From NCBI RefSeq assembly GCF_947331435.1, contig NZ_CAMZOF010000012.1:124001-188000 (forward strand): a stretch of 64,000 nucleotides of DNA, written 5' to 3'. The notes under the pieces were generated by a model that was not told the DNA's origin, ran no database searches, and saw only the letters and a program-made list of their open reading frames with translations. The DNA comes from Pelagibius sp. Alg239-R121 (GTDB lineage Bacteria > Pseudomonadota > Alphaproteobacteria > Kiloniellales > Kiloniellaceae). The number at the start of each line of letters is the position of its first letter. The stretch's first letter is position 1. Below are positions 1 to 64,000 of the stretch, piece by piece. A program made the position numbers and the translations under genes.

Positions 1-219
1 CGACGACACGCGGAACCAGGTGACAGATACTATACGCTTCGAACAGGCCGCGTGGATCTGTCATTTGGGAATGACGCAAACTTGCCAAGAGAACGACAGC
101 TCCATAACACCGCAGCGATTTTGAAGAGTTGCAAATCTGATTGTTGGACAAAAGCGAGAAAGCTCCTCAACCTGCCGGTCGTACCAAATCGAAACAATAG
201 CGCAGCGAGACCGCTTTCC

Positions 220-1899
220 ATGAGCACAGCCAGAATCTTATCCGCTGCCGCACTGCTTTTGACATCTACCCTGACTTCAGGCCCCGTCGTGGCCGGAGAC
301 GCCATGGTGCTGACCAACGCCCGGATCTATACGGTCGATGCCGAACGCTCGCGGGCCGAAGCAATGGCCATCGACGAGAGCGGTGTTATTCTTGCCGTCG
401 GTTCCAATGAAGAGATTGTGGGCACCTACGGCACCGGCATTGATCTTAAGGACCGCATGGTTCTGCCTGGATTTCAAGACGCCCACCTGCACGCAGTCGA
501 GGCTGGAATTACCGCGAATTTCTGCCTCCTGCCTCAGTTCGGATCCAAGGCGGACTACGAGCAAGCTCTGACCGACTGCGCGGATGAACTGTCGGACCGG
601 TCGTGGGTGATCGGTGCGGGGGTCAATATGGCGGCTCTCTTGGACTCGCTTGAGGATCCTCTGGGATTGATCGACTCCATTATCGAGGACCGCCCTGCCG
701 TCATCCTGGACGACCTCGGTCACGGCGCCTGGGCCAATACACAGGCTTTGGCGGCGGCCGGTTTCGATTCCCTGACGCAGGATCCTCGTGGCGGTATCCT
801 GGTCCGGATGGAAGACGGCTCTCTAACGGGCGTTGTACTCGAAAGTGCATCTCAAACGCTGATGGATGTATCTCAACCTCCCACGCCCGAAAACCTCGAT
901 TTCGCACTCAAAAGCCTTTCCGGCGCTATGGAAATTCTGGCGGCGAACGGCATTACCAGCGTGAGCGATGCCGGCGGATACTGGCCGCGCGGGCATGAGA
1001 CGGTATGGGAGCGTGCGGAAGCAGAGGAGATCCTGACGGTCCGCGCAAGCAACGCGCTTTATCTCTACCCCAACTTTCCTCTCGACCGGCAGATCAAGGA
1101 ACTCAAGAAGCGTTATTCAAACGATCCGGCGCGGCTCGTCCGCTTCAACCAGGTCAAAATCTACCTCGACGGAATTCTATCCCAGGCCACGGGTCTGCTC
1201 TACGCTCCCTACGAGGCGTCTTTAGGGCTGGCGCCTGAGGAAAACCGGGGTTTTGCTTACTTCACCCATGAAGATCTTTTCCGCTATGCCACGGAACTTT
1301 CCGCCGCCGGTTTCCAGCTTCATTTTCACGCCACGGGTGACCGCGGCACCGGGCTGGCACTGGATACGATCGAACAGGCGGACGCCACGTCCGGTCCGCA
1401 CAGGATCACGCATCTTTACATGATCGCGCCAAAGGACCGACCCCGTTTCAGGGACCTCGGCGTGGTTGCGGATTTTCAATTGGCCCCGAGCTCGGTCGGT
1501 TCCTCTTACCGAGAGTCGATCGCCGAATTCATTGGCGGACGTGCCGGCGATCTCATGCCGCTGCGGGCCCTCCATGACGCTGGCGCATTGATTACCCTGA
1601 GCAGCGACTGGGACGCCGACGAACTCTCTCCTTTGGTCAAACTACAAACCGTGTTGACCCGCGACCGCGAGGGCGCGCCGAACCTCGCGGCGGCCATCGA
1701 GATGATGACCATCAACCCGGCCCGACTACTTCGTCATGCAGATCGGACCGGGTCAATCGAGCCAGGTAAGTTCGCTGACCTCGTCATCCTGGACCGCGAC
1801 CTCTTTGAAGTCTCTCCCGCCGAAATGTCGGAGGTGCAGATCGAGGCGACGCTATTGCAGGGCGAAGCCGTCTTCGACCCCACCGGTCTGCTAGAGTAG
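220..1899 (+). CDS. Secreted metal-dependent amidohydrolase (YtcJ-like)
   Basis: The 559-residue product begins with a signal peptide (MSTARIL, a hydrophobic stretch, then a small-residue cleavage site near GPVVAG) and is therefore probably periplasmic. It has the composite layout of the YtcJ-like amidohydrolases: an N-terminal beta segment, the metal-binding HLH at residues 89-91 (FQDAHLHAVEAG), a VKIYLDG segment mid-protein, HATGDRG near residue 370 and SSDWD near residue 465, ending in the typical PGKFADLVILDRD segment. These enzymes hydrolyse amide or imine bonds in small molecules; the substrate cannot be told from sequence. The frame is open upstream to position 52, but the signal peptide begins at 220, so that ATG is preferred. 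It is convergent with chrA. Confidence 0.85.
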   Translation: MSTARILSAAALLLTSTLTSGPVVAGDAMVLTNARIYTVDAERSRAEAMAIDESGVILAVGSNEEIVGTYGTGIDLKDRMVLPGFQDAHLHAVEAGITANFCLLPQFGSKADYEQALTDCADELSDRSWVIGAGVNMAALLDSLEDPLGLIDSIIEDRPAVILDDLGHGAWANTQALAAAGFDSLTQDPRGGILVRMEDGSLTGVVLESASQTLMDVSQPPTPENLDFALKSLSGAMEILAANGITSVSDAGGYWPRGHETVWERAEAEEILTVRASNALYLYPNFPLDRQIKELKKRYSNDPARLVRFNQVKIYLDGILSQATGLLYAPYEASLGLAPEENRGFAYFTHEDLFRYATELSAAGFQLHFHATGDRGTGLALDTIEQADATSGPHRITHLYMIAPKDRPRFRDLGVVADFQLAPSSVGSSYRESIAEFIGGRAGDLMPLRALHDAGALITLSSDWDADELSPLVKLQTVLTRDREGAPNLAAAIEMMTINPARLLRHADRTGSIEPGKFADLVILDRDLFEVSPAEMSEVQIEATLLQGEAVFDPTGLLE

Positions 1900-1909
1900 A
1901 TCCGGATCA

Positions 1910-1935
1910 GACGGAATCACTCCGGGTGATCCGTC
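1910..1935. terminator. Hairpin between convergent genes
   Basis: An inverted repeat (GACGGAATCA pairing with TGATCCGTC, one bulge) lies between the ends of the amidohydrolase and chrA. There is no clear T-run, so it is at best a weak or bidirectional terminator. Confidence 0.35.
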
Positions 1936-1978
1936 AATCCGGCAAACCTACCCTAACCCTATGAAACAGAGCGATTTC

Positions 1979-3367
1979 CTACAAACCGGCGCCGACCTTC
2001 AACAGCAACCCGGCGAGCGAGCAGAGCGAAAGAGTCTTGAGCACACCGAGCTTGAAGCGAAACAAAGCAACGCTTGCTATGAGAGCAATCACCAAGGCCG
2101 GTGCGTCGAGGCTTTGAAGAACCGGAAGGTCGAGCGACAGTCGACCCAGCTCGAGCGGCTGCATCTCCTTGAAGATCACCCGCAAGCCAAACCAGAGGGC
2201 AAGATTTGCGATCACACCGACCACAGCTGCCGTGATAGCCGCCAGCGCCCCGGCAAGAGCCCGTTTTTCCTGAAGCTGCTCGATCGCAGGCGCGCCAAGA
2301 AAGACGAAGGCAAAACAGGGCGCAAAGGTAACCCAGAGAGTGAGCAGCGAGGCCACTAGCCCGCCGGCGAGCCCCGACAGGCCTGAACCCGCCCCATATC
2401 CCGCCAAAAAGCCGACGAACTGCAGCACCAGGATCAACGGCCCCGGTGTGGTCTCCGCCAGTCCCAGCCCGGTCAGCATCTCGGCCGCCGACAGCCAGGC
2501 GTAACCCTCAACCGCCTCCTGGGCCACATAGGTCAAGACAGCATAGGCGCCGCCGAAGGTCACGACGGCCATCTTCGAAAAGAACCAGGCAACATCGCTA
2601 TAGACACCCGCCAGAGGCAGCAATGCCGCGACTGGAACCAGCCAGACGGCAAGCGCGATCAGGCCGGCCCGCTTCGCGCTTTTCGCCAAGCCCTTGGCAT
2701 AGCCGGGATCGGCCGCCATGACGGCATCGAGGATCGCCGGCGGCCCCTCCTTGGCATCACCATGGGACGCTCCGGAAAACAACGCCGGTGCACAGGCACC
2801 GACCAAAGCCGCCAGAAGGACCACCGCCGGGAAAGGCACTGAGAAGACAAAGAGCGCCGCGAAAGCCGCCGCCGCCAACACCCAGGGAACGCGGCCTTTC
2901 AGCGCCCGCCGTGCAACCCGCAGCAATGCCTCGAAAACAATGATCAGGACCGCGCACTTCAGGCCAAAGAACAACGCGGCCACCGCCGGCACGTCGCCCG
3001 CGATTACGAAGATCGCGGAGAGAGCCAGCATCACCAAAGCGCCGGGCACGATGAACAGCATTCCGGCGATCAATCCACCCTTCGCGCCGTGCAACAACCA
3101 GCCAAGATAGGTGGCCAGTTGCTGGGCCTCCGGACCGGGCAAAAGCGAGCAGAAGTTCAGGGCATGAAGAAAACGGCGGTCGCTGATCCATCGCCGCTCG
3201 TCGACCACCTCACGATGCAGCAGGGCAATCTGCCCGGCCGGCCCGCCGAAGGAAAGGCAGCCGATGCGCAACCAGACCTTCGTCGCCTCCGACTGACTTG
3301 GCAGCTGAGCCGATGCGCATTGGGGTGAAGCCTTCAAGCCGGCTTCACCGAGAGTTTGTTCGCTCAT
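1979..3367 (-). CDS. chrA: Chromate efflux transporter ChrA
   Basis: A 462-residue inner-membrane protein of the CHR family, with two homologous halves. The N half opens with WLRIGCLSFGGPAGQIALLH, a hallmark CHR segment; the C half repeats the pattern (FSKMAVVTFGGAYAVLTYV and GLGLAETTPGPLILVLQFVGF). The family exports chromate from the cytoplasm and confers chromate resistance. The start is taken at MSEQTLGE because this ATG overlaps the chrB stop by four bases (ATGA), which indicates translational coupling. A longer frame begins 63 nt upstream inside chrB and is less likely. Confidence 0.93.
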   Translation of the reverse strand: MSEQTLGEAGLKASPQCASAQLPSQSEATKVWLRIGCLSFGGPAGQIALLHREVVDERRWISDRRFLHALNFCSLLPGPEAQQLATYLGWLLHGAKGGLIAGMLFIVPGALVMLALSAIFVIAGDVPAVAALFFGLKCAVLIIVFEALLRVARRALKGRVPWVLAAAAFAALFVFSVPFPAVVLLAALVGACAPALFSGASHGDAKEGPPAILDAVMAADPGYAKGLAKSAKRAGLIALAVWLVPVAALLPLAGVYSDVAWFFSKMAVVTFGGAYAVLTYVAQEAVEGYAWLSAAEMLTGLGLAETTPGPLILVLQFVGFLAGYGAGSGLSGLAGGLVASLLTLWVTFAPCFAFVFLGAPAIEQLQEKRALAGALAAITAAVVGVIANLALWFGLRVIFKEMQPLELGRLSLDLPVLQSLDAPALVIALIASVALFRFKLGVLKTLSLCSLAGLLLKVGAGL

Positions 3368-4191
3368 TGTGTACCTGCCGCAGACTTGGGCGCCGGCCAG
3401 TCGTGGGTTTCCTCCGTGGCGTCGCGACACCAGCGATAAAGCGCATCGTAGAGGACCATGGAGGCCGAAAGCTGTTCGGCGTCGTCACGGTACATCCGCG
3501 ACAAGCCCAGGGAGGCTGCCAGGAGCCCAGCCGCTTCAGGCGCGAGTTCGGGACGTGCCGTATCCGCACCGCGTACAATCGCGGCCAGGCGCGAAAGAGT
3601 TTCGGATTGAAGGCCGAACTCCTTCAGCATGGTGTCGAAAGAGCAGTCTTCGCCCCGATGGCTCCAGAAGGCGCCCTCGATATCGAACGGCGCAGCGCCG
3701 AACTTTTCGGCGACCTGCTCCACCTCGGCAGGCGACACGAAGAGGAAGCTTGCATCGGGATCGACAAACCGCCGGATCAGCCAGGGGCAGGCAATACGGT
3801 CGATCTTCGGCCGGGCGCGGGTGACCCAGCGAGTCCGGCCTTTGCTGTCGCGTTCCGGAAGCTTTTCCTGCGCGATCGCGAGCTGCCCGGACTCAGCCCA
3901 GGCTTCGAAACCAAGTGCCAGGTTCTCAGCCTCAATGCCTTCGTTGCGCATCAGGGAGACGACACCCTGGCTGAGTTTTTTGCCCCGGTGGCAGACGATG
4001 ATCACCTTCCGCCCTGCGTAGAGACCCATCCACTGGTCGAGATCCTGATAATTGCGCCGGCGGGAGCCGGGAATCAGCCGCGGGTCGAGCGCAAAGTCCT
4101 CGTCGATACGAATATCGACAATGGCCGGCGTGCTGGGCAGACCGATCAGGCGGGAAAGTTGATTTACGGTGATTTCAGTTGGAGACGTCAC
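3364..4191 (-). CDS. chrB: Rhodanese-ChrB fusion, chromate resistance protein
   Basis: Residues 1 to about 110 form a rhodanese domain with DIRIDEDF and the active-site loop CHRGKK (Cys67). From about residue 120 the protein is a ChrB C-terminal domain (WVTRARPKIDRIACPWLIRRF, then FDIEG, HRGEDCSFD). ChrB proteins are known as chromate-responsive regulators or resistance partners of ChrA; the rhodanese fusion is a recurrent variant. The start is taken as a GTG (VTSPTEITVNQ) because GGAGGG sits eight bases before it; the frame stays open upstream to 4284 but that extension has no good ribosome-binding site. It forms an operon with chrA (4-base overlap). Confidence 0.88.
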   Translation of the reverse strand: MTSPTEITVNQLSRLIGLPSTPAIVDIRIDEDFALDPRLIPGSRRRNYQDLDQWMGLYAGRKVIIVCHRGKKLSQGVVSLMRNEGIEAENLALGFEAWAESGQLAIAQEKLPERDSKGRTRWVTRARPKIDRIACPWLIRRFVDPDASFLFVSPAEVEQVAEKFGAAPFDIEGAFWSHRGEDCSFDTMLKEFGLQSETLSRLAAIVRGADTARPELAPEAAGLLAASLGLSRMYRDDAEQLSASMVLYDALYRWCRDATEETHDWPAPKSAAGTQ

Positions 4192-4199
4192 AACACGCC

Positions 4200-4290
4200 C
4201 TCCCTTCAAATTAAGGTTAAGGACGCGACTCTTGGGCTGACGCCTCACGGGGTGATCGCTAACCCCATGGCTATTGGGTAGCAACGAGGC
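4200..4290 (-). repeat. chrB leader, copy A of a duplicated promoter region
   Basis: The sequence just upstream of chrB is matched, at very roughly 70 percent by eye over about 75 bases, by 7004-7095, in the same orientation. Shared blocks include AAGGACGCGA, CTTGGGC and AACCCCAT. The similarity runs into the ribosome-binding site and first codons of chrB. Confidence 0.6.
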
Positions 4291-4456
4291 GCCGGGCTGT
4301 CAACGGAGAACGCGAGGGATCTTCGAAGTTTCACACTTTGAACAAGCCTGTCGAACTCAATATTCCGGCGGCTAATCAATTGTTTCAGTGAAGAAATACA
4401 AACCTATGCCGATGTACGCCTACAGCAGTTTCACTTCCCCTTCGCTCCTAAAAGGT

Positions 4457-4942
4457 TCAATTCCTCTTACGCGCGCGGCGTAATTCCGGTAGGGGCGTAA
4501 ACTTATAATCTTCAGGATTCATTTTCGAATCATAGGACGGCCCCATGGCTGAATATACTAACACCCTAGCTTCCATGCTGTTGCCATCGATTCGAAAGAA
4601 AGACGGTTCGCCGCGTTCAACCATGTCGACAAGATTCTTGAAAACCAGCCGGCCACCGTCTGGAAACCCTAAGACCATATCTTTATCCGCCAGCAATACC
4701 TCCGCTAACTCCGGATCAAAGTCGATTGCATAGACTGTCCCGGGCTCTGGCACCAACTCAACAGTTTGGCCAGGCACGGGTCGCTCAACATTGATTTCCG
4801 TACTGGAAACAGGAGGAGCGGCATAGTCTTGCGCAGCTAAATGCGGGGAGACGGCGAAGGAGAACAGCAACCCAGCGAGCATGAAGGTCCGGGCACCGAA
4901 GTTCAATACGGTTCGAAACAGAATTGGGCTATTCATAGCCAT
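4457..4942 (-). CDS. Small exported protein, last gene of a coiled-coil operon
   Basis: 161 residues with an N-terminal hydrophobic signal (FMLAGLLFSFAVSPHLAAQ) that predicts export. The mature part contains YAIDFDPELAEVLLADKDMVLGFPDGGRLVFKNLVDMV, a short beta module of the type seen at the start of large BapA/LapA-like adhesins (a charged D-[LM]-V-L, then a PDGG turn, then a hydrophobic strand). The C terminus is basic. It begins on the base after the stop of the preceding gene, so the three genes from 6874 to 4457 are one operon. No specific function is recognised; the adhesin-prefix resemblance is from memory of the fold pattern, not from a search. Confidence 0.7.
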   Translation of the reverse strand: MAMNSPILFRTVLNFGARTFMLAGLLFSFAVSPHLAAQDYAAPPVSSTEINVERPVPGQTVELVPEPGTVYAIDFDPELAEVLLADKDMVLGFPDGGRLVFKNLVDMVERGEPSFFRIDGNSMEARVLVYSAMGPSYDSKMNPEDYKFTPLPELRRARKRN

Positions 4943-5875
4943 TCATCGCCGCGCGAGCATTGGCGCGATCTCCTTGATGAGTTGCAAGGTGTTGCCAATT
5001 GGGGTTGCTGGAGCCTTCTCAAACCCCAGCGCGGGCGTCATGGCCGCAACGAATTTTGCGAGATCTTCCTGGCCTGTTTGACGCAACAAAATAAGCGCAT
5101 CTGCGTGCCCTCTGTAGACCGTCCCCAGGCTAACGAAATAGCGATAGATCGGCAGCAGAATCCGGATAAAAAAGAACACCAGCAATAGTGTCCCGAAGCG
5201 CGTGATATTGGTCTGTAGAATCTGAATCGTCTCTGGCGTTAGTGGGCCGGTCTCGCCATCAACAGATTTGGGTTGCTTGAGTAAAGCCTCAACATAAGCG
5301 AGATCAGCCAAAGACTCGCTTATCTCTTCGTTCAAAATAGTCTTTTCAGTGTCATCCCTAACCCAATTCTGGAATTCCTTCAGGATTTTAAGGTCCGCGG
5401 CGAGCGTTTCTCGGGCCACAGTCAATTCCTCAGGCGTCTCGAAAGACTCGAGCTTCGAGATAAAACCCGTTTGATCGTAAATCAGAAGCTTGCCTTGCAC
5501 TAACTTGTATCGCCCCTTGGCTGCGTTAAGACGGCGTTCGACCTGCATCAGTTCGAGCGGCAACTTCTCTCCCACTTCAAACTGAAATTGATAAGGCCTT
5601 TGAACTTTTTGCAGGAAACCGATTTCAGACTCCAAACTTTGATTCCTCAACTCGGCACTTAGTAGATCGCCCGATTTTTTGCCGGAAATATCTCTGGCTG
5701 CGATGCCCGAGGCATACACGAAAACGAACGCCCCAAATCCAAGCAGGGCAAAGATCACCAAAAGGATGGAACCGGCCATTGAGAAGAGCAGCAGGGCTCG
5801 GCGTGTAAAGCGTGCAACGTAGGAACTGGAAATATCCCAGCCCGGCACCTCTCTCTGCTCCTCCGGCATTGACAT
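4943..5875 (-). CDS. Membrane coiled-coil protein, paralogue 2
   Basis: 310 residues. A transmembrane helix at about 30-52 is followed by a long charged helical region (about 60-205, with heptad-like Leu/Glu/Lys spacing), then a second transmembrane helix at about 218-240 and a soluble C-terminal tail. The segment LQTNITRFGTLLLVFFFI is nearly identical to one in the gene upstream, as is the ADAL(I/L)LxR block that follows, so the two are paralogues. With both helices spanning, the coiled coil probably faces the periplasm; this is inference. The start lies three bases after the preceding stop. Family not recognised. Confidence 0.75.
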   Translation of the reverse strand: MSMPEEQREVPGWDISSSYVARFTRRALLLFSMAGSILLVIFALLGFGAFVFVYASGIAARDISGKKSGDLLSAELRNQSLESEIGFLQKVQRPYQFQFEVGEKLPLELMQVERRLNAAKGRYKLVQGKLLIYDQTGFISKLESFETPEELTVARETLAADLKILKEFQNWVRDDTEKTILNEEISESLADLAYVEALLKQPKSVDGETGPLTPETIQILQTNITRFGTLLLVFFFIRILLPIYRYFVSLGTVYRGHADALILLRQTGQEDLAKFVAAMTPALGFEKAPATPIGNTLQLIKEIAPMLARR

Positions 5876-5878
5876 CTT

Positions 5879-6874
5879 TTAACTCTTCTTCACTGCCGCG
5901 GTCTTGATCAACTCCTTGACCATCTCCGCACTTTGATCTTCGGGAGCGCCCGTGTCTTTGTCGAACGTCACCGTCGGCGTCAAAATGGATACTAACTTTT
6001 CAATATCTCGTCCCCCCGACGCGCGAACCAGTAGAAGGGCATCGGCGCGCGCATTGTAGTAAGCTGCAAGCCGGGCGTTATAACGGAAAATCGGCTGTAG
6101 TACCGCGATGAAAAAAAACACGACCAGCAGCGTTCCAAATCGAGTGATATTGGTCTGGATGAGATGGCCGGACGCCCCCGACGTTTGCGCTTTCTCGCTG
6201 GAACTGCCTCCGGTGATGTGATCGACGAACGATACGTCTTTACTGACCTCATTCTGCGCCAGAGCTCTTTTATGATGTCTTTGCAAGGTTTTGAGCTCAC
6301 GCGTGGCAGTGTCGATTGCATGTTCGGCAACCATCACATCCGTTTTGAGTCCAATACCCATTTGTAATCGTTCGTCGAGGAATTGTTTGAAAAATAACAT
6401 TCGACTGGCGAGGCGTTCCTTGTGCAAAATGGCGATACCCAGTTCCTCAGGATGCGCAATCCGCCCAGTAGGCAGTCCCTCTCCTTTTTCAGTGTAGCGT
6501 TGAAGCCGCCACTCGGTGATTGCCAAGCTTTGCTGCGCTTCAATCAAATCGGTCTCAACCTGGGCGACGTCAAGTATTGTTCGCCGGCCGAATCCGAACT
6601 GTTCTATGTAGCGGTCTCTTTTTTCCTCGAGTAGAATCACTTCCTCGTCCAGCGCGATCAGGGAGGTCTCCAGTCTTCTTCCGTAATCGAAACCGGCTTC
6701 AATATCTCTGTCGGCAATCGCAGGCGCTCTTAGGAATACGTACGCGCCAACACCCAATAAGATTGCGACGGCTAACAGGATCAAAGCGGCTGTGGCGCGC
6801 AGAAACAGCGCCCGCCGCTCAAAGCTTCGGATGAAATCGTCAGTAATGCCGCCAGCGCCTTGAGTCGATTCCAT
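5879..6874 (-). CDS. Membrane coiled-coil protein, paralogue 1
   Basis: 331 residues from MESTQGAG. The architecture is the same as its downstream paralogue: a transmembrane helix (about 26-48), a long coiled coil (about 60-215), a Ser/Gly-rich break, a second transmembrane helix (LLVVFFFIAVLQPIF) and a C-terminal cytoplasmic-type tail. It is the first gene of the three-gene operon. The frame remains open to 6970, but the extra 32 residues are Gly/Ala-rich and overlap what looks like leader sequence, so the inner ATG is preferred with moderate confidence. Possibly a structural or clustering protein of the envelope; no family recognised. Confidence 0.72.
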   Translation of the reverse strand: MESTQGAGGITDDFIRSFERRALFLRATAALILLAVAILLGVGAYVFLRAPAIADRDIEAGFDYGRRLETSLIALDEEVILLEEKRDRYIEQFGFGRRTILDVAQVETDLIEAQQSLAITEWRLQRYTEKGEGLPTGRIAHPEELGIAILHKERLASRMLFFKQFLDERLQMGIGLKTDVMVAEHAIDTATRELKTLQRHHKRALAQNEVSKDVSFVDHITGGSSSEKAQTSGASGHLIQTNITRFGTLLVVFFFIAVLQPIFRYNARLAAYYNARADALLLVRASGGRDIEKLVSILTPTVTFDKDTGAPEDQSAEMVKELIKTAAVKKS

Positions 6875-7003
6875 TCGGCTGCCGCCCCCGCCTACGCCGG
6901 CAGCTGCTCGGACTTGGAGTGAATCCGTCGCTTTGCAGCCTCGGCAATAATCAGAGGGTACTCGTCCCAAAAATTCTTATCAAGCATCGCGCCGGAGAGG
7001 TAA

Positions 7004-7095
7004 CGCCCCTCTTCAACTTAAAGTCAAGGACGCGAGCCTTGGGCCGGCGCCTCGCCGTCGGATTTCCAACCCCATCTCCGGTAGCCATCAATCAT
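7004..7095 (-). repeat. Copy B of the chrB leader
   Basis: A degenerate duplicate of the region immediately upstream of chrB (copy A), here about 130 bases before the coiled-coil operon. The match includes the chrB-type TTGAAG-GAGGGGCG stretch and decayed first codons, but no chrB body follows. Confidence 0.55.
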
Positions 7096-7276
7096 GCCAA
7101 TTGCGATTAACTGGGAAGCGGCTGAGTCTCGTTCTTGAATGAAGAAACCAAGGACAAGAATCATCTAAACGGCTATCGTTGAAACTACCGGCGAACCCTC
7201 ACCTCCACAGCAGGCTCCCCGATACCAACACGGCGCTGTTTGCCCGCTTGTCGATTTGGAACGACGAAGGAAATTT

Positions 7277-8461
7277 ATGCTGTCCATCCGCCTCGCCATC
7301 CGTTCTGCTGCAACTTTTCTACTTTTGTCGTGCTTGGGTGTCTCTGCTTTCGCGGCGCCCATAGACTACGACCGGCTAGACCGGCGACTGAACAGGCTGG
7401 CGCAAGATGCCGGCATCGTTGGTCTATCGGTTGCCGTTATCGAAAACGGCAAAATCGCTTTCGCTCAGGGTTACGGCAAAACGCGCGACGGCGGTGGCTC
7501 GATCACTGCCGATACAGTTTTTCGCTGGGCATCTCTTTCCAAGGGTGTAGCCGCGACATTGACTGCCAAGCTTGCAATTGAAGGATCGATGTCACTGACC
7601 GACAGCATCTCGACCTTCGACACCTCACTGCGCCTGCCCGGTGGCGCCGAACGCGAGGGCACGCTGGAAAACCTTCTGTCCCACATGATCGGCATTGTTC
7701 CCAATGCCTACGATCTTGCTCTGGAAGACGGACGCGATCCCGTAGAGATCCGGCGCAGCCTTGCCAAACTCCCAGCAGTCTGCCCCGTCGGTGACTGCTA
7801 CAGCTATCAGAATATCGCCTTCGACGCCGTCTCCGAAGTGGTCGAAAAGGTCACCAGAAAATCCTACGCGGAGGCGCTCGCTAATGGCCTCTTTCACCCC
7901 CTGGGTATGACCAATGCGAGCGTCGGACGGGAAGCACTTCAGAGCTCTGCATCCTGGGCCGAACCGCACAGATACAGCCGCGGCGCGGCCTCGGCAAAGC
8001 GCCGCAAGGTGAAAGACGCCTACTACCGCATCCCGGCCGCCGGTGGCGTCAACGGCTCAATCCGCGATCTTGCTCTCTTCGCCCGTGCGCAGATGGGCCT
8101 TACGCCTGAGATCCTGCCGCCCGCTCTGCTGGAAAACCTCCACAGCGCCCGCGTCTATACCCGCAGTGAGCAATCGCGCATGAGCAGCAAGTACGGCGGC
8201 CACCTGCGTGATGCCCGTTATGCTCTGGGCTGGCGCGTCTACAAATACGGCGCCGCCGGTACACGGGTCGTTGGCCACCGCGGCGCCGTGGACGGCTATC
8301 GCTCGATGATTCTGTTCGACCCTGAACGCGACACGGGCGTTGTTGCGCTCTGGAATTCCAACTCCCGCCGTCCGTCGGCGATCCAGTTGGAGGTCATGGA
8401 CATGGCCTACGGTTTGCCGACACGGGACTGGTTGAGGCTTGACGGCAAAGCGGGCCAATAG
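7277..8461 (+). CDS. Exported beta-lactamase-fold serine hydrolase
   Basis: 394 residues with a cleavable signal peptide ending near FAAPID. It belongs to the class C beta-lactamase/penicillin-binding-protein-like family: the SxxK motif is SLSK (Ser86-Lys89), the Tyr motif is YSYQN and the third motif is HRG in VVGHRGAVDGYRS. Such proteins act as periplasmic esterases, D-aminopeptidases or carboxypeptidases rather than necessarily on antibiotics; the substrate is unknown. The start at MLSIRL has GAAGGA seven bases upstream, better than the in-frame codon at 7256. Divergent from the coiled-coil operon. Confidence 0.88.
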   Translation: MLSIRLAIRSAATFLLLSCLGVSAFAAPIDYDRLDRRLNRLAQDAGIVGLSVAVIENGKIAFAQGYGKTRDGGGSITADTVFRWASLSKGVAATLTAKLAIEGSMSLTDSISTFDTSLRLPGGAEREGTLENLLSHMIGIVPNAYDLALEDGRDPVEIRRSLAKLPAVCPVGDCYSYQNIAFDAVSEVVEKVTRKSYAEALANGLFHPLGMTNASVGREALQSSASWAEPHRYSRGAASAKRRKVKDAYYRIPAAGGVNGSIRDLALFARAQMGLTPEILPPALLENLHSARVYTRSEQSRMSSKYGGHLRDARYALGWRVYKYGAAGTRVVGHRGAVDGYRSMILFDPERDTGVVALWNSNSRRPSAIQLEVMDMAYGLPTRDWLRLDGKAGQ

Positions 8462-8551
8462 ATTTGAGGGAACGGATTTGATGTCTTAAACCTGAGGCCA
8501 ATCTTGATTAAAGCAAACAAGCACAAACGCACTCTTACCTGCTTTGTTAGC

Positions 8552-8713
8552 TCATTCTTTTCGGAAAAAGGGAATCAGGAAAACCAGGCACGCCACTAGA
8601 AAAAATGTGCTACCCACCAAGGCCCAGAAGTTACCGATGCTCGCGATCAGAAATCCGATTGCGGACAGAACGAAAAGGATCCAGCCCACGAAGTTGATTT
8701 GATGATTGGTCAC
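8552..8713 (-). CDS. Small membrane protein, 53 residues
   Basis: A short frame beginning with GTG (MTNHQINFVGWILF) and ending FFRKE. Nearly the whole protein is hydrophobic and forms two predicted transmembrane helices separated by a short turn near IASIGN. GGGGACGG lies just before the GTG. Similar two-helix micro-proteins of about 50 residues are common in alphaproteobacteria. Function unknown. Confidence 0.6.
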   Translation of the reverse strand: MTNHQINFVGWILFVLSAIGFLIASIGNFWALVGSTFFLVACLVFLIPFFRKE

Positions 8714-8854
8714 TTCCGTCCCCGTCTACGCAAACACCTAACCCAGGATCGCAGGTTCTCAGAAACTTGTGAAGTCAGCACTCTGGCGCCGTCGAGACGA
8801 GCAAAAAAAGGCGGCGCTTCAGTAAGGTCACGCTGTAAGTTTATTCAGTGGGCC

Positions 8855-9523
8855 TTAAAACTCCACGCCCTTCTGTGCCTTCACGCCCTGTTCCCGGAAG
8901 GGGTGTTTGATCTGGGTCATCTCGGTGACCAGGTCGGCGACCTCAATGAGTTCCGGCTTGGCGTTGCGGCCGGTGACGATGACGTGAAGGTCTTCGGGGC
9001 GGTTGTCGAGGAATTCGACCACTTCTTCAAGCGGCAGGTAATCGTAGCGTAAGACGATGTTAAGTTCGTCCAGTAAGACCATGTCGTACTTGGGCTTTTC
9101 ACCCTTGGACTTATCGACCCGGCAGGCCTCGATCATTTCCTTCGAAACTTCCCAGGCGCGCTTCGCGGCGGCAATGTCGCGGGCACGGTCCTGGGTGTCC
9201 CAGGTGAAGCCTTCGCCCATGGTGCGGATCTCGGTCAGATCGGGAAAGCGTTCCAGCACGACACGCTCTCCAGTCTCCCACTTGCCTTTGACGTATTGAA
9301 CCACGCCGGTGCGCATACCGTTGCCGATGGCACGGGCAATCAGGCCAAAGGCCGCTGTCGACTTACCCTTGCCCTTGCCGGTGTGGACGATGAGCAGGCC
9401 CTTTTCCTCAGTCTTGGTGGACAGCATGCGATCGCGGGCAGCCTTGCGCTTACGGGCCTTTTCATTGGCGCGCTCGTTCAGTTCCGCCTCGGTCATTTCG
9501 CCTTTGGGCTTGTCGCTTGTCAT
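8855..9523 (-). CDS. cobO: Cob(I)yrinic acid a,c-diamide adenosyltransferase
   Basis: 222 residues, the usual CobO/BtuR length. The ATP-binding P-loop is HTGKGKGKST (about residues 47-56), followed by AAFGLIARAIGNG, VQYVKGKWETGE, LLDELNIVLRYDYL and VIVTGRNAKPELIEVADLVTEM, all typical of the family. It transfers the 5'-deoxyadenosyl group of ATP to the cobalt of corrinoids in the cytoplasm. Its ATG overlaps the cobN stop by four bases (ATGA), so it is translated as the last gene of the cobalamin operon. Confidence 0.97.
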   Translation of the reverse strand: MTSDKPKGEMTEAELNERANEKARKRKAARDRMLSTKTEEKGLLIVHTGKGKGKSTAAFGLIARAIGNGMRTGVVQYVKGKWETGERVVLERFPDLTEIRTMGEGFTWDTQDRARDIAAAKRAWEVSKEMIEACRVDKSKGEKPKYDMVLLDELNIVLRYDYLPLEEVVEFLDNRPEDLHVIVTGRNAKPELIEVADLVTEMTQIKHPFREQGVKAQKGVEF

Positions 9524-12500
9524 TGTATCACCTCTTCTTCTTTTTCATGCCCGGCCAGCTCCCGCAATCTGGCTTGCGCCGAATTGGACTTTGCCCGCCA
9601 CAGTCCCCGCTCCTGAGCTTCGATCATGCGTCCGGCAATCTCGCGCGCCGCCGCCGGGTTGTTCTGTTCCATAAACTCCAGCACCTCTGCGTCGCCCAGG
9701 TAGGCATCGTATACCGCATCGAAGTGATGGTCGGCCACCACCCGCGCGGTTGCCGCGAAAGCAAAGAGATAGTCGACGGTTGCGGCCATCTCGAAGGCGC
9801 CTTTGTAGCCATGGCGCATCACCCCGGCAATCCACTTGGGATTGACCACACGGGCGCGCACCACACGGGCGACCTCTTCCTCCAGGGTACGAATCTTCGG
9901 GCTTTCTGGGCGGGAATGGTCGTTGTGATAGACCTGCGGCTGCCGGCCGGAAAGGTGACGTACGGCGGCGGTCAGACCACCCTCGAACTGGTAATAGTCG
10001 TCGGAATCCAACAGATCGTGCTCTCGGTTATCCTGGTTATGCACCACCGTGTCGACCGCACGCAGGCGGGACTCAAAGAGACCGTGTGCGGCAGTACCGC
10101 CGCTGCCCGCGCCATAGGCATAGCCGCCCCAGGCCAGATAAGCCCGCGCCAGATCGCCCTCGTCCTCCCAGCCGCGCTCGTCAATCAATGCCTGCAAGCC
10201 CGCGCCATAAGCGCCTGGCTTGGAACCGAAAACCCGGTAGCCCGAGCGTTTGTCCGCGAGCTCCGCGGCGATGCCCTTTGAGATCAGTTCATCACGTTCC
10301 CGTCGGAAAGCCTCGGCCAGCGGATTCTTATCGGCGGGTTCATCCAGAGCGGCGACAGCACGCACGGCGGAATCGAACAAATCGATCTGCGCCGGGAAGG
10401 CGTCGCGGAAGAAACCTGAGACTCTGAGAGTCACATCAACGCGTGGACGGTCCAGAACAGACAAGGGTAAAATCTCGAACCCGGTCACCCGGCGCGAGGT
10501 CACTTCCCAGGTCGGACGCACGCCCAGCAGTGCAAGGCCCTGGGCGATGTCATCGCCGCCGGTGCGCATGTTCGCGGTGCCCCAGGCGGAGAGCGCGATC
10601 CGGCGTGGCCAGGCGCCCTGCTCCTGCCTGTGACGCTCGATCAGCAAGCAGGCGGATTTCCAGCCCAGATGCCAGGCTGCGGGTGTCGGCACCGTCCGGC
10701 TATCGAGTGAGTAGAAGTTTCGGCCCGTGGGAAGTACATCCAGGCGCCCGCGGGTCGGCGCACCGGAGGGACCCGGCGGCACAAAAGTGCCGTTCAGGCC
10801 TTTAAGAACACCGGCGATTTCGGCATCACCTGAATCGATGACTGAAGGTCGGACAGCGGTTGCAATGCTTCCCAGCACCCGAATGGTTTGCTGCCATTCC
10901 GATGCGGCTTTCCGCTCGCCTGAAACCAGCCCCTGTGCCAGGAGTTCAAGCCGCTCGACCGTATCGCCCTGACTGCGCCAAGAGCCATCACCGGTTAGGA
11001 CCTCGGGCCGGGGACCGCTCCAGTCGGCGCCCATTTCGCAGTCCAGAGGGTCGAAGTTCTCGAAGCCCAGATCCGATGCGAGAGCCCGGATCAGAGAGGC
11101 ATCGCCCTCCTTGCCCTCGCCACGCGGCAGACGGGTCAGTGCCACCAGCAGATCGGTGAGCTGCCGCCCCTCCGGCGCTTCGCCGAAGATGTGCAGGCCA
11201 TCGCGGATCTGAAGTTCCTTCAATTCGCAGAGGTAGTTATCCAGCTTGCTTAAGGCCGCATCGGCATCGTCTGCCGCAACGATCCCGCAGTCCTTGTCGA
11301 GACCGATAGAGGCGCTGAGCTCGAGGATCTGTTCACGCAGAACCTTAAGACGACGCGGGTCGACGCCCGCGGCTTCATAGTACTCGTCGACCAGAAGTTC
11401 GAGGTCCGCCAGGGGACCGTAGGATTCCGCACGGGTCAGTGGCGGGGTCAGGTGATCGATGATGACCGCCTGGGCACGGCGTTTGGCCTGGGTGCCCTCG
11501 CCCGGGTCATTGACGATAAAGGGATAAAAGTGCGGCAAGGGCCCCAGAACCGCTTCGGGGAAGCAGCTCTCCGAAAGGGCCAGAGATTTGCCGGGCAGCC
11601 ATTCCAGATTGCCGTGCTTGCCCATGTGAATGACCGCATGAACCTGCTCTACAATGCGCAGCCAGGCGTAGAACGCCAGATAGCCGTGCGGCGGCACGAG
11701 ATCGGGATCGTGGTAGGTCGCGGTGGGATCGATGTTGTAGCCACGGGCAGGCTGCAGGCCGACGGTGACTTTGCCGCAACGAAAGAAAGAAAGCGCGAAA
11801 CTACCCGAACTGGTTTCATTCGAAACAAAGAAGGGATCGTTCTCAGGCGCGCCCCAACGCTCCGTCACTGCTGCTTGAACAACACTTGGTAAACTGCTGA
11901 AAAATTTCAGATAGCGGCCGAGACTCAAGCTCACCAGAATAACGCGCCCATCAGTTGCGGCGTTCGTTGGGCCCTTGGCCAATTGTTCGACCAGGGCGTT
12001 CCCGTCGCTGGGAATGTCTTCAACGTCATAACCCGCCGCCGCCAGTGCGCGGAGCAGCACGACCGAACCCGCCGGGGTGTCGAGGCCGACCCCGTTGCCC
12101 ATGCGTCCGTCCCGGTTCGGATAGTTGGCCAGAATGAGCGCAACCCGCCGTTCGGACGCCGGCGTGCGTTTCAGATCCAGCCATTTCGCCGCCAACGCCA
12201 CGACGAAGTCGATGCGGTCCGCGACCGGCGCATAGGTGACGATGGAAGATTGTGTCGCTGGATCGAAGCGGGCTTCAGACTTAAAGGAGACGGCGCGAGA
12301 GAGGATGCGTCCATCAACTTCAGGCAGGGCCACGTTCATGGCGATGTCGCGAGCCGAGAGGCCGTTGGCGGACTCCCGCCAGGCGGCTTCGTTGCCGCCG
12401 GAGAAAACCACCTGCAGGATCGGACAGTCCAGGCCGTCGAAGGGTGTCTCACGCCGCTCGGCACCGGGGCTCGAAATTGCAAAGCCGGTGGCGTTGAGCA

Positions 12501-13335
12501 CGATCTCGCTGCCGGCGTCCTCCAGCAGCTGGCGCAGGGTCTCGGCGGAGACGGCTTCCTTGAGGCTGGCGCAATAGACCGGCAGCGGATTGACGCCCTG
12601 TTGCTTCAGACCCACGATCAGGGCATCGACCGGCGCCAGGTTCGCGGCCTGCACGAGAGCGCGGTAGAAGACGATGGCGGCGACCGGGGCACCCTCGATC
12701 CAATCGCTTTTGAGGTCTTCAAGATCTGGCTGGTCATAACCCGGCCAATAAATGCCGGCGCGCAGCAGAGGACGCGGCTCGTTCCAGACCGGAAGTTTTC
12801 CGCCCTCCTCTTGCTCAGCCTCTTCCGGGCCGCCCTCTTCCAAGAGCGTCGCGGCGTAGAGCAGAAAGTTACGGGCGTTTTCCGGTCCGCCGTGAATGCA
12901 GTACTGCCAGAGCCGGTGACAGGCTTCGCCCCCCAGGGTCGAGTGGTCGGCGAGTTCCGCATCCGGCTGGTCGTCGCCGGGCAGCAACGCCAGGGGAATG
13001 CCACGCTCCGCGCAGGTCGCGCGCAGTTGCTCAACACCATAGGGCCAGTAGCCGACCCCGCCGAGCAGACGGACAATCACCAGCCTTGCGTTGGCGATCA
13101 TCTCTTCGGCGTAGAGATCCACCGATAGATTGTGGCCGAGTTGCATGAGATTGGCGAGACGCAGGCTCGGACTGTCTCCAGGCGCTGCGTCGCTGATATG
13201 TCCATAGGCCAGCGAGAGGCTGGCCAGCTCGGTATCGGCCGCCGAGAGCACGATGATATCGCCGGGAGTTTGGCCAAGATCAACGGCTTCCGAGCCATCG
13301 GAGATGCCACCTGCCTGCGCTTGCAAAAGATGCAT
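9520..13335 (-). CDS. cobN: Aerobic cobaltochelatase subunit CobN
   Basis: 1271 residues, the normal size for CobN. It is the large subunit of the ATP-dependent aerobic cobaltochelatase, which inserts Co(II) into hydrogenobyrinic acid a,c-diamide together with CobS and CobT; those partners are not in this window. The conserved HMGKHGNLEWLPGKS segment sits near residue 570, and the C-terminal third contains KWIAGVMRHGYKGAFEMAATVDYLFAF, both family hallmarks. The gene follows cobW after about 80 bases and overlaps cobO by four bases. Long open frames on its opposite strand are compositional shadows. Confidence 0.97.
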   Translation of the reverse strand: MHLLQAQAGGISDGSEAVDLGQTPGDIIVLSAADTELASLSLAYGHISDAAPGDSPSLRLANLMQLGHNLSVDLYAEEMIANARLVIVRLLGGVGYWPYGVEQLRATCAERGIPLALLPGDDQPDAELADHSTLGGEACHRLWQYCIHGGPENARNFLLYAATLLEEGGPEEAEQEEGGKLPVWNEPRPLLRAGIYWPGYDQPDLEDLKSDWIEGAPVAAIVFYRALVQAANLAPVDALIVGLKQQGVNPLPVYCASLKEAVSAETLRQLLEDAGSEIVLNATGFAISSPGAERRETPFDGLDCPILQVVFSGGNEAAWRESANGLSARDIAMNVALPEVDGRILSRAVSFKSEARFDPATQSSIVTYAPVADRIDFVVALAAKWLDLKRTPASERRVALILANYPNRDGRMGNGVGLDTPAGSVVLLRALAAAGYDVEDIPSDGNALVEQLAKGPTNAATDGRVILVSLSLGRYLKFFSSLPSVVQAAVTERWGAPENDPFFVSNETSSGSFALSFFRCGKVTVGLQPARGYNIDPTATYHDPDLVPPHGYLAFYAWLRIVEQVHAVIHMGKHGNLEWLPGKSLALSESCFPEAVLGPLPHFYPFIVNDPGEGTQAKRRAQAVIIDHLTPPLTRAESYGPLADLELLVDEYYEAAGVDPRRLKVLREQILELSASIGLDKDCGIVAADDADAALSKLDNYLCELKELQIRDGLHIFGEAPEGRQLTDLLVALTRLPRGEGKEGDASLIRALASDLGFENFDPLDCEMGADWSGPRPEVLTGDGSWRSQGDTVERLELLAQGLVSGERKAASEWQQTIRVLGSIATAVRPSVIDSGDAEIAGVLKGLNGTFVPPGPSGAPTRGRLDVLPTGRNFYSLDSRTVPTPAAWHLGWKSACLLIERHRQEQGAWPRRIALSAWGTANMRTGGDDIAQGLALLGVRPTWEVTSRRVTGFEILPLSVLDRPRVDVTLRVSGFFRDAFPAQIDLFDSAVRAVAALDEPADKNPLAEAFRRERDELISKGIAAELADKRSGYRVFGSKPGAYGAGLQALIDERGWEDEGDLARAYLAWGGYAYGAGSGGTAAHGLFESRLRAVDTVVHNQDNREHDLLDSDDYYQFEGGLTAAVRHLSGRQPQVYHNDHSRPESPKIRTLEEEVARVVRARVVNPKWIAGVMRHGYKGAFEMAATVDYLFAFAATARVVADHHFDAVYDAYLGDAEVLEFMEQNNPAAAREIAGRMIEAQERGLWRAKSNSAQARLRELAGHEKEEEVIQ

Positions 13336-13417
13336 GTCAGCTCTCGCCCTTAACGCCGGTCTCAGCGACCGACTATCTCAGTCTTAGACCGCCAGGGCCG
13401 CGCCTCGGCGCGACCTC

Positions 13418-14521
13418 TTAACCTGCTAAAGCGGAGGCCGATTCACGCTCGGCTTCCTGTGAAGCCGAACGATCGGACTCCAGCGCCGTGCGGATCGCGT
13501 CGCTGTCCATATCCGCCTCGCCGATCACTACCAGCCGCGTGGACTGAATTTCCTCCGGCTGCCAGTCACGGTCGTAGTAATGTTGCAGGCGTCCGCCGAC
13601 CCCCTGCAGGACCAGACGCATGTCCTTGCCCGCGACCTTGGCGAAACCCTTCACCCGTAGAATGCCGTGCTGGGCGATCACCGGCAGCAGGCGGTCGACC
13701 AGACCTTGCGGGTTTTCCACCTCACCCAGATCGACCGCGAAGGACATGAAGTCGTCGTGGTCGTGCTCGTGGCCGTCGTCGTGATGGCTGGGGCGGGAGT
13801 CCAGATCGGACTCCGCCGCCGCTTCCAGGCCCAGCAGGACCTTGGCATCGACCTTGCCGTAGGAGCTGCGTACGATCTTGACCTCGGGGCGCAGCTCGGC
13901 CTGCACGTCCTTGAGCACCCGGTCCAGATCGGGCTCGTTCAGCAGGTCGGTCTTGTTGATCACCACCATGTCAGCGCAGGAGATCTGCTCCTCGAAGAGC
14001 TCCTCCAGCGGGCTTTCGTGGTCCAGGGACTCGTCGGCTTTACGCTGCGCATCCACCGCCGCAGGGTCACTGGCGAAGAGGCCTTCTGCAACGGCAGGGC
14101 CGTCGATCACGGTAATGACGCCGTCCACTGTGACCTTGGTGCGGATCTCCGGCCAGTTGAAAGCCTTGACCAGCGGCTTGGGCAGCGCGAGGCCGGAGGT
14201 CTCGATGACGATGTGATCCGGCGGCTCGGCCCGGTTCAGCAGAGTCTCGATGGTCGGGATGAAGTCATCGGCAACGGTACAGCAGATACAGCCATTGGGC
14301 AGTTCCAGCACCGCGTCTTCCTCGCAGTTCTCGATGCCACAGCCCTTGACGATCTCGCCGTCCACGCCCAGATCGCCGAATTCGTTGATCACCAGGGCCA
14401 GACGTTTACCCCCACTGGTCTCCAGCAGGTTGCGGATGGTGCTGGTCTTGCCGGCGCCGAGGAAGCCGGTGATGACGGTAGCGGGAATTTTGCCCGAGGG
14501 CGCTTTGTTATCTTGCGACAT
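13418..14521 (-). CDS. cobW: CobW-family GTPase
   Basis: 367 residues. The N-terminal GTPase domain has the P-loop GFLGAGKT (19-26), the metal-binding GCICC loop (77-81) and NKTD near residue 188. A His/Asp-rich linker (HHDDGHEHDHDD, about 246-257) precedes the CobW C-terminal domain (GILRVKGFAKVAGKDMRLVLQGVGGR). COG0523 GTPases deliver or chaperone metals; in a cobalamin operon the likely role is cobalt supply to CobN. The C-terminal 25 residues are Ser/Glu-rich and probably disordered. It sits between cobP and cobN in one orientation. Confidence 0.95.
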   Translation of the reverse strand: MSQDNKAPSGKIPATVITGFLGAGKTSTIRNLLETSGGKRLALVINEFGDLGVDGEIVKGCGIENCEEDAVLELPNGCICCTVADDFIPTIETLLNRAEPPDHIVIETSGLALPKPLVKAFNWPEIRTKVTVDGVITVIDGPAVAEGLFASDPAAVDAQRKADESLDHESPLEELFEEQISCADMVVINKTDLLNEPDLDRVLKDVQAELRPEVKIVRSSYGKVDAKVLLGLEAAAESDLDSRPSHHDDGHEHDHDDFMSFAVDLGEVENPQGLVDRLLPVIAQHGILRVKGFAKVAGKDMRLVLQGVGGRLQHYYDRDWQPEEIQSTRLVVIGEADMDSDAIRTALESDRSASQEAERESASALAG

Positions 14522-14568
14522 GAATTTTGCTCACCAGTGCTTTGTTATTGTTTTAATTTTTTTCGTAC

Positions 14569-15120
14569 TTATTGCGGCGCCTTCATGATCATGGGCAAGC
14601 CCGCGACCATGAAAACCACCGAATCCGCCGCCGCCGCAACTGCCTGATGCAGACGGCCGGCATGGTCGCGAAAGTCTCGCGCCAATTGGTGCATAGGCAC
14701 AATCCCAAGACCGACTTCATTTGAAACAAAGACGACCGGGCCATTCTGACCCGGCAAGTTCGAAACCAGTCTATCGATCTCCGAATCGATGTCCCGCCCC
14801 TCGGCCATGAGGTTCGAGAGCCAGAGGGTCAGGCAGTCCACCAGGATCGGCCGATCGGCGCGCACTTCGCGTTTGAGAACACCGACCAGATCCAGTGGCT
14901 CTTCAATGGTCCGCCAGCGTTCGCCCCTGCGCGCCTTATGGGCGTCGATGCGCGCAGCCATCTCGGCATCGCGTTCAGCCTGCCCCACCGCGGTCGCGAT
15001 ATAGAGGCAATCGCCGCCTGCGGATTCAACAAGCTCTTCCGCATGCCGGCTCTTGCCCGAACGGGCACCGCCCAGGATCAAGGAGACGGCGGGTAGCAGA
15101 GTTTGCGGATTGGCAGGCAC
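14569..15120 (-). CDS. cobP: Adenosylcobinamide kinase / guanylyltransferase
   Basis: 183 residues matching the bifunctional CobP/CobU enzyme: P-loop GGARSGKS (17-24), YIATA, RRGERWRTIEEPLDL, the catalytic region DCLTLWLSNLM and NEVGLGIVPM. It phosphorylates adenosylcobinamide and activates it with GMP in late cobalamin assembly. It is the first gene of the operon cobP-cobW-cobN-cobO. I looked for a cobalamin riboswitch in the leader (15121-15470) and saw no recognisable B12 box. Confidence 0.95.
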   Translation of the reverse strand: MPANPQTLLPAVSLILGGARSGKSRHAEELVESAGGDCLYIATAVGQAERDAEMAARIDAHKARRGERWRTIEEPLDLVGVLKREVRADRPILVDCLTLWLSNLMAEGRDIDSEIDRLVSNLPGQNGPVVFVSNEVGLGIVPMHQLARDFRDHAGRLHQAVAAAADSVVFMVAGLPMIMKAPQ

Positions 15121-15476
15121 TGGAGTCCAAAGGCCTTTAAAGATGTGAGTTGGCGGCGAGTTTCCTTAGCCCGCCCAGCGCACGCAAGAACAATCTTCGC
15201 GGCTGCGAAAATCCTGCAATGTCAGCGGGTTCGCACAAGAGATCTCACAGCGCCCGCTTACGCATATCGCGTTTGACTGTCGTCTCAAGCCGATCCAAAC
15301 GCGTTGTGCTCTGCAAACGCTGCCTCGGATCTGCCTATGGCTAAACCTGTTCCAGTGAACGCGACACACGCTAAAATGTGATCGGCCCGTGTCTGGCACT
15401 ATGAGCGCCCCGGTCCCAATTCATTAACCACGAGGCTGCAACCCCGAAGGCCCCAGAGTTTTGGGTCCGGACAAAT
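15121..15476. other. Intergenic leader of cobP, no gene supported
   Basis: About 350 bases with no convincing coding frame, riboswitch or tRNA. A short Cys-rich frame on the minus strand (ending ...SREDCSCVRWAG near 15166) was considered but has no supporting start site. Confidence 0.4.
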
Positions 15477-15581
15477 CGTTTAGCGTTTAGATCGACTCAA
15501 AATTCACTGCCTCTCAATCAGCATACAGCTGATTTCGAACGCAAATTTTGGGAGCTCGCAATTCAGGAAAAATGCTAAACG
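15477..15581. repeat. Palindromic intergenic element, copy 1
   Basis: An element of about 105 bp bounded by inverted ends (CGTTTAGC at 15477-15484 and GCTAAACG at 15574-15581). Its core contains CACTGCCTCTCAATCAGC, then GCTGATTTCGAACGCAAATT, with AATCAGC/GCTGATT forming an inner hairpin. The same core occurs near 39141 and 42785. It ends 21 bases before the next start codon. Confidence 0.7.
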
Positions 15582-15602
15582 ACACTAACGGGAGAGTGAA
15601 CC

Positions 15603-16298
15603 ATGTTGAAACGAACCGCTTTGACCACGCTGCAGATCTTCGCGATCCTGGCCGTGATCACCCTCGTACTGACCTCCGCCGCCCGCGCGGTCGGCTTGCA
15701 AAGCACCGGCTTCCAAAGTGCAGTGCTTGAGACGGGCGCGCTATCGGACGGCAAACAGGCTCTGGACGCCGGGATCGTGAAGGCCGGCTTCAAAAAGCGC
15801 CATGGCCATCGGGGCTACCGGCATCGGGGCTTCGGGCACAAGAAGTTCGGCTTCAGAAAGTTTGGGCATAAGCGCAAGTTTGGGCACCGCAAATTTAAGC
15901 ATCGCAGCTATAAGCATAGGCGTTACGGACACCGAAGCTATAAACATAGAAGTTACGGGCATCGGAGCTACGGGCACGGAAACTTTCGGTTCAAGAAATA
16001 CGGTTTCAAGAAATATGGCCACAAGCACCACGGTTATAAGAAGTACTCCCACAAGGGTTATGGCTACAAAAAGCTGAGCGGCGGCAAGTTCGACTATGGT
16101 TCGAGCAGCTACAAAGCCACGGGTCCCAAACACCACGGCCATAACTTTCGCAATGGCAACAGCCAGAAAAAGTTCGCCGTCAAGGTCCTCCCGCGCCGAA
16201 AGCCTGCTGTGAAGAAATTCAATTACGGCAGCAGCCAGTTCAAGCACAAGGTCCCGAAACACCGCGGGCATGACTTTAGGAACGAGCCGACGCATTGA
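15603..16298 (+). CDS. Exported His/Lys/Tyr/Gly repeat protein
   Basis: 231 residues. An N-terminal signal or anchor helix (LQIFAILAVITLVLTSAARA) precedes a low-complexity region (about residues 60-165) built from short aromatic units of the form (Y/F)-G/K-H-(R/K), such as SYGHR, SYKHR, KFGHK and KYGHK. Two related blocks at the C terminus share the pattern YGSSxxK...PKHxGHxFRN. The protein is extremely basic and histidine-rich, which suggests binding of metal ions or a polyanion, but this is inference. GGGAG lies just before the ATG. A palindromic repeat forms the immediate upstream region. No characterised homologue is recognised. Confidence 0.75.
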   Translation: MLKRTALTTLQIFAILAVITLVLTSAARAVGLQSTGFQSAVLETGALSDGKQALDAGIVKAGFKKRHGHRGYRHRGFGHKKFGFRKFGHKRKFGHRKFKHRSYKHRRYGHRSYKHRSYGHRSYGHGNFRFKKYGFKKYGHKHHGYKKYSHKGYGYKKLSGGKFDYGSSSYKATGPKHHGHNFRNGNSQKKFAVKVLPRRKPAVKKFNYGSSQFKHKVPKHRGHDFRNEPTH

Positions 16299-16450
16299 TT
16301 AGCGGGTGGCGTTCAAAGGTCCTTAGAAGCCAAGCATCTGCTCCAAATTGCGAGCCTAAGAGAACTAAATACTTACTCCCGAGCTATTCAGTCACTGAAC
16401 ACGATCCTGAGCACTTGGGCCTTCCAGTATTGGTACTTCGTGAAAATTCA

Positions 16451-17623
16451 TTACTCGACATCAAGCGTTTCAGGCTCGACAGTCTGCAGAAACGCCTTGA
16501 GCTTAATGCAGGCCGAATAGCTGGAAACCCTTGTTGCGGGCTTTACGCTTCTTATTCCTTCCACCTCAAAAACCGAATCATTCTGCCTTATATCGCGGCC
16601 ACGATGAGGATAGGAACTACACGCAACGTCGCTGTCTCTAATCGCATCAGGGATGACATAACCAATCAAGTCTCTGGTAGTGGAGTTGATGTTCCGGTGC
16701 CGGATCGAATACAGCTTCAAATACGGGCCCAACTCGGTGGAAACTTCGAGGCCAGGTCCGGCATACCCATTGTGGCACATGTCGTGTCGAATCTTGTAAG
16801 CAAACAATGCTCGGTCCGCACCATCGATATAAGTGAGGTGAAGCTCCAATCCAGAAGCTTCGATGTCAAGTGCACAAGCCTTCTGGCCTTTCTGACCAGC
16901 CTTCGCTTTGCTTTTGGTTAGCGTCCGATCACCCGTTACAATGTAGTATTCAATTGGTTTTTCCAACTTGAAGCCGTCAATCTCCCCGACCACGCGATGT
17001 TTGAAACCTGCAAGCCGCTCACCTTCAAGGGTCACGGTTCGTCCGGAGATGCGTACACTGGGCTGAGAGACCGATGTAGCTCTCTTTCGTAGCGACGCTT
17101 CCATTTCCGCAGCATCGTCTGTGAATTCGCCGTCAATATACAGGTTCTGATACTCACCTAGTTTCTGAATCGTTGGTTTCTCGAGAATCTGGCGCCAGCG
17201 CGCTTCAGGAACACGCCGCGAATTTGGGTACCTGACTGCAAAAGTCTCATAGTCAAGCGTTCGGTTATCCCAATCGAATTCCGACATATAGTGATCGATC
17301 TCCTGCACGCGTTGGACGGCGGTCTCAACTCTCAATCGGTGTTTTTCGTTTGGAAGTGAGCAAGACTGAGCGCCAGGTGTTAAAATGTATCGACTTGGGT
17401 TTGAGGTTACTTCCTCAACGAGATCGCAGTCCGATTTGAACAACAACAGATATCGGACATATGCGATGCGCGTTCGTTCATGGGATGCGTAATCAAATTT
17501 CTTTAGCAAGCCGTCTTCTTTTTGCGCATCACTCCATAGATATGTGTGCCTGCTGTTCGAAGAACATCCAGTAACGACCACAAAAACAAAAAGTAAAGCC
17601 AATCGGAGAACTGAAAACGCCAT
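16451..17623 (-). CDS. Hypothetical lipoprotein
   Basis: 390 residues with a lipoprotein signal peptide: hydrophobic FVFVVVTGC gives lipidated Cys20. The mature protein is rich in charged residues and includes two regions that look like helical scaffold (FDWDNRTLDYETFAVRYPNSRRVPEARWRQIL, a tetratricopeptide-like stretch) and a beta-rich C-terminal half with several Cys residues. No enzymatic motif is seen. It stands alone; the region upstream (17624-17976) has no gene. Possibly an outer-membrane-anchored structural protein. Confidence 0.72.
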   Translation of the reverse strand: MAFSVLRLALLFVFVVVTGCSSNSRHTYLWSDAQKEDGLLKKFDYASHERTRIAYVRYLLLFKSDCDLVEEVTSNPSRYILTPGAQSCSLPNEKHRLRVETAVQRVQEIDHYMSEFDWDNRTLDYETFAVRYPNSRRVPEARWRQILEKPTIQKLGEYQNLYIDGEFTDDAAEMEASLRKRATSVSQPSVRISGRTVTLEGERLAGFKHRVVGEIDGFKLEKPIEYYIVTGDRTLTKSKAKAGQKGQKACALDIEASGLELHLTYIDGADRALFAYKIRHDMCHNGYAGPGLEVSTELGPYLKLYSIRHRNINSTTRDLIGYVIPDAIRDSDVACSSYPHRGRDIRQNDSVFEVEGIRSVKPATRVSSYSACIKLKAFLQTVEPETLDVE

Positions 17624-17976
17624 AACAGAACCTCTCCATTTCGCGAGCTCTCATTTCGTTCTTTAGAAGCCTAAATTAGAGGTGTGACCCTGTCCAATTG
17701 GATGAGGCTTTGTTATGGCAGGGATATGCAATGTACCAACAGGGCCAAGATGCAATCCGTCCACGATTATCAATACCCCAGACGAATAAAAGACCTGTCC
17801 GCGACCACCTAGCTCTGCGGGTGACCACGTCACCAAAGGAAAGACCCCTGCAGATTCACTTACTAAATGCGCTATTCGGTCTATGGGATTCCGGGGGATT
17901 CGGGGCGATTCCTGGGACACAGTATCCAACTCGCCATTTCCGACTCAGGAATCAGTACAGTTTCCCCAGACTCGCA
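17624..17976. other. Intergenic region, nothing recognised
   Basis: Short overlapping open frames on both strands have no plausible start sites or domain features. No repeat or RNA gene is evident. Confidence 0.4.
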
Positions 17977-18669
17977 TCACACCATGAAACGCGCGGCATC
18001 GGGCATGTGCGGAGGCAATGCACGCTGCAGGACCCGGGCGGCGGCAATGACGTAGTCGTCCCCCGGCTTGGGATAGCGCAGATCTGAGTCGAGATAGGAA
18101 GCGATCGAGGGTTCTGAGGTGATCCTTTCATACAAGTCCTTCAGGTTAGGCGTGCAATCGAGAAGGTCAGGAAGCCATTCCAGGTATGAACTCAGCGCTT
18201 CCGCCAGGACGACATCCGCGAAAGTCATCTTGTCCGCAGCGCAGAAGCCTGATCCCTGCGCTGTAATCCGCGCTTCGAAGCGAGGTCCGAACTTGGCGAA
18301 GCGACCCTCAAGCTCGGCGATGGCGATTTCAGGGCTCGGTTTGAAGGCGGCCTGCATCGCGGTTTCGGCGAAATCGGCGACGACACCTGCGATCATATCG
18401 GCCCACATGGCATCGGTGTCGTTGCCGCCGTAAAGCCCGCCCCGCCGCGCGAGACAACGGATCATCGCCGAGGACTGACTGAGTTGGTGGCCATCAATCT
18501 CCAGCAAGGGCATCTGGTCGAATGGAAGCTTGCCGGCCGCGCGCAGGCTCGCAAGTTCTTCCGGGGTATCGATGGGCACATTCATGAATGCGACACCCGA
18601 GGCGGCCAGCATCCATCGCGTGGTCTCGGCCCGGCCGCGCCCTCTGAAGTAAGTCAACTTTGCGACCAT
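17977..18669 (-). CDS. Glutathione S-transferase family protein
   Basis: 230 residues. The thioredoxin-fold N-terminal domain starts AKLTYFRGRGRAETTRWMLAASG, with the conserved MPLLEIDG (cis-Pro) and QSSAMIRCLARR (Ser for glutathione gamma-glutamyl binding). The all-helical C-terminal domain follows, including FADVVLAEALSSYLEWLPDLL. The RGRAETTR region resembles sigma/alpha-type GSTs. It conjugates or reduces electrophiles with glutathione in the cytoplasm. The start is placed at the second ATG of MVMVAK because AAAGGA is seven bases upstream of it; longer frames extend to 18744. Confidence 0.88.
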   Translation of the reverse strand: MVAKLTYFRGRGRAETTRWMLAASGVAFMNVPIDTPEELASLRAAGKLPFDQMPLLEIDGHQLSQSSAMIRCLARRGGLYGGNDTDAMWADMIAGVVADFAETAMQAAFKPSPEIAIAELEGRFAKFGPRFEARITAQGSGFCAADKMTFADVVLAEALSSYLEWLPDLLDCTPNLKDLYERITSEPSIASYLDSDLRYPKPGDDYVIAAARVLQRALPPHMPDAARFMV

Positions 18670-19081
18670 AACCATGTCCTTTCGATCTGATCCCGCAACA
18701 CCGGGGATCCCAGGGTCGCACACGTCAGGAGGCATGATATCCAATTGCTTAGAAAGGAAAACAAACTAAGGGCTGTGTCTCATCTCCCAATAGAATTCCA
18801 CATTACCCCACGCCCACAGCACACAGATTTTGTTTGAATGCGCATCGTTTCTCGACATAGAGTCGTCAGGTTATTCAAAATAAATATCGGCAAGGTGCAG
18901 TAACGGCATAAAAATCGACCGTCGAACGACTGAGCATGCGACGGCGAATCATTCCACGTTACTCACTCGGACAAACAGGTAGTTCTGTGAAGCAGGAAAG
19001 TTTGGCAGGCTTTTCTGGTGCGCCGAGCCAAATTCAGCAGGTAGCCTCAAAAAATAAGAACGAGCCTGGGAGGTACGGGGT
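18670..19081. other. Intergenic region before the membrane HhH-like gene
   Basis: About 410 bases, relatively AT-rich, between two divergent genes. No coding frame or clear RNA is visible; it should hold both promoters. Confidence 0.4.
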
Positions 19082-20425
19082 ATGGGGAACGAGGTAAGCA
19101 CGACAGGCAGAGCGGCGACGGATCGGAGAACCTACGAGAGGCGCGATGGTCACGCATCCAAAGTCCTGGGTTTCTCGGCCAATGCCGCGCTTGCGGCCAT
19201 GACCTTCGGCGCTTTTGCACTGGTTGTCGCCGGTTATTTCTACTGGGACAGGGTGCTCCAACCCACGACACCGGAATATGCCGACCCGGCCATCCTCTAT
19301 CGGCTGATCCTGGTCGTCATTCTGATGCTCTTCATCCCCTTCACCGCCATGAGTTTTTACTTCGTCCGGCGCGATGTCCGGCGGCGCGAGCTGCGCGAAC
19401 ACTGCCGAACCCTGGAATTGAACTACGAACACTACTATCACATCTACAAGCGCGAGACGCGCTCGGCGCACTTTCTCTATGCGGTCTGTTTTACCTCTGT
19501 AATCACCATGCTGGGCCTGACGGCCATTCTGCTGGGCAAGGAGCTCAAGCTGGACGAAGGCGCGAACCTGCTGCTCATGGGCGTCTTCACCGGCGCCGAC
19601 CCAAAAGATGTCGGAGCCTTGCAGACGGGGCCACTGCTGTTTTTCGGAACGGCCTTTCTCGGGGCCTATCTCTGGGGCCTGCAGAATATCCTGCATCGTT
19701 ACTTCACCAACGACCTTGTACCGGGCGTCTACTACGGGCTGGGGACGCGGATGATCTTTTCCGCGGTCATCGCGCTGATCATCTTCCATCTCCTGCCCGA
19801 TGCGGGCAGCGAAGACAGCATCGGCACCGGCATGCTGCCCGCGCTCGCCTTCCTGATCGGCATGTTCCCGCAGCGGGCGTTGCAATACATGACCGAGAAG
19901 GTCAACATTCTCTCGAGCCCGACAGACATAAAGAGCCGCGAACTTCCCCTGGAACTGATCCAGGGTATCTCGGTCAACGACAAGCTGCGCCTGAAGGAAG
20001 AGGGTGTGGAATCCAGCTATGACCTGGCCAATGCGGACTTCGTTCAGCTGCTCTTCACCACCCCTTTCCGTCCGCTGGAACTGGTCGACTGGCAACTGCA
20101 GGCGCGGCTCATCGTGTTCTTCGGGAGCTCGGTCGATGAATTGCGCGATCACGGGGTGCGCACCATTACCGAACTCAAGATGCTCGATGATGCCACGGCG
20201 CAGGAACTCGCCGAGAAGACCCACGCAACCAAGACGGCAATCGATATGGCCCGCAGGCGCGCCGCCGGGGATCACGGCATCGAATTTCTGGAGTCCCTGC
20301 GCAAGCTGCTGCTTTCCGGCAGCGGCATCAAGAAAAATGACGTGACGCAACCGAACGCAGGTACTGAGGAGCCGGCCGAAAGCAAGAGCCCGGGCAAGAA
20401 GGAGCTGCAAGAAGCCGCGGAATAG
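19082..20425 (+). CDS. Polytopic membrane protein with helical C-terminal domain
   Basis: 447 residues with a strong ribosome-binding site (GGGAGG). Hydrophobic helices are visible at about 38-56, 73-93, 128-147, 185-203 and 222-262, so roughly five or six membrane spans. The remaining 170 residues are soluble. They contain a repeated small-helix pattern (LIQGISVNDKLRLKEEGVESSYDLANAD, then LRDHGVRTITELKMLDD) resembling the helix-hairpin-helix folds that read GI-x-x-x-x-L-x-x-x-G-I. The C terminus is Glu/Lys-rich and disordered. Function unknown; a membrane-anchored binding protein is one possibility. Confidence 0.75.
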   Translation: MGNEVSTTGRAATDRRTYERRDGHASKVLGFSANAALAAMTFGAFALVVAGYFYWDRVLQPTTPEYADPAILYRLILVVILMLFIPFTAMSFYFVRRDVRRRELREHCRTLELNYEHYYHIYKRETRSAHFLYAVCFTSVITMLGLTAILLGKELKLDEGANLLLMGVFTGADPKDVGALQTGPLLFFGTAFLGAYLWGLQNILHRYFTNDLVPGVYYGLGTRMIFSAVIALIIFHLLPDAGSEDSIGTGMLPALAFLIGMFPQRALQYMTEKVNILSSPTDIKSRELPLELIQGISVNDKLRLKEEGVESSYDLANADFVQLLFTTPFRPLELVDWQLQARLIVFFGSSVDELRDHGVRTITELKMLDDATAQELAEKTHATKTAIDMARRRAAGDHGIEFLESLRKLLLSGSGIKKNDVTQPNAGTEEPAESKSPGKKELQEAAE

Positions 20426-21009
20426 GCCTGGCACTTTAGGCCCGGGCTTTGAGAGCTGCGCAGGGTCACGTCCGGTTCTGCGCGAAAAACTCGTCACCTG
20501 TGGAGTACGGCGCGGGCTTCCCTGCGCGCCAGCACGCCCACATCTGATGAAACCTGCTCCGTGACATTGACTGATCTGCGGTTGGCAGCCCCGTCCCGTG
20601 CGGCCCCACTTAGGCAAAATCCAGGACCCGTCCCTCCCGCTCCGAGACCAATTAGAGGGAGCTCTCGAGCCAACAGACAATGCCGGCCGCCATCTCCCCG
20701 ACCGACTGCATCAGTTCCTCAATGGAGGCCCCGGTTTCCGCAACGATGGGCGCATGGATCGTCTGAATATCTGGCGCATCCCGGCCTTTGCTGTTCGGAC
20801 GGTAAGTGTAGCTGCCTTCATTTATATCTGCGGGCCTGAACCACTACAGACTCTGCAGTACTCCAAACTCCTGAGTATTCCTGCACTCCAAATCCGGTCA
20901 ACTTGTGCGCATTGCACCACGACGGGACAGCAGAGGCTTTCCGGCCGGCGGTCCCTGCGGCGGACAGATTCATGTCAAACGCATAGCTACTGAAAAGAGG
21001 TTCTTTATT
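20426..21009. other. Intergenic region with a possible minus-strand gene remnant
   Basis: Between about 20655 and 20830 the minus strand reads for about 55 codons in a protein-like frame (...RPNSKGRDAPDIQ... to CWLESSL stop). It lacks a start codon and is preceded by a stop, so it may be a decayed gene end. Nothing else is supported. Confidence 0.25.
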
Positions 21010-21621
21010 ATGATTCGAAGCATTCTTCTTGCGGCAATTATCGCCGTTTCCGGTTCGCCCGCTCAAGCGGTTCCCATCAGCGCCGGAGAAACCCTGCGCG
21101 GGAGCTACACATTCGCCGGCAGCGAACTGGCGCCACAATCCTTCCTTTTGCGCCTGGCGAGCGCAGACCTCTTTGGTAACGGCGATGCCGTCGCGATCTC
21201 CTTGCTGGATTCCGGGTTGACCCGGCTCACATCGAGCATATTCGCCTCTGTCGGCACGGGCCTGGACCCAACGGTCGGGATCACGTTTGATCCAGGAGAC
21301 TTTCTGCCCGGCGTGTTGCCGGCCGGCAGTCCGCCCCGCATTCCAAATGCCGGCTTCGTTGAGATTTCGGCGCTTGCAGGGTCGTTCGATGTCACTGCTA
21401 TCGATCTTTTTGCCCTGGATTTTTCTTTCCCCGGGCTTGCGATCCTGCGCCAAGATCGCGTGTCAGAGTTCCAGCAAGTGCAGACCGGGCCAACGCCCGT
21501 AGGGGTGCCTGTGCCGGCGTCCGCCTGGCTCCTGCTCATGGGGCTGGTCCTGTTCGTGGCGATGCGTCGTCGGAGCCAGCAATTCCCGAAGACCCAGGGG
21601 CAGACACCGATTCGAATGTGA
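21010..21621 (+). CDS. VPLPA-CTERM-type exported protein
   Basis: 203 residues with a signal peptide (MIRSILLAAIIAVSGSPAQA) and a C-terminal sorting signal: VPVPASAWLLLMGLVLFVAMRRR, meaning a VPxPA motif, a transmembrane helix and a basic tail. Such proteins are exported and processed at the C terminus by a dedicated rhombosortase or exosortase; no such enzyme is in this window. The body resembles a beta-sandwich of the kind found in other CTERM proteins (ETLRGSYTFAGSELAPQSF, DVTAIDLFALDF). The ATG at 21010 has AGAGG upstream. Confidence 0.85.
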   Translation: MIRSILLAAIIAVSGSPAQAVPISAGETLRGSYTFAGSELAPQSFLLRLASADLFGNGDAVAISLLDSGLTRLTSSIFASVGTGLDPTVGITFDPGDFLPGVLPAGSPPRIPNAGFVEISALAGSFDVTAIDLFALDFSFPGLAILRQDRVSEFQQVQTGPTPVGVPVPASAWLLLMGLVLFVAMRRRSQQFPKTQGQTPIRM

Positions 21622-21668
21622 CGATTTAAGGTGAGCACCGAAAACAGGACATGACGCTACGACCACAT

Positions 21669-21700
21669 ACGCGGCCGGCGAAGGCCAAAGCAGGCCGCGT
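21669..21700 (+). terminator. Hairpin after the VPLPA-CTERM gene
   Basis: A perfect eight-base stem (ACGCGGCC with GGCCGCGT) separated by 16 bases, lying between the CTERM gene and the DUF1636 gene. The following sequence ATTCTC is only weakly T-rich. Confidence 0.4.
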
Positions 21701-21762
21701 ATTCTCAAGACGCAAAAAATTCATACCCATGCCGCCGGGATTTTGTTATCAAACGCCCCGTC

Positions 21763-22185
21763 ATGTCAGGTCCGTTGCCCACCAAACTCACAATCTGCTC
21801 AACATGTTTAGACACCAGCTGCGCCGGCGAAGCCGGAATCGGCGGCGGTGGAAAGATGTTCGCGATGCTCGAGGAGAAACACCGCGAACATCCCGATAAG
21901 GATGCGGTCGAGTTGGTGGCTCTGCGTTGCCTCATGGCCTGTACCGAAGGCTGTGTGGTCACCGTCGCAGCCGAGGGAAAGATGCAGTATCTGCTGGGGC
22001 GCCTGCCCGCCGAAGACGGCGTCGCAGAGCAACTTCTTGATTTTGCCGTATTGCATGCCCGTTCTGAAACCGGCGTCACCGAGAATCATAACTGGCCTCC
22101 GAAAATCCGGAGCAATTTTCTGGGCCGCATACCGCCGCCTGCGTCGATGGATGTCGACTGGAACGATGAAGGCTGTAATCTGTAG
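21763..22185 (+). CDS. DUF1636 predicted metal-binding protein
   Basis: 140 residues. The N terminus (KLTICSTCLDTSC), the central RCLMACTEGCVV and the closing NWPPKIRSNFLGRIPP match DUF1636. Cys14/17/22 and the CxxxC of the middle are likely metal or cluster ligands with a thioredoxin-like ferredoxin fold. In alphaproteobacteria this family is often found with cobalamin genes, and this window carries a cobalamin operon 6.6 kb away, but its reaction is not known to me. It is followed 60 bases later by a GNAT gene in the same direction. Confidence 0.85.
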   Translation: MSGPLPTKLTICSTCLDTSCAGEAGIGGGGKMFAMLEEKHREHPDKDAVELVALRCLMACTEGCVVTVAAEGKMQYLLGRLPAEDGVAEQLLDFAVLHARSETGVTENHNWPPKIRSNFLGRIPPPASMDVDWNDEGCNL

Positions 22186-22244
22186 GCCGGATGCGGCTTC
22201 AGTTCTGACGTGACGGGCAAAGGGCACGGATTGGAGTCCTCATT

Positions 22245-22784
22245 GTGGCACAATGTCATGACGGTCAGATCATCGAGACCGAACGCTTGATCCTTGAACC
22301 CTTCAGCCCGTCTCACGCCGAGACCTTGAACGCCATGAACGCCGATCCAGAAATCATGCGCTATATAGGTGGCAGAAGCGTCGAAACCCTGGAGGAAACC
22401 AAGGCAGCGATCGCGCGGGTGGACGCGCGCTGGAAAAATCTCGGATATTCCTGGTGGGCCATTCTTCATCGAAAAGAAAAGGAAATCATCGGCGCCGCCT
22501 GCGTGCAAAACCTGGCCAACAACGAAGGCGCGCCTCTGGAGATCGGTTGGCGCTTGAAATCCGAGTTTCAGGGTCAGGGTTTTGCGACCGAGGCCGGGCA
22601 AGCAGCCATCGACTTTGCCTTCGAACATCTTGGCGTAGACTATCTGGTGGCCGTTGCCCATCCCGACAACAAAGCCTCCCACCGGGTGATGGAACGGCTT
22701 GGAATGACCTACGTCGGCATCGAGGAACATTATGACGCGCCCTGCGTCGTCTATGCGTTACACGAAACAGCCGTTAAGACGTAA
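22245..22784 (+). CDS. GNAT-family N-acetyltransferase (RimJ/RimL-like)
   Basis: 179 residues with the RimJ/RimL-type pattern: ETERLILEPFSPSHAETLNAM at the N terminus, WWAILHRKEKEIIGAACV, LEIGWRLKSEFQGQGFATEAG (acetyl-CoA pyrophosphate loop, QGQGFA) and VAHPDNKASHRVMERLGM. It transfers an acetyl group from acetyl-CoA to an amine; the substrate is unknown. The start is GTG, with GGAG eight bases upstream. Its last roughly 50 codons recur as a separate fragment at 23982, beyond the next gene. Confidence 0.9.
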   Translation: MAQCHDGQIIETERLILEPFSPSHAETLNAMNADPEIMRYIGGRSVETLEETKAAIARVDARWKNLGYSWWAILHRKEKEIIGAACVQNLANNEGAPLEIGWRLKSEFQGQGFATEAGQAAIDFAFEHLGVDYLVAVAHPDNKASHRVMERLGMTYVGIEEHYDAPCVVYALHETAVKT

Positions 22785-23117
22785 GTGTAAACTCGCGCGT
22801 GGCCAGTTGATTAAGCGCCATCGAAATTGGCGCGCAAGCTCTCTCACTATTGAAAAACAATATTCTACAATAAGATAAGTTGTCTACGCCACCAAAATTC
22901 CCTCCACATTTACATTGCGGGAACATTATTATATCATCGACCTTCGTTTTTTGTTTGTTACACCAAAATTATTTGAAGCTACGACATATTCGCACAAAAG
23001 ACTCGGCCTCTGAAATCGGCGGGTTACGGCTTGGCTTTCGACCAGCCGGATCAACAAGAACTTCGAATGTTCCTATGTGATTTCTCAGCGGGGCTTTACG
23101 ACGTTAGGAAACAGGAA
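22785..23117. other. AT-rich intergenic region before a PEP-CTERM gene
   Basis: 330 bases with markedly higher AT content than the surroundings. No coding frame is supported; it presumably holds the promoter of the PEP-CTERM gene. The GGACAAA direct repeat of the 40-42 kb genes is not present here. Confidence 0.4.
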
Positions 23118-23777
23118 ATGATCGACATAAAAAAATGTGCCTTTCTCTCGGCACTCGTCGCCACGCTCCTCTTCGCATCGACTGCGTCGGCGAACCTGAT
23201 CACCAATGGCGATTTCGAGACAGGTGATCTTTCCGGCTGGACGGTCTTTACGACAGCCGACGGGACCAATGGTATCCCGCCCGCCGTAACCTCCTTCGAC
23301 ACCACCGGTGGCGGCGCGTCGAGAGCGGCCCGTTTCCGGGTTGGACGCGACACTGAGACCATAGGCACACCAGAAGGCGGCGGCATTTTCCAGAACATCA
23401 ACGTTTTGGCCGCCGGTATTTTGAATATAGGCCTGGATATTGCTTCTGATAACGACTCTGTTTTCTTCAATGCCGATGGCGGGCTTTTCGCACTGCTGTT
23501 CGACAATGTGGTGGTCGACAGCTTCGGTTTTGGCGAGATAGACGACAACTCGACCGAACGCGCAGCGCTTGCCGCAGCCGTCAATGCAACGGCGGGTCTG
23601 CACGAGATCCGCATCGTGATGACGCGGGGCTTTGGACAGTCCAGCAGTACGCCGGACCAGTATATCGATAATGTGGTGGCCACGACGGCTTCACAGATTT
23701 CGGAGCCCGGCACGCTGGCCATCTTGGGTCTCGGCCTTACCGGCCTCGGCTTCATGCGCCGCAGGAAAGCGGCGTAA
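23118..23777 (+). CDS. PEP-CTERM exported protein
   Basis: 219 residues: signal peptide (CAFLSALVATLLFASTASA), then NLITNGDFETGDLSGWTVF, a typical opening of CBM-like beta-sandwich domains, a body of alternating strands (SVFFNADGGLFALLFDNVVVDSF) and the C-terminal EPGTLAILGLGLTGLGFMRRRKAA exosortase signal. The protein is expected to be exported and anchored or released by an exosortase, often with exopolysaccharide; the exosortase is not in this window. The ATG follows AGGAAACAGGAA. A rho-independent terminator lies 36 bases downstream. Confidence 0.88.
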   Translation: MIDIKKCAFLSALVATLLFASTASANLITNGDFETGDLSGWTVFTTADGTNGIPPAVTSFDTTGGGASRAARFRVGRDTETIGTPEGGGIFQNINVLAAGILNIGLDIASDNDSVFFNADGGLFALLFDNVVVDSFGFGEIDDNSTERAALAAAVNATAGLHEIRIVMTRGFGQSSSTPDQYIDNVVATTASQISEPGTLAILGLGLTGLGFMRRRKAA

Positions 23778-23812
23778 CCTCGCTGCGCAGACATTGTCTT
23801 GCGTGACAAAAG

Positions 23813-23839
23813 ACGGTGGGTCTTCGGAGCCGCCGTTTT
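23813..23839 (+). terminator. Rho-independent terminator of the PEP-CTERM gene
   Basis: A seven-base stem (ACGGTGG with CCGCCGT, one G-T pair) around a ten-base loop, followed by TTTT, 35 bases after the stop codon. Confidence 0.65.
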
Positions 23840-23981
23840 CATTTGGGGTTCAAGGCCGGAGCCATAGTCCTGAAGCGCACCCACGAAATAAAGCGTAGGT
23901 TACGGCGGTGTGCCCGCCATCTATCTGAAACCAGGGTCAAACAAGGCGGGCTTTTAGCGATTCGAAAGGCTCGTCTCGGTG

Positions 23982-24140
23982 TCTCTGGTGGCCGTTGTCG
24001 ATCCCGGTAACGAGGCTTCGCACCGATTGATGGAACGGCTCGGAATGACCTACATCGGTATTGAGGAACACTATGACGCGCCCTGCGTCGTCTATGCGCT
24101 ACACAAAGCGGCCACGGAAAAGACCGGCCCGGAGAAGTAA
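23982..24140 (+). pseudogene. Truncated duplicate of the GNAT gene tail
   Basis: This stretch reads without interruption as 52 codons and a stop that are a close match to the C terminus of the GNAT gene at 22245: shared blocks are LVAV, ASHR, MERLGMTY and GIEEHYDAPCVVYALH. Conservative changes such as V to I and N to D show divergence after duplication. There is no start codon or upstream half, so it is a fragment, lying on the far side of the PEP-CTERM gene from its parent. Confidence 0.85.
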
Positions 24141-24219
24141 ATTCCCTCTCCCCCTAAAAACATTTCCGCCCGATCCTTGATTTGCCTGTAGCATGGCGGA
24201 CCAAACCGGAGAGGAAGAC

Positions 24220-25326
24220 ATGAGCCAAGCGCTGCAGACCGATGATTTCATGGCCATGAAGGGGGCGGGCTATTATTCCAAGGCGACCATCGGTGCCAAA
24301 CATGTGATGGACAATGCCGCCGGCCTGATTCTCGACGCCCTCGAACGCATGGACCCGCCGGACAATGGCGCGACCTTCACCATGACCGACATGGGATGCG
24401 CCGATGGCGGCACCTCGATCGACATGGTCGGCAGAGTTCTCAAGGAGGTGCGCGGGCGCTGCCCCTCGCGGCCGATCCAGATGATCTATACAGATCTGCC
24501 GCGTAACGATTTTTCGCAGCTATTCCAGATCGTGCACGGCCTGACCGACATCGAGAGCTATTTCACCGATATCGACGATCTCTACGTCTACGGCTGCGCG
24601 ACGTCGTTTCACCAGAAGATGGTGCCGCCGGGCAGTCTGCATCTGGGACATTCGGCGACCGCCTCGCACTACATCACGGAGGTCCCCTGCTCTCTACAGA
24701 ACCATGTGCACATGGTCGGCACGGCCGGAGCGGAACGTGATGCCTTTGAAGCCAAGGGCGCCGTCGACTGGCAAAACATGCTCTTGAACCGCACAGAAGA
24801 ACTCGCGCCCGGCGGCCGGTTGGCCCTGTTCAATTTCGGCATCGACGAAGAAGGGCGTTACCTGGGCCATACCGGCGGGGTCTCCATGTTCGATACCTTC
24901 AATGAACTCTGGCGTGGCATGGTCGACGACGGCAGCATTACCCAAGACGAATACCTCGCCACCAACTTCCCGCAGTGCTATCGCACGGTCGATCAATTCG
25001 CCGCACCGCTGCGCGACGAAGCAAACCCGGTCCGACAGGCCGGACTGCGGCTCGAACACATCGAGACCCGTGTGGTCCGGTGCCCCTTTGCCGAGGATTT
25101 CGAGCGCCACAGGGATGCCGAAAGGTTCGCCGCCGAATACATCCCAACGCTTCGATCCTGGTCGGAGCCGGTCTTTCTCGCCGGTTTGTCCGGCGGACGA
25201 CCCGGCAGCGAGAGGGCGGCGATCGTCAATGACTTCTATCAGCGCTACCAGCGCCGCGTGGCCGATGCGCCCCGGGGACACGCGATGGATTATGTGCACT
25301 GCTACATGATTTGCGAAAAAATCTGA
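24220..25326 (+). CDS. SABATH-like SAM-dependent carboxyl methyltransferase
   Basis: 368 residues from MSQALQTDDF, with GAGAGGAA directly before the ATG. Family marks of the SABATH (salicylate/benzoate/theobromine) methyltransferases are seen in order: GYYSKATIGAKHVMDNAAGLI, the SAM-binding MTDMGCADGGTSIDM, IYTDLPRNDFSQLFQIV and PPGSLHLGHSATASHYI, with GGRLALFNFGIDEEGRYLG later. The family methylates carboxyl groups of small acids and is best known from plants, with bacterial relatives. The substrate here is unknown. It is preceded by the GNAT tail fragment and stands alone. Confidence 0.88.
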   Translation: MSQALQTDDFMAMKGAGYYSKATIGAKHVMDNAAGLILDALERMDPPDNGATFTMTDMGCADGGTSIDMVGRVLKEVRGRCPSRPIQMIYTDLPRNDFSQLFQIVHGLTDIESYFTDIDDLYVYGCATSFHQKMVPPGSLHLGHSATASHYITEVPCSLQNHVHMVGTAGAERDAFEAKGAVDWQNMLLNRTEELAPGGRLALFNFGIDEEGRYLGHTGGVSMFDTFNELWRGMVDDGSITQDEYLATNFPQCYRTVDQFAAPLRDEANPVRQAGLRLEHIETRVVRCPFAEDFERHRDAERFAAEYIPTLRSWSEPVFLAGLSGGRPGSERAAIVNDFYQRYQRRVADAPRGHAMDYVHCYMICEKI

Positions 25327-25445
25327 CAGCTAATGACAAGCATGCCGCCACCATTGAGGGAATGGTAAAACACCGGGAGGGTGGTTCGCAGTAGCGACCT
25401 AAATGACCGTAATCTTCGCTACCTCCGCCTCCACCTATTTCAGGT

Positions 25446-25835
25446 CTACACGCCCAGCGCGGTTTTCACCGACCCTACGTTGCTGAACGACCAATCGACC
25501 GCGTTGTTCTCTGTCAGGAACATGATCGAGTTATTTGGCTGAAAACCGATCTCTTCGAGCCGTTTTCGAAAATCCTTGTACAACGCTTCCTTCTGATCAT
25601 CGGAGCGTCCGGCCAGCAGCGTGATCTCTACGATGATTGTGCAACTTGGATCCCGGTTTCCGAGAAAGGTGGGGTGAATCAACATGTCCTCTGCTGCGTA
25701 GCGCGAGATCAGGCAAAAGTTGTCGTCTTGATTCACAGCACAGGTGTCAACGAGACTGGTATGGATCATCTCACTGATCAATCGGCAAGTTGCCGGTTCA
25801 AGCGAGTGGGGTACGTGAATTTTGGTAAAAGGCAT
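25446..25835 (-). CDS. Tautomerase-family protein
   Basis: 129 residues. The chain starts MPFTKIHVPHSL, so after Met removal Pro is N-terminal, as in catalytic tautomerases of the 4-oxalocrotonate/MSAD type. Later blocks (TIIVEITLLAGRSDDQKEALYKDF and NNSIMFLTENNAVDWSFSNV) fit the two beta-alpha-beta units of a tautomerase trimer. It probably isomerises small keto or unsaturated acids. Its start codon lies inside the 3' end of the preceding DUF1127 gene (38-base overlap), which suggests translational coupling. Confidence 0.82.
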   Translation of the reverse strand: MPFTKIHVPHSLEPATCRLISEMIHTSLVDTCAVNQDDNFCLISRYAAEDMLIHPTFLGNRDPSCTIIVEITLLAGRSDDQKEALYKDFRKRLEEIGFQPNNSIMFLTENNAVDWSFSNVGSVKTALGV

Positions 25836-26118
25836 CTAACGCTCCAGATTCGGCTTTCTCGTCAGGTTTTGAGTGACGGAGATGTGTCGGAAGATCGGCG
25901 CCAAACGGTTGCAGGTCAAACTTTTCCCGCTCATTGGCCATCTTCCATAACGCCTCGGCGGGGTCTTTCCATAGAGGTATTTTGTTCGCAGTTATGACCT
26001 CATCTCGCGTCACACCGACATCCTTCAAGAGATGATCATTGAGGGACAGCATATCATTAAAGGCAATCCTGCTTGTCAGGTGCTGCCAGAGACCTCGCAT
26101 GAATTTCAACAAAAACAT
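25798..26118 (-). CDS. DUF1127-type protein with long C-terminal extension
   Basis: 106 residues from MFLLKFMRGLWQ, preceded by GGAG at eight bases. The DUF1127 segment RIAFNDMLSLNDHLLKDVGVTRDEV lies at about residues 15-40; in other alphaproteobacteria these small basic proteins act in RNA turnover and nutrient responses. The C-terminal 60 residues are not part of that domain, and the DUF itself is usually only about 45 residues long. The reading frame ends within the tautomerase gene. Confidence 0.78.
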   Translation of the reverse strand: MFLLKFMRGLWQHLTSRIAFNDMLSLNDHLLKDVGVTRDEVITANKIPLWKDPAEALWKMANEREKFDLQPFGADLPTHLRHSKPDEKAESGALDAFYQNSRTPLA

Positions 26119-26210
26119 TCCGTTTTCTCCAAGGCTATTCTCCCTTGCGAAAAGCACATTCCCTCAGCTGTGTGGTACGTGAAATTAAGTTTCAGACTGG
26201 TCAGGACCGG

Positions 26211-26801
26211 TCATTCGGGCGGTGATCTTCGTGATCTCTTCTGACGCAATTTGAGTCGATACTGCGACGGTGATTGCTTGTATGCCTCAGCGAACGAAGC
26301 ATTGAACTGCCGGATACTTCCGAAACCTGATTGGAGCGCGATCTCAGACACGTTCAAGTCGGATTCGTCCAGGAGGCGCTTGGCGCGCTGAATGCGAGCC
26401 GTTCTCGCAGTCTGAATCGGGCTGGCCCCTACATGACGCTTAAACAATCGGGAAAGATGGCGCGTTCCGATGCCCAGACGCTCTGCCAACTGGTCAACGT
26501 TTCCGTCATCCAATGCACCTTCACCGATTAGCCTCAATGCACGTTTCACAGTGGTCAGAGTTCCGTTCCAAGCGGGAGACATCGGCGCCGCCTCAGGTCG
26601 GCAACGAAGACAGGGCCGGAAGCCAGCTGCCTCGGCAGCGGGTGCGGTCGGAAAGTAAGTGACGTTTTTAGCCAAAGGCTGCCGCACGGGACACACTGTC
26701 CGGCAATAGATTTTCGAGGTCGTGACCGCGACAAAAAATACGCCGTCGAAGGCGGGATCACGACGCAACCTTGCCGCATCACATTCGCTAAAATTCAGCA
26801 T
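26211..26801 (-). CDS. Ada-like metal-binding / AraC regulator
   Basis: 196 residues. The N terminus is an Ada-type zinc domain with Cys residues in FFVAVTTSKIYCRTVCPVR and GFRPCLRCRPE (methyl-phosphotriester acceptor fold). The C terminus is an AraC/XylS double helix-turn-helix (VDQLAERLGIGTRHLSRLFKRHVGASP and VSEIALQSGFGSIRQFNASF). This is the architecture of AdaA and of the N-terminal part of fused Ada-AlkA proteins; a role in the alkylation response is likely. No AlkA or O6-methyltransferase domain is attached or adjacent. The C terminus is basic. Confidence 0.88.
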   Translation of the reverse strand: MLNFSECDAARLRRDPAFDGVFFVAVTTSKIYCRTVCPVRQPLAKNVTYFPTAPAAEAAGFRPCLRCRPEAAPMSPAWNGTLTTVKRALRLIGEGALDDGNVDQLAERLGIGTRHLSRLFKRHVGASPIQTARTARIQRAKRLLDESDLNVSEIALQSGFGSIRQFNASFAEAYKQSPSQYRLKLRQKRSRRSPPE

Positions 26802-26850
26802 GCGAACAGTCTATCTCACCGGCAATGCGGAATTAACAGCAATTCGATTT

Positions 26851-27231
26851 TCACGTCCGAAAACCGCTATGACGCCGGCGGTATTCGTTTGGACTTATGC
26901 CGTGTCGGAGGGTGAAGGCGCGTCTAAATTTTGCTGCACTTTCGAAACCCCATATCCGCGCGATTTCCTCGTCACTCAATTCTGTGGCTTTCAATAAACT
27001 TCCGCTATCCTGAAGGCGGGCACCATCTGAGGAAAAGACTCTCCGACAGGCAGTGAGCAACATCTCAGCGGCAGGATGAAGAGGCTTTTGCCGGCTCATT
27101 ACTTTCTCCCAACAACCATCGACTAACCTTCGTCGGATATATGACGACAAGCCAATCCAGTCTCGACCTTTCACATATTCAGGTCTGAATCCCGCCAGCG
27201 TTTTCGTCGCGTCCTGTACATGAATCCTCAC
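26851..27231 (-). CDS. Short AraC-type HTH protein, probably truncated
   Basis: About 126 residues if translation begins at the GTG of DVRIHVQDAT. The C-terminal segment ELSDEEIARIWGFESAAKFRRAFTLRHGISPNEYRRRH is the second helix-turn-helix of an AraC-family regulator; the first HTH and the usual ligand domain are not recognisable. It is transcribed divergently from the EamA gene, so it could regulate that transporter, but a decayed regulator is equally plausible. The frame is open further upstream, overlapping the EamA start. Confidence 0.5.
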   Translation of the reverse strand: MRIHVQDATKTLAGFRPEYVKGRDWIGLSSYIRRRLVDGCWEKVMSRQKPLHPAAEMLLTACRRVFSSDGARLQDSGSLLKATELSDEEIARIWGFESAAKFRRAFTLRHGISPNEYRRRHSGFRT

Positions 27232-27265
27232 ATCGATATTTCCGATTGATGAAGGGTTCTCCGCG

Positions 27266-28186
27266 GTGACACACAGAAGTAACGAGAACGCAGCGGTGAT
27301 TGCCGTTGTTGCTTCAGCGATGGCGTGGGGCGTGCTTTGGATCCCTTTGCGCGCCACAAGTGAAGCAGGCGTTTCAGAGGTATGGGCAATCGTCCTTTTC
27401 TACGCCTTGTCCGTATGTTTGCTGGCACCGCTCTACCACCGGCGGCGAAGGCAAATTGTCAAAGGCGGCTGGAAGCTGCAGCTTGCAGGACTACTTTCCG
27501 GTACGTCGATGGTTCTCTATTCAGGCGCGCTTCTGTTCACCAGCGTCGTCAATGCCATGCTGCTGTATTATCTGACGCCGATCTGGAGCACTCTGCTCGC
27601 GCGCGCTTTCCTGGGTGAAGCCATAACCCTGCAGCGTTGGGTCACGATTGCACTCGGCCTCGGCGGCCTCCTTGTGGTCTTGCGGATTGAGTCAAGTCTA
27701 CCCTGGCCCGACAATTTGGGGGACTGGATGGGGGTCTTCGCCGGATTGATGTGGGCCCTCGCCTCCGTTCAAATAAACAGCGACGAACGTAACCAGGTCC
27801 CTGAGTTCACGCTCGTTTACTTCATCTGGGGAACTCTTGCCGCCTTGACCTTAACCCTGCTGCCGTTGAGTGTAGATCAAACTGCCCCGTCACTGGACGT
27901 GGTAATCGCGGTTTTGCCAATGGCGATTCCGGTCACCATAATTCTGGTCGTGCCGCCGGCCGTTGCTATATTTTGGGGAGCTAAAATCCTCAGCCCAGGG
28001 TTCCTCGGCATTATCTTTATGACCGAGATCAGCGTTGGTGCAGTTACCGCTGCGCTGTGGGCAAATGAGCCCTTTGGGACACGCGAAGTGCTCGGCGTCG
28101 TTCTGATCACCACCGCCGGGCTGTGGGAACCCCTCTATCGCGTCCTTTCCCATCGAACGGGGATCGGCATTTTACGGAAAGAGTAG
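27266..28186 (+). CDS. EamA/DMT-family exporter
   Basis: 306 residues with about ten transmembrane helices in two EamA halves. Typical motifs are seen at AWGVLWIPLRATSEAGV, LLYYLTPIWSTLLARAFLGEAITLQRWVTIALGLGGLLVV in the first half and VPPAVAIFWGAKILSPGFLGIIFMTEISVGAVTAALWANEPFG in the second. Such proteins export amino acids or other metabolites. The GTG at 27266 is used, with GAAGGG upstream. The next gene starts three bases after its stop, so the two are an operon and the partner enzyme may act on the transported compound. Confidence 0.88.
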   Translation: MTHRSNENAAVIAVVASAMAWGVLWIPLRATSEAGVSEVWAIVLFYALSVCLLAPLYHRRRRQIVKGGWKLQLAGLLSGTSMVLYSGALLFTSVVNAMLLYYLTPIWSTLLARAFLGEAITLQRWVTIALGLGGLLVVLRIESSLPWPDNLGDWMGVFAGLMWALASVQINSDERNQVPEFTLVYFIWGTLAALTLTLLPLSVDQTAPSLDVVIAVLPMAIPVTIILVVPPAVAIFWGAKILSPGFLGIIFMTEISVGAVTAALWANEPFGTREVLGVVLITTAGLWEPLYRVLSHRTGIGILRKE

Positions 28187-28189
28187 CAG

Positions 28190-29155
28190 ATGGTTCGCTT
28201 GGATATTGAAAGGATCAAGAACGCATTTGCCAATATTGACAGCACCTTTCTAAACACGCCGCAGTACATTTGCCCCACCCTCAGCGGGGCCTTGGGATGC
28301 AGCATCGTTTTGAAGGTCGAAACCCTCAACCCGATTCGTTGTTTTAAGGGGCGCGGCATTGAAACCGTGTTGTCCCGATTGAAAGCCGACACGGGCCCGA
28401 AAGCAGCCGTGTGCGCAAGTGCAGGGAATTTAGGTCAAGCCCTCGCCTACAGCGGGCGACAAAGGGGATTTGACATAACCGTCACGGCCTCTGCCGCAGC
28501 TAACCCATTAAAAATCGAGCGCATGAAGGCTCTTGGCGCAAAAGTCATTTTGGTTGACGGTCAGATTGAGGAAGCGCTCAACGCAGCCCAAGAATTTTCT
28601 CAAGCGCATGGCGCTTTTCTTGTCGAAGACAGCAAAAATCTGGATACATGTGAAGGTGCCGGGACGATTGGAATGGAATTACTCGACCTGCCTTTCCCTC
28701 TGGATGCAATCGTCGTTTCCCTTGGCGGTGGCGCCATGGCAAGCGGGATCGGATGTGTAATGAAATCCCGCAGTCCGGACACCACAGTTATCAACGTTCA
28801 ACCAGAAAATGCACCTGCAATGACGAACAGCTTCCGCGCAGGCCGCGTCGTTGAAGCGGATGCGCCACACACGATCGCCGATGGCGTGGCGGGACGTTAC
28901 TGTTCTCCCGAAGCGCTTGCCGACTTACTGGCCGTTACAGACGAAGCGCTGTTGGTATCGGAGCAGAGCATTATCGAGGCAATGCGGCTGCTCTATCACT
29001 ACTCAGGATTGGTCGTAGAGCCCGCCGCCGCCTTGGGAGTGGCCTGCATCCTGGAAAACCCAGAGCGGTTCAAAGATAAGTGTGTGGCGACTATTCTCTG
29101 TGGCAGCAACGTCGCCCCAATGGACTTCAAAGACTGGGTGCTTGGAAGAGCTTGA
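28190..29155 (+). CDS. PLP-dependent threonine/serine dehydratase-like enzyme
   Basis: 321 residues of fold-type II PLP enzyme. The Schiff-base lysine is in NPIRCFKGRG, the substrate-binding loop is SAGNLGQALAY (with Leu in place of the usual His of SxGNHGQ), the phosphate loop is SLGGGAMASGI and the pyridine-N serine is in TILCGSNV. The family eliminates or exchanges beta-substituents of hydroxy amino acids. It shares an operon with the EamA exporter, which suggests an amino-acid detoxification or export function. No regulatory ACT domain is present, and the length is that of a catabolic-type enzyme. Confidence 0.87.
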   Translation: MVRLDIERIKNAFANIDSTFLNTPQYICPTLSGALGCSIVLKVETLNPIRCFKGRGIETVLSRLKADTGPKAAVCASAGNLGQALAYSGRQRGFDITVTASAAANPLKIERMKALGAKVILVDGQIEEALNAAQEFSQAHGAFLVEDSKNLDTCEGAGTIGMELLDLPFPLDAIVVSLGGGAMASGIGCVMKSRSPDTTVINVQPENAPAMTNSFRAGRVVEADAPHTIADGVAGRYCSPEALADLLAVTDEALLVSEQSIIEAMRLLYHYSGLVVEPAAALGVACILENPERFKDKCVATILCGSNVAPMDFKDWVLGRA

Positions 29156-29190
29156 AGCGACCGCAGAGGATGAACACGTATTCCACAGTA

Positions 29191-30155
29191 TCATGTGAGG
29201 TGAGGTGAGGTGCGCTGCCTGCTGATGAGCCCCATTGCCACCGCGATGATACGCGCCGCGACCAGCGCGCCGCGTCCACCGATATCATTCGAAGGCATCA
29301 GTTCAACCAGGTTGAAGCCGACGATTTTGGACCGTTTGGCTATACCCTTCAGCAAGTTCACCACCTGCCAGTAATCGAACCGCCGGGTGCGGGGCCGATA
29401 ACCGATGGCACGATAGCTGGATCCATGGCGTCGATATCAAGTGTCACGAAGACATTTCGGTCGGCGGGTACGGCTTCTATCACCTTGCCGAAATCCATGT
29501 TTACGATGTCCTGCATCGGGAAAAATTGTACCCCCCATTCCGTCGCGTCGCGAAAGTCCTGGGGCCGGGCGCTGCCTAATCCTCGTGCGCCCAGTTGAAT
29601 GATGCCGTCAACCCACGCCATTTCCGAGGCGCGCCGCATGTTGCTTGATAGCCCCAGGCGTTCTCCAGACACCTCATCCCGCCAATCGATATGCGCATCC
29701 AGTTGTACGATGGTGAGTGGCCCGTGTGCTTCGAAGGCCTGGAACACCGGGATCGGTATGGAATCGTCACCACCCATGACAATGGGCACGGCGCCTTGAT
29801 CCAGCACGGTTTTGACACTGCGCAAAATGGTGTTTCGATTAAAGGCGTAATCCTTGTCACTGTAGTCCAAATTCCCCCAATCCACTGCTTTGGTGCCATC
29901 GGCAAAGACCTTTCCTCCGAGGTCGAAGTCATGGTGGTTCAAAACACCCGGCCACCCAAACGCCGATCGAATGGCATCCGGGGCATCAGCACAGTAAGCG
30001 CCAACAGACTCGTACGGCGTCGCACTTGGTGCACCCATCACAACGATATCAGCATCTTCGGCTTCACCAGGTTGTGCGAGCGGAATGTCGAATAATCCGC
30101 CACTTGCCTGCCCCCCGAACATAGAGCCCATTTTAGGATGTTTTGTTTCGACCAT
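29191..30155 (-). pseudogene. Agmatinase-family ureohydrolase with a frameshift
   Basis: The first 265 codons read as a normal ureohydrolase: GAPSATPYESVGAY, GGDDSIPIP, DAHIDWRDE and the Mn-binding LDIDAMDPAIVPSV. Then the frame runs into a stop after PGGSITGRW. In another frame the rest of the protein follows at once (YWQVVNLLKGIAKR, VELMPSNDIGGRGALVAARII) and ends at 29191. One base appears to be missing around 29376-29381 (GGTTCGATT where GGTTTCGAT would restore PGGFDYWQ). The gene is either truncated or the assembly has an error. The first metal motif has Asp in place of the usual His of GGDHS; some subgroups of the family may have this. Confidence 0.83.
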
Positions 30156-30306
30156 AGCGTGCCCCAGCTGATTGATGCGGAATCATGAACCGATACGAAG
30201 ACGTCGCCATGCGGTGGCGTATATAGACGAGGTGCAGACTGATGGGTATCTCCCGTCACTTCTCCATACGCTAACTCTTGCGATGCATCCTGTCCGCCTC
30301 GCGCGC

Positions 30307-32715
30307 CTATTCTCTCTCAGCTTCCAGGCGCTTAATCTCACAGACGTAGGCTCGGAGCGGCACGGAGCCGCTCACCGGGTCGATGTGATCGTGGCCGATG
30401 ACAAGATTGAAATTGGCGCTGTCCGGACCGAAAGGCGCAAAGCCGGGCGCATCGATTTCAGGGCAGGCCTGCCACCATCCGTGCTGCCCGCAGACAACAT
30501 CGGGGTCCAACGCCTCGTCGAAGCGGGCCCGGGCACGTACCCTGCCATTGGGCGTTTCGATGAGGACCCAGTCTCCCGCTTCGATCGCGCGCGCCGCCGC
30601 CGCCGCGGGGTGAAGATCCACCTGGGGATCCGGCGCCCGGCGCCGCAGGCTCGGCAGGCCGCGATGCTGGCTTTCGCAATAGAGCGAATCCTTCGCGCAG
30701 GTCAGGATCAAGGGATAACGTGCTGCAAGGTCCGGCCTGGAATGCGGGCCGACCAGAGGCTCTTCATAGTCAGGTAGCGGCGGATAGCCCTGCTCCAGAA
30801 AAACCTCCGAATAGAACTCGACCTTGCGCGACGGTGTGGCGAAACCGCGGGCTACATTCTCCGTGCGCTCGGTATATTTCTTATGGCGGGTCTGTAGCGG
30901 CACCCGCACCCCGGCCGGGTTTTCGCGCAAGGACTCGAGTGACACGCCACTGGGCGCCAGCTGATGCCGGTAGGCGGCATCGATGTCGCCATCCCAAAAT
31001 GCCGAACCGAAGCCGAGGCGGCAGGCGAGATCGAATACAATCTGAACATCGGAGCGGGCTTCGCCACGGGGTTCGACAAGCTTTTTGCGCAGCTGAATGA
31101 GGGAATTGGCCGTTTCGCTGGTCTCGAAGCCAATTTTTAATCCTTCGGATTCGAACGGACTGGTCGCCGGCAGGACAATATCGGCGGTTTCGGCGCTCGG
31201 GTTCATGAAGAGATCGACATGAACATGAAACTCCAGGGCGCGTAGCGCTTCACGCCCGCGTTCGCCGTCCGCGTGGGCCACGAGCAGGTTCGAACCAAAA
31301 CTGACGAGGCCGCGAACCGCGTAGGGCTGGTGGTCCAAAATCGCCCGGTAAGTGTCAGCGGAGGTGACATGATCGAAGCGTGAGGGGCCGAGCGGCCGGT
31401 CGGCAAGCCCGAGGGTTTTGGCGCGCTGCTCTCCCGACAACATCTCATCGCCTTGGATGTTGGCGCTGAGCGCGGCCGGGAACAGAACGTTGCCGCCCTT
31501 GGCATCGAAATCGCCGGTCAGGGCATAGACCAGACCGATTGCCCGAGCGATCTGGGTTGCGTTGGATTGCTGTTCGAGACCACTCCAGGCCATGTAAGCG
31601 ACTGGCCGCGATTCCCACAGCATGTTTGCGGTCTCGACGACTTTGTCAACTTCGACGCCGGTGAGCCGTTCGACCTCCTGCGGATCATAGCGGCCGCAAA
31701 GTTCGGCGGTGAGCTGGAAAGCCGGCCTGCAAGTGACAGGTCCTTGTGCGGTTTCCACTTCGAAGCTGCCGAACAGCGCAAGCTCCGCGTTGTCCGCCGC
31801 ATAGCTGCCAAGATCAGGGGTATAGGCGACCGCCCGCCCCGCGGTTTCGTCCCAGGCCAGATAACTGTCTGGCGATCCGGAAGGATCAAGGTCCTGTCCG
31901 CGGAGAAACCGTCCGCTGTCCGAACGGATCAGCAACGGGCCGTTGGTCCAGTCGCGGACGAAGCTTTCATCGTACCAGCCCCTGTCGATCATCACATGGG
32001 CCAGGCCGAGAGCAAGCGCGCCGTCACTGCCGGGACGGACCCGCAACCAGTGGTCGGCCCGGCGCGCCAGACCAGCGAAGCGAGGATCTATCACGATGAG
32101 GCGGGCGCCGGATTTCTGCGCAGCCACGGTCGCCGTGGCATGGGCGATGCGGGACACGGTCGGGTTGTAGCCCCAGAACAGAATGCAGCCGGCATTCTCC
32201 AGATCGGGCATACAGTCGGCGGGAAGACCGGCGCCGAAACTATAGATGTTGGCGAGATAACGGCCCCAACCGCACAGCTCCATCGAAACGGATTGATTGG
32301 GACTGCCGAACGCCTTTCTCAAGCGGCGGACCCAGGCCATCGAGTCCGACAGAGCAGAGGTCGAGGGAGAGGCGGTATTGAAGACCACGGTTTCGGGCCC
32401 GTGCCGATCCGACAAGGCCGTCAGTTTTTTCGCAACTGTGTCAAGCGCTTCATCCCAGGAGATCCGCTGCCAGCCCGGATCGGCATCGCCTTTCGGGCGA
32501 GTCCGTTTCATCGGGTAAAGCAGCCGGTCCGGATGATAAACAAGCTCCGGCGCAACCTTTCCCTTAATGCAGAGGGCCTGGCCAGTTGGATGAGATGGGT
32601 CAGGTTTCAATGCGGTAAAGCGGCCATCTTCGACGCTGGCGATCGCGCCGCAGCGTGAGACGCAGAGAGCGCAAAAACTGGGAACCTGTTCAGCTTGTTG
32701 AGTATCAGCAGACAT
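30307..32715 (-). CDS. Molybdopterin-dependent oxidoreductase, single-subunit catalytic protein
   Basis: 802 residues. An N-terminal 4Fe-4S site uses Cys15, Cys18, Cys22 and Cys49 (CALCVSRC, then QALCIKGK). The molybdenum domain follows, with the likely Mo ligand Cys148 in SMELCGWGR, then ILFWGYNPTVSRIAHA and VIDPRFAGLARRADHWLRVRPGSDGALALGLAHV. The C-terminal beta domain contains ILTCAKDSLYCESQHRGLPSLRRRAPDP. It is in the formate dehydrogenase/nitrate reductase superfamily (bis-MGD). There is no Tat signal, so it is cytoplasmic. No partner electron-transfer subunit is adjacent. The substrate cannot be assigned. Confidence 0.88.
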   Translation of the reverse strand: MSADTQQAEQVPSFCALCVSRCGAIASVEDGRFTALKPDPSHPTGQALCIKGKVAPELVYHPDRLLYPMKRTRPKGDADPGWQRISWDEALDTVAKKLTALSDRHGPETVVFNTASPSTSALSDSMAWVRRLRKAFGSPNQSVSMELCGWGRYLANIYSFGAGLPADCMPDLENAGCILFWGYNPTVSRIAHATATVAAQKSGARLIVIDPRFAGLARRADHWLRVRPGSDGALALGLAHVMIDRGWYDESFVRDWTNGPLLIRSDSGRFLRGQDLDPSGSPDSYLAWDETAGRAVAYTPDLGSYAADNAELALFGSFEVETAQGPVTCRPAFQLTAELCGRYDPQEVERLTGVEVDKVVETANMLWESRPVAYMAWSGLEQQSNATQIARAIGLVYALTGDFDAKGGNVLFPAALSANIQGDEMLSGEQRAKTLGLADRPLGPSRFDHVTSADTYRAILDHQPYAVRGLVSFGSNLLVAHADGERGREALRALEFHVHVDLFMNPSAETADIVLPATSPFESEGLKIGFETSETANSLIQLRKKLVEPRGEARSDVQIVFDLACRLGFGSAFWDGDIDAAYRHQLAPSGVSLESLRENPAGVRVPLQTRHKKYTERTENVARGFATPSRKVEFYSEVFLEQGYPPLPDYEEPLVGPHSRPDLAARYPLILTCAKDSLYCESQHRGLPSLRRRAPDPQVDLHPAAAAARAIEAGDWVLIETPNGRVRARARFDEALDPDVVCGQHGWWQACPEIDAPGFAPFGPDSANFNLVIGHDHIDPVSGSVPLRAYVCEIKRLEAERE

Positions 32716-32922
32716 TACAATTCACCTCGAACCTGAACACAGCGCGGACCGGTCGGATTGCTGTGGAAAACGAGCTTAGCACAGCATTGATTCGAGATAA
32801 CCTGAATGTCCGGAGTGTGGATGTTTTATGCAAATCTCACCGGTGCTTACCCATCAACTAACTCTGGGCTTGAGGTCAGGCGAACCGACAACCGGTATAA
32901 AGCGGTTCGCTGATCAGTAAGC

Positions 32923-33390
32923 TTACTGGTACTTCGCCGCGGTAATGAACTCGCCAAAGGTCTCGCACCAGACAATGACAGTCGAATAGGCCCCAACGTC
33001 CACGCCCGTGGGCACATCTAGCAGAAAACCGTCGAAGGTCTTGACGTCTCCGATCAGCTGCGCGCCACTCTTAACCTTGAGAAACTGCGCCTCGTCTTCG
33101 ACGAAGTCTTTCACGAGGTAGAGTTTGTAGTCGGGGCCCGGCGCCAGACTGCCTTGATGCACAATCTTGCCCGCCGTAACACTCACGCTGCCCTCCCCCC
33201 AATGAAGAAAGTCGCTGCCCTTGAGTTCACGGGTGAAACCGGCTTCAAAGAGAGCACCTTCAGCACTCGCGGCCAGCATTCCCCGGTCCAGACTCTCAGG
33301 CGCCGTGAGAACGGGCAAAAAATACACACCAAGCGCGAAGCCAATGGCAAGCACGGCAAGATGGGTAACAGACAGGATAAGCCAGCGCAT
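32923..33390 (-). CDS. DM13-domain membrane-anchored protein
   Basis: 155 residues with one N-terminal transmembrane anchor (WLILSVTHLAVLAIGFALGVYFLP). The extracytoplasmic part is a DM13 domain: ELKGSDFLHWGEGSVSV, GPDYKLYLVKDFVEDEAQFLKVKSGAQLIGDVKTFDGFLLDVP and the signature VIVWCETFGEFITAAKY with its conserved Cys. DM13 domains resemble DOMON-type electron-transfer modules. The gene follows a molybdo-oxidoreductase but at 200 bases distance upstream of it, so any link is uncertain. Confidence 0.85.
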   Translation of the reverse strand: MRWLILSVTHLAVLAIGFALGVYFLPVLTAPESLDRGMLAASAEGALFEAGFTRELKGSDFLHWGEGSVSVTAGKIVHQGSLAPGPDYKLYLVKDFVEDEAQFLKVKSGAQLIGDVKTFDGFLLDVPTGVDVGAYSTVIVWCETFGEFITAAKYQ

Positions 33391-33470
33391 AATCGTCTCT
33401 CAAATGGGCATTAGGAACAGCGGACAAACGCTATCACCCCACCTTGGGGGCCGCAATGGCAGCGCTACGT

Positions 33471-33491
33471 GACCGGAAACAACAGCCGGTC
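33471..33491. repeat. REP-like palindrome next to the transposase
   Basis: GACCGG and CCGGTC form a six-base stem with a nine-base loop, 22 bases beyond the stop of the RAYT gene. REP sequences that RAYTs mobilise are often found at this place; here the identity is only inferred from position and symmetry. Confidence 0.35.
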
Positions 33492-33513
33492 GGGTACACA
33501 TACGAGAAAGGCG

Positions 33514-34344
33514 TCAGGTGTTATTCTGGGCGTCGAACTTCTGCACAACGCGGCTCACGGTGCTTGGATAGACATCGTAATAGCGTGCGACGTCCGAACG
33601 GCTATGCTGGCCCTCAAGGCAAGCCCGTGCCATGGCTTCCGTGCGTTGCGGATAGCGGCCGTCGTACCAGGCAATGTCAGGGGACAGAGCGGCACGGGTC
33701 CGTCGTGAATGCTGCGCACTGAGTTTGCCCGCCTTCTTCGCCAGCTTGGCCGCGAAGGCGTCGCCGCCATAGCAGAGCTGGCCGCGCGCTTGAAGTGCCG
33801 GCTGGTTCTTGCGCGCCAATGTGGCGACGGCGACTGTTGCTTTGGAGCGTTTGGCGCCCAATTCATCCCAAAGCGGAGCCGGATCGAACCAGGCCGCCTG
33901 TTCGGTCCCGCCGTTCAAGCGGTAGGATGACCAGGGCCATTGCTTCGCCCCCTTAACCAGCCCGTCAGCCACCGGACTGCGCAGCACGTAGGCACAGAGC
34001 TGCGCCAGATAGACCGAAGTCTCCACCAGAATGGACTTATAGCGGCCCTGGAAAAGATGGCCGTGACGGCCGTGACGCCGGTTGAAGGCCTGGCTGTAGA
34101 CGCCGAACAACTGGCGCATGCCGCGTGACAGCGTCGCCCGGTCGGTTGCGATCACCAGATGGAGGTGATCGTCCAGCAGGCAGTAACACAGAACCCGCCA
34201 GTCGGCCTCGGCGCAGACCTCTCCGAGGACAGACAGAAACGCCATCCGATCCTCGTCATCGTAGAAAACCGCGTCGCCGCCGTTGCCGTGAGCCGTCACG
34301 TGATAGACAGCACCCGCGAATTCGATCCTGAGTGGACGTGCCAC
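33514..34344 (-). mobile_element. REP-associated tyrosine transposase (RAYT, IS200/Y1 family)
   Basis: 276 residues. The start MARPLRIEFAGAVYHVTAHGN is typical of RAYT proteins. The HUH motif is HLH at residues 60-62 (DDHLHLVI) and the catalytic Tyr is probably Tyr119 in LCAYVLRSPV. RYKSILVE and WPWSSYR follow as in other family members. The C-terminal 100 residues carry a helix-turn-helix (SRSDVARYYDVYPSTVSRVVQKF). RAYTs are single-copy, domesticated relatives of IS200 transposases that act on REP palindromes. A palindromic repeat family is present in the window and could be its substrate. Confidence 0.92.
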
Positions 34345-34437
34345 AATCGCTCCAGTTTTTGCTTCAGCCTAAACTCAAGCTATCGCCAATAGGTGCACCG
34401 AACAAGACCTGACCCTTCGTCCGCTTAAACTGTCTCA

Positions 34438-36153
34438 TCAGATATAATCGGTGACCTTGTCTGCAAACTCCCAATGAAGGCCGACCCGGACAATTCCCCC
34501 CAGTCCGGCACCGTCCGGGCCGCCGGGTGCGATCAGTTGGACCTCAATTTCGCGAGTCTCGAAGCGGTTGCCGACTTCCTGCCCCTGGAAACCGCCGGAA
34601 TAGAGCGGAGCATCAAGCGTGGCGCCCGTACCGCCCTCCCATTGCGAAACGTCATTGGTCATCAACCCCAGGGTCACGACCTCGACTCCATAGAAATCGT
34701 CGCTCGCACCCGCTCCGGCAAAAGTCGCGATCAGGGAGATGATGTAGGTAATGACCGCGATGACCGCCCCGATGGCCGACGCGCCGATTAATGCGATCAC
34801 GTAAGCTGCGAATTCGGAGGTAAGAGCCGCGTTAAACTCTTCCGTTGCATCGTCCAGTTCATCTTGCATGTCGCGCAGATAATCCCGGACCTCGTCCATC
34901 AGATCACCTTCCAGCGCCTCGGAGGCCAGCTCGGCCATCGCCGCCAGCCAGTCGTCGACGCCATCGCCTGAATCTTCTTCATGCACCGATATCACAGCGA
35001 ATTGCGTGCGGGGCCAGACGTTGCTGGTGGGCGTCCAAAGTTTGACCCAGGCCGATGTCCAGTCCAGCGCGTGGCGGCTGGTATCACCTTCCTCAACCGG
35101 CAGATAGGTCAACCACTTGCCCATCGGCGTAGCCTCAAGGGGTGAGATATCAACGGCGAAAGCGCTGATGCGATATTCCTCATCCCCCGGCCCCGGCTGA
35201 TCGGCGGCGACCTTGAACCAGTTTATGTGGAGGCGGGACTTTCGATAGTAGTTCACCCTTTGCAGATCAAAATGAGTACCGGGCTGCTTGTATTCCCCGC
35301 CATAATCGATAACGGCGGGACCCGACCAGGGCCCAACGCCGGCCGGTGGTTCAGGCTCTCCCCGGGTAAGAATACTGGAGATCGAATGGCCGTGGTGCCG
35401 TTCCAGCTTTAGCCCCGTATCAGGAGCCCCAAGCGGCAGCACGGTCATGTGATAGCGCTGTGCCGGGTTCGGCGCCGCCGGCGGCAGGTATTGGTTCAGA
35501 TGGAGCGTGTATTCACCGCCGACGGTCCCGTCTTTATTTGTGGATTCAGCAAAACCTCGAGTGATCAGTGGACCCGGATCGCTGCCGGTTACCGGTCCGC
35601 GGAGCTCCCAATAGGCGCGGGCAGCCTCCGGCTCATCGGTGCCCCAGTGGAAGGTCAGCGAGGGCGGCTCGTCGGTCTGCAGATAGCGGTGCGGCGTGAC
35701 GACAACCTCACCCGCCGGGCGCATCTTGACCCAGGTCTTGGTAACCAGAAGCGCCTGTCCGCGTGCCTGTCCCTGAAGGTCGGTAATCGCGGTTTTGCTT
35801 TGCTCGCGGATGCTGTCGAACTGCCTTCGCGCAAAACGGCGGACAGCCTTGAGAAGGTCTGGATCCATCTCCTCACGATCCGAGTCTCCACCGGCTCCGG
35901 CGGCGAGAGTTTGACTGTATCGCAGTGCGAGCGCACGTTCCTTTTCCGACATTGCGTTGAAGCGGCGGCGCGCAGAATCCGCCAGGCTGCAGGGGCGCAA
36001 CCGGTCGTCCTCGCCTGAATTTGCCAACACCGCGATACGCGCAATTTCGGCGGCCAGTTTCTTGGCTAGATCCTGATCCTGTTTTGTCCGCTTGAAGGGG
36101 GGCAACTGAATTTTAGGGCGCTTGAAATGCACACCGCAGTCATGCTTGGCCAT
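34438..36153 (-). CDS. Large unrecognised protein with a hydrophobic hairpin
   Basis: 571 residues, no signal peptide. Layout: a basic helical N-terminal region (1-150, with KKLAAEIARIAVLANSG and RRFARRQFDSIREQSK), a beta-rich middle (about 155-385, with many Tyr/Trp and HW-G-T-D-E-P type turns), an amphipathic helix (about 400-445, EALEGDLMDEVRDYLRDMQDELDDATEEFNAAL), a strongly hydrophobic 40-residue stretch (FAAYVIALIGASAIGAVIAV and following) and a C-terminal beta segment. The arrangement would suit a membrane-inserting effector, but no family is recognised. Not to be over-read: this is a shape argument only. Confidence 0.65.
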   Translation of the reverse strand: MAKHDCGVHFKRPKIQLPPFKRTKQDQDLAKKLAAEIARIAVLANSGEDDRLRPCSLADSARRRFNAMSEKERALALRYSQTLAAGAGGDSDREEMDPDLLKAVRRFARRQFDSIREQSKTAITDLQGQARGQALLVTKTWVKMRPAGEVVVTPHRYLQTDEPPSLTFHWGTDEPEAARAYWELRGPVTGSDPGPLITRGFAESTNKDGTVGGEYTLHLNQYLPPAAPNPAQRYHMTVLPLGAPDTGLKLERHHGHSISSILTRGEPEPPAGVGPWSGPAVIDYGGEYKQPGTHFDLQRVNYYRKSRLHINWFKVAADQPGPGDEEYRISAFAVDISPLEATPMGKWLTYLPVEEGDTSRHALDWTSAWVKLWTPTSNVWPRTQFAVISVHEEDSGDGVDDWLAAMAELASEALEGDLMDEVRDYLRDMQDELDDATEEFNAALTSEFAAYVIALIGASAIGAVIAVITYIISLIATFAGAGASDDFYGVEVVTLGLMTNDVSQWEGGTGATLDAPLYSGGFQGQEVGNRFETREIEVQLIAPGGPDGAGLGGIVRVGLHWEFADKVTDYI

Positions 36154-36656
36154 AGGATGCTCCTTTTAAATCACTGTTTTTGAGGCGGGAGCCTCATGAA
36201 ATTCAATGAGCAAAATGACGGTTCGACATAGAATAATTCGAACCCTTCCCAAACCGAGTTTAACACGAAACCATCGATCAGGGTGGTTAATCAGATCGCA
36301 TGAACCGATAGGGTGTTCAAACGGCGGCTTTGGTCGTAGAGGACAACCGTTTGAGCGAAGTCAGATCGAACGCTGGTCAGTGCCACGCGGGACGCAGATA
36401 AAAATAGAAAGTATCTGGCCAAAGTATCTGTGCTCGCCCTTGTGCTTCGCGCGAGCCCCGCTCATTCATCCAAAACAAGAGTCATGGATTGTAGCCGTTG
36501 CCTTCAAGTACGCAAAAGCCTGCCCTGGAAAGGCCTTGGTCGGACCACAATTTTTGCAACTGCCACAACAATCTTATCCTCACCCTGCGCCGTAAAAATT
36601 TGGCAGGCGACATGAGACCGAACTTAGATACAGATTGAAACTCGACCCCCAAGACC
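36154..36656. other. Divergent intergenic region, 500 bases
   Basis: It lies between the large unknown gene and the lysozyme. A small perfect hairpin TGAGGC-GGGA-GCCTCA occurs at about 36182-36197. Otherwise no gene, RNA or repeat is supported. Confidence 0.4.
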
Positions 36657-37403
36657 ATGACACACTGGCGCCCTTTTGTTTGGATCAACCGAAGCCTGAC
36701 GCGACGGCTGATCTTCATCCTCGTTCTGGCCCTAGGAGGCGTGACGACTCTGGTCGCCTGCGCATACTATTACTTCATCACCTTTCACCCAGATGCCGGC
36801 AGATATCCGGTGCGGGGCATCGATGTTTCCCACCACCAGGGCGCAATCGACTGGCCCAAGGTGGCCACCTCCGGCATCGCGTTCGCCTACATCAAGGCGA
36901 CCGAAGGCGGTGACTTCAGTGACCGGCGATTTCGGCAGAACTGGCGCGGGGCTGCCGCGGCAGGACTACGGCGCGGTGCCTATCATTTCTTCACCTTCTG
37001 TCGCCCGGGCATCGAACAGGCCGCGCATTTCATCCGGACCGTTCCGGCGGACCCTGACATGCTGCCGCCGGCCGTCGATCTGGAGTTCGGCGGCAATTGC
37101 AGTGTAAGTGCAAGCCGTCTGAACCCGGACAGGGAACTGCCCGCGTTTCTGGAGGCCGTCGAAGCGCACTATGGCCACAGAGCCCTGCTGTATGCGACAC
37201 GGGAGTTCTATCAGGCGCACATGGCAAGCAAGAACATCGTCAACCCGCTGTGGCTGCGCAGCATCCTGTTCGAGCCGGACTACAACCGGCATCCCTGGAC
37301 GCTCTGGCAGTATCATAACCGCGGCCGGGTCGCGGGTGTCCAAGGGCCGGTGGACTACAATGTCTTTGCCGGATCGATGCAGGACTTTGAGCGGCCCTGG
37401 TAA
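36657..37403 (+). CDS. Glycoside hydrolase family 25 lysozyme
   Basis: 248 residues. A signal anchor (LTRRLIFILVLALGGVTTLVACAYYYF) is followed by the GH25 domain: RGIDVSHHQG with Asp56, AIDWPKVATSGIAFAYIKATEG, PPAVDLEFGG with Asp141 and Glu143 as catalytic candidates, and the closing LWQYHNRGRV and DYNVFAG. It cleaves the beta-1,4 bond between MurNAc and GlcNAc of peptidoglycan, here probably at the outer face of the inner membrane. No phage genes surround it, so it is more likely a housekeeping or envelope-remodelling enzyme than an endolysin. Confidence 0.92.
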   Translation: MTHWRPFVWINRSLTRRLIFILVLALGGVTTLVACAYYYFITFHPDAGRYPVRGIDVSHHQGAIDWPKVATSGIAFAYIKATEGGDFSDRRFRQNWRGAAAAGLRRGAYHFFTFCRPGIEQAAHFIRTVPADPDMLPPAVDLEFGGNCSVSASRLNPDRELPAFLEAVEAHYGHRALLYATREFYQAHMASKNIVNPLWLRSILFEPDYNRHPWTLWQYHNRGRVAGVQGPVDYNVFAGSMQDFERPW

Positions 37404-37609
37404 ACAGCACTTGCAAACACACCCAGCATCGACGCCGTCCCTAAAGGTTTGATGCATCAACGTCACTGAAACTTCTGTAGCCGTCCAGCAAGAGCGAGTA
37501 CGAGGCTGGCAGCCGATGCCTCGGTGACCGAAAAACTTGGGCTGCTCGTTTATCAGGACTATATTCTCGCCGGATACTGGTAGACACGCCGTGAGGGGGA
37601 TTCGGGGCG

Positions 37610-38281
37610 ATGAGGAAAGTTCTTGTTTTACGGCTGTGTTCGATGGCCGCGCTGTTTGTACTCTCGGCCTGCGTCACCGGACACAAGGTTGATGTACCGC
37701 CAACCTATAACTTCGGCACGACAGCACCGGACCAACCGCCCGAAGGAATCGTCGCCTTTTCGCTGCAGATCAATATTGACGATCTCCCCTGTTCGAGCGA
37801 CCTCGACTTCGGCTTCGCGGTGTGCCGTTCCGGCATCTACATCTTGCGCCGGGACGCGCAAACCGAAGACGGCAGGGACGGATTGGCAGCGGTGAACCCT
37901 TTCCAGGTGGATGCCACCCCGGAAGGCCTTTACGGCCCCGCGAGCTATATTGCCGGACCGCTGCAACCGCGTAAGGACATGGTGATCTGGAAGCTGCCCG
38001 AAGGCAAATACACGATCTGGCAATGGTATGTGAGTTCAGGCAACAGCACCCTTTCTCCCAAGGATTATCCGGAACTCTACGATTTTGAAGTGACTGCGGG
38101 GAAAGCCACCTATCTGGGACGGCTCAGCCTCACCCTCGATGTGACGGACCGGGACAATCTCACGTTCATATCCAAAATCAGCGATCAGAGTGACAGCGAG
38201 CTGCCGAAGCTGCTGGAAGCCTTTCCGCAGTTTCGTGATGCGACGGAAACCAACCTCTTGAGACGCATTCCATTGAACTGA
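37610..38281 (+). CDS. Hypothetical lipoprotein
   Basis: 223 residues with a lipobox: MRKVLVLRLCSMAALFVLSAC puts the lipidated Cys at 21. The mature part is a beta-rich fold (VAFSLQINIDDLPC, GIYILRRDAQ, GKYTIWQWYVSSG, FEVTAGKATYLGRLSL) of the type seen in bacterial carbohydrate or envelope-associated proteins. No enzyme motif is evident. It lies between a lysozyme and a small exported protein that are transcribed in the same direction. Confidence 0.75.
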   Translation: MRKVLVLRLCSMAALFVLSACVTGHKVDVPPTYNFGTTAPDQPPEGIVAFSLQINIDDLPCSSDLDFGFAVCRSGIYILRRDAQTEDGRDGLAAVNPFQVDATPEGLYGPASYIAGPLQPRKDMVIWKLPEGKYTIWQWYVSSGNSTLSPKDYPELYDFEVTAGKATYLGRLSLTLDVTDRDNLTFISKISDQSDSELPKLLEAFPQFRDATETNLLRRIPLN

Positions 38282-38396
38282 TACTCCCGCCCGGAAACAC
38301 CCTGTGCCCCACCCCTCCCTCTTGCAGGGGCGTCTACAGACGGTTCCGTGGGTCCCGGCATTCTGCAAACCAGGTATATTAAGATAAGGAAGACTT

Positions 38397-38864
38397 ATGA
38401 AATCCTTTGCTTTGTTTCTCATGGTCGCTGTCTTTTTCGCCACCGCGCAGCTCGCCGGCGCCGATCCTGCAATGAACGGCAAATGGATGGGGAAGCTGGA
38501 GTACAAGAACGTTCTGGGATACAGCACTGTGGAGAAGTTTGCTTATGAGTTTTCCGGCGACGGCACCTATAAAAGCCTCGAAGAGTATGCGCAACACACG
38601 CGAACCGGTGTCCATAAACACTCTCACAAAGTCCGCTATGCCGGGACCTGGAAAGTTCAGGGAAAGCAGTTCCGGTTCACACCTTCCAACAGCCAGGTTC
38701 TTGAAATGGAGTCTTCCTTTTTCAATAGAGAGGGCTTCGAAGATCAGATGCAGAACATGCTGAACATGACTTTTGAGTATGAAATCGTTTCGCGTAATGA
38801 CCGCCAGATAAAGCTACACGACAGGGATAGCGACAAAAAATTTACACTCGAGAAGCAAGAGTAG
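38397..38864 (+). CDS. Small exported protein, lipocalin-like beta fold
   Basis: 155 residues with a signal peptide (ALFLMVAVFFATAQLAGA). The mature part starts MNGKWMGKLEYK and alternates short strands (FAYEFSGDGTYKS, VRYAGTWKVQGKQFRFTPS, FEYEIVSRNDRQIKL), which suggests a calycin-like barrel for binding a small ligand. This is a fold guess only. AGGAAG lies a few bases before the ATG. Confidence 0.75.
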   Translation: MKSFALFLMVAVFFATAQLAGADPAMNGKWMGKLEYKNVLGYSTVEKFAYEFSGDGTYKSLEEYAQHTRTGVHKHSHKVRYAGTWKVQGKQFRFTPSNSQVLEMESSFFNREGFEDQMQNMLNMTFEYEIVSRNDRQIKLHDRDSDKKFTLEKQE

Positions 38865-39120
38865 CGGCGTGTCGGATAGGGAGCACGATGCCCGTCCCGT
38901 CTGCAGCCGCCCTTTCGAGGGCCTCATTCTTGAAGATGAGCCGAGCGCAGTCTTCATCAAAAGCGCAGGCTGACTAGGCCGCCCAAGGAAAGCACGCCGC
39001 CGCCATCATTCGCGGATCAGCCGCCCTCTTCAATCTGGGCAGGCGCTTGTCGCCGCCCGCTATCGTCTGCGCCGGACCATTTTCCGGATGGGTGCAGCGC
39101 CGCTCCCTCGCATGAGCATT
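38865..39120. other. Intergenic region, no gene supported
   Basis: The 255 bases between the small exported protein and the repeat element near 39121 show no coding frame with a start site. No cobalamin-riboswitch core is recognisable upstream of bluB. Confidence 0.4.
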
Positions 39121-39217
39121 TCTCGTTTCATCTGGTCCAAGTTTCACTGTCTCTCAATCAGCATAGCGCTGATTTCGAACACAAATTTAGGGGCCGTCTG
39201 GTTCGAGAAAAACGCGA
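39121..39217. repeat. Palindromic intergenic element, copy 2
   Basis: It shares the core CACTGTCTCTCAATCAGC and GCTGATTTCGAACACAAATT with copy 1 (two substitutions across the core) and the tail GAGAAAAACGC with copy 3. The outer inverted ends are degraded here. Confidence 0.7.
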
Positions 39218-39308
39218 ACTGCCCTGGATACCGTCATCTGCGGGATTGACGTCTTCCTCACCGCGGCTTAAGCCGGAAGGAATATACAAACCTCCGGAAG
39301 CTTTGGCC

Positions 39309-39971
39309 GTGGCGCCTCTCAGAGAAAACAGCGAAACCCCGCCGCTTTTTACCGAGCTGTTCCGCGACGAGCTCACGCAGCTACTGCGCTGGCGGCGGGA
39401 CGTGCGGCGTTTTAAGCCTGATCCGGTACCGGCCGAGATGATCGAAGAGCTGTTGGACCTCGCCTGCCTCGCACCCTCGGTCGGCAACAGCCAGCCCTGG
39501 CGTTTCGTGGCGGTGGAGAGCGCGAAAGCCCGGGCTGCCATCCGCGCCAACTTCGAAGCCGCCAATGCCCAGGCCCTGGATGGCTATCAGGGCGAACAGG
39601 CGGAACTTTACGCAGGGCTCAAGCTCTCAGGTCTCGATATGGCGCCGGTACAGCTCGCTGTCTTCTGCGACGAACAGACTTTGCAGGGCCACGGCCTGGG
39701 CCGCCAAACCATGCCAGAGACCCTGCGCTATTCTGCGATCCTGGCCGTCCACACGCTTTGGTTGACCGCGCGCACCTGCGGCATCGGGGTCGGCTGGGTC
39801 TCGATCCTGGACCCTGTGCAGGCGACCAAGGATCTTGCGGTGGCTGAAGACTGGAGCCTGGTCGCCTACCTCTGCATCGGCTGGCCGGAGGAGGAGCACC
39901 ACGACCCGGAACTGATCCGCCACGGCTGGCAGGACCGCTCAGCGGATTGCCGGAAGCTCGAGAAGCGATAG
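39309..39971 (+). CDS. bluB: 5,6-dimethylbenzimidazole synthase BluB
   Basis: 220 residues from the GTG of VAPLRENSETP. It matches BluB: LLRWRRDVRRFKPDPVP, the flavin-fold segment CLAPSVGNSQPWRFV, LSGLDMAPVQLAVFCD, GIGVGWVSILDP and the signature IGWPEEEHHDPELIRHGW. BluB is a flavin-destructase that makes DMB, the lower ligand of cobalamin, from FMNH2 and O2. The frame is open upstream to a TTG at 39246; GGAAG lies eight bases before the GTG, so the GTG is preferred, but the longer form cannot be excluded. Its last codons are duplicated twice downstream. Confidence 0.92.
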   Translation: MAPLRENSETPPLFTELFRDELTQLLRWRRDVRRFKPDPVPAEMIEELLDLACLAPSVGNSQPWRFVAVESAKARAAIRANFEAANAQALDGYQGEQAELYAGLKLSGLDMAPVQLAVFCDEQTLQGHGLGRQTMPETLRYSAILAVHTLWLTARTCGIGVGWVSILDPVQATKDLAVAEDWSLVAYLCIGWPEEEHHDPELIRHGWQDRSADCRKLEKR

Positions 39972-39984
39972 GGCCACGCCCCCC

Positions 39985-40021
39985 AAAAAAAGGCAGCGGC
40001 CCCTGTAGTAGGAGCCGCTGC
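39985..40021 (-). terminator. Rho-independent terminator of PEP-CTERM gene 1
   Basis: On the minus strand an eight-base perfect stem (GCAGCGGC with GCCGCTGC) around a 13-base loop is followed by CTTTTTTT. It follows the stop codon of the PEP-CTERM gene by 20 bases and lies between it and the convergent bluB. Confidence 0.85.
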
Positions 40022-40039
40022 AGATATCAGCGAGGCCCC

Positions 40040-40660
40040 TCAGGCCACTCGCTGGGCACGCGTTCTTCGGGCAAAGATGAAACCGGCAAGGCCGAGACTG
40101 AACAGGACAAGAGAGCCGGGCTCCGGGACGGCCATCGATGGGTCGGCGCGAGAGAAAACCGCCCAAACTTGGGCCGGGTCATCCGCAGTATTGCGGCGTA
40201 GATCCAAATCGTCGGAACCTGCTTGATCACCTGAACCCGATCCGCTGCCTCCGTTGATTGCAAATCCGATCTCTATGTCTGATTCCAAACCGAAAGGGAT
40301 GAACGTGACGCACAAAGCGGAAGATGTGCAGCCGGAAATCAACGCCGGATTTGAGTCGAACAGGCCCACAGGGCCGTCAAGGAACACCCGATCTAATAAG
40401 GCTTGGGCTGCCGCTTCGGCGGACATCGCATCCGTGATGGCGAAGTCTTCCGACGCGTTATTACAACCGGTGAAAGTAGCACTGCAAGTGCCATCCTGGA
40501 ATCTGACGTCGAAGAGTGTCCCGTTGACATCAACATTGTCCGCGCCAAGCAGCTCTCCATTCTCGATAATCAGCATGGGCATGGCCTTGGCAATACCGGG
40601 AAGTATTACGAAAAGGGCTGCAGCCACGGAAAAGGCCAGTCCCTGGAACGATTTCATCAT
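40040..40660 (-). CDS. PEP-CTERM exported protein 1
   Basis: 206 residues from MMKSFQ, preceded by GGGGAG. Signal peptide (GLAFSVAAALFVILPGIAKA), a body with three conserved Cys pairs (DGTCSATFTGCNN, SGCTSSALCVTF) and a PEP-CTERM tail (VPEPGSLVLFSLGLAGFIFARRTRAQRVA). It is clearly paralogous to the two genes upstream (LLGADNVDVNGTLFDVRFQDG is nearly shared with gene 2). An additional Gly/Ser spacer and DDLDLRR insertion sit before the tail. The upstream region carries the GGACAAA direct repeat shared with genes 2 and 3. Confidence 0.9.
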   Translation of the reverse strand: MMKSFQGLAFSVAAALFVILPGIAKAMPMLIIENGELLGADNVDVNGTLFDVRFQDGTCSATFTGCNNASEDFAITDAMSAEAAAQALLDRVFLDGPVGLFDSNPALISGCTSSALCVTFIPFGLESDIEIGFAINGGSGSGSGDQAGSDDLDLRRNTADDPAQVWAVFSRADPSMAVPEPGSLVLFSLGLAGFIFARRTRAQRVA

Positions 40661-40732
40661 GTTCTGATCTCCCCAAAATTCTCTGCGGGAAGAAACCCAT
40701 TCGTATGCGCAAGAACAAGGGGTGCCGTCCTT

Positions 40733-40760
40733 TTTGTCCATTACGGACGCAAGTTTGTCC
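40733..40760 (-). promoter_or_regulatory. GGACAAA 21-bp direct repeat, copy 1
   Basis: On the minus strand GGACAAA occurs twice with a 21-base start-to-start spacing, 73 bases before the start of PEP-CTERM gene 1. The spacer has drifted (CTTGCGTCCGTAAT) compared with the copies of genes 2 and 3. Confidence 0.7.
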
Positions 40761-40836
40761 ATTTTGGAACAGTGTAGATCGAATTCGCATAACTCGATCA
40801 GAGAACCATGGGCTTCATTTACGTGGTTGGTCGGAC

Positions 40837-41475
40837 TTACCCCTTCCGCCACATCCCCTTACGACGGGCAAAGCCGAGGCCTGCGAGACCGAGGCCGAGC
40901 AGTGCCAGGCTGCTGGGTTCAGGAACGGTCACCGATACGCCAGTGCCGGCAGGGGTGAAAACGGCGAATGTTTCAGTTATGTCGGGCGTATAATCAAAAT
41001 CCCTGGGAATAGGAACATCGGTCACGATTTCATCTGGCTGGATATTATCGTTAAAATTCTTGAATGTTTGATGGAAAAAGCTATCCACCGCACTTGAGAA
41101 GGTCAGCTCATAAGGAATCGCGAAATCGCAAAATACGAATGAACATCCCGAAGAAAGCGCCGGGCTCGTATCGAAATTGCCCTCAACACCGTCAAAGAAC
41201 ACCTGATCCCTTAGTGCCCGGGCCGCAGCTTGGGCAGAAGCGGAATCCGTGAAGGCGAAGTCTTCCGTTGCGTTATCACAACCGGAGAACAGGGTGATGC
41301 AAGAGCCGTCCCGGAATCTGACGTCGAAGAGTGTCCCGTTGACATCGACATTGTTTGCGCCGAGCAACTGGCCATTCTCGACGATCAGTATAGGTACGGC
41401 CTTGGCAGTGCCGGGAAGTGTTACAAAAAGGGCACCGGCCACGGCAAAGGCCAGTCCCTGGAATGATTTCATCAT
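40837..41475 (-). CDS. PEP-CTERM exported protein 2
   Basis: 212 residues: signal peptide (GLAFAVAGALFVTLPGTAKA), a body with LFDVRFRDGSC, FSGCDNATEDFAFTDSASAQAAARALRDQVFFDG that aligns with gene 1 almost residue for residue, a divergent second half and the tail VPEPSSLALLGLGLAGLGFARRKGMWRKG. The ATG follows GGGGAG. Genes 1 and 2 have arisen by tandem duplication. The upstream motif is at 41549. Confidence 0.9.
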   Translation of the reverse strand: MMKSFQGLAFAVAGALFVTLPGTAKAVPILIVENGQLLGANNVDVNGTLFDVRFRDGSCITLFSGCDNATEDFAFTDSASAQAAARALRDQVFFDGVEGNFDTSPALSSGCSFVFCDFAIPYELTFSSAVDSFFHQTFKNFNDNIQPDEIVTDVPIPRDFDYTPDITETFAVFTPAGTGVSVTVPEPSSLALLGLGLAGLGFARRKGMWRKG

Positions 41476-41548
41476 GTTTTGATCTCCCCAAAATTTTCTA
41501 CGGGGAAGAAACCGGTTCCAGCGAGAGAAGTGAAGTCCGGCAGGGCGT

Positions 41549-41576
41549 TTTGTCCCAAACGCGGGCAATTTTGTCC
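41549..41576 (-). promoter_or_regulatory. GGACAAA 21-bp direct repeat, copy 2
   Basis: The minus strand shows GGACAAAATTGCCCGCGTTT followed by GGGACAAAA, with repeats 21 bases apart, 74 bases before the start of gene 2. This copy is identical to copy 3 through the spacer. Confidence 0.8.
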
Positions 41577-41608
41577 AAGATGCAGCAGTGTCAGCGAAAT
41601 TCGCCTCT

Positions 41609-41794
41609 TCATCGGGATGTCCGACGCCCGAGACTTGTCTGGATGGCATCCGTCAGCTGAAGCTGGCAGATCACCCCAACCGCGCGTGGGTTGATGTGGG
41701 AGGAGCCGTCAATCAGGAAGAGCTCGTTCTCCGAAATGGCCTGGCTCAAGGCGTGGCTTTTGTTGAATGGCACCAGAGGGTGCTCACGGTCATG
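41609..41794 (-). pseudogene. Truncated duplicate of the lipoprotein hydrolase tail
   Basis: About 61 codons that match the C terminus of the hydrolase encoded at 44336: HDREHPLVPF against HGREDPLVPF, ELFLIDG, SHINPRAVGVI and QLQLxDAIQ are shared. No start or upstream part is present. The fragment abuts a bluB tail fragment on the opposite strand at about 41791. Confidence 0.85.
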
Positions 41795-41840
41795 GCTGGC
41801 AGGACCGCACGGCGGATTGCCGGACGGTCGAGAGAAGTTA
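41791..41840 (+). pseudogene. bluB gene-tail fragment 1
   Basis: Reads HGWQDRTADCRTVERS then a stop, against HGWQDRSADCRKLEKR in bluB. No upstream bluB sequence is present. The weak hairpin/A-run that follows resembles the terminator next to the real bluB. Confidence 0.8.
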
Positions 41841-41906
41841 GATTGGGAAAAAACGGCGCCCCCTGTGATGGGAACCACTGCGTTTAACACCGAAGTCCGT
41901 TGAACC

Positions 41907-42449
41907 TCACGCCGCGCACTGCATCCTTCTGCGTCTGGCGAAACCCAGACCCAAAAGGCTCAGGCCGAGAAGTGCGAATGTGCCGGGTTCCGGGACGCTC
42001 GCATGTCGCGTGATGATTTCGATCGAAGCAATAGCCCCAGGGATCGCTCTGTCGTTTGTGAAAACGGAGAAGGTCACACTATCCTCGGTAAAACTGACAC
42101 TGCCAATTCCCTGGATAGCGTCCAGAACGACATCGACAATCACACCGGCCTCGCCGACCCAGTCCAGGTCGGTAAAGACAAAATCGACATTGGTTGAAAA
42201 ACGAGCAGGACCGATGATACTCGCGAGCTCAATACTCGAAGCGCCGACGTCGAAAGTGAGTCTATTTCGCGGGTTGAACTCAACGCCGTTGCCCACGGTC
42301 TCGGTCAAGAGACCGGAAAAGCTGACACCATTTCTGAAGATTTCCAGGTTTACCTCGTCGCCGATCAGTGTTGCCTTAGCGGTACCCGGAAGTGTTGCGA
42401 TAACGGCCATGGCCACGGCAAAGGCCAGCGCCTGTAACGATTTCATCAT
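41907..42449 (-). CDS. PEP-CTERM exported protein 3
   Basis: 180 residues: signal peptide (ALAFAVAMAVIATLPGTAKA), a different body from genes 1 and 2 (LIGDEVNLEIFRNGVSFSGLLTE, FSTNVDFVFTDLDWVGEAG, beta-sandwich-like), and the tail VPEPGTFALLGLSLLGLGFARRRRMQCAA. The signal peptide and the whole 5' region are homologous to genes 1 and 2 although the body is not, so the promoter-plus-signal-peptide module has been combined with another body. Confidence 0.88.
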   Translation of the reverse strand: MMKSLQALAFAVAMAVIATLPGTAKATLIGDEVNLEIFRNGVSFSGLLTETVGNGVEFNPRNRLTFDVGASSIELASIIGPARFSTNVDFVFTDLDWVGEAGVIVDVVLDAIQGIGSVSFTEDSVTFSVFTNDRAIPGAIASIEIITRHASVPEPGTFALLGLSLLGLGFARRRRMQCAA

Positions 42450-42522
42450 ATTCTGCTCTCCCCAAAAATCTCTGTGGGGAAGAAACCGGTTTGAGCGTGA
42501 AAAGTGAAGCCCGGGACAGCGT

Positions 42523-42550
42523 TTTGTCCCAAACGCGGGCAATTTTGTCC
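42523..42550 (-). promoter_or_regulatory. GGACAAA 21-bp direct repeat, copy 3
   Basis: Two GGACAAA repeats 21 bases apart, 74 bases before the start of gene 3. The spacer is identical to copy 2. Confidence 0.8.
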
Positions 42551-42630
42551 AATACGTTACAGGATTTAATGGTTCCGAAACCGCCGACGTCACCCTTGGT
42601 GTCATCTGATCGAAGGCTCGGGGAGTCGAA

Positions 42631-42687
42631 GTCCGCCACGGCTGGCAGGATCGCACGGCGGATTGCCGGAAGCTGGAGAGCCGGTAG
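42631..42687 (+). pseudogene. bluB gene-tail fragment 2
   Basis: Reads VRHGWQDRTADCRKLESR then a stop, against IRHGWQDRSADCRKLEKR in bluB. It shares the Thr of fragment 1, so the two fragments are more closely related to each other in that position. No upstream bluB codons follow the fragment in frame. Confidence 0.85.
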
Positions 42688-42722
42688 GATGTCGTAAAAC
42701 AGTAGCGCCTCCTTAAAGCGAC

Positions 42723-42862
42723 TTGCGTTTAAGCAGATACAAAATTCGCTGCCTCTCAGAGCGGTTTGCGTTTTAACCAGCTCAAAACTCGCTGCCTCTC
42801 GATCAGCAAGCCGCTGATTTCAAACGCAGATTTTGTGATGCCGTGATTTAAGAAAAACGCAA
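42723..42862. repeat. Palindromic intergenic element, copies 3 and 3'
   Basis: A full element spans 42765-42862, with ends TTGCGTTTT and AAAAACGCAA inverted and the core CTCGATCAGCAAGCCGCTGATTT. A partial copy (TTGCGTTTAAGC...AAAATTCGCTGCCTCTCAGAGCG) lies directly before it at 42723-42763. Confidence 0.75.
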
Positions 42863-42906
42863 TTCACCATAGAAAGGAACCACCGTAGAGGTCAGCGCAA
42901 CCCCGC

Positions 42907-43026
42907 TCAGGCCGCTCGTCGGGCTCTCCTCTTCCGGGCGATGGCAAGTCCGGCGAGTCTCAATCCCAGGATCGCGATGATCGCCGGCTCCGGAGGCATT
43001 GCTACTGGTTCAAATGACTGGTAGCC
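42907..43026 (-). pseudogene. Relic of a PEP-CTERM gene, C-terminal signal only
   Basis: The minus strand reads SFEPVAMPPEPAIIAILG, then a hydrophobic helix and the basic end ARKRRARRAA with a stop at 42907. This is a complete PEP-CTERM sorting signal. An in-frame stop upstream and the absence of any signal peptide show that the rest of the gene is gone. Confidence 0.75.
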
Positions 43027-43029
43027 CCT

Positions 43030-44112
43030 TCACCCCAGGCCCGTCGTCGCTCTCCGCTTCGCCTCCAGCAACAGAACCTCGCGCGCCAGGCGCAGGCGGA
43101 AGCTTGGCTCCTCCGCACTCAGGCCCGGTAGGCCCCAAGCCTTGGCGGCGGCCTCTTCGGCAGTACGGGTTTTGGATCCGCGTTTTCCGTCAACGCCGCC
43201 GGGCTCAAAACCAAGGCGGGTGAGCGCGGACTGCAAGTCACGGATGCCGCCCTCCGCCGGGTCGTAGAGCGGCGCGCGTTCCTGGGAGAGCTGTTCAAGC
43301 AGCAGGGCATTGGCGGCCTCCTGCAGGGGCAGGTTGAGGGCGATCTGGTAGCTGCCGGCCGGCTGCTCGACGGTTTGTGAGTCCCCGGCCTTTTGCCCCT
43401 GCACCTCGGGCTCGCTCAACCACCAGTGCAGCCCCATTGCCGCCGCCTGTATCATGATCGTGACGCTGGCCAGGATGGTGGCCTGCTCCTTCAGGCGGGC
43501 GCCTGTGAATTCCTTCCACTTGCTGCTGAGCGTGGTCTGCCAGCTCCCAGCGCCGGCAGACAGGATCTCCATCTCCATGAAATCATCAAAGCGGATCGGA
43601 TTGTTGCGGGACAGATGGACACGAAAAGTCTCCGCTTCGACAAAGGCGCCGGAATCAATCAAGTCCATGGCCTGATCCAAAGCCGAAAGATCGGCCAGTA
43701 GTTGCCGGTGCCAGACGAAGTCGCGCTGCGCCTCTTCCAGATGGCTGAAACGATCCTCCAGGCCGTGCGCGATCATCTGCAAAAGAAAGATCTTCGCGGC
43801 GGCAACGTGAAACTCGAGGGTCGCCATCTGACGGGAGGCCAGGGGTGTCTGCACCGAGGTCACGGTGACGGCGAGTGGTCCTGCCGCGTGGGCCGGTTGA
43901 ACTTGAGGGACCGGCGCAACGGCAACACCTTCGCCAGACGTATCAGGGCCCGTTGTGGAAACACCTGGGACCGGAACGCCCGTGACAGGCAAGCCAGCGA
44001 CGGGAGCACCCGTGTAGAATGGCGGCTGCGTTGTTGTCGTACTATTGAGTTGGCTGAAGCGCGGCGGCACCTGCCGGAGCAGGTCGGACTTAACCTCGAT
44101 CAATATTTCCAT
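43030..44112 (-). CDS. Protein with peptidoglycan-binding domain
   Basis: 360 residues, no signal peptide evident. The N-terminal 85 residues are Pro/Val/Gly/Thr-rich and disordered. The middle is helical (ATLEFHVAAAKIFLLQMIAHGLEDRFSHLEEAQRDF, and a TM-like stretch ATILASVTIMIQAAAMGLHWWL near 230). The region GIRDLQSALTRLGFEPGGVDGKRGSKTRTAEEAAAKAWGL at about 295-335 is a typical PG_binding_1 domain. It may be a cell-wall-associated structural or regulatory protein. The next gene upstream on the same strand is the lipoprotein hydrolase, 220 bases away. Confidence 0.75.
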   Translation of the reverse strand: MEILIEVKSDLLRQVPPRFSQLNSTTTTQPPFYTGAPVAGLPVTGVPVPGVSTTGPDTSGEGVAVAPVPQVQPAHAAGPLAVTVTSVQTPLASRQMATLEFHVAAAKIFLLQMIAHGLEDRFSHLEEAQRDFVWHRQLLADLSALDQAMDLIDSGAFVEAETFRVHLSRNNPIRFDDFMEMEILSAGAGSWQTTLSSKWKEFTGARLKEQATILASVTIMIQAAAMGLHWWLSEPEVQGQKAGDSQTVEQPAGSYQIALNLPLQEAANALLLEQLSQERAPLYDPAEGGIRDLQSALTRLGFEPGGVDGKRGSKTRTAEEAAAKAWGLPGLSAEEPSFRLRLAREVLLLEAKRRATTGLG

Positions 44113-44335
44113 AGCGGCTCCCCCCGAAACAGCGAAGAAGCCATGCTAGAATGGATCATGTTGAGTTGGAATCACTTAATGGCCTAATTTCAATATGTGA
44201 ATCCGCTCAATCTTCAAACGATTAGATCAGTTTCCCCTGGCCAATGGATCACCAATGGCGATGCCATCTCACCCGGATCTGATCTGTCAACTTATTGGCG
44301 TCCGTTGGAAACTTTACCGTGCAAGTAACAGTGGC

Positions 44336-45553
44336 TCACCTTCGCCGCGCCAGAACCGCCTGGATGGCATCCGCCAACTGTAACTGCCCGATCACACCGA
44401 CCGCGCGCGGGTTGATGTGGGAGAAGCCATCGATCAGGAAGAGCTCGGTGTCAGGCACCGTGTTGCTCAGGGCGAGACTTTCGCTGAAGGGCACTAAAGG
44501 GTCTTCTCGACCATGGATCAGGATCAGGCGGCCGGCAAGGTGCGAGAGATCGAGCGCCCTCAAACTCAGAGCGTCAAGTTGCCTGCGCAGAGCCTCTGGC
44601 AAGGCCGCAAGAAGAGGCTCGACCTGCGCAGGGTCCTCATTGATCATGAGAGCATAGAGACTGCGCCCTTCAGGACCGAGTTGGGCGATGAGGTCCCTGC
44701 CCTCGCCGTCAACCAGAGCTTCCCGGCCACTGCGCTGGCGTATCTCCGCGATGGCGGTGAGCGCCGCGCGGTCGTCAGGGTCGATGAGCGCGTCGATGTT
44801 GCTGGAGAGAAAATACCATTTGGCGGCGCGCAGGGGTTTCAGGTTGCGCCATTTGTGCTCACCCGGCAAGCGGAAGGCGCCGGTGGTGGTAAAGCGCACG
44901 ACCTCAGTGGTGTCATAATAACCGCCCAGACCGACCAGGAAGCCGGTCCGCTCCTTTGCATCCGTTTCAGTGGTGGCAAGGACCGCCAGACCGACTGCAT
45001 AGGAGATAGCGACAAGGCCGATCTCGGAGCTTCCCTCGTCCCCGGTCAGGTTTTCGAGCTCCGAACGCCCGGAAAGATGCACCACGGCATCCGCAATCCG
45101 CCGTGCATCGCCCAGGCGCACCCGGGTCTCGCGGGAGCCGCGCAGGTCCGGCACCAGCACCAGAAAGCCGCTGCGTGCGAAGGACTTCGCCAGCGCCACC
45201 AGCCGGCGGTCGTTCTTGCCGCTGGGCGTGAAGCCCGGCACGAGGACCAGGGCGCCGTCAAGGTCGTCAGGATCGGTGCGGTTGGGGTGATAAAGATCGG
45301 CAGTCTGTGGAAAACCGGGTTGGCCGGTTTCGGGTTGGATGACGCTGTAGGTAATTTCGCGCCGGCTCGGCGTGGGCGTCGACTCCTTCAGCGCTGTGGG
45401 CGCCTCACCCGCATCGATGTCCTTGAGCACCCGCACCGCCTCCCAGCTTTGCGGCGAAACGCAGGCAGCGAGGAACAGCGGTAGAAGCAAGCCTAGAAGG
45501 CGGCGGAAAAACACGACCGTGTCCTCAGGTGACTGGTTATGCCGCCGTGCCAT
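44336..45553 (-). CDS. Lipoprotein alpha/beta hydrolase
   Basis: 405 residues. A lipobox (LLLPLFLAAC) gives an outer- or inner-membrane anchor. The catalytic domain reads LVLVPGFTPSGKNDRRLVALAKSFARSGFLVLVPDLRGS, then the nucleophile region LVAISYAVGLAV (AISYA as a variant of GxSxG), and the C-terminal HGREDPLVPFSESLALSN and GFSHINPRAVGVIGQ carry the acid and His. This is an esterase or dienelactone-hydrolase-type fold. The start overlaps the stop of the small membrane gene upstream by one base. Its last 60 codons recur at 41609. Confidence 0.83.
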   Translation of the reverse strand: MARRHNQSPEDTVVFFRRLLGLLLPLFLAACVSPQSWEAVRVLKDIDAGEAPTALKESTPTPSRREITYSVIQPETGQPGFPQTADLYHPNRTDPDDLDGALVLVPGFTPSGKNDRRLVALAKSFARSGFLVLVPDLRGSRETRVRLGDARRIADAVVHLSGRSELENLTGDEGSSEIGLVAISYAVGLAVLATTETDAKERTGFLVGLGGYYDTTEVVRFTTTGAFRLPGEHKWRNLKPLRAAKWYFLSSNIDALIDPDDRAALTAIAEIRQRSGREALVDGEGRDLIAQLGPEGRSLYALMINEDPAQVEPLLAALPEALRRQLDALSLRALDLSHLAGRLILIHGREDPLVPFSESLALSNTVPDTELFLIDGFSHINPRAVGVIGQLQLADAIQAVLARRR

Positions 45554-45816
45554 CAGCCGCCGAGGAACAGCCGGAGCATGCCCGGTACCACGATCAGCAA
45601 CACGACCGGCAGGCAGACCAGGACAAAGCTCAGGATCGCCAGCAGCAGGTTGCTTCTGTTGCCGGCCGCAAAGAACTGCTCCGCGCCGAAACCATTTGCA
45701 GAGGAAGCAAGTGCATAACGAACCATACGGAAAAGGAACAGCTTGAAGAGGTAACCGAAGAGTGTGAGATATGCGAATAGCAACAGCATATTCACGATAT
45801 TGATGTTGTCGGTCAT
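45553..45816 (-). CDS. Small two-helix membrane protein
   Basis: 87 residues from MTDNINIVN. Two hydrophobic helices (NMLLLFAYLTLFGYLFKLFLF and LLLAILSFVLVCLPVVLLIVVPGML) flank a short basic/polar loop. It is translationally coupled to the lipoprotein hydrolase (TGATG overlap). Function unknown. Confidence 0.65.
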   Translation of the reverse strand: MTDNINIVNMLLLFAYLTLFGYLFKLFLFRMVRYALASSANGFGAEQFFAAGNRSNLLLAILSFVLVCLPVVLLIVVPGMLRLFLGG

Positions 45817-45931
45817 GGCGACGCGCCTTCGGTGTTTCCTCTCAATGTGACCTCTACCACCACTCACCATGTCATGACCGAGGTCTCGACCCATAGCGCT
45901 TCACGGAATCGGCCGCGAAACCTCAACGGCC

Positions 45932-46795
45932 TCAGATATCGGTCAGGCGGCCGTAGGTCTCCGGACGGCGGTCGCGGAAGAACTGCCAGGTGTTGCGCAC
46001 CTCGCGGACCAGCTCCATGTCCATGTCGGCGGTGACCAACTCGTCCTTGTCCTCGCTGGCCTCGACCAGGAATTCCCCACGTGGATTGACCACGTAGGAG
46101 CTGCCGTAGAAGCGACCGATGTTCCAGGGATCTTCCGTGCCCGGGCGGTTGATGGCGCCGATGTAGACGCCGTTCGCCACTGCCGAGGCCGGCTGTTCCA
46201 GCTTCCAAAGATACTGGCTGAGGCCGGCGACGGTAGCAGAAGGATTGACAATGTATTCGGCGCCGTTGAGTGCCAGGGCGCGCCAGCCTTCCGGGAAGTG
46301 ACGGTCGTAGCAGATGTAGACACCGAGCTTGCAGAAGGCGGTCTCGAACACCGGCCAGTCGGAGCTGCCCGGCTTGAAGAAGAACTTCTCGTAAAAGCCG
46401 GCCACCTGGGGGATGTGGGTCTTGCGGTACTTGCCCAGGTACTTGCCGTCGGCATCGATCACGGCGGCCGTGTTGTAGTAGACGCCTGTGATCTCCTCCT
46501 CGTAGATCGGGACCACAATCACCATGGAATGCTTCTTGGCGTATTCCTGCATCAGCTTGACCGTCGGGCCGTCAGGGATCTTCTCGGCGGCGGCATACCA
46601 CTTGGCATCCTGACTCGGGCAGAAGTAGGGCTGGGTGAAAACCTCCTGGAAGCAGAGTACATTGACGCCCGCCGCTCCGGCCTGATCGATGTAGGGGATA
46701 TGCGCCTCCAGCATCTGCTCGCGGATGCGCGCGGGGGTCGCCGAGGTATCGCCCTTCAGTCCGACCTGAATCAAACCTGCCTTTACCGTTGCCAT
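45932..46795 (-). CDS. Beta-ureidopropionase (nitrilase family)
   Basis: 287 residues of the nitrilase superfamily with the catalytic triad Glu51 (FQEVFTQPYF), Lys125 (KYRKTHIPQ) and Cys162 (YICYDRHFPEG). NPSATVAGLSQYLWKLEQPA and GRFYGSSYVVNPRGEFL fit the N-carbamoyl-beta-alanine amidohydrolase subgroup, which acts last in reductive pyrimidine degradation to give beta-alanine, CO2 and NH3. Dihydropyrimidinase and dihydropyrimidine dehydrogenase are not in the window. A RutR-like palindrome 160 bases upstream supports a pyrimidine role. Confidence 0.88.
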   Translation of the reverse strand: MATVKAGLIQVGLKGDTSATPARIREQMLEAHIPYIDQAGAAGVNVLCFQEVFTQPYFCPSQDAKWYAAAEKIPDGPTVKLMQEYAKKHSMVIVVPIYEEEITGVYYNTAAVIDADGKYLGKYRKTHIPQVAGFYEKFFFKPGSSDWPVFETAFCKLGVYICYDRHFPEGWRALALNGAEYIVNPSATVAGLSQYLWKLEQPASAVANGVYIGAINRPGTEDPWNIGRFYGSSYVVNPRGEFLVEASEDKDELVTADMDMELVREVRNTWQFFRDRRPETYGRLTDI

Positions 46796-46816
46796 GGTAC
46801 GTCTCCTGTCTTTACG

Positions 46817-46837
46817 GGACTCATTTCATGAGTCCCT
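46817..46837 (-). promoter_or_regulatory. Perfect palindrome in the leader of beta-ureidopropionase
   Basis: GGGACTCAT and ATGAGTCCC form a nine-base stem around three bases, 22 bases before the start codon and just before its ribosome-binding site (GGAG). It could be an operator or an RNA hairpin that affects translation. Confidence 0.5.
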
Positions 46838-46955
46838 ATTTTGCATTCATGCGCCATGCGGGCTGCGCGCCCCAATGGCGCTGGTCCTCGGCGTTGCCTC
46901 GTCCGGATTACCCTCGATGATCCGAAAAAATTCTCAAGGTAATCTTGAACGAAAA

Positions 46956-46971
46956 CTGACCGTTTGGTCAA
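46956..46971. promoter_or_regulatory. RutR-like operator
   Basis: CTGACCGTTTGGTCAA is a near-perfect palindrome that agrees with the RutR box TTGACCA-NN-TGGTCAA at all but two positions. RutR is the pyrimidine-responsive TetR-family repressor of proteobacteria. It lies upstream of a pyrimidine-degradation enzyme. Confidence 0.65.
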
Positions 46972-47182
46972 CAAACCTCATGAGCACCGCTTGGGGACTT
47001 GACCCGTTCTTCGCTTCCCCCCCCATGCATTTATGTATAGCCCTATAAAAATTTGTGGATCGCCTGCGATAGCATTTATCACCAAATTTCCATCACGCAC
47101 TGAGACGCGGTGACTTGAGGGATGAGGATGGCGCGATCTCAGATGATTGTTCAACACTCCCTGTTGGATAATGATCAATGAC

Positions 47183-47220
47183 CCGGCGCCTTGTCCCCGC
47201 ATGGCGCCGGGCTCTCTTTT
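47183..47220 (+). terminator. Rho-independent terminator without an obvious upstream gene
   Basis: CCGGCGCC and GGCGCCGG form an eight-base stem with a 12-base loop, followed by GCTCTCTTTT on the plus strand. The plus-strand gene it would end is not evident; a short transcript from the 46.97-47.18 kb region is possible. Confidence 0.55.
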
Positions 47221-47244
47221 CGATACAAACACTCCAAACAGGTC

Positions 47245-47685
47245 TTAGACGCCAAAAAGACCGATAACCGCCCCCTGGATCAACAGCACGCCAAGCCAGT
47301 GACCACTGTCAATCACTGTGAGCGAGCGCTTCGCACCCTGGAATCCGTGGTTGACCAGCATCGCCATAAGAATAAAGCCGAACCAGACACACAGAGCGGT
47401 GATCAGGCCGTTGACCAGCGAGACGGAAGAGCCCGCAACCGCTCCGCCTTCGCCGGCTAAAACCAAGTGCCCAAGCACGCCGGCCAGCATGAACGCCATG
47501 ACCAGTTGCGCCGCAAAGGCCACGATGAAAACCCGCGGCGAAGAACCGCTTTTGAATTCCTCTTCGGTCTTGCCGACCGCCGCCATCCAGGGCTTCGCGA
47601 GGCTCATGTAATACACCGACCCGAAGGCATAAGACGCAACCCCGGCCACCAGGACCGCGATGTAATTGATACCTGTGAAAAGCAT
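47245..47685 (-). CDS. DUF1761 family membrane protein
   Basis: 146 residues from MLFTGINYIAVLVAGVASYAFGSVYYMSL, followed by KPWMAAVGKTEEEFKSG and two further membrane segments (FIVAFAAQLVMAFMLAGVLGHLVLA and FGFILMAMLVNHGFQG), about four helices in all. This matches DUF1761, widely distributed and of unknown function. The ATG at 47685 has GAAGGAT before it; an open frame extends a further 43 codons upstream but starts in non-coding sequence. Confidence 0.85.
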   Translation of the reverse strand: MLFTGINYIAVLVAGVASYAFGSVYYMSLAKPWMAAVGKTEEEFKSGSSPRVFIVAFAAQLVMAFMLAGVLGHLVLAGEGGAVAGSSVSLVNGLITALCVWFGFILMAMLVNHGFQGAKRSLTVIDSGHWLGVLLIQGAVIGLFGV

Positions 47686-47912
47686 ATCCTTCGAATTCCC
47701 CCTTGGCGCTTGCGCTGTCCAATACGCGGCCACAACAATGATCGCCGCAGCCCTATCGGCGATTGTATCGCATAGCAGACAACAGCGCGAGATCGAGAGA
47801 AGAGCGAAGTTCAAACGTGCGGCTGGATTGAGCGTCGTGTTGCGCTTATAACTTGCAGTGGTGCGACAACTTCGCGAAAAAGCAAACTACTCAGCGGCTA
47901 GTCTTCACTTCC

Positions 47913-48866
47913 ATGTCGGCGTTCCGAAACAGAAAACCTTGGGCGACTGCAATCGTGGCCCTGCTCGGCCCAACCACGTCAATGCTCTATCTCGGCAGAG
48001 GCCAGCTCGCGATCGCGTACTATCTACTCTCGATTCTGGGCGCCTTAGCTGCGATCCTCTCGGTCCACTACCACGCGCTGGACATGAGCTTTCAAGCCGG
48101 CATGTGGGCAGGTTTCTTTGCCATTTACGTGATCGGCTTTGTTCACAGCGTGGTTCTCGCACGTCGGCTTCAGGGCGAAACGCCGCAGGTCTGGTTCGCA
48201 CGCTGGTATTGGGTCCTCGGACTTGCCATCCTGGTCCCCACGATGATCGCTTCTCTCATCCGATGGTTCCTCTGGGAGCCCTACAGTATTCCATCCCGCT
48301 CGATGTATCCCGTGCTGCAGGTCGGCGACCTGATTTACGTTTCCAAATTTGCCTATGGTTACTCTCCGCATTCCCTGCCCTTCGATCCGCAGGTCTTTTC
48401 CGGGAGAATTCTGTTCAGCGAACCTGAACGCGGCGATATCGCCGTCTTCAAAAACCCGATGGACATCCGCACCGACTACATCAAACGCATCGTCGGCCTG
48501 CCCGGCGATAGTGTTCAGGTCAAAGGCGGCATTCTGCAGATCAACGGCGAAGCGGTTTTGCGGACAAAGATTGAAAACAAACCGGAAGACACCGGTGGGG
48601 GTTTCCGCGGACAGAATCTGCAGCGTTACATTGAACAACTGCCCGGCGGCGCCAGATATCCCATTCTCGAGGAGAGAGATACGGGACGGCTCGACAACAC
48701 CCGTCTGTTCGAAGTGCCGGAAGGCCACTACTTCGCAATGGGCGACAACCGCGACAACACGCAGGACAGCCGGATCATCGGCTTCATTCCCAGGGAAAAT
48801 CTGGTTGGCCGCTTGTCGCTCGTTCTTTGGAACGACAAGGATCGGCGCCTGAAGTTCTTGGACTAA
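47913..48866 (+). CDS. lepB: Signal peptidase I
   Basis: 317 residues from MSAFRNRKPW. Two or three transmembrane helices (to about residue 125) precede the catalytic S26 domain: the nucleophile Ser130 in IPSRSMYPVL, the general base Lys191 in DYIKRIVGLPGDSV, and the box GDNRDNTQDSR. It removes signal peptides of exported proteins in the periplasmic face of the inner membrane. The N-terminal extra helices are unusual compared with the shortest LepBs. A TTG-initiated extension of 20 residues is possible but lacks support. Confidence 0.93.
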   Translation: MSAFRNRKPWATAIVALLGPTTSMLYLGRGQLAIAYYLLSILGALAAILSVHYHALDMSFQAGMWAGFFAIYVIGFVHSVVLARRLQGETPQVWFARWYWVLGLAILVPTMIASLIRWFLWEPYSIPSRSMYPVLQVGDLIYVSKFAYGYSPHSLPFDPQVFSGRILFSEPERGDIAVFKNPMDIRTDYIKRIVGLPGDSVQVKGGILQINGEAVLRTKIENKPEDTGGGFRGQNLQRYIEQLPGGARYPILEERDTGRLDNTRLFEVPEGHYFAMGDNRDNTQDSRIIGFIPRENLVGRLSLVLWNDKDRRLKFLD

Positions 48867-48878
48867 GCGCCGCTCCCG

Positions 48879-49970
48879 TCACTCGTAAACCACCTCCAGT
48901 TCCGACGAGGTGGCCAGCGATTGGCAGGTCAACACCACACCCTTCGAGATCTCAGTATCTTCCAGAGCCATGCGCGCGCGCATTTCGGCACTGCCCTTGA
49001 CGAGTCTGGCGCGGCAGGCGCCGCAGACGCCCGACTGACAGGAGAAAGGCGGTGTCAGACCGGCCGCCCGGGCAGCCTCGAGCAGTGTCTGGCCTTCGGC
49101 GACCTCGATACTCTGCGTCGAGTCACCGAGTGTCACGCGCGCCGTCGCGGCCATGCCCTTGATCGTATCGTCCTGTGCAACGGCGCCACCGTAACTTTCC
49201 ATGTGGATACGGCTCACCGGGACATCGAGGCTCGTGAGTGCGGTCCGGACAAACCGGTTCATATCGCCAGGTCCGCAGATGTAATACTGCACGTCCTGAG
49301 CATAAGGCGGATATTCCGCGAACACCGCCTCGATCGCCGCTGCATCGATTTTACCCTTACGCCAGGGACGAAAGCCTGACCAGAGCGACGGACTGGAGAG
49401 AAGGTGCGAGACGCTGAGACGGCCGGGATAAGCGTCACACAGTCGATCGAGCTCGTCCTTGAAGAGAATCGTAGCGGCGTTTCTGTTGCCGTCGACCAGA
49501 TGCACAACCGAATGGGGTTCGTCACTGAGCACCGACTGTATCATAGCAAAGAGCGGCGTGATGCCGCTGCCGGCCCCGAAGAAGTAATGGGTACGACGCC
49601 GCATCGCTCCGGGATCGAGGCAGAAGCCGCCAAAGGGCGGCATGACTTCGACCTTATCGCCGGCCTTAAGGTTGTCGTTGATGTGGTTAGAGATCCGGCC
49701 GCCCTCCACACGCTTCACTGTGATGCGCATCGAGAGCCGGCGATCATCTGAAAAGGGCGACGAGGAAATTGAGTAGGACCGGCGTAATTCTTCGCCACTA
49801 AGATTGAAACGCAGAGTCAGATGCTGCCCCGGACGCCAACGAAATGTCTCGCACAGGGCGCCCGGCAGATCGAACACGATCGTCTTCGCACTGCCGCCGA
49901 TCTCCAAGCGTGTTTCACCGACCCGGAGTTTGTGAAAAGAACGCGTCGCCTGGGGTGCCGCCTGCGTCAT
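48879..49970 (-). CDS. Ferredoxin reductase component of a Rieske oxygenase
   Basis: 363 residues. An FAD domain (FRWRPGQHLTLRF, RRSYSISSSP) is followed by an NAD(P) domain (HYFFGAGSGITPLFAMIQSVL, YYICGPGDMNRFVRTAL) and a C-terminal plant-type 2Fe-2S domain with ligands C-x4-C-x2-C (CQSGVCGAC) and a distant Cys in VVLTCQSL. It transfers electrons from NAD(P)H to the oxygenase encoded immediately upstream, whose stop overlaps this start by one base. The layout matches reductases of the glycine-betaine or carnitine demethylase type. Confidence 0.92.
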   Translation of the reverse strand: MTQAAPQATRSFHKLRVGETRLEIGGSAKTIVFDLPGALCETFRWRPGQHLTLRFNLSGEELRRSYSISSSPFSDDRRLSMRITVKRVEGGRISNHINDNLKAGDKVEVMPPFGGFCLDPGAMRRRTHYFFGAGSGITPLFAMIQSVLSDEPHSVVHLVDGNRNAATILFKDELDRLCDAYPGRLSVSHLLSSPSLWSGFRPWRKGKIDAAAIEAVFAEYPPYAQDVQYYICGPGDMNRFVRTALTSLDVPVSRIHMESYGGAVAQDDTIKGMAATARVTLGDSTQSIEVAEGQTLLEAARAAGLTPPFSCQSGVCGACRARLVKGSAEMRARMALEDTEISKGVVLTCQSLATSSELEVVYE

Positions 49971-51130
49971 CAGCGCCGACCCTCCAGGAAGTCAAGCACG
50001 ATCTGCTGATGCTGGCGAACCGGGCTCTCGCCCTGTTCGGCGGAAGCGCCAACCTCGAAGTAGGGACTCTTCAGGGACTTCTGTTGCTGCTCGCAGGCAT
50101 AGACATCCTCGGCCATGAAGTCACCTGAAGTCATGGGGTCTTCTGCCTCCCCGAGTTCCTCCACCGCGTACTTGCCCGAGATATGCTTGCCCCAGAAGGC
50201 GCCTGAACGCCACTCCTGCGTACTGAATTCCCAATCCGAGGCATTCTTGACCCGCGTGCGGGTCTCGACCCGGGTCAAATCGGGTGCAAGCGGGATAACG
50301 TGGAATGTGGACCAACTGGTCTCGGACTCTCCCAGTCCCAGCCCGGGAAAGAGCATTGGGACGGAAGCGCCGAGCTGGTCCTTCGGCAGAACAAGCGGCA
50401 TCGGCGCGTTCTTTTCGACATCCCGGGCATAGAACTCGGCGAGGGGTTCCCAAAAGGCATAGTGTGGCCCCACGAAACCGTATTTCGCCCTGGCGTGATC
50501 GTACATGGCGAGCGTGCCGGAATGCAGATGCGAGAGATGGTAGACGTCGATGTAGTTCTCAACGACGATCTTCCAGTTCGCCTTGATATCGTGTGAGGTT
50601 GCCGCCTGCGGATATTCGACCAGCTCTTCCACCTTGTGAGGCCCCAGGTGCGGCTCCACCTTGCCGAACCATTCCATGATGGAACCTGGGTCGGGCTCCG
50701 GATGCACGAACAGCATACCGCGCCAGAGATCGACGGACGCTGGTTTCAGGCCGAGGCAGTTCTTATTGAGGCCGGTGAACTCTTCCGCTTCTTCGGGCAC
50801 CGAAACGAGCCTACCTTCCAGATCATAGGTCCAGTCGTGATAGGGGCAGGTGATGGCTTTCTGGGTCTTGCCGACGGCGCGTAACAGCTGTGTACCGCGA
50901 TGGCGGCAGATGTTATGGAACGCGCGCAGCCGCCGGTCACGCCCCATGACGATGAAGATATTGTTGAGCCCGGCCTGAACCGAGAGATACTGGCCTGGCT
51001 CGGAGATGTCCTCGGAAAAACCCGCGAAGCGCCATAGCTTCGAGAAGATCTGCGCCTGCTCGCGGTCGAACCATTCCTGCGAGGTATAAGCCTCGACCGG
51101 GAGGACATGCATCATACGTGCAACAGTCAT
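49970..51130 (-). CDS. Rieske non-heme iron oxygenase, alpha subunit
   Basis: 386 residues from MTVARMMHVLPVEAYTS, with GGAG six bases upstream. The Rieske 2Fe-2S site is Cys75/His77 (NICRHRG) and Cys95/His98 (CPYHDW). The mononuclear iron site is in NYIDVYHLSHLH (His198 and His203, with a downstream carboxylate). The size and reductase pairing fit the subfamily that demethylates or hydroxylates quaternary amines and related small substrates (glycine betaine, stachydrine, carnitine). The exact substrate is unknown. It is regulated most likely by the divergent TetR. Confidence 0.92.
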   Translation of the reverse strand: MTVARMMHVLPVEAYTSQEWFDREQAQIFSKLWRFAGFSEDISEPGQYLSVQAGLNNIFIVMGRDRRLRAFHNICRHRGTQLLRAVGKTQKAITCPYHDWTYDLEGRLVSVPEEAEEFTGLNKNCLGLKPASVDLWRGMLFVHPEPDPGSIMEWFGKVEPHLGPHKVEELVEYPQAATSHDIKANWKIVVENYIDVYHLSHLHSGTLAMYDHARAKYGFVGPHYAFWEPLAEFYARDVEKNAPMPLVLPKDQLGASVPMLFPGLGLGESETSWSTFHVIPLAPDLTRVETRTRVKNASDWEFSTQEWRSGAFWGKHISGKYAVEELGEAEDPMTSGDFMAEDVYACEQQQKSLKSPYFEVGASAEQGESPVRQHQQIVLDFLEGRR

Positions 51131-51131
51131 T

Positions 51132-51383
51132 TTAAGCTCCGAACAAGGGTAGAAGGTCGGCAAGGACAAGGTAAATGCTCAGAACGAACCAGGTTCCGAG
51201 GATCAGCCAGAAGAGGATGGGGTTTTCACTACGGGCGACCTCCTCCACCAGGTGGGTTCGGCCGGAATAGACCGCCGGCACCAGCCACATGATGAACAGC
51301 AGACCCCACACCCAGTTCAGCTCGAATAGGATTGCAACGTAAACGACCGCCAGCGCGGCGATGGTCTTCCATTTGTTCGGCAT
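51132..51383 (-). CDS. Small membrane protein of the Rieske operon
   Basis: 83 residues from MPNKWKTIAALAV. Two or three hydrophobic helices (ALAVVYVAILFELNWVWGLLFIMWLV and FWLILGTWFVLSIYLVLADLLPLF) and no further motif. It lies directly upstream of the Rieske gene, two bases from its start codon, so it belongs to the operon. It may be a transport or sensing accessory, but this is not known. A longer start at 51395 is possible. Confidence 0.65.
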   Translation of the reverse strand: MPNKWKTIAALAVVYVAILFELNWVWGLLFIMWLVPAVYSGRTHLVEEVARSENPILFWLILGTWFVLSIYLVLADLLPLFGA

Positions 51384-51399
51384 GACTGTTCTCATATTT

Positions 51400-51460
51400 A
51401 TTATCAAACTTGATAATTTACATTTGAGCTTTCATAAGTTAATTGTCAAGTATGATAATT
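51400..51460. promoter_or_regulatory. Two operator palindromes of the divergent TetR
   Basis: ATTATCAAACTTGATAAT at 51400-51417 and AATTGTCAAGTATGATAATT at 51441-51460 are near-perfect inverted repeats of the same consensus, about 41 bases apart. They sit between the Rieske operon and the TetR gene and could control both. Confidence 0.8.
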
Positions 51461-51473
51461 TATAGAGTCGAAA

Positions 51474-52070
51474 ATGGGCCGTCCGAGCGTTAAGGCCCAA
51501 AGATCCTCAGAGATCCTCGATGCCTTCGAAACCTGCGTCGCCCGTTACGGTGTGGAAGGTGCCACGCTTGAGCGGATAGCTGCCGAGGCGGGATTGGCCC
51601 GCGCCCTCATCCGGCACCACGTGGGCAACCGCGACGACCTGCTGAAAGCCCTCACCAGAAGATTCCTGGCTCAGTCGGAACGCCATCAGCAGGATTTGCT
51701 GGATTACCTTCCCGAAGGCGACCGGGTCCTGAGCCTGATCGATCTGCTGTTCGATCACTCCCAGTCCGACCAGAATTTCGTCCTCGTGGCAGAAGCCCTG
51801 ATCGCCGCCGCGGGTGAGCGCCCCGAATTGGCGGCACAGCTGGCGGACTGGGTACACTCCTTTATCGCCCTGATCGCGGCCGAACTGCGCCGGGAATATG
51901 ACGCCGCAGCGGCTGACGCAATTGACGCAGTGGCCGCCGGGATCGCCGGAATCTATTTCAATGTGGATTCCCTGACGACACTGGGTGACATGGGAGGACT
52001 GCGGCAGGCCTCGAAACAGGCGGCCCTGCGGTTGGTGCGGAGTATCGAACTCGATCATGAGTCACGCTAA
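51474..52070 (+). CDS. TetR-family transcriptional regulator
   Basis: 198 residues. The N-terminal DNA-binding domain is SSEILDAFETCVARYGVEGATLERIAAEAGLARALIRHHVGNRDDLLKALTRRF (residues about 12-65), the TetR helix-turn-helix, followed by a helical ligand domain. It is divergent from the Rieske operon and lies right next to two matching palindromes, so it probably represses that operon and itself. The ligand is likely the oxygenase substrate or a related compound; this is inference. Confidence 0.93.
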   Translation: MGRPSVKAQRSSEILDAFETCVARYGVEGATLERIAAEAGLARALIRHHVGNRDDLLKALTRRFLAQSERHQQDLLDYLPEGDRVLSLIDLLFDHSQSDQNFVLVAEALIAAAGERPELAAQLADWVHSFIALIAAELRREYDAAAADAIDAVAAGIAGIYFNVDSLTTLGDMGGLRQASKQAALRLVRSIELDHESR

Positions 52071-52106
52071 AAAGACGCAACCTGTCTGCGACCGACGAAG
52101 CCTGTT

Positions 52107-52916
52107 CTACTGCCCTTCCACCCGCGCCAAAAAATCCGCCAACAGTCCCGCACAGTCGTTAGCATGACTGGTGATCAGAAAATGGTTCGCGCCTTCGACC
52201 ACGGCGGCGCGAACGTCAGGCAGGCTGTCGTCGAGCGCATCGGTGATGTGGGCCATTGCCGAACAAGCGTTGCTGCCGCGCACCAGAAGCACGGGCATCT
52301 TCAGCTGGGCGTAGTCCTTTTTCGTCGCGTGAAACGCAAAGGCTGAGCGCCAGTCCAGAACATTGGCATAGGCGGTCTTGCGGCAGTAATCCCGGACCGC
52401 TTCCGGCATGGCCGCGAAGACCCCTTCCCCGCCCCAGAAATCGATGATGCGCCCAGCGGCATCAAGTTCGCCTTCATGATAGGCCGTTTCGAAAGCCTGG
52501 CTCATACGATGAACCTCGTCGAAAGCCTCCTGGCTCCCCTGCTCTCTGATCAGTTCGAGGGGATTGGCCTCGAAGACGGCAAGGCTCAAGACGTTGATCC
52601 TGCCGGCCAGCGCGGTTGCCAGGGCAACGGTGCCGCCGAAGGAATGACCAACCAGATGAAGCGGCTGGCCGATTTCCCCGGCGACCCGCTCGATCACTTG
52701 TACTTCATGCGTCATCTCCAGATCGCCGATGGACCGGGTTTCCTCTGTCGCGCCATAGCCGCAGAGGCTCGTAGCGGACAGACGATAACAGGCCGGCAGA
52801 AGTTTTTGCATTGGGCGCCAGGCAGCGGGTGTACTGAAGGAGCCCGGAATGAAGAGAACCGCCGGACCACTCCCACTGTCTTGAAAATCGACGTTCCCGC
52901 CGTCGAACGTAATCAT
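52107..52916 (-). CDS. Alpha/beta-fold hydrolase
   Basis: 269 residues from MITFDGGNVDFQDSGSGPAVLFIPGSFS. The nucleophile elbow is GHSFGG (LHLVGHSFGGTVALATAL). The lid and acid (LLVRGSNACSAMAHITDALDDSLPDV) and the C-terminal His (VEGANHFLITSHAND) are present in the usual positions. It hydrolyses an ester or similar bond; substrate unknown. The gene lies between TetR and LysR with no clear operon partner. Confidence 0.9.
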   Translation of the reverse strand: MITFDGGNVDFQDSGSGPAVLFIPGSFSTPAAWRPMQKLLPACYRLSATSLCGYGATEETRSIGDLEMTHEVQVIERVAGEIGQPLHLVGHSFGGTVALATALAGRINVLSLAVFEANPLELIREQGSQEAFDEVHRMSQAFETAYHEGELDAAGRIIDFWGGEGVFAAMPEAVRDYCRKTAYANVLDWRSAFAFHATKKDYAQLKMPVLLVRGSNACSAMAHITDALDDSLPDVRAAVVEGANHFLITSHANDCAGLLADFLARVEGQ

Positions 52917-52984
52917 GGACCGCCTCAATCCTTTGCAACCTCAAGCATGAATGACGGGCGTGTAAGGTTCAACATTTTGAGACT

Positions 52985-53899
52985 CTAGGCCCAAACGCCT
53001 TTCGGGATCTTCTCGTCGGCAAAAGCCTCGACCAGGAAGTCGATCAGCGCACGCACGCGTTTCGGCAGATTGCGGCCACCGGGATAGATCACCTGAAGTG
53101 AACTGGGTGGCTGCTCGAACCCTGCCAGCAACTCAACCAACCGTCCCGCGGCGAGGTCCTCACGGACGTCCCAAATTGCCTTGAGCGCAATACCGTGTCC
53201 TTCAAGGCACCAGTGCCGCACGAGGCTGCCGTCGTTGGCCTGGCGGTTGCCGCGAACGAAAAACAGCCGACGCTTGCCGCCGATCATAAAAGGCCATTCC
53301 TGATCGATGGTCACGCCGAAGCGCATCAGGAGACAGTTGTGTCCGGCCAGTTCATCCGGATGCTTCGGCGTACCGAATCGTTCCAGATAACTCGGCGCAG
53401 CACAGACCAGCCGGCGGCTCAGGCCGAGCCGGCGCGTCCGCAGTGAACTGTCCTTCAGGTCGCCGAAGCGGATCCCGAGGTCAATCCCCTGGGCCACCAG
53501 ATCGACGTAGCTGTCGCTCAGGGTGAGTTCGATACCAACCTCCGGATGCTCCGCCATGAAACGGTCCAGCATCTGCACGACCCGATGGCGACCAAGGTCG
53601 AGCGGCGCGCTGATCCGAACCGGACCCGAGAGTTGCTCCACTCCGTGACGCACCCGAGCTTCCAGATCGCCGGCTTCGTTGACCAAGTCGCGCGCGCCTT
53701 CCTGCAGCAATCGTCCTTCGTCGGTCAGACTGATTGCGCGCGTGGTTCGATTGAGGAGTCGCGCACCGTAGTGCGCCTCCAATCCGGCCAAACGTTCCGT
53801 CACCGCAGCGGGCGACAGACCGAAATCGCGCCCAGCGGCCGCGAGCCCGCCCTTTTCCACGATCCGCAGAAACAGGGCCAATGAGTCCAGACGATCCAT
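52985..53899 (-). CDS. LysR-family transcriptional regulator
   Basis: 304 residues: N-terminal winged HTH (MDRLDSLALFLRIVEKGGLAAAGRDFGLSPAAVTERLAGLEAHYGARLLNRTTRAISLTDEG) and an LTTR effector domain with RISAPLDLGRHRVVQMLDRFMAEHPEV. It is divergent from the MFS transporter and may regulate it and the downstream dehydrogenase; this follows from the usual LysR arrangement. Confidence 0.93.
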   Translation of the reverse strand: MDRLDSLALFLRIVEKGGLAAAGRDFGLSPAAVTERLAGLEAHYGARLLNRTTRAISLTDEGRLLQEGARDLVNEAGDLEARVRHGVEQLSGPVRISAPLDLGRHRVVQMLDRFMAEHPEVGIELTLSDSYVDLVAQGIDLGIRFGDLKDSSLRTRRLGLSRRLVCAAPSYLERFGTPKHPDELAGHNCLLMRFGVTIDQEWPFMIGGKRRLFFVRGNRQANDGSLVRHWCLEGHGIALKAIWDVREDLAAGRLVELLAGFEQPPSSLQVIYPGGRNLPKRVRALIDFLVEAFADEKIPKGVWA

Positions 53900-54032
53900 T
53901 ATTCAGATTTTCCGAATTATATTTCCTGTTTTGTCTCAATTATATCGTGTTTTCGCAAGGACTAGATTGACGATGAACAGGCCGACGTGCAGCCGGACCG
54001 GCACCAACTCAAAGCAGAACGGATCGCTTACC

Positions 54033-55214
54033 ATGTCCCTCACATCGAAGATGCCCTTGCAGGTATGGATCCTGACCCTGTCGGCCTTTGCGATCGGCAC
54101 CGCAGAGTTCGTCATTGCCGGGGTTCTGACCCAGGTCGCCGACTCTCTCGCCATCACCGAGGGACAAGCGGGCCACCTGATCACCGCCTATGCGCTCGCT
54201 ATCGTGATCGGAGGGCCAGTACTCACCCTCTGGCTCGCGCGTTTCGACCGGCTGAAAGTCTTGGTCGGACTGATGGGCCTTTTTATCGCCGGCAATTTGA
54301 TCGCGGCCTTTACCACCGACTATTCGACCCTGCTGGCCAGCCGCGTGCTGGCCGGACTGACCCAGGGCCCCTTCTATGGCATCGGCGCCGTGGTCGCGAC
54401 GCAGCTGGTTTCGGACAAGCTTGCAGGCCGAGCCGTTGGGCAAATGTTTGCCGGGCTGACGCTGGCCAACGTGCTCGGCGTCCCTGCCGGGGCCTGGATC
54501 GGAAACAGCTTCGGCTGGAACACGACCTTCTTGGTGGTCGCGGGCCTTGGTGTTGTGGCCACCGCCGCGATCCTGGCCGTTATCCCGTCGCAACAGCCCG
54601 AGGCAGGTCGCAGCTTGAAATCTCAGATCGGTGCGTTCAGGAACACAAACTTACTGGCGAGCCTCGCCATCACTGTGCTTGGTTGGGTAGGCTTCATGAC
54701 TTTCTACGGTTACATCGCACCTGTCGCCGAACAGGTCGCGGGCTTTGCGCGTGCCGATCTGAGCTGGGTTCTGGTGATCATCGGTTTGGGCCTGGTAATC
54801 GGCAATAGCCTGGGCGGCCGCTCGGCCGACACCAATCTCAGTCGGGCTTTGATCTTCTGGCCTGCCGCCATGATCGTTGCGTTGATCGTGGTCGGCGTCC
54901 TGGCACCCTTCAAGTGGCCCTTCCTGATCGCCGCCTTCGTCTTTGGAATCGTGTCCTTCGCCAACGTGCCGCCCATGCAGATGCGTGTAATGAAGCACGG
55001 TGGCGCAGCACCGGAACTCGCGGCCACCGCCAACATCTCCGCCTTCAATATCGCCAATGCCCTGGGCGGCGTGATCGGCGGAAGCGTGGTGGACAGCAGT
55101 TGGGGTGCAGCCGCTATTCCCTTCGCTGCAACCCTCATCCCCGTCGCCGGTCTGGTCTTCATTCTGATGCAGGAGCGCAGGCCCCGCAGCGTCTGCCCCA
55201 ACCCAATCTGTTAG
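54033..55214 (+). CDS. MFS transporter (AraJ/YdhP-like)
   Basis: 393 residues with twelve predicted transmembrane helices. The start MPLQVWILTLSAFAIGTAEFVIAGVLTQVADSL and the ASRVLAGLTQGPFYGIGAVVATQL segment are typical of the arabinose-efflux/drug-efflux DHA1 subgroup. The start is placed at MSLTSKM; the frame stays open to 53931. It probably exports a small molecule or drug. LysR lies divergently, and a quinone oxidoreductase follows 60 bases later in the same direction, so the three form a stress or detoxification unit. Confidence 0.9.
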   Translation: MSLTSKMPLQVWILTLSAFAIGTAEFVIAGVLTQVADSLAITEGQAGHLITAYALAIVIGGPVLTLWLARFDRLKVLVGLMGLFIAGNLIAAFTTDYSTLLASRVLAGLTQGPFYGIGAVVATQLVSDKLAGRAVGQMFAGLTLANVLGVPAGAWIGNSFGWNTTFLVVAGLGVVATAAILAVIPSQQPEAGRSLKSQIGAFRNTNLLASLAITVLGWVGFMTFYGYIAPVAEQVAGFARADLSWVLVIIGLGLVIGNSLGGRSADTNLSRALIFWPAAMIVALIVVGVLAPFKWPFLIAAFVFGIVSFANVPPMQMRVMKHGGAAPELAATANISAFNIANALGGVIGGSVVDSSWGAAAIPFAATLIPVAGLVFILMQERRPRSVCPNPIC

Positions 55215-55276
55215 ATCCGCTCATGTTTAGGCTGATTCAAGAAAACAGCAAACCGCTACCCATAAGGAGAAAATTC

Positions 55277-56287
55277 ATGAAAGCCGTTGCCCTCACCCGC
55301 TATCTGCCGATCGACGATCCGCAGTCCTTCATCGACGCAGACCTTCCCAAACCGGCTCCGGAAGGCCGAGATATCCTGGTCGCCGTCAAGGCAATCGCCG
55401 TCAACCCGGTCGACACCAAGGTGCGCGCTCCCAAAGATCAGATCGAGGAAACACCGCGCGTGCTTGGTTGGGACGCCAGCGGCGTGGTCGAAGCGGTCGG
55501 TTCCGACGTGTCCCTCTTCAAGCCTGGCGATGAAGTGTACTACGCGGGTGATATCACCCGTTCCGGCACCAACGCGGAGTTCCAGCTGGTTGACGAGCGT
55601 ATCGTTGGCCAAAAGCCGACAAGCCTGAGTCATGCCGAGGCGGCCGCGCTGCCCCTCACGGCAATCACCGCCTATGAGGCCTTCTTCGATCGGCTTGAGA
55701 TCGACCGAATTGGTGCAGACAAGGGTCAGTCGATCCTGTTGGTCGGCGGGGCCGGCGGCGTGGGGTCAATCGGGATCCAGCTGGCGAAGCGCGCTGGGCT
55801 GATCGTGATCGCCACGGCCTCCCGTCCGGAGACAATCGCCTGGGTCAAGGAACTCGGCGCCGATCACGTGGTCAATCACCGCGAGCCCATGGTGGAGCAG
55901 GTTCGCGGCCTTGGGTTCCAGCATGTCGATCACATTGCGATCTTCAACGATATGCGGCATTGGGAAGAAGCAGTTGAATTGATCCGGCCCCAGGGCGGCA
56001 TCGTCTCGATCGACGACACCAACCTGCCGATGCCCATGGCCGGCATGAAAATGAAAGCCGCCAGCCTGCACTGGGAATTCATGTTTGCCCGCGCCATGCA
56101 CCAGACCCCAGATATGATCGAGCAGCACAATCTGCTCAATCACGTCGCGGCGGAGATCGACGCGGGTCACATCCGCACGACCCTCGCCGAGGTGCTGAAC
56201 CCGATCAACGCGGAAAACCTCCGCAAGGCGCACGCAATGATCGAGGCCGGCACGGCGAAGGGAAAAATTGTGCTGGAGGGCTTTTAG
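55277..56287 (+). CDS. Zinc-type alcohol dehydrogenase / quinone oxidoreductase
   Basis: 336 residues from MKAVALTRYLPIDDPQSF, with AAGGAGA before the ATG. GroES-like domain: ALPLTAITAYEAFFDRLEI, preceded by VLGWDASGVVEAVGSDVSLFKPGDEVYYAGDI. NAD(P)-binding domain: LLVGGAGGVGSIGIQLAKRAG, AWVKELGADHVVNHREP. No zinc-binding cysteines are seen, which fits the QOR/NADPH:quinone subgroup. It reduces quinones or enones with NADPH. It follows the MFS exporter and probably shares its regulation by LysR. Confidence 0.92.
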   Translation: MKAVALTRYLPIDDPQSFIDADLPKPAPEGRDILVAVKAIAVNPVDTKVRAPKDQIEETPRVLGWDASGVVEAVGSDVSLFKPGDEVYYAGDITRSGTNAEFQLVDERIVGQKPTSLSHAEAAALPLTAITAYEAFFDRLEIDRIGADKGQSILLVGGAGGVGSIGIQLAKRAGLIVIATASRPETIAWVKELGADHVVNHREPMVEQVRGLGFQHVDHIAIFNDMRHWEEAVELIRPQGGIVSIDDTNLPMPMAGMKMKAASLHWEFMFARAMHQTPDMIEQHNLLNHVAAEIDAGHIRTTLAEVLNPINAENLRKAHAMIEAGTAKGKIVLEGF

Positions 56288-56299
56288 ACCGGTTAGTGC

Positions 56300-56330
56300 G
56301 GGTGCCTCGATCATTGATGATCGGGCACCC
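56300..56330 (+). terminator. Extended hairpin after the quinone oxidoreductase
   Basis: GGGTGCC and GGCACCC enclose a second inverted repeat (CGATCA with TGATCG). The combined stem is about 13 bases and lies 12 bases after the stop codon. There is no strong T-run, so it may act as a terminator or as an RNA stabiliser. Confidence 0.5.
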
Positions 56331-56411
56331 TGCCTATCCCGAAGTTACCCTACCGTCATGACGTTTCCACTACGACCATCAACTCTTGTTCACCAGAACA
56401 AGATGCATTTC

Positions 56412-56439
56412 GGACAAATTTGCACGCGTTTGAGACAAA
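56412..56439 (+). promoter_or_regulatory. GGACAAA 21-bp direct repeat, copy 4
   Basis: The plus strand shows GGACAAATTTGCACGCGTTT followed by GAGACAAAA. The 21-base spacing and the GCGTTT spacer end match copies 2 and 3, and a further TGCCGGAC follows as in the PEP-CTERM leaders. It lies 233 bases before the gene at 56672, not 73 as in the other three. Confidence 0.65.
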
Positions 56440-56671
56440 ATGCCGGACAGCTCTTCACATCGGTATTTCGATATGGTGCTGTCTTGTTGATGTCGCTCAA
56501 CACCTTCGCCCCGAAACAGCTCCTGCGACCACAGCGTCAAAGTCGAGAGTTTTGGAGCGGCCCGTCAAGTAAGTTTCGCCGGATCCCGCAGAACAACGAC
56601 CATCTGATCGATGCGGGCTTAGTCGTTGGCAACGAGACTGATTCTCCAAGCGACAATAGGAGGTAATCGTC

Positions 56672-57307
56672 ATGGCAAACACGCACACCGTAACCGTTCA
56701 TGTATGGGATAGTGATGATCAATTTGAGAAGGCCGCAGACGGAGATAAGACCGTAAATCTGAATGCGCCCGCGGTCATCTTGGGTCATGCCTCATTGAAG
56801 CTTCAGCACGTCGGTGCAGCCAAAGGAGATTACTACTATTTAAGTTTTTGGCCCGAAGGTAATCATGAAGACCGACCCGCTTTTGGTGGTAACGCAAGAA
56901 ACCATCAGATGCCGTTACGACACGGACCAGGGTCTGAAGCTCAGGCTCTCGCAGCTGCAAATTTCAAGAAGTTCGACAGCAGTAACTTAGGCGCTGAAAG
57001 TAATGACATCTCTTCTGATTGGGAAGATGAAAAGCCTACAACTACATACAGGATAAACGGATTAAATATGGCTAGAATGGTTGGCTGGGTTCAAAATATT
57101 CAAGACAAAACTATGAGTGATTATTATTATCATTTAATAAAACATAACTGCGCCACAGCCATTGCCCAGTGCTTAGAAGTCGGCGGAGCACCCAATAAGC
57201 CTGCACATAATGTATGGACGCCCCGCAGAGTTGGCGTTTGGTGCGAGCAACTTGTCGTTCATTTTAACGGTCAAAAAAAGACCGCTGCCGGAGTACAGAA
57301 TTTTTGA
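56672..57307 (+). CDS. AT-rich protein with papain-like His/Cys motifs
   Basis: 211 residues. The sequence HASLKLQ (His39 region), DYYYLSFWPEG and later HLIKHNCATAIAQCLEVGG (Cys about 161) resembles the catalytic His and Cys (HNC motif) of papain-like/NlpC-type hydrolases found in several bacterial toxins, in circularly permuted or LRAT-like order (His before Cys). No signal peptide. The gene is markedly richer in A and T than its neighbours, particularly 57000-57160, which suggests recent acquisition. The ATG follows AGGAGGT. A copy of the GGACAAA repeat lies upstream. Function not assigned. Confidence 0.72.
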   Translation: MANTHTVTVHVWDSDDQFEKAADGDKTVNLNAPAVILGHASLKLQHVGAAKGDYYYLSFWPEGNHEDRPAFGGNARNHQMPLRHGPGSEAQALAAANFKKFDSSNLGAESNDISSDWEDEKPTTTYRINGLNMARMVGWVQNIQDKTMSDYYYHLIKHNCATAIAQCLEVGGAPNKPAHNVWTPRRVGVWCEQLVVHFNGQKKTAAGVQNF

Positions 57308-57472
57308 CCGGAACACTGCGCAACACCATGTAACATCCAGCCAATTCTGAATGCTGATAGTAGCCTGAACTAACTACCATCCGCTGGAAAGCTCTATCAA
57401 AGTTTGCTTCGCCTAAACCGGCGTAGGATCGGCATCGAGTTCTGCAGCACTAACTTAGTTACGTCCCAAAGC

Positions 57473-58396
57473 CTACTCCCCGCCCGGATCGAAGGGATAA
57501 TCCCAGGCGTCACCGCCAATGAGTTTGGAGATACCGGAATAGTCGGTCTGGCTGTCGCCGGAATCGCAGAAGTGCGAAAAGATCGAGAGCGCGTGGGCAG
57601 CGAGCGGTGTGCAGGCGTCGACCGAGCGGGCGGCGTCTTGCGACAGGCGCAGGTCCTTGCGCATCATCTCAGCGGTGAAGCCCGGTTTGTAGCCGTTGGT
57701 GGAAGGCACGCCTTCAAGAAAACCGGGTAAGGGGCAGTAGTTGCTGAGCGCCCAGTTCTGGCCCGACGCGTTGGTGATAATCTCGAAGGTTCGCTCCAGA
57801 TCCAGGCCCAGGCGTTTCGCCATCATCAGAGTCTCAGCGGCGGCGATCATGGAGATGCCCAGAGACATATTGTTGCAGATTTTCACGCCGATGCCGCTGC
57901 CCTGCGGGCCGGCGTAGAGTAGCTTCTGGCCCATAACATCCAAGACCGGCCGCGCCCGCTCGAAGGCTTCCTCCGTACCGCCGACGATGAAGTTCAGCTT
58001 GCCTACACGCGCCGCCATGACGCCACCGGTTACGGGAGCATCGATCATTTCCAGCCGTGAATTTGAGGCTGCCGTGCCGACAGCACGTGACGTCTCAACG
58101 TCGATAGTCGAAGAATCAATCAGTAATGTCCCTGGAGCCGCGGACGAGATCAGCCCGTCGTCGCTGAGATAGACCGTGCGTACGTGCTGCCCTGCCGGCA
58201 GCATGGTCACAACGGTGGTCGCACCCCTTGCCGCATCAGCGATCGAATCTGCGATAGTGGCACCGGCCGCATCCGCCTGTTTCAGCGCCGGCTCCGACAG
58301 ATCGAAAGCCCGCACGGCATATTCCGCTTTTAAAAGCTGCTCGACCATGGGCAAGCCCATGTTGCCGAGACCGATAAAGCCAATCGTTTCCGCCAT
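57473..58396 (-). CDS. Beta-hydroxyacid dehydrogenase (3-hydroxyisobutyrate dehydrogenase-like)
   Basis: 307 residues from MAETIGFIGLGNMGLPM. The NAD-binding GxGxxG (residues 9-14), the substrate-binding DAPVTGGVMAARVGKLNFIVGG and the catalytic Lys region GIGVKICNNMSLG (Lys about 171) are all in place. It oxidises a beta-hydroxy acid such as 3-hydroxyisobutyrate or tartronate semialdehyde. Of three adjacent ATGs, the third has the best spacing to GGAGAG. An aldehyde dehydrogenase lies upstream, separated by about 60 bases, so they probably form an operon for catabolism of an acid or sugar acid. Confidence 0.92.
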   Translation of the reverse strand: MAETIGFIGLGNMGLPMVEQLLKAEYAVRAFDLSEPALKQADAAGATIADSIADAARGATTVVTMLPAGQHVRTVYLSDDGLISSAAPGTLLIDSSTIDVETSRAVGTAASNSRLEMIDAPVTGGVMAARVGKLNFIVGGTEEAFERARPVLDVMGQKLLYAGPQGSGIGVKICNNMSLGISMIAAAETLMMAKRLGLDLERTFEIITNASGQNWALSNYCPLPGFLEGVPSTNGYKPGFTAEMMRKDLRLSQDAARSVDACTPLAAHALSIFSHFCDSGDSQTDYSGISKLIGGDAWDYPFDPGGE

Positions 58397-58459
58397 CATC
58401 ATCTCTCCATAGAAGGTACGCACCACGCAGGCGTAGCAGTGTTCTCGCTCGGCCCTGTT

Positions 58460-60004
58460 TTAAAGACCGGGATTTGGTGTGCCGCGGTTGATCAGGACGG
58501 TCTTCGAGCAGGTGAAGTGGTTCAGCATGCTGTCGAGAGCGTATTCCTTGCCCAGGCCGCTCATTTTCAGACCACCGTATGACACGTTCGAGCGTGGCGC
58601 GACGCATTGATTAACCTGGACAAAGCCCGCCTCGATGCGATCGACGTATTCCATCGCTCGGGAAAGATCTCGGGTCCAAAGGTTTGCAGCCAGACCATAG
58701 GGCGTGTCGTTTGCGTTGACGATCATCTCGTCAAAAGACGTAAAGGGCAGCACAGTCGCGACCGGGCCGAAGATTTCGTCCTGACAGAGTTCCGACGTCA
58801 GCGGCAAGCCATCGAGCAATGTCGGCGGATAGAAGTAACCCTTGCCGAGTTCAGGGTCCGACGGCCGCTGGCCGCCGAAGAGGACCCGGGCGTCGGGGGT
58901 GTTGTGGGCGATCTCCATGTAGTGCAGCGTGCGCTGGAACTGTTCGGCGGAAATGATTGCGCCCATATCAGTGGCTTCGTCCATGGGGTTGCCGAGTTTG
59001 ATATCGGCCAGCTTTGCTGTGACACCCGCGACCACCTGGTCGTAGATGCTTTCCTGCACAAAGACCCGTGTGCCTGCGGTGCAGGCCTGACCCTGACGGG
59101 TATAGCGCATGCCGTCGATGATGCCCGGGATTGCGAGATCCAGATCCGCGTCCTGCAGAACGATGCTGGGGTTCTTACCACCGAGTTCCAAGGTGACTGG
59201 GCAGAGCTTCGGGGCGGCGTAGCTTGCGATCGCCTGTCCCACCGCGAGTGAACCGGTGAAGGTCACTTTTCGCACAGCGGGATGTTCAACCAACGGCTTT
59301 CCGCAATCCTCGCCGTAACCGGAAATCACATTGAGCACACCGGGTGGCAGTTCGCGGTTCATGATCTCGGCCAAGAACAGCACACAGAACGGCGCTTGCT
59401 CGGCAGTCTTGACGACGACCGTGTTCCCCGCCGCGATCGCCGGCGCCACCTTGGCGACGAAGAGAAACAGCGGCGCGTTCCAGGGAATAATACCCGCGAC
59501 GACCCCGACGGGATCACGCGTGCTGTATTGCAGGACATCGGGATGAGCCGAGGGGATGGTCTCCCCCTTGAGTTCGCCGGCCAGCCCGCCGAACATGCGG
59601 GTCAGATCGATGCTGGAGCCAGTTTCAGGCCTGGCCTGCGTGCGTAGCGCGTTGCCGGTATCCAGCGCCAGAACCCGTTCGACCATTGCCGCATTGGCTT
59701 CAATGGCGTCCGCTGCCTTTTGCAACATGCGGCCACGATCCCGAGCGGCAACTGTCTTCCACTTTACGAAGGCTTTATGAGCAACCTCAACCGCCGTATC
59801 GACATCGGCCTTACCACACTTGGGAGCTTGCCCAATGACGGAAAGGTCGCCTGGATGAATGACCTCGAAGTTTTCCTCAGCTTGCGCCTTCCGCAGTTGG
59901 CCGTCGATCAGCACTTTGCCGGAAAGACGCCGGGTCTCCGCAAGAGCCTGTGCTGCGTTTTGCATGGCTGCTGTCTGGTTATCGGTCATTGCTAAATCAG
60001 TCAT
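58460..60004 (-). CDS. Aldehyde dehydrogenase
   Basis: 514 residues of the NAD(P)-dependent ALDH superfamily: substrate-binding GVVAGIIPWNAPLFLF, the Gly-rich VTFTGSLAVGQ, the catalytic Glu region LELGGKNPSIV, the catalytic Cys in RQGQACTAGTRVFV and the C-terminal EIFGPVATVLPF. It oxidises an aldehyde to the acid. The start at MTDLAM is used; MTDNQ is an alternative 15 bases later. It is followed by a beta-hydroxyacid dehydrogenase. Confidence 0.93.
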   Translation of the reverse strand: MTDLAMTDNQTAAMQNAAQALAETRRLSGKVLIDGQLRKAQAEENFEVIHPGDLSVIGQAPKCGKADVDTAVEVAHKAFVKWKTVAARDRGRMLQKAADAIEANAAMVERVLALDTGNALRTQARPETGSSIDLTRMFGGLAGELKGETIPSAHPDVLQYSTRDPVGVVAGIIPWNAPLFLFVAKVAPAIAAGNTVVVKTAEQAPFCVLFLAEIMNRELPPGVLNVISGYGEDCGKPLVEHPAVRKVTFTGSLAVGQAIASYAAPKLCPVTLELGGKNPSIVLQDADLDLAIPGIIDGMRYTRQGQACTAGTRVFVQESIYDQVVAGVTAKLADIKLGNPMDEATDMGAIISAEQFQRTLHYMEIAHNTPDARVLFGGQRPSDPELGKGYFYPPTLLDGLPLTSELCQDEIFGPVATVLPFTSFDEMIVNANDTPYGLAANLWTRDLSRAMEYVDRIEAGFVQVNQCVAPRSNVSYGGLKMSGLGKEYALDSMLNHFTCSKTVLINRGTPNPGL

Positions 60005-60157
60005 CTCTCGGTTTCTCAAAACTCATTCCAGTCGTCTGCCAGCCTGTGCACTGGGATGAAAGAGAGTACGTGGGGCGGTGACCCCACGTACTCCAATGAG
60101 CAAGAGGAAAGCGCAACCTCTTACTCGCCTCCAGGGAGGATCTTTTGGTTGCCGCCT

Positions 60158-61390
60158 TTACGATTTCCACCAACGGCGTGGTTCCACATTTTCGACCAGC
60201 GTATCGGCAGGCAACTCGCGGGCGATCCGATGGATCTCCGTGTAGGTGTCGATGCCACCGGCCCAGCCATTGATGCGTTCGCGCCACTGCTCCCAGGGCT
60301 CCGGGACATGCTCGGGTGCGCAAAGTTTGGCGGCTTTCTCACGCTCTTCGTCCGAAAGCGGAATGAAACGCGTGCCGTTTTTCACAAAGATTGTGTTTGG
60401 CAGCTGCGGCACGGAATGACCCACCGTATTAACCAGCGCAGCTTCATGTGCGCCTTGAATCAGAGCCTGTGTGAAGTAGGCAGATTCCATGACATCGTCC
60501 TGCAGATCACTGCCGAGGCTTTCGAAGACATCCAAGTTCATGGCGGTATGTTCGAAACCGGAGAAGAAGCGCAGATCGATAACCTGGCTGACCACTGGCG
60601 ACATGTTGGCGTAGGCCACTGCAGAGGACCAGGTTTCAGCACCGTCTATCAAACCCGTCTTCAGGCCGTCGAGGGTTTCTTCCCAGGCAATTGGTGTCGG
60701 GTTCAGCTTGAGAAGCGTCATGGCGATCCGGCCAAGCTGTGTGCCGGTCACCCGATTCTTGGTTCCCGCAAGCTCTTCGATTTTGGTGACGTCCGGACGG
60801 TCCTTCCACTTCAGGCCCATCTGTAGTCCGCGCAGCTGACAGACCGAAAAGAGGAAGTGCAGCTTATGCTGCTTGCGTAGCGGTTCCCGGAAGATCCGCT
60901 CGCTTTCCGGGTGGTAGAGGAAATGATATTGCGACGCCCGGTTGGGGAACATGTAGGCATAATCGAGCACGTTATAGTAAGGCGCGCCGCCAGCCGTGTT
61001 TTGGGTAGAGGCCGCAAAGATATCGACGATGCCCTGCTGGGTTTTCTTCACGCAGTTGAGCTGCCCGCAGATCGCATTGTTGCCGATAAACTCGACACGG
61101 ATCGCACCGTCCGATCGTTCCTCGAGGTCGCGGACGAACTCGAGACAACCTGCGCGCTCGATCAGGAGATTACGCTCGTTGAACCCGGACGCACCGAATT
61201 TCAAGGTATGTTTGGCCGGTGTTTTGAAGCGCTTCTCATAGGTCGAGTTCGCCGCTTCCGCCAAGCGTGGCAACGTGATCGCTCCGGTCAGGGTTGCCCC
61301 ACCCAGCAACGTCGAGGTCAAACCGTACCGGCCTGCGACCCGCATCAGGTCGCGTCTGGAAACACCCTCGCTTACGAATTTGTTCAGCAT
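60158..61390 (-). CDS. TRAP transporter substrate-binding protein
   Basis: 410 residues with a twin-arginine-type signal (GVSRRDLMRVAGRYGLTSTLLGG...LPRLAEAAN), then the DctP fold: LKFGASGFNERN, CVKKTQQGIVDIFAASTQNTAGGAP, LRGLQMGLKWKDRPDVTKIEELAGTKNRVTG and NPTPIAWEETLDGLKTGLIDGAETWSSAVAYANMSPV. It captures a substrate in the periplasm for a TRAP permease. GGGAGG lies six bases before the ATG. No DctQ or DctM gene is adjacent. Confidence 0.9.
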   Translation of the reverse strand: MLNKFVSEGVSRRDLMRVAGRYGLTSTLLGGATLTGAITLPRLAEAANSTYEKRFKTPAKHTLKFGASGFNERNLLIERAGCLEFVRDLEERSDGAIRVEFIGNNAICGQLNCVKKTQQGIVDIFAASTQNTAGGAPYYNVLDYAYMFPNRASQYHFLYHPESERIFREPLRKQHKLHFLFSVCQLRGLQMGLKWKDRPDVTKIEELAGTKNRVTGTQLGRIAMTLLKLNPTPIAWEETLDGLKTGLIDGAETWSSAVAYANMSPVVSQVIDLRFFSGFEHTAMNLDVFESLGSDLQDDVMESAYFTQALIQGAHEAALVNTVGHSVPQLPNTIFVKNGTRFIPLSDEEREKAAKLCAPEHVPEPWEQWRERINGWAGGIDTYTEIHRIARELPADTLVENVEPRRWWKS

Positions 61391-61532
61391 TACCTTCCTC
61401 CCAATAGTCATTGCGCTTTTTTATCGCGCCTTGCGTTCAGGCTTCACGCGAAGAACCGGATCCACCTGTGTCTGCCGCCATCAGGCGGTAATAGAGGGAT
61501 CTTCCTTAATCCCACTTTCTATTCCCTTCAGT

Positions 61533-62315
61533 TCAATCCCAAAGGGGTGTCTCTCCCGATCGCGATCTGGCGCCGAGCCAGCCGCCTTCGATCTTGATCT
61601 CCGATCCGTTGACAAAGCCCGATTCTTCGCTCGCCAGGAACACCGCCGCGCCCGTAATGTCGTCCGGCTGCCCCCATCGTCCGATCAGATTTTCTTCCGC
61701 CCAGGCGGGACCGGTATCCGAGGCCTCAGCGAAGGATTGGTTAAAGGGGGACGCGATCATGCCGGGTGCGATGGCGTTAACACGGATGTTTTTGCCTGCC
61801 AGATCGGTCGCCATGGCGCGTGTCAGTCCAAGGACGCCGGATTTTGCAGCCACGTAGGCGCAGCGGTTCGGACGGCCCATAAAACTCGCAATCGAAGCCA
61901 GATTAATGATGTTACCGGAACCCCGCTTGACCATGTCGGGGAGGACAGCCTGCGCGCAGAGAAATGGACCGGTCAGGTTGATCCGGAGCATCTGCTCCCA
62001 GTCCTCCAGGCTATGCTGCATGAGGCCCTTAATAATCCTGGCGCCGGCGTTATTCACGAGTACGTCGATCTGGCCATAGGCTTCCAGAACCGTGGCTGCC
62101 ATACCTGTGGTGCTGTTGGGATCTGTGATATCGACCAGTAGCGGAAAAGCATTCCCACCGGAATCACAGATTGATGACGCGACCTGTTCGGCCCCTTGAC
62201 GGTCTATGTCGGCAACGACGACCCTGGCACCTTCATTCGCAAAAGCTGCGCAGATGGCCGCTCCGATTCCATTACCGCCGCCGGTGACAATCGCGACTTT
62301 ATTTTCCAGCCTCAT
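61533..62315 (-). CDS. SDR-family oxidoreductase
   Basis: 260 residues. The NAD(P)-binding TGGGNGIG (residues 11-18), the acidic DI in VVVADIDRQG, NNAG, the catalytic Ser in INLASIASFMG, YVAAK and the C-terminal GSEIKIEGGWLG match classical short-chain dehydrogenases with NAD specificity. Probably oxidises a secondary alcohol. It begins a minus-strand group with a TRAP binding protein, aldehyde dehydrogenase and hydroxyacid dehydrogenase. Confidence 0.93.
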   Translation of the reverse strand: MRLENKVAIVTGGGNGIGAAICAAFANEGARVVVADIDRQGAEQVASSICDSGGNAFPLLVDITDPNSTTGMAATVLEAYGQIDVLVNNAGARIIKGLMQHSLEDWEQMLRINLTGPFLCAQAVLPDMVKRGSGNIINLASIASFMGRPNRCAYVAAKSGVLGLTRAMATDLAGKNIRVNAIAPGMIASPFNQSFAEASDTGPAWAEENLIGRWGQPDDITGAAVFLASEESGFVNGSEIKIEGGWLGARSRSGETPLWD

Positions 62316-62696
62316 GATTGGGCAGCTCTCCTCTAATCCCGCGCCTGAATGTTCCGTCGGCGAGCGATGATTTTCTTAGTTTAGTACGCGCTGAAGCCGG
62401 CCAGCCTATAGAGGCAGTTCGTTTCGGTTCGAATCATCGTGATCCTTGAACCAGTCTCCAGTTAGCCGGTAAGAGAGCTATTCGTGTTCTATACGGCTCA
62501 AACAACAACGGTCGCTCTCCAACAGGTGAACGCTATTGAAGAAAAGATTACAGATGTTCTTTTTCGGTGAATGTCAGATTTTTGACATTCGGGCAGATTG
62601 CTAAAGATTGTTCATCAAGGGCCCGACAAGAGCTAAATCGGTTTCCACAAACCCAGCATCTGAATTGCATAGTCCAGCGCAATCAACGATCAGCCT
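62316..62696. other. Intergenic region with a palindrome
   Basis: Between the Crp-type gene and the SDR gene no coding frame is supported. A perfect inverted repeat GAATGTCA/TGACATTC with a six-base loop lies at 62569-62590 and could be an operator or a weak terminator for the Crp-type gene. Confidence 0.45.
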
Positions 62697-63380
62697 CTAG
62701 GCAGAAAGGATTCGGTTCAGCTTTTCCGGCCGAAGGATGCGGATACGCCGACGTTTATTCTCGATCAGCCCGTCAGACACGAAAGTCCTGAGGATCGCCG
62801 TTACATATTGTCTCCGGGAAAGAACAAGCGTGGCCAATTCCTCGTGCGTAATCGGCAAAACTGGCTCTTCGTTCTTGGGCGTCCGGGTTGCAACTTCGGC
62901 GTTCAGCTGCAACAGAACACGCGCCAGACGCTGTTCGACACTATGGCCGGTAACGTCGCTGACCCGGCTGTGCAGCAGCTGCTGGCGCTTCAAGAGCACA
63001 CGCACCAGCAGGACACCCAACTCGCCGTCCGAGCGCATGTAGTTAAAAAATTCATCGCGACTGAAACAGGTCGTCTCCGCTTGCTCGAGCGCGATACCGT
63101 TCGCATCACGCAACGCCTGCGGCCGGAGCGCGGAAAGGCCAAGCAGACTTCCCGGACCATGGATCTTGAGCAGAGTCTCATGCCCGTTTTCATCAGTACA
63201 GGTCGCTTTTACCGTACCGCTGTTCAGCACATAGACGTGCCCGGCCGTATCGCCTTGAAAATAGAGGTGTTCATTGCGGCTGAAGGCGCGTTTCTGGCCG
63301 AGCATCGCCAAACTGCGCAGGTATGCGTCGTTCAGATCCTGCTCGAGGTCGATCCCGTCGCTGAGTTCAAAGTCTGACAT
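62697..63380 (-). CDS. Crp/Fnr-family transcriptional regulator
   Basis: 227 residues. Cyclic-nucleotide-binding-type beta-barrel: FSRNEHLYFQGDTAGHVYVLNSGTVKATCTDENG, LKIHGPGSLLGL. The C-terminal winged HTH (ITHEELATLVLSRRQYVTAILRTFVSDGLI) follows. There is no N-terminal Fe-S Cys cluster, so it is not an FNR oxygen sensor. The cAMP-binding GxxFGE motif is replaced by SLLGLSAL, so the ligand is uncertain. Confidence 0.92.
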   Translation of the reverse strand: MSDFELSDGIDLEQDLNDAYLRSLAMLGQKRAFSRNEHLYFQGDTAGHVYVLNSGTVKATCTDENGHETLLKIHGPGSLLGLSALRPQALRDANGIALEQAETTCFSRDEFFNYMRSDGELGVLLVRVLLKRQQLLHSRVSDVTGHSVEQRLARVLLQLNAEVATRTPKNEEPVLPITHEELATLVLSRRQYVTAILRTFVSDGLIENKRRRIRILRPEKLNRILSA

Positions 63381-63462
63381 GCTTTCGGTATAGTCTTCAT
63401 CGTCGGCCTACCGCAATGGCTTCGCCGAACCTTCTTCGGACTCTGCCGGTGGCGGCACTGCT

Positions 63463-63861
63463 TCAGCGAGTTTCCTCACCGGATTGCTGCGTCTTCTGTA
63501 GAATCCGGCGCAAGGTATCTACGCGAACCGGTTTCGCGATCGGGCTGATCTTCAGGTTTTTGGAACGACCCATTGCCAACTTATCGGCCATAATGGCGTA
63601 GCGCGGATCGTATCCCGTTGCCAGCACGACATGAATCGGGCGTTCCTTGGACGAGAGCCAGCGAATGATCTCGATCCCATCCATGTCGGGCATCACCAGA
63701 TCGAGAACTATCAAGGTCGGATCAAAAGACTCAAATAGCTCCTGGAACTTGCGGGAATCCTGAATCGTCTCAACGAGGTAATCTTCCTGCTCGGCGACCG
63801 TGCGCACGTATTCACAGAACTCCGGTTCATCATCGAGGACGAGTAATCGCCGCTGCGTCAT
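63463..63861 (-). CDS. Response regulator receiver protein
   Basis: 132 residues, single receiver domain: acidic pocket LDDEPEF, phosphoacceptor Asp54 (VLDLVMPDMDG), conserved Thr in VLATGYDPRYA and Lys in ISPIAKPVRVDTL. No output domain, so it is a CheY-like or phosphorelay protein. Its ATG overlaps the stop of the upstream gene by four bases, which places it directly downstream of a sensor kinase or hybrid protein. Confidence 0.93.
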   Translation of the reverse strand: MTQRRLLVLDDEPEFCEYVRTVAEQEDYLVETIQDSRKFQELFESFDPTLIVLDLVMPDMDGIEIIRWLSSKERPIHVVLATGYDPRYAIMADKLAMGRSKNLKISPIAKPVRVDTLRRILQKTQQSGEETR

Positions 63862-64000
63862 GACTCCCCCTTCTCTACGTCGTCACCTTTCGGCATCTCT
63901 CGTGCAAGGGCTTCGCGTATCTTCAGCGCAAGGTCTTTTTTGCGAAAGGGTTTTTGCAGCAGCAGGGCGTCGTGGTCCAGGCGACCGTGGTGGATGATAG
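63858..64000 (-). CDS. Partial receiver domain at the window end
   Basis: The visible C terminus (HHGRLDHDALLLQKPFRKKDLALKIREALAREM) ends a receiver domain with the conserved KP, so the gene is probably a hybrid sensor kinase or a further response regulator. It continues past the window. Overlap of four bases with the following receiver gene. Confidence 0.8.
   Translation of the reverse strand, partial: IIHHGRLDHDALLLQKPFRKKDLALKIREALAREMPKGDDVEKGES

Follow-up and report, generated by a model that had tools for sequence, protein, structure and literature searches.

Downstream of the intact bluB gene of Pelagibius sp. Alg239-R121, the last codons of bluB recur twice beside PEP-CTERM genes, which raises the question of how such isolated gene tails came into being and why they stand where they do. 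We consider it very probable that they are remnants of an old segmental tandem duplication, after which related species lost different parts, the fragments decayed and the PEP-CTERM genes were reshuffled. The features of the locus are given as positions of the window, i.e. the whole 64-kb stretch of DNA that was analysed.

39246..39971, plus strand: bluB (5,6-dimethylbenzimidazole synthase), intact, start codon uncertain; TIGR02476 270.6 bits, cut-off 150
39916..39972, plus strand: bluB 3' tail, source of the repeated segment
39984..40021, minus strand: intrinsic terminator of gene A, hairpin followed by T7
40040..40660, minus strand: PEP-CTERM gene A; PF07589 30.7 bits
40733..40760, minus strand: promoter-region box GGACAAA-N14-GGACAAA of gene A
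40837..41475, minus strand: PEP-CTERM gene B, a mosaic; PF07589 34.5 bits
41549..41576, minus strand: box of gene B
41622..41795, minus strand: fossil copy of the hydrolase gene 3' end
41791..41841, plus strand: bluB tail copy 2, overlapping the hydrolase tail copy at CAYGG (41791-41795)
41846..41880, minus strand: degraded terminator of gene C
41907..42449, minus strand: PEP-CTERM gene C; PF07589 30.6 bits
42523..42550, minus strand: box of gene C
42632..42688, plus strand: bluB tail copy 3
42710..42872, no strand assigned: MITE-like dispersed repeat
42907..43008, minus strand: relic, PEP-CTERM 3' end only
43030..44112, minus strand: gene with a peptidoglycan-binding match just below the Pfam cut-off
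44336..45553, minus strand: alpha/beta hydrolase gene, source of the second gene tail, intact; PF00561 29.1 bits, cut-off 25.8

Gene tails and PEP-CTERM genes

The gene at the left border passes the equivalog test for bluB, and its 57-nt tail (39916-39972) forms a family with the sequences at 41786-41842 (77%) and 42632-42688 (88%). A search of the 8.02-Mb genome with the bluB tail returned these three sites as the best matches (E 5e-90, 2e-13 and 2e-8) and no further copy below E 0.02, the fourth match lying at E 0.028. The local alignment scores of the two copies are 86 and 66, and dinucleotide-shuffled versions of the locus (60, one strand) reach at most 38. As a control, a further 1038 slices of 57 nt from the window were aligned to 39973-44335: two slices of the dispersed repeat scored 66 and 50, one promoter-box slice 38 and the remainder at most 36, with 12 other bluB slices reaching at most 29. 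The stop codon is in register in both copies, and copy 3 faces the PEP-CTERM relic. The original prediction, according to which the end of bluB appears twice more with its stop codon, each time facing a PEP-CTERM gene or relic, is thus borne out.

Measured over 52 nt, copies 2 and 3 diverge from their own bluB by 19% and 13%, respectively, and both are slightly nearer to the bluB of a relative, G003. Copy 3 differs from its own bluB at one first, one second and five third codon positions and from that of G003 at none, none and four, which are small numbers. This preponderance of third positions looks as if the copy had long been under coding constraint, thereby fitting a longer second bluB, or DNA derived from a relative, better than a fragment that drifts without constraint. 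The left flank of copy 3 matches neither the upstream bluB sequence (747/1000 shuffles reach its score) nor the left flank of the G003 tail (553/1000).

All three PEP-CTERM genes exceed the curated PF07589 cut-off of 20.7 bits, and their translations start with an N-terminus of the MMKSFQGLAF type, a putative signal peptide. They are mosaics of one another and not simple copies; gene B combines a C-like 3' end and an A-like 5' part with a middle that is unmatched. According to Haft et al. (2006, PMC1569441), PEP-CTERM genes are single-gene units with long upstream regions and have undergone rapid paralogous expansion in certain lineages. The organization found here is alike in both the single-gene units and the long upstream regions, but its promoter-region box is devoid of the TTTACA that ends motif 1 in that paper, although a PrsR match over the cut-off is present in the genome.

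The hairpin downstream of gene A is a strong one (-24.5 kcal/mol, z -2.5, 2/200 shuffles fold as well). Its T-run lies on the minus strand, so it should terminate the PEP-CTERM gene and not bluB. The terminator that the original prediction had included in the repeated unit therefore fits the minus-strand PEP-CTERM genes; the strand of the T-run had been overlooked. The degraded version that had been proposed behind the first tail copy was recovered as well, the hairpin next to copy 2 being weaker (-10.9 kcal/mol, z -0.6).

The hydrolase tail copy and its joint with bluB

The locus contains a third gene-tail duplicate that had been overlooked so far. The last ~174 nt of the hydrolase gene recur at 41622-41795 (ungapped alignment with identity at 132 of 174 positions; protein match E 8e-18) and stop where bluB tail copy 2 starts. 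The interiors of the two genes are joined in register at 41791-41795, where CAYGG is common to both. Given that bluB and the hydrolase gene flank the PEP-CTERM block, such a joint is the trace to be expected if the whole block was duplicated in tandem. The hydrolase copy is under relaxed constraint: 16 of its 55 codons are changed nonsynonymously, compared with 5, 5 and 6 between the gene of the window and its three orthologues, and its branch length is 0.26 versus 0.11.

Segmental tandem duplication with a short-homology joint and later loss is a known process in bacteria. The present case resembles it in the direct orientation, the novel joint of two gene interiors, the 5-bp near-match, the decayed remnants and the variable copy number; it differs in its age, with a joint that is still readable after ~20% divergence, and in the intactness of both flanking genes. 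We conclude that it is of a known kind, a segmental duplication with remnants, and represents a well-preserved but ordinary genome change and not a new kind of element. A published precedent that joins PEP-CTERM genes with tandem duplication was not found in the literature searched.

The ancestral order would have been bluB on the plus strand followed by a PEP-CTERM gene block and the hydrolase gene, both on the minus strand. A segment from ~52 nt or more inside the bluB 3' end to ~175 nt inside the hydrolase 3' end would then have been duplicated in head-to-tail arrangement, so that the interiors of the hydrolase gene and of bluB met at the 5-bp near-match (CAYGG), in accordance with the tail repeats being direct and in parental orientation and order. 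The third tail may have originated from a further exchange or duplication of the part comprising tail, terminator, PEP-CTERM gene and promoter. Subsequently, different inner parts would have been lost in each species, the useless gene tails would have drifted, and the mosaics could have arisen by recombination at the promoter/signal-peptide ends and the PEP-CTERM ends, which are alike between the genes. This scenario would account for what is observed, namely the copies, the joint, the species differences, the relaxed constraint on the hydrolase copy and the mosaics; we infer the order and number of the events and their placement close to the root of the genus. Within the second copy, the inner segment is incomplete, its parts being different or missing, so later loss must be assumed; a complete second copy is expected only in a young duplication. 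The repeated duplication with inner loss that had originally been proposed accordingly holds in outline as the best explanation; the four-part unit, however, is too small for at least one of the duplicated segments, which extended from bluB to the hydrolase gene.

Comparison with relatives

Three relatives of the genus (G001, G002 and G003), one of which is Denitrobaculum tricleocarpae, were compared. Two additional bluB tails are present in G001 (scores by query 53-61 and 46-47), one in G003 (50-56) and perhaps one, which is weak, in G002 (41-42), with a shuffle maximum of 38. The second G001 tail barely exceeds a chance match of 42 inside another G001 gene, and the G002 tail alone equals it. 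Copy number thus differs among the relatives, which is the outcome that the original prediction had named as its own test. A second hydrolase tail is found in none of the three.

Several of these tails occupy corresponding places. The first G001 tail and window copy 2 each stand in front of gene C, and the two align over tail plus terminator (score 54, reached by 0/1000 shuffles). The tail of G003 can be aligned with copy 3 of the window (score 53, null maximum 46, reached by 0/1000 shuffles). The G002 tail, which is out of register due to an insertion and was left out of the tail identity table, matches copy 3 with a score of 37 (0/1000 shuffles), and its downstream stretch matches the first G001 tail with a score of 55 (0/1000). 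Behind it lies the dispersed repeat that also follows copy 3, in G002 located between the tail-like stretch and a PEP-CTERM gene. Moreover, next to its hydrolase gene G002 retains both a terminator (-21.4 kcal/mol) and a box, collinear with the gene B promoter and the hydrolase tail of the window.

Outside the genus, no clear duplicate was detected downstream of bluB in the 45 of 48 loci that were scored, the other three being left out for want of a stop codon. The best scores are 36 (plus strand) and 39 (minus strand), compared with 41-96 for the tail copies of the genus, or 46-96 without the weak G002 tail; 11 of the 45 tails were read in a frame that is unlike the end of BluB, and 23 of the loci extend just ~1.4-1.5 kb downstream. 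Seven single scores exceed their own null maximum (60 plain shuffles of the tail, one strand) by 2-6 points. A repeat element or mobile unit was rejected, given the lack of any other genome copy below E 0.02 and of a clear duplicate outside the genus.

Alternative origins and remaining observations

A more far-reaching view, which we regard as unlikely, is that the bluB–hydrolase interval is a recombination-driven diversification locus in which homology arms allow the variable middle parts of exported proteins to be exchanged, duplicated or lost. The alike promoter/signal-peptide ends would then be one arm and the PEP-CTERM end, terminator and bluB tail the other, and the gene tails would be part of the arm used.

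Additive recombination, i.e. insertion of a foreign segment from bluB tail to hydrolase gene beside the native one, would explain the slightly greater similarity of copies 2 and 3 and of the hydrolase copy to G003 than to the genes of their own genome, and also the third-position differences of copy 3, if the donor was another species of the genus. The trees do not separate it from an old duplication within the lineage: three placements of the hydrolase copy are not distinguishable (AU p 0.66, 0.31 and 0.42; support of 45 for the copy with the window), and the tree therefore cannot tell whether the copy predates the genus. However, the tail remnants at matching places in the relatives point to an ancestral event, which makes a foreign addition improbable.

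Some integrative elements insert at the 3' ends of protein genes. An element with the bluB end as attachment site would bring a replacement tail and leave the old one at its far end, in line with the direct repetition of a gene tail together with its stop codon and with the unrelated orf between bluB and the tail-like remnant of G002. But no recombinase match was found among ten genes (Pfam and NCBIfam for eight genes of the window, 37610-45553; Pfam for the G002 orf and the cytochrome-like gene; PHROGs for five of the ten), integration in bluB does not predict the duplicated hydrolase tail, and the window copies are old, diverged and confined to the locus. This origin is hence slightly less probable still.

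Retention of the tails for a function, such as a hairpin or a barrier to PEP-CTERM transcription, is compatible with a duplication origin and would suit their position at the 3' ends of PEP-CTERM genes, which is seen in the window, for tail 1 of G001 and, should the weak tail be accepted, for G002. We judge it highly improbable, since the stem is broken in the first G001 tail (judged by eye) and the marked fold belongs to the terminator and not to the tail. A functional hairpin within the bluB tail is not supported, its fold being no stronger than shuffles (z -0.6). Chance similarity, for which the score of the G002 tail alone could speak, is refuted for window copies 2 and 3 by genome E-values, shuffle scores, flank alignments and the slice control, and its probability is negligible.

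Under the preferred segmental duplication, the locus offers a readable record of the growth and shrinkage of a PEP-CTERM cluster, with a duplication joint, remnants that differ between related species, and genes that are mosaic but conserved at their ends. The odd fragments of bluB and of the hydrolase gene, which annotators might take for genes or regulatory elements, are explained as well. No cobalamin riboswitch or other RNA was found at the locus with Rfam at gathering thresholds, the only match in the 64-kb window being chrB-a (4189-4271). The gene at 43030..44112, present in one of four genomes of the genus, occupies the place of the cytochrome c'-like gene of the relatives, a gene that was not detected in the present genome. 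The dispersed repeat at about 42710-42872, previously overlooked, is 78.8% identical to its G002 equivalent and, counting itself, matches 12 places of the genome at E<=0.01.

Gene tails within the PEP-CTERM array

Both parent genes of the tails, bluB and an alpha/beta hydrolase gene, are intact and form the outer ends of the block:

39246-39971, plus: bluB, left outer end
40040-40660, minus: PEP-CTERM gene A
40733-40760, minus: box GGACAAA-N14-GGACAAA, direct repeat
40837-41475, minus: PEP-CTERM gene B
41549-41576, minus: box
41907-42449, minus: PEP-CTERM gene C
42523-42550, minus: box
about 42710-42872: MITE-like dispersed repeat (also 39101-39215 and 15477-15575)
42907-43008: PEP-CTERM relic
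43030-44112: gene with a peptidoglycan-binding match slightly below its cut-off
44336-45553, minus: alpha/beta hydrolase gene, right outer end
56412-56439, plus: box with one mismatch

The two extra bluB tails of the original prediction proved to be real: the 3' part of bluB is repeated at 41791-41841 (copy 2) and 42632-42688 (copy 3), with the stop codon in register in both. Good tail matches in the 8.02-Mb genome are restricted to bluB itself and these two copies (fourth-best match E 0.028), and the copies score 86 and 66 versus a maximum of 38 in 60 shuffles. Among 1038 other slices of the window, two dispersed-repeat slices reached 66 and 50 and a promoter-box slice 38, the remaining ones scoring at most 36. 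The T-run of the hairpin 3' of bluB (-24.5 kcal/mol) is on the minus strand, an orientation overlooked previously, and the hairpin should thus be the predicted terminator of gene A; the version after copy 2, described earlier as degraded, indeed folds more weakly (-10.9 kcal/mol).

Likewise overlooked was a repeat of the 3'-terminal 174 nt of the hydrolase gene at 41622-41795 (132/174 identical, gapless), which ends where copy 2 begins, with CA(T/C)GG common to hydrolase, joint and bluB. If the block was duplicated head to tail, with the ends of the segment inside both genes, such a joint arises in one step. The hydrolase copy differs from the window's own gene by nonsynonymous changes in 16 of 55 codons, versus 5, 5 and 6 codons between that gene and its three orthologues, and is roughly equidistant from all four species (75.2-78.2% identity). 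In a tree with three outgroup genomes its branch measures 0.26 versus 0.11 for the window's gene, and the tree fits a split either before or after the genus (support 45; AU p 0.66, 0.31, 0.42).

Tail remnants in related genomes

The comparison set comprised four genomes of the genus, namely the window's own (G000), Denitrobaculum tricleocarpae R148 (G003) and two uncultured Kiloniellaceae (G001, G002), with a 15-kb locus of each relative for the alignment of the block. All three relatives keep, in this order, bluB, PEP-CTERM genes A and C (assigned from DNA similarity and the translated PEP end), a cytochrome c'-like gene (23.7 bits, below the Pfam cut-off of 26.5) and the hydrolase gene. No match to the cytochrome c'-like gene turned up in the window's genome, nor one to the 43030-44112 gene in the three relatives. 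The proposed check on copy-number variation revealed an extra PEP-CTERM gene and two tail remnants in G001 (53-61 and 46-47 by query), one remnant in G003 (50-56) and a weak one in G002 (41-42); a match of 42 inside another G001 gene indicates the level that chance can reach.

Aligned flanks support the homology of these remnants with the window copies. Both G001 tail 1 and copy 2 stand before gene C, and they align across tail and terminator (54; 0/1000 shuffles). Copy 3 matches the tails of G003 (53, null maximum 46; 0/1000) and G002 (37; 0/1000), and the latter matches G001 tail 1 via the downstream stretch (55; 0/1000). Next to both the G002 tail and copy 3 come the same dispersed repeat (78.8%) and, after it, a PEP-CTERM 3' end; the window relic resembles the end of G002 gene A (41; 0/1000). 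No second hydrolase tail is present in the three 15-kb loci. In G002, terminator and box adjoin the hydrolase gene, collinear with the gene B promoter and hydrolase tail of the window, suggesting that the hydrolase gene once had another PEP-CTERM gene as its neighbour. A 202-aa orf between bluB and the tail-like remnant of G002 (L040:5120-5728) has no match in Pfam or PHROGs. The stretch at 46830-46981 matches G001 and G003 at several offsets and looks like a short repeat varying in copy number between species.

Mosaic genes and the origin of the block

The block was very probably duplicated near the base of the genus, and subsequent partial duplications or exchanges would have been followed by differential loss between species, with the gene tails as passengers. 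We take the locus to be an instance of a known process, duplication with remnants. Rapid expansion of PEP-CTERM families in some lineages has been described (PMC1569441), and no paper linking PEP-CTERM with tandem duplication was found in the limited literature covered, beyond which this carries little weight.

Analysis in 80-nt windows revealed separate histories of gene ends and middles, as their best matches differ. In gene B the 3' end resembles gene C and the 5' end gene A; the promoter is closest to that of gene C, and the middle is unmatched (scores at most 34, windows starting 40930-41090). The gene A middle (windows starting 40130-40290) matches G002 best (76-96; others at most 46), and its terminator and 3' end (windows starting 39970-40050) match G001 and G003 best (82-100; others at most 50). 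This pattern is evidence of past exchange, not of an active mechanism, and a locus specialised for swapping the middles of exported proteins appears unlikely.

In copy 2 the differences from the window's own bluB fall on all codon positions (3,2,4); in copy 3 third positions predominate (1,1,5; versus G003 0,0,4). The latter pattern, based on small numbers, speaks against simple free drift of copy 3 and would fit a second bluB that persisted longer, or DNA from a relative. The left flank of copy 3 matches neither bluB nor G003. That a segment was added from another species, as these few third-position differences would favour, is quite improbable. An integrative element is highly improbable, given that a second tail, derived from the hydrolase gene, is present and that none of the genes tested matched a recombinase.

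Promoter box and dispersed repeat

The box lies about 105 nt upstream of the three PEP-CTERM starts in the array. Exact sites number 36 in the four genomes (G000 9, G001 10, G002 8, G003 9), every one with a 14-nt spacer where 13-15 nt were permitted, and the reversed-pattern control returned 0 sites there. It also occurs upstream of a PEP-CTERM gene in locus L115, close to another such gene on contig C13, on either side of a divergent pair in locus L141 whose products both have PEP-CTERM-like ends, and upstream of some unrelated genes. TTTACA, part of motif 1 in Haft 2006 (PMC1569441), is absent from the box, which may be the operator of some regulator. Across the contigs of the window's genome, 43 of the 47 listed PEP-CTERM matches exceed the Pfam cut-off.

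The dispersed repeat carries an inner dyad, and its ends are imperfectly inverted (TTTGCGTTTT / AAAACGCAAA, judged by eye). It occupies 12 genome places, counting the 42710-42872 copy and two weak matches at the bottom of the list; two further copies lie in the window, and the repeat also occurs in G001 and G002. The sole Rfam match within the window at gathering thresholds is a chrB-a RNA at 4189-4271 (minus).
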